Of a stretch of DNA of 10,982 bases, positions 1 through 10,982 are shown in pieces. The notes under the pieces were generated by a model, which saw nothing but the letters and a program-made list of their open reading frames with translations, was not told the origin of the DNA and searched no databases. The position numbers and the translations under genes are program-made. How positions within the stretch are numbered: position 1 is the first letter of the stretch; each line of letters starts with the position of its first letter. Source of the stretch: a bacterium (lineage in GTDB: Bacteria; Armatimonadota; Zipacnadia; Zipacnadales; Zipacnadaceae); NCBI GenBank assembly GCA_030603495.1, contig JAUVXR010000049.1, forward strand, positions 1 to 10,982, given 5' to 3'.

Positions 1-90
1 ATTTCTGTGGTTGCCACTAATATCCCTCATCATTGCAGGCGCGATGCTTTCACGCGCCTGCCCTCCGCCGTGGCCTCTGGGCCTGTTGTT

Positions 91-140
91 AGACTGCCTT
101 TATCTGCTGTTGTCTGCCGTCATCTGCCTCTATCTGCCGT
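91..140. repeat. Decamer array 1 (five units)
   Basis: Five consecutive 10-bp units of the type NNTCTGCCNN, for example TATCTGCTGT, TGTCTGCCGT, CATCTGCCTC and TATCTGCCGT. The period is exactly ten. Since ten is not a multiple of three, this is not a coding repeat. Other arrays in the window lie at 361-410, 541-580, 1041-1070, 3141-3190, 6317-6356 and 6413-6440; the last three are on the opposite strand. Confidence 0.85.
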
Positions 141-360
141 CCCTTGCTGTCAATCGCCCGGCCCCCCTCTTGTCCGCCGTAGCCTTCCTGTCCGCCGTAG
201 CTTTCCCGTCCGCCATAGCATTGGCGAAGGAGGAAGCGGAGGAGGAGGCGAAGGTGGATGGCCTGTCCCCACCCGTAGGGGCGCTGCTCGCCGCGCCCGC
301 CCCAAACCCCATCGGGACAAGAATGTCCCTCCTACCGGTGTGGGGGTTGACGCGCCCACC

Positions 361-410
361 GCTCTCTGCCGTTGTCTGCCTCTGTCTGCTGTTATCTGCC
401 TCTATCTGCC
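361..410. repeat. Decamer array 2 (five units)
   Basis: Five units with a strict 10-bp period, each containing TCTGCC or TCTGCT, in the same orientation as array 1. It lies just upstream of the second copy of the GTGGTTGCCACTAA hairpin repeat. Confidence 0.85.
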
Positions 411-540
411 GCCCTCCTCCCTATCCTCTCCGTGGTTGCCACTAAATCCCCTATCATTGCAGGCGCGATGTCTTTTCGCGCCTGCCCTCCGCCGCCAGCC
501 GTTCAGTTGCCGTACTACTACATACTGCTGTTCCACTGTC

Positions 541-580
541 TCTCTCTGCTGTTATCTGTCGTCGTCTGCCTCTGCCTGCC
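541..580. repeat. Decamer array 3, abutting the lpxB remnant
   Basis: Four degenerate 10-bp units (TCTGCT, TCTGTC, TCTGCC and CCTGCC cores) ending within a few bases of the first codons that resemble LpxB. The repeat array therefore marks the breakpoint of the truncated gene. Confidence 0.75.
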
Positions 581-586
581 GCTGAG

Positions 587-1018
587 GATTTCATCACACC
601 GCTTGCTGACAGCCGCGCTCTGATTCTGGCCTCCGACTTGGTGATAGCCGCCTCGGGCACCGCCACTCTGGAGTGTGCGGCGGCGCTACGTCCGCTCATC
701 ATGGTCTATCACAGAAGCTGGGGCTTGTTGCTCCAGGCCAGGCTCACGGACGCGGGCACTGACTACTTTGCGATGCCCAATATTGTTGCTCAGCGTCGGA
801 TAGTCCCTGAGCTACTCCACAAAGACTGCAATCCCCGACGAATCTCCCGGGAGGTACTGGCTCTGCACAGCGACGAGTCGCGCCGCAGCGAGATGGTGCA
901 GGACTTGGCCCAAGGTCGGGCGGCGTTGAGCCCGCCGGGCGCTTCGCGCCGCGCGGCCGAGATAGCGGCGGCTCTAATCTCCGGGGACCTTGACCAGTTG
1001 CCCGACCAGCTAGTCTAG
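587..1018 (+). pseudogene. lpxB: 5'-truncated lipid-A-disaccharide synthase (LpxB)
   Basis: LpxB joins UDP-2,3-diacylglucosamine to lipid X to form the lipid A disaccharide at the inner membrane. The frame reads DFITPLADSRALILASDLV, then IAASGTATLE, MPNIVAQRRIVPELL and a final GASRRAAEIAAALIS. These match, in order, the family's conserved C-terminal SGTATLE, LPNI-(x)n-PELLQ and terminal serAA blocks. Only about 143 codons remain, against roughly 370-400 in intact LpxB, so the N-terminal acceptor domain and the early donor-site part are absent. The frame upstream is repeat DNA (decamer array 541-580), with no plausible start codon and no further LpxB similarity. It probably makes no active enzyme. 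A host with lipid A should carry an intact copy elsewhere, or the junction could be an assembly error. Family identity is fairly sure; the pseudogene status is inferred. Confidence 0.75.
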
Positions 1019-1458
1019 CCCTCGCCGCCTCATCCCGGCCTTCTGTCGTTCTCTGCCTCTATCTGTCTTCCTCACGCCGAGAGCCCGCCACCGGGTGACC
1101 AAGCTCTGTCCCCCACACTCAGAAGCCACCAATTAGCCTTGCTCGGCCCGAGCCCAGCAACCTGTCTTTCCCCCCGGGGCGGGGCGACTCCCCTCGCCAT
1201 GCGTAGATGTCCTCACGCGAAAAGGCCCACGGAAGCATCCGTTTCTTCGCGCTATCAGTGCTGTATCGCCTCGTACGCTTTCCAACCGGATGGCGGTACG
1301 ACCGCTCTACCGCCCAGCGGGGCAGCGGCAGACGTGGACGAGCGACAGTCGAACAGCACGGCCGCTCGGCGGGCCAGCCGCACAGCGGCTCCCGCCCAAT
1401 AGATTAGCCGAATCTCGGCACACGCGGGTTCATAAAGTATATGGAGGGGGTGTGGGTA
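1019..1458. other. Gene-free stretch between lpxB remnant and par region
   Basis: It holds a short decamer array at 1041-1070 (three units with TCTGTC, TCTGCC and TCTGTC cores). Otherwise I see only GC-rich sequence with no credible ORF: the short frames here have no RBS and no recognisable protein signature. No RNA gene was recognised. Confidence 0.5.
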
Positions 1459-1544
1459 GCGGCGAGACGGTGGAGCGGCAGGGCGGCGCAGCGGCGAGGG
1501 ATAGAGAGAACGATGGCGGCGAGGCGGTAAGGCGGCGAGGCGGG
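1459..1544 (+). repeat. GC-rich direct repeats, candidate par centromere/operator
   Basis: Two identical 13-bp copies of GGCGGCGAGGCGG lie at 1515-1527 and 1531-1543, 16 bp apart. Related shorter copies occur at 1459-1470, 1475-1482 and 1482-1499. The last copy directly touches the -35 box of the parA promoter. In type Ib partition modules a ribbon-helix-helix protein binds repeats upstream of parA, both as centromere and as autorepressor site. An RHH gene is the second gene of this operon. The role is inferred from position and repetition. Confidence 0.5.
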
Positions 1545-1573
1545 TTGACAGGAAAGCGGACTTGCGGTATAAC
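1545..1573 (+). promoter_or_regulatory. Sigma-70-type promoter of the parA operon
   Basis: The -35 box TTGACA (1545-1550) is perfect. It is followed by a 17-bp spacer and TATAAC (1568-1573), five of six matches to the -10 consensus. Transcription would start near 1580, giving a leader of about 100 nt before the parA ATG. Confidence 0.75.
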
Positions 1574-1603
1574 AGGCCTAATAAGAGGAGAGGTACGGGT
1601 GTT

Positions 1604-1648
1604 GGGGAGGGGAGAGAGAAGGGGGGTGAAAGAGTGAGGGTGGGGGGG
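1604..1648 (+). promoter_or_regulatory. G-tract-rich leader with quadruplex potential
   Basis: The 5' leader of parA contains G-runs at 1604-1607, 1609-1612, 1621-1626, 1638-1640 and 1642-1648, in an almost pyrimidine-free stretch. Four or more G-runs with short loops can form a G-quadruplex in RNA or in the coding DNA strand. A regulatory effect is speculation. The parA RBS (AAGGAAGAG, 1670-1678) lies downstream of the G-runs. Confidence 0.35.
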
Positions 1649-1680
1649 CGAAGTGATAGTTCAATGAGAAAGGAAGAGCA

Positions 1681-2475
1681 ATGGGCCGAGTGATTGCCGT
1701 TGCAAACCAAAAGGGCGGAGTGGGGAAGACAACCACCGCGGCGAACCTCGGCGGGGCCCTGGCGGAGGTGGGGCAGAGGGTGCTGCTGGTGGATCTGGAC
1801 CCTCGGGCGGACCTGACATCGTACTTCGCAGTGAATACGGAAGAACTCGAGGGGATGGTCTATGAGGCGATTTTTGGCGAGGAGGGAGGGATAGCGGAGG
1901 TGGTCGTGGAGCTGGGGGAGATGGGGGGCTCCGGGGAGGAGAGCCAGGGATGGCTGTGGCTGGCGCCGGCGGATATTGATTTGGCGGGCGCGGGGCTCTT
2001 GCTGAGCGAGATGGGCTTTGGCGAGCGGCAGGAAGTGGTGCGAGGGGCGATAGAGGCGGTGGCGGGGGATTACGATTTTGTGCTCATAGACCTGGCACCC
2101 GGGCTGGAACTGCTCTCAGTAGCGGGGCTAGCAGCAGCGGAGGAAGTGATCGTGCCGCAGCAGTGCTCGTTTCTGGCGCTGCATGGCCTGAGACAGATCG
2201 AGACGAGCATCGAGCGGCTGCAAGAGGTCAATCCGGCGCTGAAGATGTGCGGGGTGCTACTGACGATGCATGACCGGCGGACGATTCACCATCGGGAGGT
2301 AATCGAGCTGGTGCGGGAGGCGTTTGGGGACGTGGTGTTCAAGGCGGTGATCCCGCAGACGATACGAGTCCAGGAGGCGGCAATAGCGCATCAGCCGATC
2401 ACAGAGTATGATCCGCGTAGCGAAGTGGCGCAACTGTATCGAGCAGTAGTCCAGGAGGTGCTTGACCGTGGCTAG
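1681..2475 (+). CDS. parA: ParA/Soj-family partition ATPase
   Basis: This 264-residue ATPase should bind DNA non-specifically when ATP-bound and position plasmid copies or replication origins together with its centromere-binding partner. The deviant Walker A motif is at residues 10-18 (QKGGVGKTT, with signature Lys11 and Lys16). The A' region is VDLDPRADLTSYF (38-49), and the Walker B strand is FVLIDLAP (133-140, Asp137). The length fits small ParA/Soj proteins without an N-terminal DNA-binding domain, as in type Ib plasmid modules. Two departures from the usual family pattern are visible: the commonly seen DPQ is DPR, and the Walker B context DCPP is DLAP. The start is the ATG preceded by AAGGAAGAG. 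The end overlaps the next gene, an RHH protein, implying a two-gene operon. It sits behind a strong promoter and candidate centromere repeats. The ParA family call is secure; plasmid rather than chromosomal partition is inferred from repA nearby. Confidence 0.93.
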   Translation: MGRVIAVANQKGGVGKTTTAANLGGALAEVGQRVLLVDLDPRADLTSYFAVNTEELEGMVYEAIFGEEGGIAEVVVELGEMGGSGEESQGWLWLAPADIDLAGAGLLLSEMGFGERQEVVRGAIEAVAGDYDFVLIDLAPGLELLSVAGLAAAEEVIVPQQCSFLALHGLRQIETSIERLQEVNPALKMCGVLLTMHDRRTIHHREVIELVREAFGDVVFKAVIPQTIRVQEAAIAHQPITEYDPRSEVAQLYRAVVQEVLDRG

Positions 2476-2950
2476 GAAGACCAAACTACCGAGAGCAGCA
2501 GACTTTTTCGGGGGGGAAGAGGCGGAGGAGAAAAAGGCCCCGGAAGCAGAAACGGTAGAGGAAGACGACGAGGTGGTGAGGTTGACCAAGGAGGCGATAG
2601 AGGAGGGGAGACGGCTAGCGCAGGAGATAGAAGGGTTGAGTGATGAGGACGATGAGCAGGCAGCGGCGATGATAGAAGCGGCCAATAAGGCGGAAAAGGC
2701 AGTGGAGCGGCTGCGTGCGGTGGAAGAAGCGACGCGGCACCGGCCACGAGTCGTACCGAGTATCCCCGGAGAGAAAGTGACGTTCTACCTGCCGCTGGAT
2801 ATGGTCAAGCAGCTCGAAGTCATCAAGGTGCGCCTGCTGGTAGAGTATAACCTGAAGGCCACGCGATCGCAGATCGTCGAAGTGCTGCTCGAAGGAATGG
2901 GGGAGAAGGCGGAGCAGGTTGCGGAGACATTGGGAGGGGCAGGAGAATGA
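2468..2950 (+). CDS. Ribbon-helix-helix centromere-binding/repressor protein (ParG/ParB-like partner)
   Basis: This 160-residue protein begins with a basic segment (MARKTKLPRAADFFG), continues through a long acidic, helix-prone region (about 17-95) and ends in a likely RHH domain: strand VTFYLP (104-109), helix 1 around 110-127 and helix 2 around 132-144 (TRSQIVEVLLEGM). RHH proteins encoded just after small parA genes bind repeated sites upstream of the operon, repress it, and load ParA through a flexible N-terminal tail; the basic first 15 residues suit that role. I chose GTG 2468 because AGGAGGTG (2453-2460) lies 7 nt before it, inside parA; TTG 2462 is too close to that RBS. The gene overlaps the parA stop by 8 nt, so translation is probably coupled. 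The N-terminal two thirds match no family I recognise. The partition role rests mainly on context. Confidence 0.75.
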   Translation: MARKTKLPRAADFFGGEEAEEKKAPEAETVEEDDEVVRLTKEAIEEGRRLAQEIEGLSDEDDEQAAAMIEAANKAEKAVERLRAVEEATRHRPRVVPSIPGEKVTFYLPLDMVKQLEVIKVRLLVEYNLKATRSQIVEVLLEGMGEKAEQVAETLGGAGE

Positions 2951-2964
2951 AGGCGATTACGGCG

Positions 2965-3090
2965 GAGAACGGCATTGCGGGGGAACCCCTTTCTGAAGAA
3001 AGTGGCTTCCCCCGCACCCCCTCCCCAAAGACTTCTAGTAGCGCGCAGACCGCTGCGGTCATAAGGCCGACCACACCGGCCTGCGCTTCC
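2965..3090 (+). repeat. Composite palindromic element (hairpins A and B), copy 1
   Basis: Hairpin A pairs GCGGGGGAA (2977-2985) with TTCCCCCGC (3007-3015), with an inner CTTTC/GAAAG stem. Hairpin B (3043-3086) has 18-nt arms around an 8-nt loop with three mismatches. The same A-B order recurs at 7021-7180, where B is perfect. The element begins shortly after the RHH stop codon, so it could limit read-through, but no U-run follows it. Confidence 0.75.
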
Positions 3091-3371
3091 ACTTTAAGAG
3101 AGAAGGCAGAAGCTAACAGCTTGCGCGGGACACCCTCAGGGGACGGCAGATAACGTCAGATAGGGGCAGACAACAACAGATAAAGGCAGAAACGACTCGT
3201 TTTCGGCGGCATCGGTCTGCGCTATCACCCGTACCCTTCCCGCCTGTGCTCCACAAGTGTAGCTACGGCGGACGAGCCGGTAAGAACTTGTAATAGGACG
3301 CAGACAGTAACACCAGTTGCATTGTTGTAGCCAGATGCTGCAGCTTACTCGAAAAGGAGAGGTGATTGGTT
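3087..3371. other. Intergenic stretch before osmC with decamer array 5
   Basis: It contains five 10-bp units at 3141-3190 (GGACGGCAGA, TAACGTCAGA, TAGGGGCAGA, CAACAACAGA, TAAAGGCAGA), in the reverse orientation to arrays 1-4. I see no gene and no convincing promoter in the rest, although osmC presumably needs one here. Confidence 0.6.
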
Positions 3372-3773
3372 GTGCCAATGATTCAATGTACCACTACAAA
3401 TGTAGGGCCGACGTTGTTCTGTGCCGATGTGGAGGGATTGAAGCTGTTCGCGGATGTCCCAGGGGCCTACGGGGGGAAGGAGGCGGCAATGACTCCCCCG
3501 CAGGCACTGGTGGCAACACTGGCGAACTGCGTGGGATTGATCGTAGCGATGGCCTGCAAGAACAAGGGTATCGCCTACGAGGGCATGTCCGTGGCAGCAA
3601 CAGCGACAATGGATCCGGCGAGCCACTGCCTGGGCGACTTCAAGGTGGAGGTAAGTATGCCGGGAGAGCTCACTGACGAGGTGCGGCGGACCGTGGAAGC
3701 CGCTCAGGAGATGTGCGTCATCGGCAATACAATGTGTGCCGTTAATACCGTTGACGTCTCACTGGCAGAGTAG
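3372..3773 (+). CDS. OsmC/Ohr-family protein (thiol peroxidase-like)
   Basis: OsmC and Ohr proteins reduce organic hydroperoxides in the cytoplasm using a pair of redox cysteines. This 133-residue protein shows the family core GGKEAAMTPPQALVATLANC (34-53), with the first cysteine at Cys53 on the long central helix and a second at Cys115 (EMCVIGNT). The spacing of about 60 residues is normal for the family, as is the length. Four other cysteines (6, 17, 62, 86) and Cys122 make it cysteine-rich for its size. The start is uncertain. An AAGGAGAGGTGA stretch (3354-3365) supports GTG 3372 best, with ATG 3378 as the alternative; TTG 3366 abuts it. It is a single gene with repeat DNA on both sides. 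OsmC versus Ohr versus the less studied YhfA-like branch cannot be decided from sequence alone. Confidence 0.82.
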   Translation: MPMIQCTTTNVGPTLFCADVEGLKLFADVPGAYGGKEAAMTPPQALVATLANCVGLIVAMACKNKGIAYEGMSVAATATMDPASHCLGDFKVEVSMPGELTDEVRRTVEAAQEMCVIGNTMCAVNTVDVSLAE

Positions 3774-3782
3774 AAGAAAGAG

Positions 3783-3950
3783 GGGAGAGGGTAACGGCTT
3801 TGCGGGGGGAACCGCTTTCTGAAGAAAGTGGCTTCCCCCGCACCCCCTCCGCAAAGACTTTTAATGGGGGAGAGGCTAACGGCTTTTGCGGGGAACCCGC
3901 TTTTTGAAAAAAGCCGGTTCCCCGCACCCCTCCGGCAAAAACTTCCAAAA
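3783..3950 (+). repeat. Two tandem copies of palindromic element A
   Basis: Copy A2 pairs GCGGGGGGAA (3802-3811) with TTCCCCCGC (3833-3841). Copy A3 pairs GCGGGGAACC (3888-3897) perfectly with GGTTCCCCGC (3916-3925) and encloses a second stem, GCTTTTT with AAAAAGC. Both copies are preceded by GAGAGG and followed by a CCCCTCC(G)GCAAA segment. On the minus strand they create spurious frames rich in FAEGVRG and FAGGVRG. Confidence 0.8.
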
Positions 3951-3971
3951 GTAAAGGGAGCGAGGAGGCTG

Positions 3972-4057
3972 CCGGTAGGAGGGACATTCTTGTCCCGATG
4001 GGGTTTGGGGCCGGCCCTTCGAGAACTCCCTACGGCATGGCTCAGGGCAGGCAGGAC
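3972..4057 (+). repeat. Repeat F plus TTCGA...GGCTCAGGGCAGGC element
   Basis: Positions 3972-4009 are the exact inverted copy of 301-338 and contain the palindrome GGGACATTCTTGTCCC. Immediately after comes a CCCTTCGA...GGCTCAGGGCAGGC segment (about 4015-4052), variants of which lie at 7083-7107 and 7199-7252. No gene is present between osmC and the ATPase gene (3774-4127). Confidence 0.75.
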
Positions 4058-4070
4058 AAGGGCGGGGCGA

Positions 4071-4100
4071 TTGACAGCAACCGGCGGATGAAAGTAGACT
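4071..4100 (+). promoter_or_regulatory. Candidate promoter of the ATPase-DUF4435 operon
   Basis: TTGACA (4071-4076), an 18-bp spacer and TAGACT (4095-4100, four of six) would start transcription near 4107, about 20 nt before the ATG of the ATPase gene. The TTGACA sits in a conserved GGGGCGATTGACAGCAA block that recurs at 7485-7501, upstream of the 7570 gene, and nearly intact on the minus strand near 148-163. It may therefore be a repeat-borne promoter or only part of a repeat. Confidence 0.5.
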
Positions 4101-4127
4101 TAGGTAAAAGGTGTGAGGAGGTGGCCT

Positions 4128-5468
4128 ATGCCAGATTTCATCGTAACGGAATTGGAGATCAAGGAGCTGTGGGGACGCAAGACAGTGGGAATCAAGTTCA
4201 AGCCCGATGTCAATATCCTCGTGGGCAGGAACGGCACCGGAAAGACCACTGTGCTCAACCTGTTGAATGCGGTATTGATGTGTGACATCGCCGTGCTCGG
4301 CGAGATTGACTTTGAGGAGGTGAGGGTCCGTCTCGAGCACGGGAAACAGCGGAAAACGATAAATGTGAGAAAGGGGGCTGGCGAGGAATCTATGGAATAC
4401 AGGTTCGGGAGAGAGAAGGGGATGCCTGTGCCCCTATGGGCGGAACGGGGGCCCTATCGCACCTCACCGTATTCTACACGTTCTGCCCGGCTGAGGATGG
4501 AGAGAGCAAGTGAGGCTGTGCGTGGAAAGCTGGCGGGAATCGTGCACGTGCGCAGCATCTCGGTTCACCGTACCCCCGAGCGGGAGAGGGAAAGGGAAGA
4601 GCAGTCGTTTAAATATGACAAAGAGCGGATGCCAGCAGTGGATGCTAGGCTCGATGATTTGCTGGGGGAGTTTATCGAGTATCAGGCGCTGTTGGGGACG
4701 CAGCTCGATAAAGTGTCCCAGAAATTCCAGGAGGACGTAAGCCTATCGATGCTTTACGACCCCGGTTTGGACACCTTCAGCGCCGAAGCACTCCAGTTGG
4801 ACCTGAAGTCTGAGGAGAAAAGACTGCATAACGCGTTTACGGAATTGGACATAGATCCATCGACATTCACAAAGCGGCTGCATACTCACATCAGGCGACT
4901 GTCCGGGTCCGTGGAAGCATTGAGAGATTTCGCTAACAAAGAACCCAAAGGCCGGGTCAATGTGGACGACCTATTCGTCTGGGGGCTGATAAAGCGGACC
5001 GAGCATATCATCAACCTTGCGGACAATGCACGACACGAGAAACTGACGATCACGGGCCAGCGCGACAAGTTCGTAGAGCTGTGCAACGACTTTTTCGAAG
5101 ACAAATCGGTGGGTCTGGACTCTGATGGAAAACTGTTCTGTAGCCTCCATGATCACAATGAAGCGGGCGAAGACAACACGCGCTTGGTGCCAATGGTGGA
5201 GAAGCTCTCATCGGGTGAGAAGCAACTGTTGATAATGCTGATAGAGACGTTGGTTCAGCGTAACGAGCCATGCGTGTTTATGACGGACGAGCCAGAAATC
5301 TCTCTGCACGTAGCTTGGCAAGAAAAAGTGCTCTCGTCGATCCGCCTGCTGAACCCGAATTCCCAGCTGATCGTTGCAACTCACTCGCCGGACATCATTT
5401 CGGAGTTTGGAGAGCATACGATCGGCATGCAAGGCGTGATGGAGGCTTCAGACAATGCCAATGCCTAG
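4128..5468 (+). CDS. ariA: PARIS-like AriA: AAA/ABC-type ATPase of an anti-phage pair
   Basis: This 446-residue ABC-class ATPase has Walker A GRNGTGKT (33-40, Lys39), the signature LSSGEKQ (360-366), Walker B VFMTDEPE (383-390, Asp387 and Glu388) and the switch histidine in ATHSPDII (His419). The middle (about 150-340) is charged and helical, the usual insertion of SMC/RecF/OLD-like ATPases. In PARIS defence AriA assembles into an ATP-dependent sensor complex that holds AriB and releases it when a phage anti-restriction protein is detected. A DUF4435/TOPRIM gene overlapping the 3' end by 14 nt, together with the size, matches that architecture. The start is ATG 4128, with AGGAGG at 4116-4121; an upstream in-frame GTG at 4113 overlaps this RBS and is rejected. 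All ATPase residues are intact, so the gene looks functional. The alternative is another OLD-like or AAA-DUF4435 pair with a different trigger. Confidence 0.75.
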   Translation: MPDFIVTELEIKELWGRKTVGIKFKPDVNILVGRNGTGKTTVLNLLNAVLMCDIAVLGEIDFEEVRVRLEHGKQRKTINVRKGAGEESMEYRFGREKGMPVPLWAERGPYRTSPYSTRSARLRMERASEAVRGKLAGIVHVRSISVHRTPEREREREEQSFKYDKERMPAVDARLDDLLGEFIEYQALLGTQLDKVSQKFQEDVSLSMLYDPGLDTFSAEALQLDLKSEEKRLHNAFTELDIDPSTFTKRLHTHIRRLSGSVEALRDFANKEPKGRVNVDDLFVWGLIKRTEHIINLADNARHEKLTITGQRDKFVELCNDFFEDKSVGLDSDGKLFCSLHDHNEAGEDNTRLVPMVEKLSSGEKQLLIMLIETLVQRNEPCVFMTDEPEISLHVAWQEKVLSSIRLLNPNSQLIVATHSPDIISEFGEHTIGMQGVMEASDNANA

Positions 5469-6303
5469 CCGGACTCCTCAGGGCATCAATAACTACCCGC
5501 ACTTGTTCAAGGGGAAGATACTCGTATGGATAGAGGGGCCGCAGGATGAACCGTTCTGGGGTATGATCTTTCCGGGCGAATGGTATGGCAAAGACGTTAG
5601 GTTCAAACGCGCCTACGGTCGTGACGAAATAGACAAGATTATCAAGTGGGTGATGGAGGGCGAGACCGATGCACTGGCAACGCGGGACAGCGAATATGAT
5701 GATATCTTCCCGCCGGAGGAGGAAAGGCACCCACGGGTGGTAACCACGGGTCGTCACAGCATCGAGAACTACTTCTTCGTACCCGAGGTAATTGACGACA
5801 TCGCGGCCACGCTAAGCAATTTAGCGCCGAACGCGATCCAAGTTGGGAAAGTATGGGAGGACGAGATTACCGAGAGATTCCAGGAACTCCTATACCTCGA
5901 TTGCACCGCGGTACGCCTTGGCACAGGGGATAAAGTGATGGGTGACAAGTGTGCGAGGTTCCTTAAGAATCGAAGTTGGCGCCCGTGCGCGCAGAAGATC
6001 TCGAAGTGTATCGGGAAGCTCGACCTTCCGGAAGATGACGTGGTAGAGACCCGAGAAGCATTTCAGGGGAGGCGTCTGTTGTTCTACATGAGGGGGCATT
6101 TCTTGGCCCTGTCGGTGTTGCACCTGGTGAAGAACGAGGTCAGGAATCAAAAGGGCTCCAGTCCGTCGCTAAGTCACGATGCGCTCACCGGAATGTGCCT
6201 GACGGCTTGTAGGACACGGCTTGCCAGTGACCCGGACTTGCTGATGCTTCAGAGCGCTGCGGAGGATGCCCTGTCTCACCTTGTCGGCCCCGCGGGCTCG
6301 TAG
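5455..6303 (+). CDS. ariB: PARIS-like AriB: DUF4435/TOPRIM nuclease effector
   Basis: This 282-residue protein has the TOPRIM first-strand motif KILVWIEGPQDEPFW (21-35, Glu27-Gly28 and Asp31), a second acidic cluster ATRDSEYDD (75-83) and the DUF4435 hallmark RHSIENYFF (100-108). A C-terminal helix contains RGHFLALSVL (213-222). In characterised PARIS systems AriB is a toxic TOPRIM nuclease that cuts tRNA after release from AriA, stopping the infected cell. Here the expected DxD of a TOPRIM site reads D78-S-E80, a conservative change. The start is ATG 5455, with GGAGG at 5441-5445, and lies inside ariA, so translation is probably coupled; ATG 5461 is a less favoured alternative. Directly after the stop the DNA becomes repeat mosaic. 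The DUF4435 identity is fairly sure. The defence role and tRNA target are inferred from the family and gene order. Confidence 0.75.
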   Translation: MPMPSRTPQGINNYPHLFKGKILVWIEGPQDEPFWGMIFPGEWYGKDVRFKRAYGRDEIDKIIKWVMEGETDALATRDSEYDDIFPPEEERHPRVVTTGRHSIENYFFVPEVIDDIAATLSNLAPNAIQVGKVWEDEITERFQELLYLDCTAVRLGTGDKVMGDKCARFLKNRSWRPCAQKISKCIGKLDLPEDDVVETREAFQGRRLLFYMRGHFLALSVLHLVKNEVRNQKGSSPSLSHDALTGMCLTACRTRLASDPDLLMLQSAAEDALSHLVGPAGS

Positions 6304-6600
6304 CGCCCCTACGGTTGACGACAGATGGAGGCAGATAAGAACAGACAGGAGCAGACAACGGCATCCGCCTTCGCCAAGGCTACGGCGGACAGGGAGCAGC
6401 GCCCCTACGGTTGACGACGGATAGAGGCAGACAAAGGCAGGGTCGGGGCAAGGGTGCCCCTCCCACAGAGGAGGACAAATAGGGAAGACAGGCGAGACGC
6501 CTGTCCTACCATAAGGCCGAGGATCCGCCGTCGCCGCACCTGCGCGGCTATGGCGGACAAGGAGCAGCGGCCCTACGAGTGAGGCAGATGAACGCAATGC
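6304..6600. repeat. Repeat mosaic downstream of ariB
   Basis: It contains two decamer arrays on the minus strand (6317-6356 and 6413-6440), each preceded by GCGCCCCTACGGTTGACGAC. Two GCC..CGGCGGACA elements lie near 6366-6391 and 6527-6553. A GGGGCAAGGGTGCCCC repeat is at 6441-6474, and a perfect hairpin GACAGGCGAGACGCCTGTC at 6487-6505. I see no gene here. Confidence 0.75.
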
Positions 6601-6714
6601 AGAAGAATGATCTCGCGGGGGAAACCCTGTTAGATGGCAGCGCACAGGCAGCACCTAGCAGCGCAGCGGTAGCCTAGATGCACTTCACCGACAGCACGAG
6701 TAGCTGCTTTTAGT

Positions 6715-6885
6715 CTAATGGGGCCGCGGCTGGCGCTTGACTAGCTGACGGGGGGCGCACTTGTACGGGTGTTGCGGCAACGTAGAGGTGTGGCTGTTGC
6801 TGCGAGATCGTGGCGGCATCCCGTCATCAGCCTGCAAGGCAACCCAGTAGCGGCGAATCTCCTTCATCCACCGGGGGGTGGACAT
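6715..6885 (-). CDS. Small ORF of unknown function with strong promoter
   Basis: This 56-residue frame begins MSTPRWMKEIRRYWVALQ and ends LVKRQPRPH. It is strongly basic (many Arg and Lys), with an amphipathic-looking Trp/Arg-rich start and a Ser/Pro/His-rich middle. I recognise no family. The reason to consider it is a near-consensus promoter 45-73 nt upstream (TTGACC, 17 bp, TATAAT), whose transcript would start near 6923, about 38 nt before the ATG. The RBS is weak: GGGGG lies about 9 nt before the ATG. The promoter might instead drive a small RNA, or the frame might be the remnant of a longer gene. It is the only non-repeat part of the intergenic region 6304-7569. Confidence 0.35.
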   Translation of the reverse strand: MSTPRWMKEIRRYWVALQADDGMPPRSRSNSHTSTLPQHPYKCAPRQLVKRQPRPH

Positions 6886-6929
6886 AGCTCTTAGCCCCCA
6901 ACACCACTTCTGGCAGACCAGTAACGACT

Positions 6930-6958
6930 ATTATACTGATAAAGCCTTTGTTGGTCAA
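6930..6958 (-). promoter_or_regulatory. Near-consensus sigma-70 promoter reading leftward
   Basis: On the minus strand, TTGACC (6958-6953), a 17-bp spacer and a perfect TATAAT (6935-6930). It points into the 56-codon frame at 6715-6885 and away from the repeat cluster at 6971-7440. Together with the parA promoter it is one of the two best promoter matches in the window. Confidence 0.65.
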
Positions 6959-6970
6959 GCCCAGGAGTAG

Positions 6971-7180
6971 AAAGTAGCGCGCCTGCAATTATAGGGGGAT
7001 TTAGTGGCAACCACGGAGATAATGGGGGAGAGGCTAACACCTTCTGCGGGGGAACCCCTTTCTGGAGAAAGTGGCTTCCCCCGTTCGACCAGGCTCACGA
7101 CAGGCCACACCCCCTCCCCAAAGACTCTTATTAGCGCGCAGACTGGTGCGGTCATAGGGACGACCGCACCAGTCTGCGCT
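6971..7180. repeat. Hairpin-repeat copy plus composite A-B element, copy 2
   Basis: Positions 6971-7018 are the inverted third copy of the GTGGTTGCCACTAA repeat seen at 8 and 432. Next comes hairpin A (about 7046-7084), interrupted after CCCCCG by about 24 bp resembling the TTCGA..GGCTCA..ACAGGC element. Hairpin B follows (7136-7179): arms GCGCAGACTGGTGCGGTC and its exact complement around an 8-nt loop. The A-B order is as at 2965-3090. Confidence 0.8.
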
Positions 7181-7569
7181 TGAATGTAGGGGGAGAGGGC
7201 CCTTCGACCATTCGGCCCTATACGGCGGGCTCAGGACCTGCGGCAGGCTTACTTCAACAGCGTCGGGGCAAGGGTGCCCCTCCCACAACTTTGGGCGAAT
7301 CAGATTCTTGTTCCGTAGGGGGGCCTTGGTGAATCAGGCCCCTCCCACAACATTTGGGCGAATCAGATTATTGTTCTGTAGGGGGGCCTTGGTGAGTCAG
7401 GCCATTCCTCCGTGGGAGGGGCACCCTTGCCCCGACCAGCACCCGGCTCAGCAAGTCAATGATAAGGGGGCGGTCGCGGGGTGCGGGGCGATTGACAGCA
7501 AACGACGGACAGGCGCAGACTGGGGGCGAAAAATGTTGGTGAAGTGGCATAGGCAAAGGAGGCAATAAG
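7181..7569. repeat. Repeat cluster with 63-bp tandem duplication
   Basis: A TTCGA...GGCTCAGGAC element lies at about 7199-7252. A GTCGGGGCAAGGGTGCCCC repeat is at 7261-7287, with its inverted copy at 7412-7437. Between them lies a tandem duplication: TTGGGCGAATCAGATT starts at 7291 and again at 7354, each followed by GTAGGGGGGCCTTGGTGA. The two inverted repeats flank the duplication like ends of a small element. No gene is visible before 7570. Confidence 0.75.
7485..7521 (+). promoter_or_regulatory. TTGACA-containing block shared with the ariA upstream region
   Basis: GGGGCGATTGACAGCAA, followed by degenerate decamer-like sequence, is shared with 4064-4100. TTGACA (7492-7497) is a perfect -35, but the matching -10 candidate here (CAGACT, 18-bp spacer) is poor. 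It is a weak promoter candidate for the gene at 7570. Confidence 0.3.
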
Positions 7570-7869
7570 ATGGCAAGACCAGAAGGGACGGTCTCATTTT
7601 GGCTGGGCCGCGATCAGGGTGATTGGTGGACGGACGACAAGGGGTACAACTTTCCCGAGATTCATGCAGAGGGAGTTCATGTCGCTGCAACCAAACATCC
7701 AGACGGGACAATCGAATTAGCATTGGCGCGACCCTCGCATGACGTGCTGGTGTTCCGACATCCCGTTCCAACCTGCGGCCCGCGCGGTCTCATGGTAGCG
7801 ATCACGTGGACGCCGAAGGAGACTATCCTGTATCTGAATGGGCAAGCCATTGAAACTCGCCTAGCCTAG
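7570..7869 (+). CDS. Small LamG/concanavalin-like jelly-roll domain protein
   Basis: The 99 residues show the features of a LamG-type beta sandwich: an opening strand GTVSFWLGRD (6-15), a central DGTIELALA (45-53) and the closing pair GLMVAITWTPKETILYLNG (73-91), where the hallmark is an aromatic-rich vAiTW strand followed by LYLNG. Such domains bind carbohydrate or protein ligands and usually are about 150-200 residues long within secreted multidomain proteins. This one is short and has no signal peptide or partner domain, so it may be a trimmed or stand-alone unit. The start is firm: AAAGGAGG (7555-7562) lies 7 nt before the ATG. Repeats lie on both sides, and the upstream TTGACA block resembles that of ariA. 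The fold call rests on pattern only; the function is unknown. Confidence 0.6.
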   Translation: MARPEGTVSFWLGRDQGDWWTDDKGYNFPEIHAEGVHVAATKHPDGTIELALARPSHDVLVFRHPVPTCGPRGLMVAITWTPKETILYLNGQAIETRLA

Positions 7870-8131
7870 GGCTAATCTTCGTGACAGGCGAGACGCCTGT
7901 CGTACCGTACGGTCGGGGCAAGGGTGCCCCTCCCACAGAGGAGGGTAACTAACAGCGACAGACGGGAGCGGGAAGCGGCGGCCGGAGGGTCGGCGTTTTT
8001 TGGTGTCTGCGCGTAAAGCGCCAAAATAGGCGCCAGGCGCGGAGGTCGGGATGTAGGCGAACAATAAGCGCAGCGCAGGTGTCTAAGATGATGAGGCCGC
8101 GTAGCTAACTAAGAAAAGCGAGGTGAGTCAA
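7870..8131. repeat. Intergenic repeats after the LamG-like gene
   Basis: It contains the perfect 8-bp-stem hairpin GACAGGCGAGACGCCTGTC (7883-7901), already seen at 6487, and the GGTCGGGGCAAGGGTGCCCC repeat (7911-7945), identical in its first 34 bp to 6441-6474. The two families occur in opposite order at the two sites. Confidence 0.75.
7981..8001 (+). terminator. Weak intrinsic terminator candidate
   Basis: A short GC stem (GCCG paired with CGGC around GAGGGT) is directly followed by six T residues. It lies about 110 nt after the stop of the LamG-like gene. The stem is only 4 bp, so the call is tentative. Confidence 0.35.
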
Positions 8132-8641
8132 ATGTCAGGTACCGTCGGATTCAGAAGTGTAGGACTTATCATAGCCGTTGCGCTGGCCGGTATGGTCTAT
8201 ACCGCCCGGCCAGCCTACGCCGGAGGGGACCTGGGCAAGGTTCTCGCCGGCGCAGCAGTAGGCTACCTGGTCTACAAAGCCCTGGATCATGACGAGGGCC
8301 CAGGCCACCGGCACCACCAACGGTGCTACAAACCCCCGCCGCCGCGCCATCACCACGGGCGAGTCGGCTACGGATGGGGCCAGTACAGGTGGGATAGGAA
8401 GTGTGACCACCGGGGCTGCGAGCGCGACCGATACCGGGATCGCGACCGGGGCCGGGACCGTGGGCGCGGCTGGGGCAATGGGCACGAGCAGGGCCGGGAC
8501 CGGGACCATAGAGGCGGCTGGGATAGAGGGCACGACCGGGACCAGGACCGGGATCAAAGGGGCGACAGGGATAGAGAGCACGAGCAGAGCGGAGACCGGG
8601 ACCATAGGGGCGGCGGGCGTGGAGGTGGTGGCCGTCACTGA
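8132..8641 (+). CDS. Exported Arg/Asp/His/Gly-rich repeat protein
   Basis: This 169-residue protein starts with a typical signal peptide (hydrophobic about 10-23, likely cut after ARPAYA at residue 30). A short glycine-zipper-like hydrophobic segment follows (GKVLAGAAVGYLVYKA, 35-50). Then comes a His/Pro-rich stretch (HRHHQRC, PPPPRHHH; 58-75) with two further cysteines (91, 96), and a tail made of three 16-residue repeats (117-132, 133-148, 149-164) of the pattern (G/E)H-(E/D)-(Q/R)-(x)n-DRD-(x)n-RG. The tail alternates Arg and Asp almost perfectly. I recognise no family. Similar low-complexity exported proteins are often annotated as hypothetical; metal binding by the histidines and cysteines, or a polyampholyte envelope role, are possibilities. 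The start is ATG 8132, with GAGGTGA (8120-8126) as RBS; an upstream GTG lies inside that RBS. It converges on repA with only 23 bp between. Confidence 0.7.
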   Translation: MSGTVGFRSVGLIIAVALAGMVYTARPAYAGGDLGKVLAGAAVGYLVYKALDHDEGPGHRHHQRCYKPPPPRHHHGRVGYGWGQYRWDRKCDHRGCERDRYRDRDRGRDRGRGWGNGHEQGRDRDHRGGWDRGHDRDQDRDQRGDRDREHEQSGDRDHRGGGRGGGGRH

Positions 8642-8664
8642 GAAGTAGACCGGGCTAGAAGCTG

Positions 8665-10065
8665 TTAGTCGAGAAGAGTAGCAATGTAATCGAGCAGGAC
8701 AACTCCGTAAGCGGCGCTGTCGGGATGAGCAGCCAATGCGGGGTTGTCCTGCTCGAGTTGGCGCCGGGCAGTAGACTCAATCTGCGCGCGCTCGGTAGGG
8801 GAGAGGCGGGCAAGGACTTCCCGAGAGGCCTGGGCCGCCACCTGCCGCTCCTGGGCCTCGCGCTGGCGCTGCTCGTGGCGCTCAAGCTCAGCCTCGGCCT
8901 CGCGCTGAGCCTGGCCCTGCTCGGCCTGAGCCTTCAAATGGCTGGCCGGAGCAGCCCACTGTCCGCGAATAGCCTCGACAAGCATCGCCGGTGGGTCGTT
9001 GGGGCTGCGGTAAGGTAGATAATCAAGCTGGCGGGCAACCTCGTCACCGTAGCGAGTAACAAGCTGGCGGGCTACGGCATTAGTAACACCAATCGCAGCA
9101 AGCCGGTCGAGAAGATCAGTGTGCTGCTGAGTCACCACCGACTGAGGCGGGGCGCTGTCAGTAAACCAGTAGATGACCTGCTCGTCAGCGTTGCGGGCAG
9201 GGCGATGGTACCTGAACCCGCCCAGAAAACCGTTGGCACGAAGCTCGACGTGGGCGCGCTCAAGCTCCTGCTTGATGTGGCTGGGATAATAGTTGCGGCT
9301 CATGCCGAGCTTCTCAAAACCAAGCTTGCGGAGGCCAATGCGAAAAGCAGACTTGCCATCGAGGCGCTTCTTGTCGAGATAGCGGAAAAGCCGGCGCGAT
9401 ACGGCGCTGCGCAAAGCGAAGTAGAAGGCGGTGTCGAGCTGCTTGATGTTGCCAGCCTCGAAAGATTTGAAGATAATCTCGTTCCAGGCGACGTAGCTCA
9501 AAGGCAAAGGACGCTGGGGCCCAGCAGGCTTGCGGCCGCGAGGCTCGCTGTAAAGAGCATAGTCGTCAATGATGTGAAAGCCGACGTCTACGTAGGACTG
9601 CTGAGCCTTGTCCCAGAAGGCGCGCTTGGTGGTGATGGTCACCCCTAAGAGACGATCGAGCGCGCCCTTGAGGCGCTTGTAGCTGCCGCCCTTGTCGGGC
9701 CAGCCAAGGCGTTTTATTAGATCGTAACGGGTTAGATGGACGACGCGGGAGGAGTAGCCCTGTTCGCGGGTCACTTCCATGAGCGCGACGTAGACCTGCT
9801 CGTCACTGGCAACGGGGAGGCCGAACTCCTCACTGGCAGTGACGATCCAGGTGCGCTCGACCTGGCCACCACCCTTGCCGCGGATGACGTCGGAGAACTC
9901 GATGGTATCAAGGCCGGGGAGCTGACGATCAGATAACAAGGCAAACGGGAACTCAGCGAGGTTCATCTCGTCGCCGCCCACACGTGGGGGCTGCAAGATG
10001 ACCTGCTCCGAGATTTGGTCAAGCGAGAGCGACGCGAAGATGTCACTGTCTTCGGGCACAAGCAT
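8665..10065 (-). CDS. repA: Plasmid replication initiator RepA (RPA family)
   Basis: This 466-residue initiator should bind the plasmid origin and start replication. Residues 33-60 (DEMNLAEFPFALLSDRQLPG...) match the opening of the plasmid replication initiator protein A family. Two winged-helix-like segments follow, around 111-143 (LTRYDLIKRLGW...) and 213-281 (AFYFALRSAVSRRLFRYLDKK...). A further motif at about 336-382 (AIGVTNAVARQLVTRYGDEV, then a YLPYRS..NDPPAMLVEAIRG segment) is shared by many plasmid Rep proteins. It ends in a Gln/Glu/Arg-rich coiled coil (388-430) and a short globular tail. Length and order are complete, with no frame break. Start ATG 10065 is the best in-frame choice, although its RBS (GAGGGG, 12 nt upstream) is weak; Met34 is an alternative that would clip the N-terminal arm. 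It lies opposite to the par operon. A palindrome at 10132-10157 may be its operator or part of the origin. Confidence 0.85.
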   Translation of the reverse strand: MLVPEDSDIFASLSLDQISEQVILQPPRVGGDEMNLAEFPFALLSDRQLPGLDTIEFSDVIRGKGGGQVERTWIVTASEEFGLPVASDEQVYVALMEVTREQGYSSRVVHLTRYDLIKRLGWPDKGGSYKRLKGALDRLLGVTITTKRAFWDKAQQSYVDVGFHIIDDYALYSEPRGRKPAGPQRPLPLSYVAWNEIIFKSFEAGNIKQLDTAFYFALRSAVSRRLFRYLDKKRLDGKSAFRIGLRKLGFEKLGMSRNYYPSHIKQELERAHVELRANGFLGGFRYHRPARNADEQVIYWFTDSAPPQSVVTQQHTDLLDRLAAIGVTNAVARQLVTRYGDEVARQLDYLPYRSPNDPPAMLVEAIRGQWAAPASHLKAQAEQGQAQREAEAELERHEQRQREAQERQVAAQASREVLARLSPTERAQIESTARRQLEQDNPALAAHPDSAAYGVVLLDYIATLLD

Positions 10066-10131
10066 AAGGCGGGCCGTCCCCTCGGCGATAACACAGCGGT
10101 TGATAGTTTCGCGGTGGGCCGATGAAATTCC

Positions 10132-10157
10132 TTCCCCGACTGAATATAGTCGAGGAA
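10132..10157. promoter_or_regulatory. 26-bp imperfect palindrome upstream of repA
   Basis: TTCC-C-CGACT-GAATAT-AGTCG-A-GGAA: ten-base arms with a single mismatch, around an AT-rich 6-bp centre. It lies 67 bp upstream of the repA start codon. Palindromes at such positions are often initiator or repressor sites in plasmid replicons; here that role is inferred from position. Confidence 0.5.
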
Positions 10158-10354
10158 ACTAGAAGTGGGGGACCAGATGCTCGTGACCGACTAGCAGCAC
10201 GTCGAGCGGGGCGGACTGCCCCTGCCGATGAGCTCGCGTGTCGGGTGGTAAGGAAAGACAGGCCCAGATGGTGTCCTTCTAGCGGTGACATTCCTTTGCT
10301 GATGATTCGAGACTGCTCGCAGGGGCGGCTTCTCTTGTGTTTTGGCACCATTTC

Positions 10355-10363
10355 TGCTATACT
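10355..10363 (+). promoter_or_regulatory. Extended -10 promoter candidate toward the SLH gene
   Basis: TG-C-TATACT is an extended -10 with five of six consensus bases. No good -35 lies at the right distance (TTGTGT at 10335-10340 is weak). If used, it would give the SLH gene a long leader of about 280 nt. Confidence 0.35.
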
Positions 10364-10650
10364 TTTTGCTGGTCGGTGACGAACAGTGTTCATCTGCTCA
10401 TTCACTGGCTCTCTCAGCACCTAGTCGCACTGCCAGTCAAAACCTGGCCAAGAAGGGAGGGTACCTCGCTTAGCCAGACAGGCAGTTTGGTCAGCGGTTA
10501 GGAAGCCAGACACGCCAAAGTCACACCCGAGCCTCCGAGCCAGGAAACAAAGGACACTGCGCTCACGACTCGGCTTTATGAAGCGATCTGTTTGGGTGAA
10601 GTGAGGCTAATTGGCTTTGCTTCCTGAGAGTTAATGCGAGGATAAATCAA

Positions 10651-10982
10651 ATGACCAAGTATATCGTAGTTCTGTGTCTAGTCGTAGCCCTGGCGGTTCC
10701 GGCTAGCGCACAGATCAACCCCGCGCAGACCGTTCCCTTCGACCACTGGGCCTATGATGCCGTCCAGCAGCTAGTGGACATGGGGATACTCATTGGGTAT
10801 CCCGATGGCACGATCCGCGGCAACCGCGCCATGACTCGCTACGAGTTCGCTATGGCGCTGAGCCGGATGCTGGATGCCATCGAGCAGACGCCGGGCCTGG
10901 CTGGTCCCAAGGGGGCCACGGGAGCTAGGGGCGCTGCAGGCCCCCAGGGAGCCAAGGGCGCTACCGGTGCAGTTGGGCCGGC
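10651..10982 (+). CDS. Exported SLH-domain protein with collagen-like triplets (runs off the window)
   Basis: 110 codons are visible. A signal peptide (1-20, likely cut after VPASA) precedes one SLH domain at about 26-74, with the diagnostic pieces PFDHWAYDAVQQLVDMGIL, GYPDGTIRGN and MTRYEFAMALSRML. SLH domains anchor proteins to cell-wall polymers. From residue 82 the chain becomes Gly-X-Y repeats (GLA GPK GAT GAR GAA GPQ and so on), which continue to the window edge. In diderms, one N-terminal SLH domain after a signal peptide is typical of outer-membrane OmpM-like or porin-like proteins tethered to peptidoglycan. A collagen-like spacer right after it suggests a rigid stalk. The ATG follows a GAGGAT element (10638-10643), 7 nt upstream. 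The C-terminal part, which would show a barrel or other domain, is outside the window. Confidence 0.88.
   Translation, partial: MTKYIVVLCLVVALAVPASAQINPAQTVPFDHWAYDAVQQLVDMGILIGYPDGTIRGNRAMTRYEFAMALSRMLDAIEQTPGLAGPKGATGARGAAGPQGAKGATGAVGP

Follow-up and report, generated by a model that had tools for sequence, protein, structure and literature searches.

PARIS of Escherichia coli B185 (PDB codes 8ux9 and 8v45–8v49) is a two-gene operon encoding an ABC ATPase, AriA, and a DUF4435 TOPRIM nuclease, AriB. In PARIS, a hexamer of AriA keeps AriB sequestered until a phage protein, Ocr, Arn or Ptr, binds; AriB then acts as a dimer that cuts tRNA and arrests growth. Work on the B185 system is the source for oligomer formation, sequestration and release of AriB, and tRNA cleavage (PMC9122126, PMC12409363, PMC11455837). 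In B185 AriB, mutation of K60 and K64 abolishes defense against T7; both residues were modelled as holding the tRNA anticodon loop, and R236 was modelled in contact with the tRNA D-loop (PMC12409363). PARIS is also carried by the P2-like phage vB_EcoM-813R9 and by the Nostoc plasmid pNsp_b. The ATPases of Septu and retron PtuA systems share the ABC ATPase core and form multi-subunit assemblies, whereas their partner is an HNH nuclease. OLD nucleases and Gabija GajA join an ABC ATPase and a TOPRIM nuclease in one fused chain.

The locus described here lies on a contig of 10,982 bp, the whole of which we refer to as the window. It shares with B185 PARIS the gene order, the two-gene operon, the pairing of an ABC ATPase with a DUF4435 TOPRIM protein, and the catalytic residues and folds of both subunits. 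In contrast, identity to the B185 proteins is 16–19% in structural alignments, AriA belongs to another clade, and AriB is shorter (282 amino acids compared with about 310). The locus is closer to PARIS of vB_EcoM-813R9 and pNsp_b, with which it shares the AriA clade as well as AriB length, motifs and gene overlap, but identity is only 33–37% for AriA and 25–27% for AriB, and the locus is chromosomal rather than phage- or plasmid-borne. The best full-length identity of about 35–37% agrees with the distant sequence that had been predicted. We read the locus, with a probability of about 0.9, as a chromosomal two-gene PARIS abortive-infection system whose mechanism is most likely that of B185, probably apart from the grip on the anticodon; it adds a new, divergent representative to a known system, within a known clade.

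The ariA–ariB gene pair

The ariA gene (positions 4128–5468, + strand; ATG 4128 to TAG 5468) encodes an ABC/SMC-type ATPase of 446 amino acids that corresponds to the PARIS sensor-scaffold. As predicted for an ABC-class ATPase with all motifs intact, the frame is open throughout and contains a Walker A motif (GRNGTGKTT), a signature motif (LSSGEKQ), a Walker B motif (VFMTDEPE) and an H-loop (THSP), all four invariant or near-invariant in an alignment with 22 relatives. The catalytic glutamate of the DEPE motif, E388, aligns with E393 of B185.

The gene is preceded by a Shine-Dalgarno sequence (AGGAGG, 4116–4121, + strand) placed 6 nt ahead of the start codon. The original prediction had delimited the region as 4071–6303; the gene pair is found within it, but position 4071 marks a promoter-like TTGACA and not the start of a gene. 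The element TTGACA-18-TAGACT (4071–4100, + strand) is a candidate ariAB promoter by consensus match, with 10 of 12 consensus positions, and 3 such sites occur in the region compared with 1.4 expected by chance.

The ariB gene (5455–6303, + strand) encodes the putative DUF4435/TOPRIM nuclease effector of 282 amino acids, including the expected EG and IENYF motifs. It overlaps ariA by exactly 14 nt (5455–5468, + strand), just as anticipated, an arrangement that suggests translational coupling. An in-frame ATG at 5461 would shorten the overlap to 8 nt, ATGCCTAG. Because the same 8-nt overlap is found in Nostoc, in the E. coli phage 813R9 and in several relatives from viral contigs, AriB may in fact begin at this ATG; overlaps of 8 or 14 nt recur among the relatives. 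A motif scan found an ATPase gene adjacent to a gene with the (H/Y)S-x-EN motif at 66 of 169 loci, indicating that the pairing is not due to chance, and the adjacency of ariA and ariB is conserved in relatives across several phyla.

Profiles and folds of both proteins identify the pair as PARIS, in line with the original prediction. The top PADLOC model is AriA for the ATPase (4.7e-40; next family PtuA, 2.4e-24) and AriB for its partner (3.4e-10). The closest PDB sequence to AriA is PARIS AriA 8ux9 (7.8e-19). A search of the PDB with the single AriB sequence gave no significant match; the profile of its clade matched PARIS AriB only (6.8e-6). Against the Pfam DUF4435 model, which 20 of 22 clade members match at an E-value of 0.001 or better, AriB scores 21.9 bits. 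The original PARIS detection rule applies a cut-off of 27 bits (PMC9122126) and would therefore have missed this locus.

AlphaFold models were obtained from the clade alignments for AriA (pLDDT 81.2) and AriB (pLDDT 89.6), and the structural comparison, carried out on single chains, placed PARIS chains first for both proteins. The first Foldseek match of the AriA model is the PARIS complex (2.0e-17), and its alignment with 8ux9_B covers 359 residues at a Z-score of 26.0, ahead of 18.3 for the next fold family. The AriB model matches PARIS AriB (5.8e-5), with no other entries below 0.001, and aligns with 8v46_D at a Z-score of 14.2 over 234 residues. The TOPRIM domain of OLD follows at 7.0.

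The TOPRIM residues of B185 AriB are present at the corresponding positions. E26 of the B185 EG motif aligns with E27-G, D88-x-E90 with D78-x-E80, HSLENY (S120, E122 and N123) with HSIENY (S102, E104 and N105), and R236-G-H with R213-G-H. What is observed at the locus itself comprises the gene pair, its overlap, the intact ATPase and TOPRIM residues, the predicted folds, the phylogenetic placement and the chromosomal context; the steps of the mechanism are transferred from the B185 work. By this analogy, AriA with ATP most likely assembles into a ring-like scaffold that keeps AriB inactive. Binding of a phage protein to AriA would set AriB free, and the freed AriB would dimerize and cleave RNA, most likely tRNA, through a two-metal TOPRIM site formed by E27 and D78/E80. 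Cleavage would then halt translation and phage growth.

Phylogeny and the missing AriB segment

The tree built for AriA (43 sequences) places the pair in a clade of PARIS sequences apart from B185. This clade (26 rows, 100/100 support) includes Nostoc, Deinococcus, an Opitutales genome and alphaproteobacteria, and takes in many PARIS sequences from viral contigs, among them the E. coli P2-like 813R9; the 43-sequence tree resolves no exact sister of the locus AriA within it. A second clade with 100/100 support contains B185, Pseudoalteromonas, Planktothrix and Crocosphaera. Assignment to the B185-type subgroup is ruled out by this separation and by the missing K60/K64 segment described below.

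Searches of viral and genome contigs with the single AriA and AriB sequences yielded no close relatives, and an alignment was needed; the alignment-based search recovered many AriA relatives in both genomes and viral contigs. Members of the locus AriA clade occur in E. coli genomes, with 18 copies at ≥99% and 12 more distant ones; E. coli O42 (PARIS-1) is not among these 30 matched genomes. Two plasmids carry irregular copies of the genes. On a Pantoea plasmid, AriA (L006, 2998–4301) is annotated as two genes and apparently broken, beside a shortened AriB, and a Pseudanabaena plasmid carries an orphan AriB-like DUF4435 gene (L007, 3992–4816), with no AriA annotated alongside.

AriB was not found in 60 other genomes, ranging from genus to phylum level, and among 291 genomes from the phylum only 4, the own genome counted, have AriA at 1e-20. 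This scarcity fits horizontal acquisition, and the PARIS genes look acquired. At least one of the other AriA carriers in the phylum (L011) falls into another AriA clade.

The most conspicuous difference to B185 lies in AriB. In B185, K60 and K64 belong to a segment located after the second TOPRIM strand and before the following helix. In the alignment, this segment is missing from the locus AriB and from the whole P2/Nostoc clade. The spacing between the catalytic glutamate (E) and aspartate (D) is 47–51 residues in clade members without other inserts, compared with 62 in B185, and in the AriB model the strand formed by residues 48–52 runs directly into the helix formed by residues 56–67. The absence of the segment suggests an altered grip on the anticodon, so that anticodon recognition by AriB, and perhaps its target, may differ from B185.

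The strongest alternative to a mechanism fully like that of B185 builds on this observation: AriA would act as the PARIS scaffold, and AriB would recognize RNA differently and cut another set of tRNAs or another RNA. Both the shortened spacing across the clade and the direct passage from strand to helix in the model speak for it. However, the RGH motif with the equivalent of B185 R236 and all catalytic residues are retained, and other lysines of the locus AriB (K61 and K64) are located on the following helix. We consider this alternative a serious one, at somewhat below even odds. The original prediction had proposed a distant sequence and perhaps a different trigger; the sequence comparison points at least as much to a different RNA recognition by AriB.

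The other explanations fare far worse. A decayed, non-functional remnant might be suspected in flanks that are rich in lineage repeats and include a truncated lpxB copy, but both frames are full length, with all catalytic residues intact, a strong Shine-Dalgarno sequence and coupling, which makes decay very improbable. A different ATPase–nuclease system, of the Septu/retron PtuA or OLD/Gabija type, is least probable of all: the ATPase has further matches among PtuA, mad3 and SMC/Rad50 profiles and folds, and OLD TOPRIM domains are the second-best fold for AriB, but PARIS models and chains score above these for both proteins, an HNH partner is lacking, and the TOPRIM domain resides on a protein of its own, unlike in OLD.

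Chromosomal setting of the operon

The PARIS reading includes a chromosomal location, whereas the pair had originally been assigned to a plasmid backbone or mobile-element DNA. The replication and partition genes behind that assignment are real, but they are conserved in the lineage and chromosomal, and it is the PARIS genes themselves that look acquired. Upstream of the operon, a ParA-family ATPase gene (1681–2475, + strand) belongs to a conserved chromosomal block and shows 55–75% identity to its counterparts in sister genomes. It is followed by a small gene (2462–2950, + strand) that is ParB-like by position only, with no family match above the cut-off, and by a gene for an OsmC-like protein (3366–3773, + strand), a neighbor that is also found near parA in two sister genomes. 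Downstream of the operon are orf8123 (8123–8641, + strand), encoding a small secreted-type protein and conserved beside repA in sister genomes, and a gene for a RepA-like (PF10134 RPA) replication-initiator homologue (8665–10065, – strand). The RepA-like gene is conserved in genomes of the same genus and family with identities of up to 78%; in these relatives it usually lies near parA and the following small gene, and often near orf8123.

At its end, the window carries the start of a long protein with SLH and collagen-like regions (10651–10982, + strand) that runs on into another contig of the genome, the 29.9-kb C46. Over its final 141 bases, the window matches the reversed end of C46 exactly, and the reading frame stays open across the join. 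An overlap of 141 bp is a length typical of the largest k-mer of one assembler. Beyond the join, C46 continues with lipoproteins, DegT, Gfo/Idh and a sugar transferase in the order of the sister genomes. Two of these (G006 and G003) share one gene order beside the block, with genes for two lipoproteins, threonine aldolase, DegT aminotransferase and a sigma-54 activator, followed by rpoN. The DegT orthologue of the own genome is found on C46 (81%). The identity with C46, the frame through the join and the gene order of the sister genomes establish that the PARIS operon is chromosomal. A plasmid-borne element is ruled out by the C46 join, the gene order in sister genomes and the lineage-conserved parA and repA, and a circular contig by the lack of a terminal overlap in the window, which spans the entire contig.

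Several traces of rearrangement surround these genes. A complete lpxB is present on C46, and positions 602–1018 of the window hold a C-terminal fragment with 78% identity to it, a diverged, truncated duplicate. Short dispersed repeats, both direct and inverted, occupy 2960–4090, 6300–6540, 7020–7440 and 7900–7945, and parts of them match contigs throughout the genome. Remnants of the repA C terminus adjoin orf8123 in three sister genomes (L190, 14553–14681; L191, 973–1101; L201, 8418–8516), two of which possess a full repA beside the remnant, as traces of past duplication or replacement.

Defense genes at the parA–repA block

Restriction genes are located within about 8 kb of the parA–repA block in four genomes. 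In G006, a gene for a GmrSD-type enzyme separates the parA operon from orf8123; G013 has a restriction-modification pair of type IIG/ISP in the interval from the parA operon to repA. In G003 a type ISP gene adjoins the parA operon, and in G009 a type IIG/ISP gene lies about 10 bp from repA. No defense gene was recognized at the block in G008, G011 or the second locus of G013. G004 retains a repA remnant only, with an XRE-IrrE gene nearby. This peptidase gene (L201, 5696–7296) has RmrA/CapP-like PADLOC scores and is followed by a small gene of no known family.

From the restriction genes in G003, G006, G009 and G013, it appears possible that the parA–repA block, perhaps a domesticated plasmid, is a chromosomal defense hotspot that holds different defense genes in each species. 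Across the 15 family genomes, 5 of 15 loci of three defense families lie within about 8 kb of a repA locus compared with 0.07 expected, a post hoc statistic since the three families were partly picked because they had been seen near repA; the portion not seen beforehand is 1 of 11 (G009; p = 0.05), which is weak. We advance tentatively, and with slightly more doubt than confidence, the combined proposal that AriB of this clade cuts another set of RNAs than B185 AriB and that the block, possibly a domesticated plasmid, is a hotspot that swaps PARIS, GmrSD and type IIG/ISP systems. Elsewhere, the own genome carries one gene of type ISP and another of the GmrSD type, so that a first-line restriction system exists for PARIS to back up.

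The locus extends PARIS to a lineage in which it is rare, and it shows that the original Pfam detection rule misses PARIS members of this kind. Its AriB belongs to a subgroup that lacks the residues essential for defense in B185 and is also found in P2-like prophages of E. coli, where it can be tested, raising the testable question of whether the set of tRNAs that is cut is common to all PARIS effectors. The setting of the operon suggests that a chromosomal replication and partition block may serve as a hotspot for defense genes.
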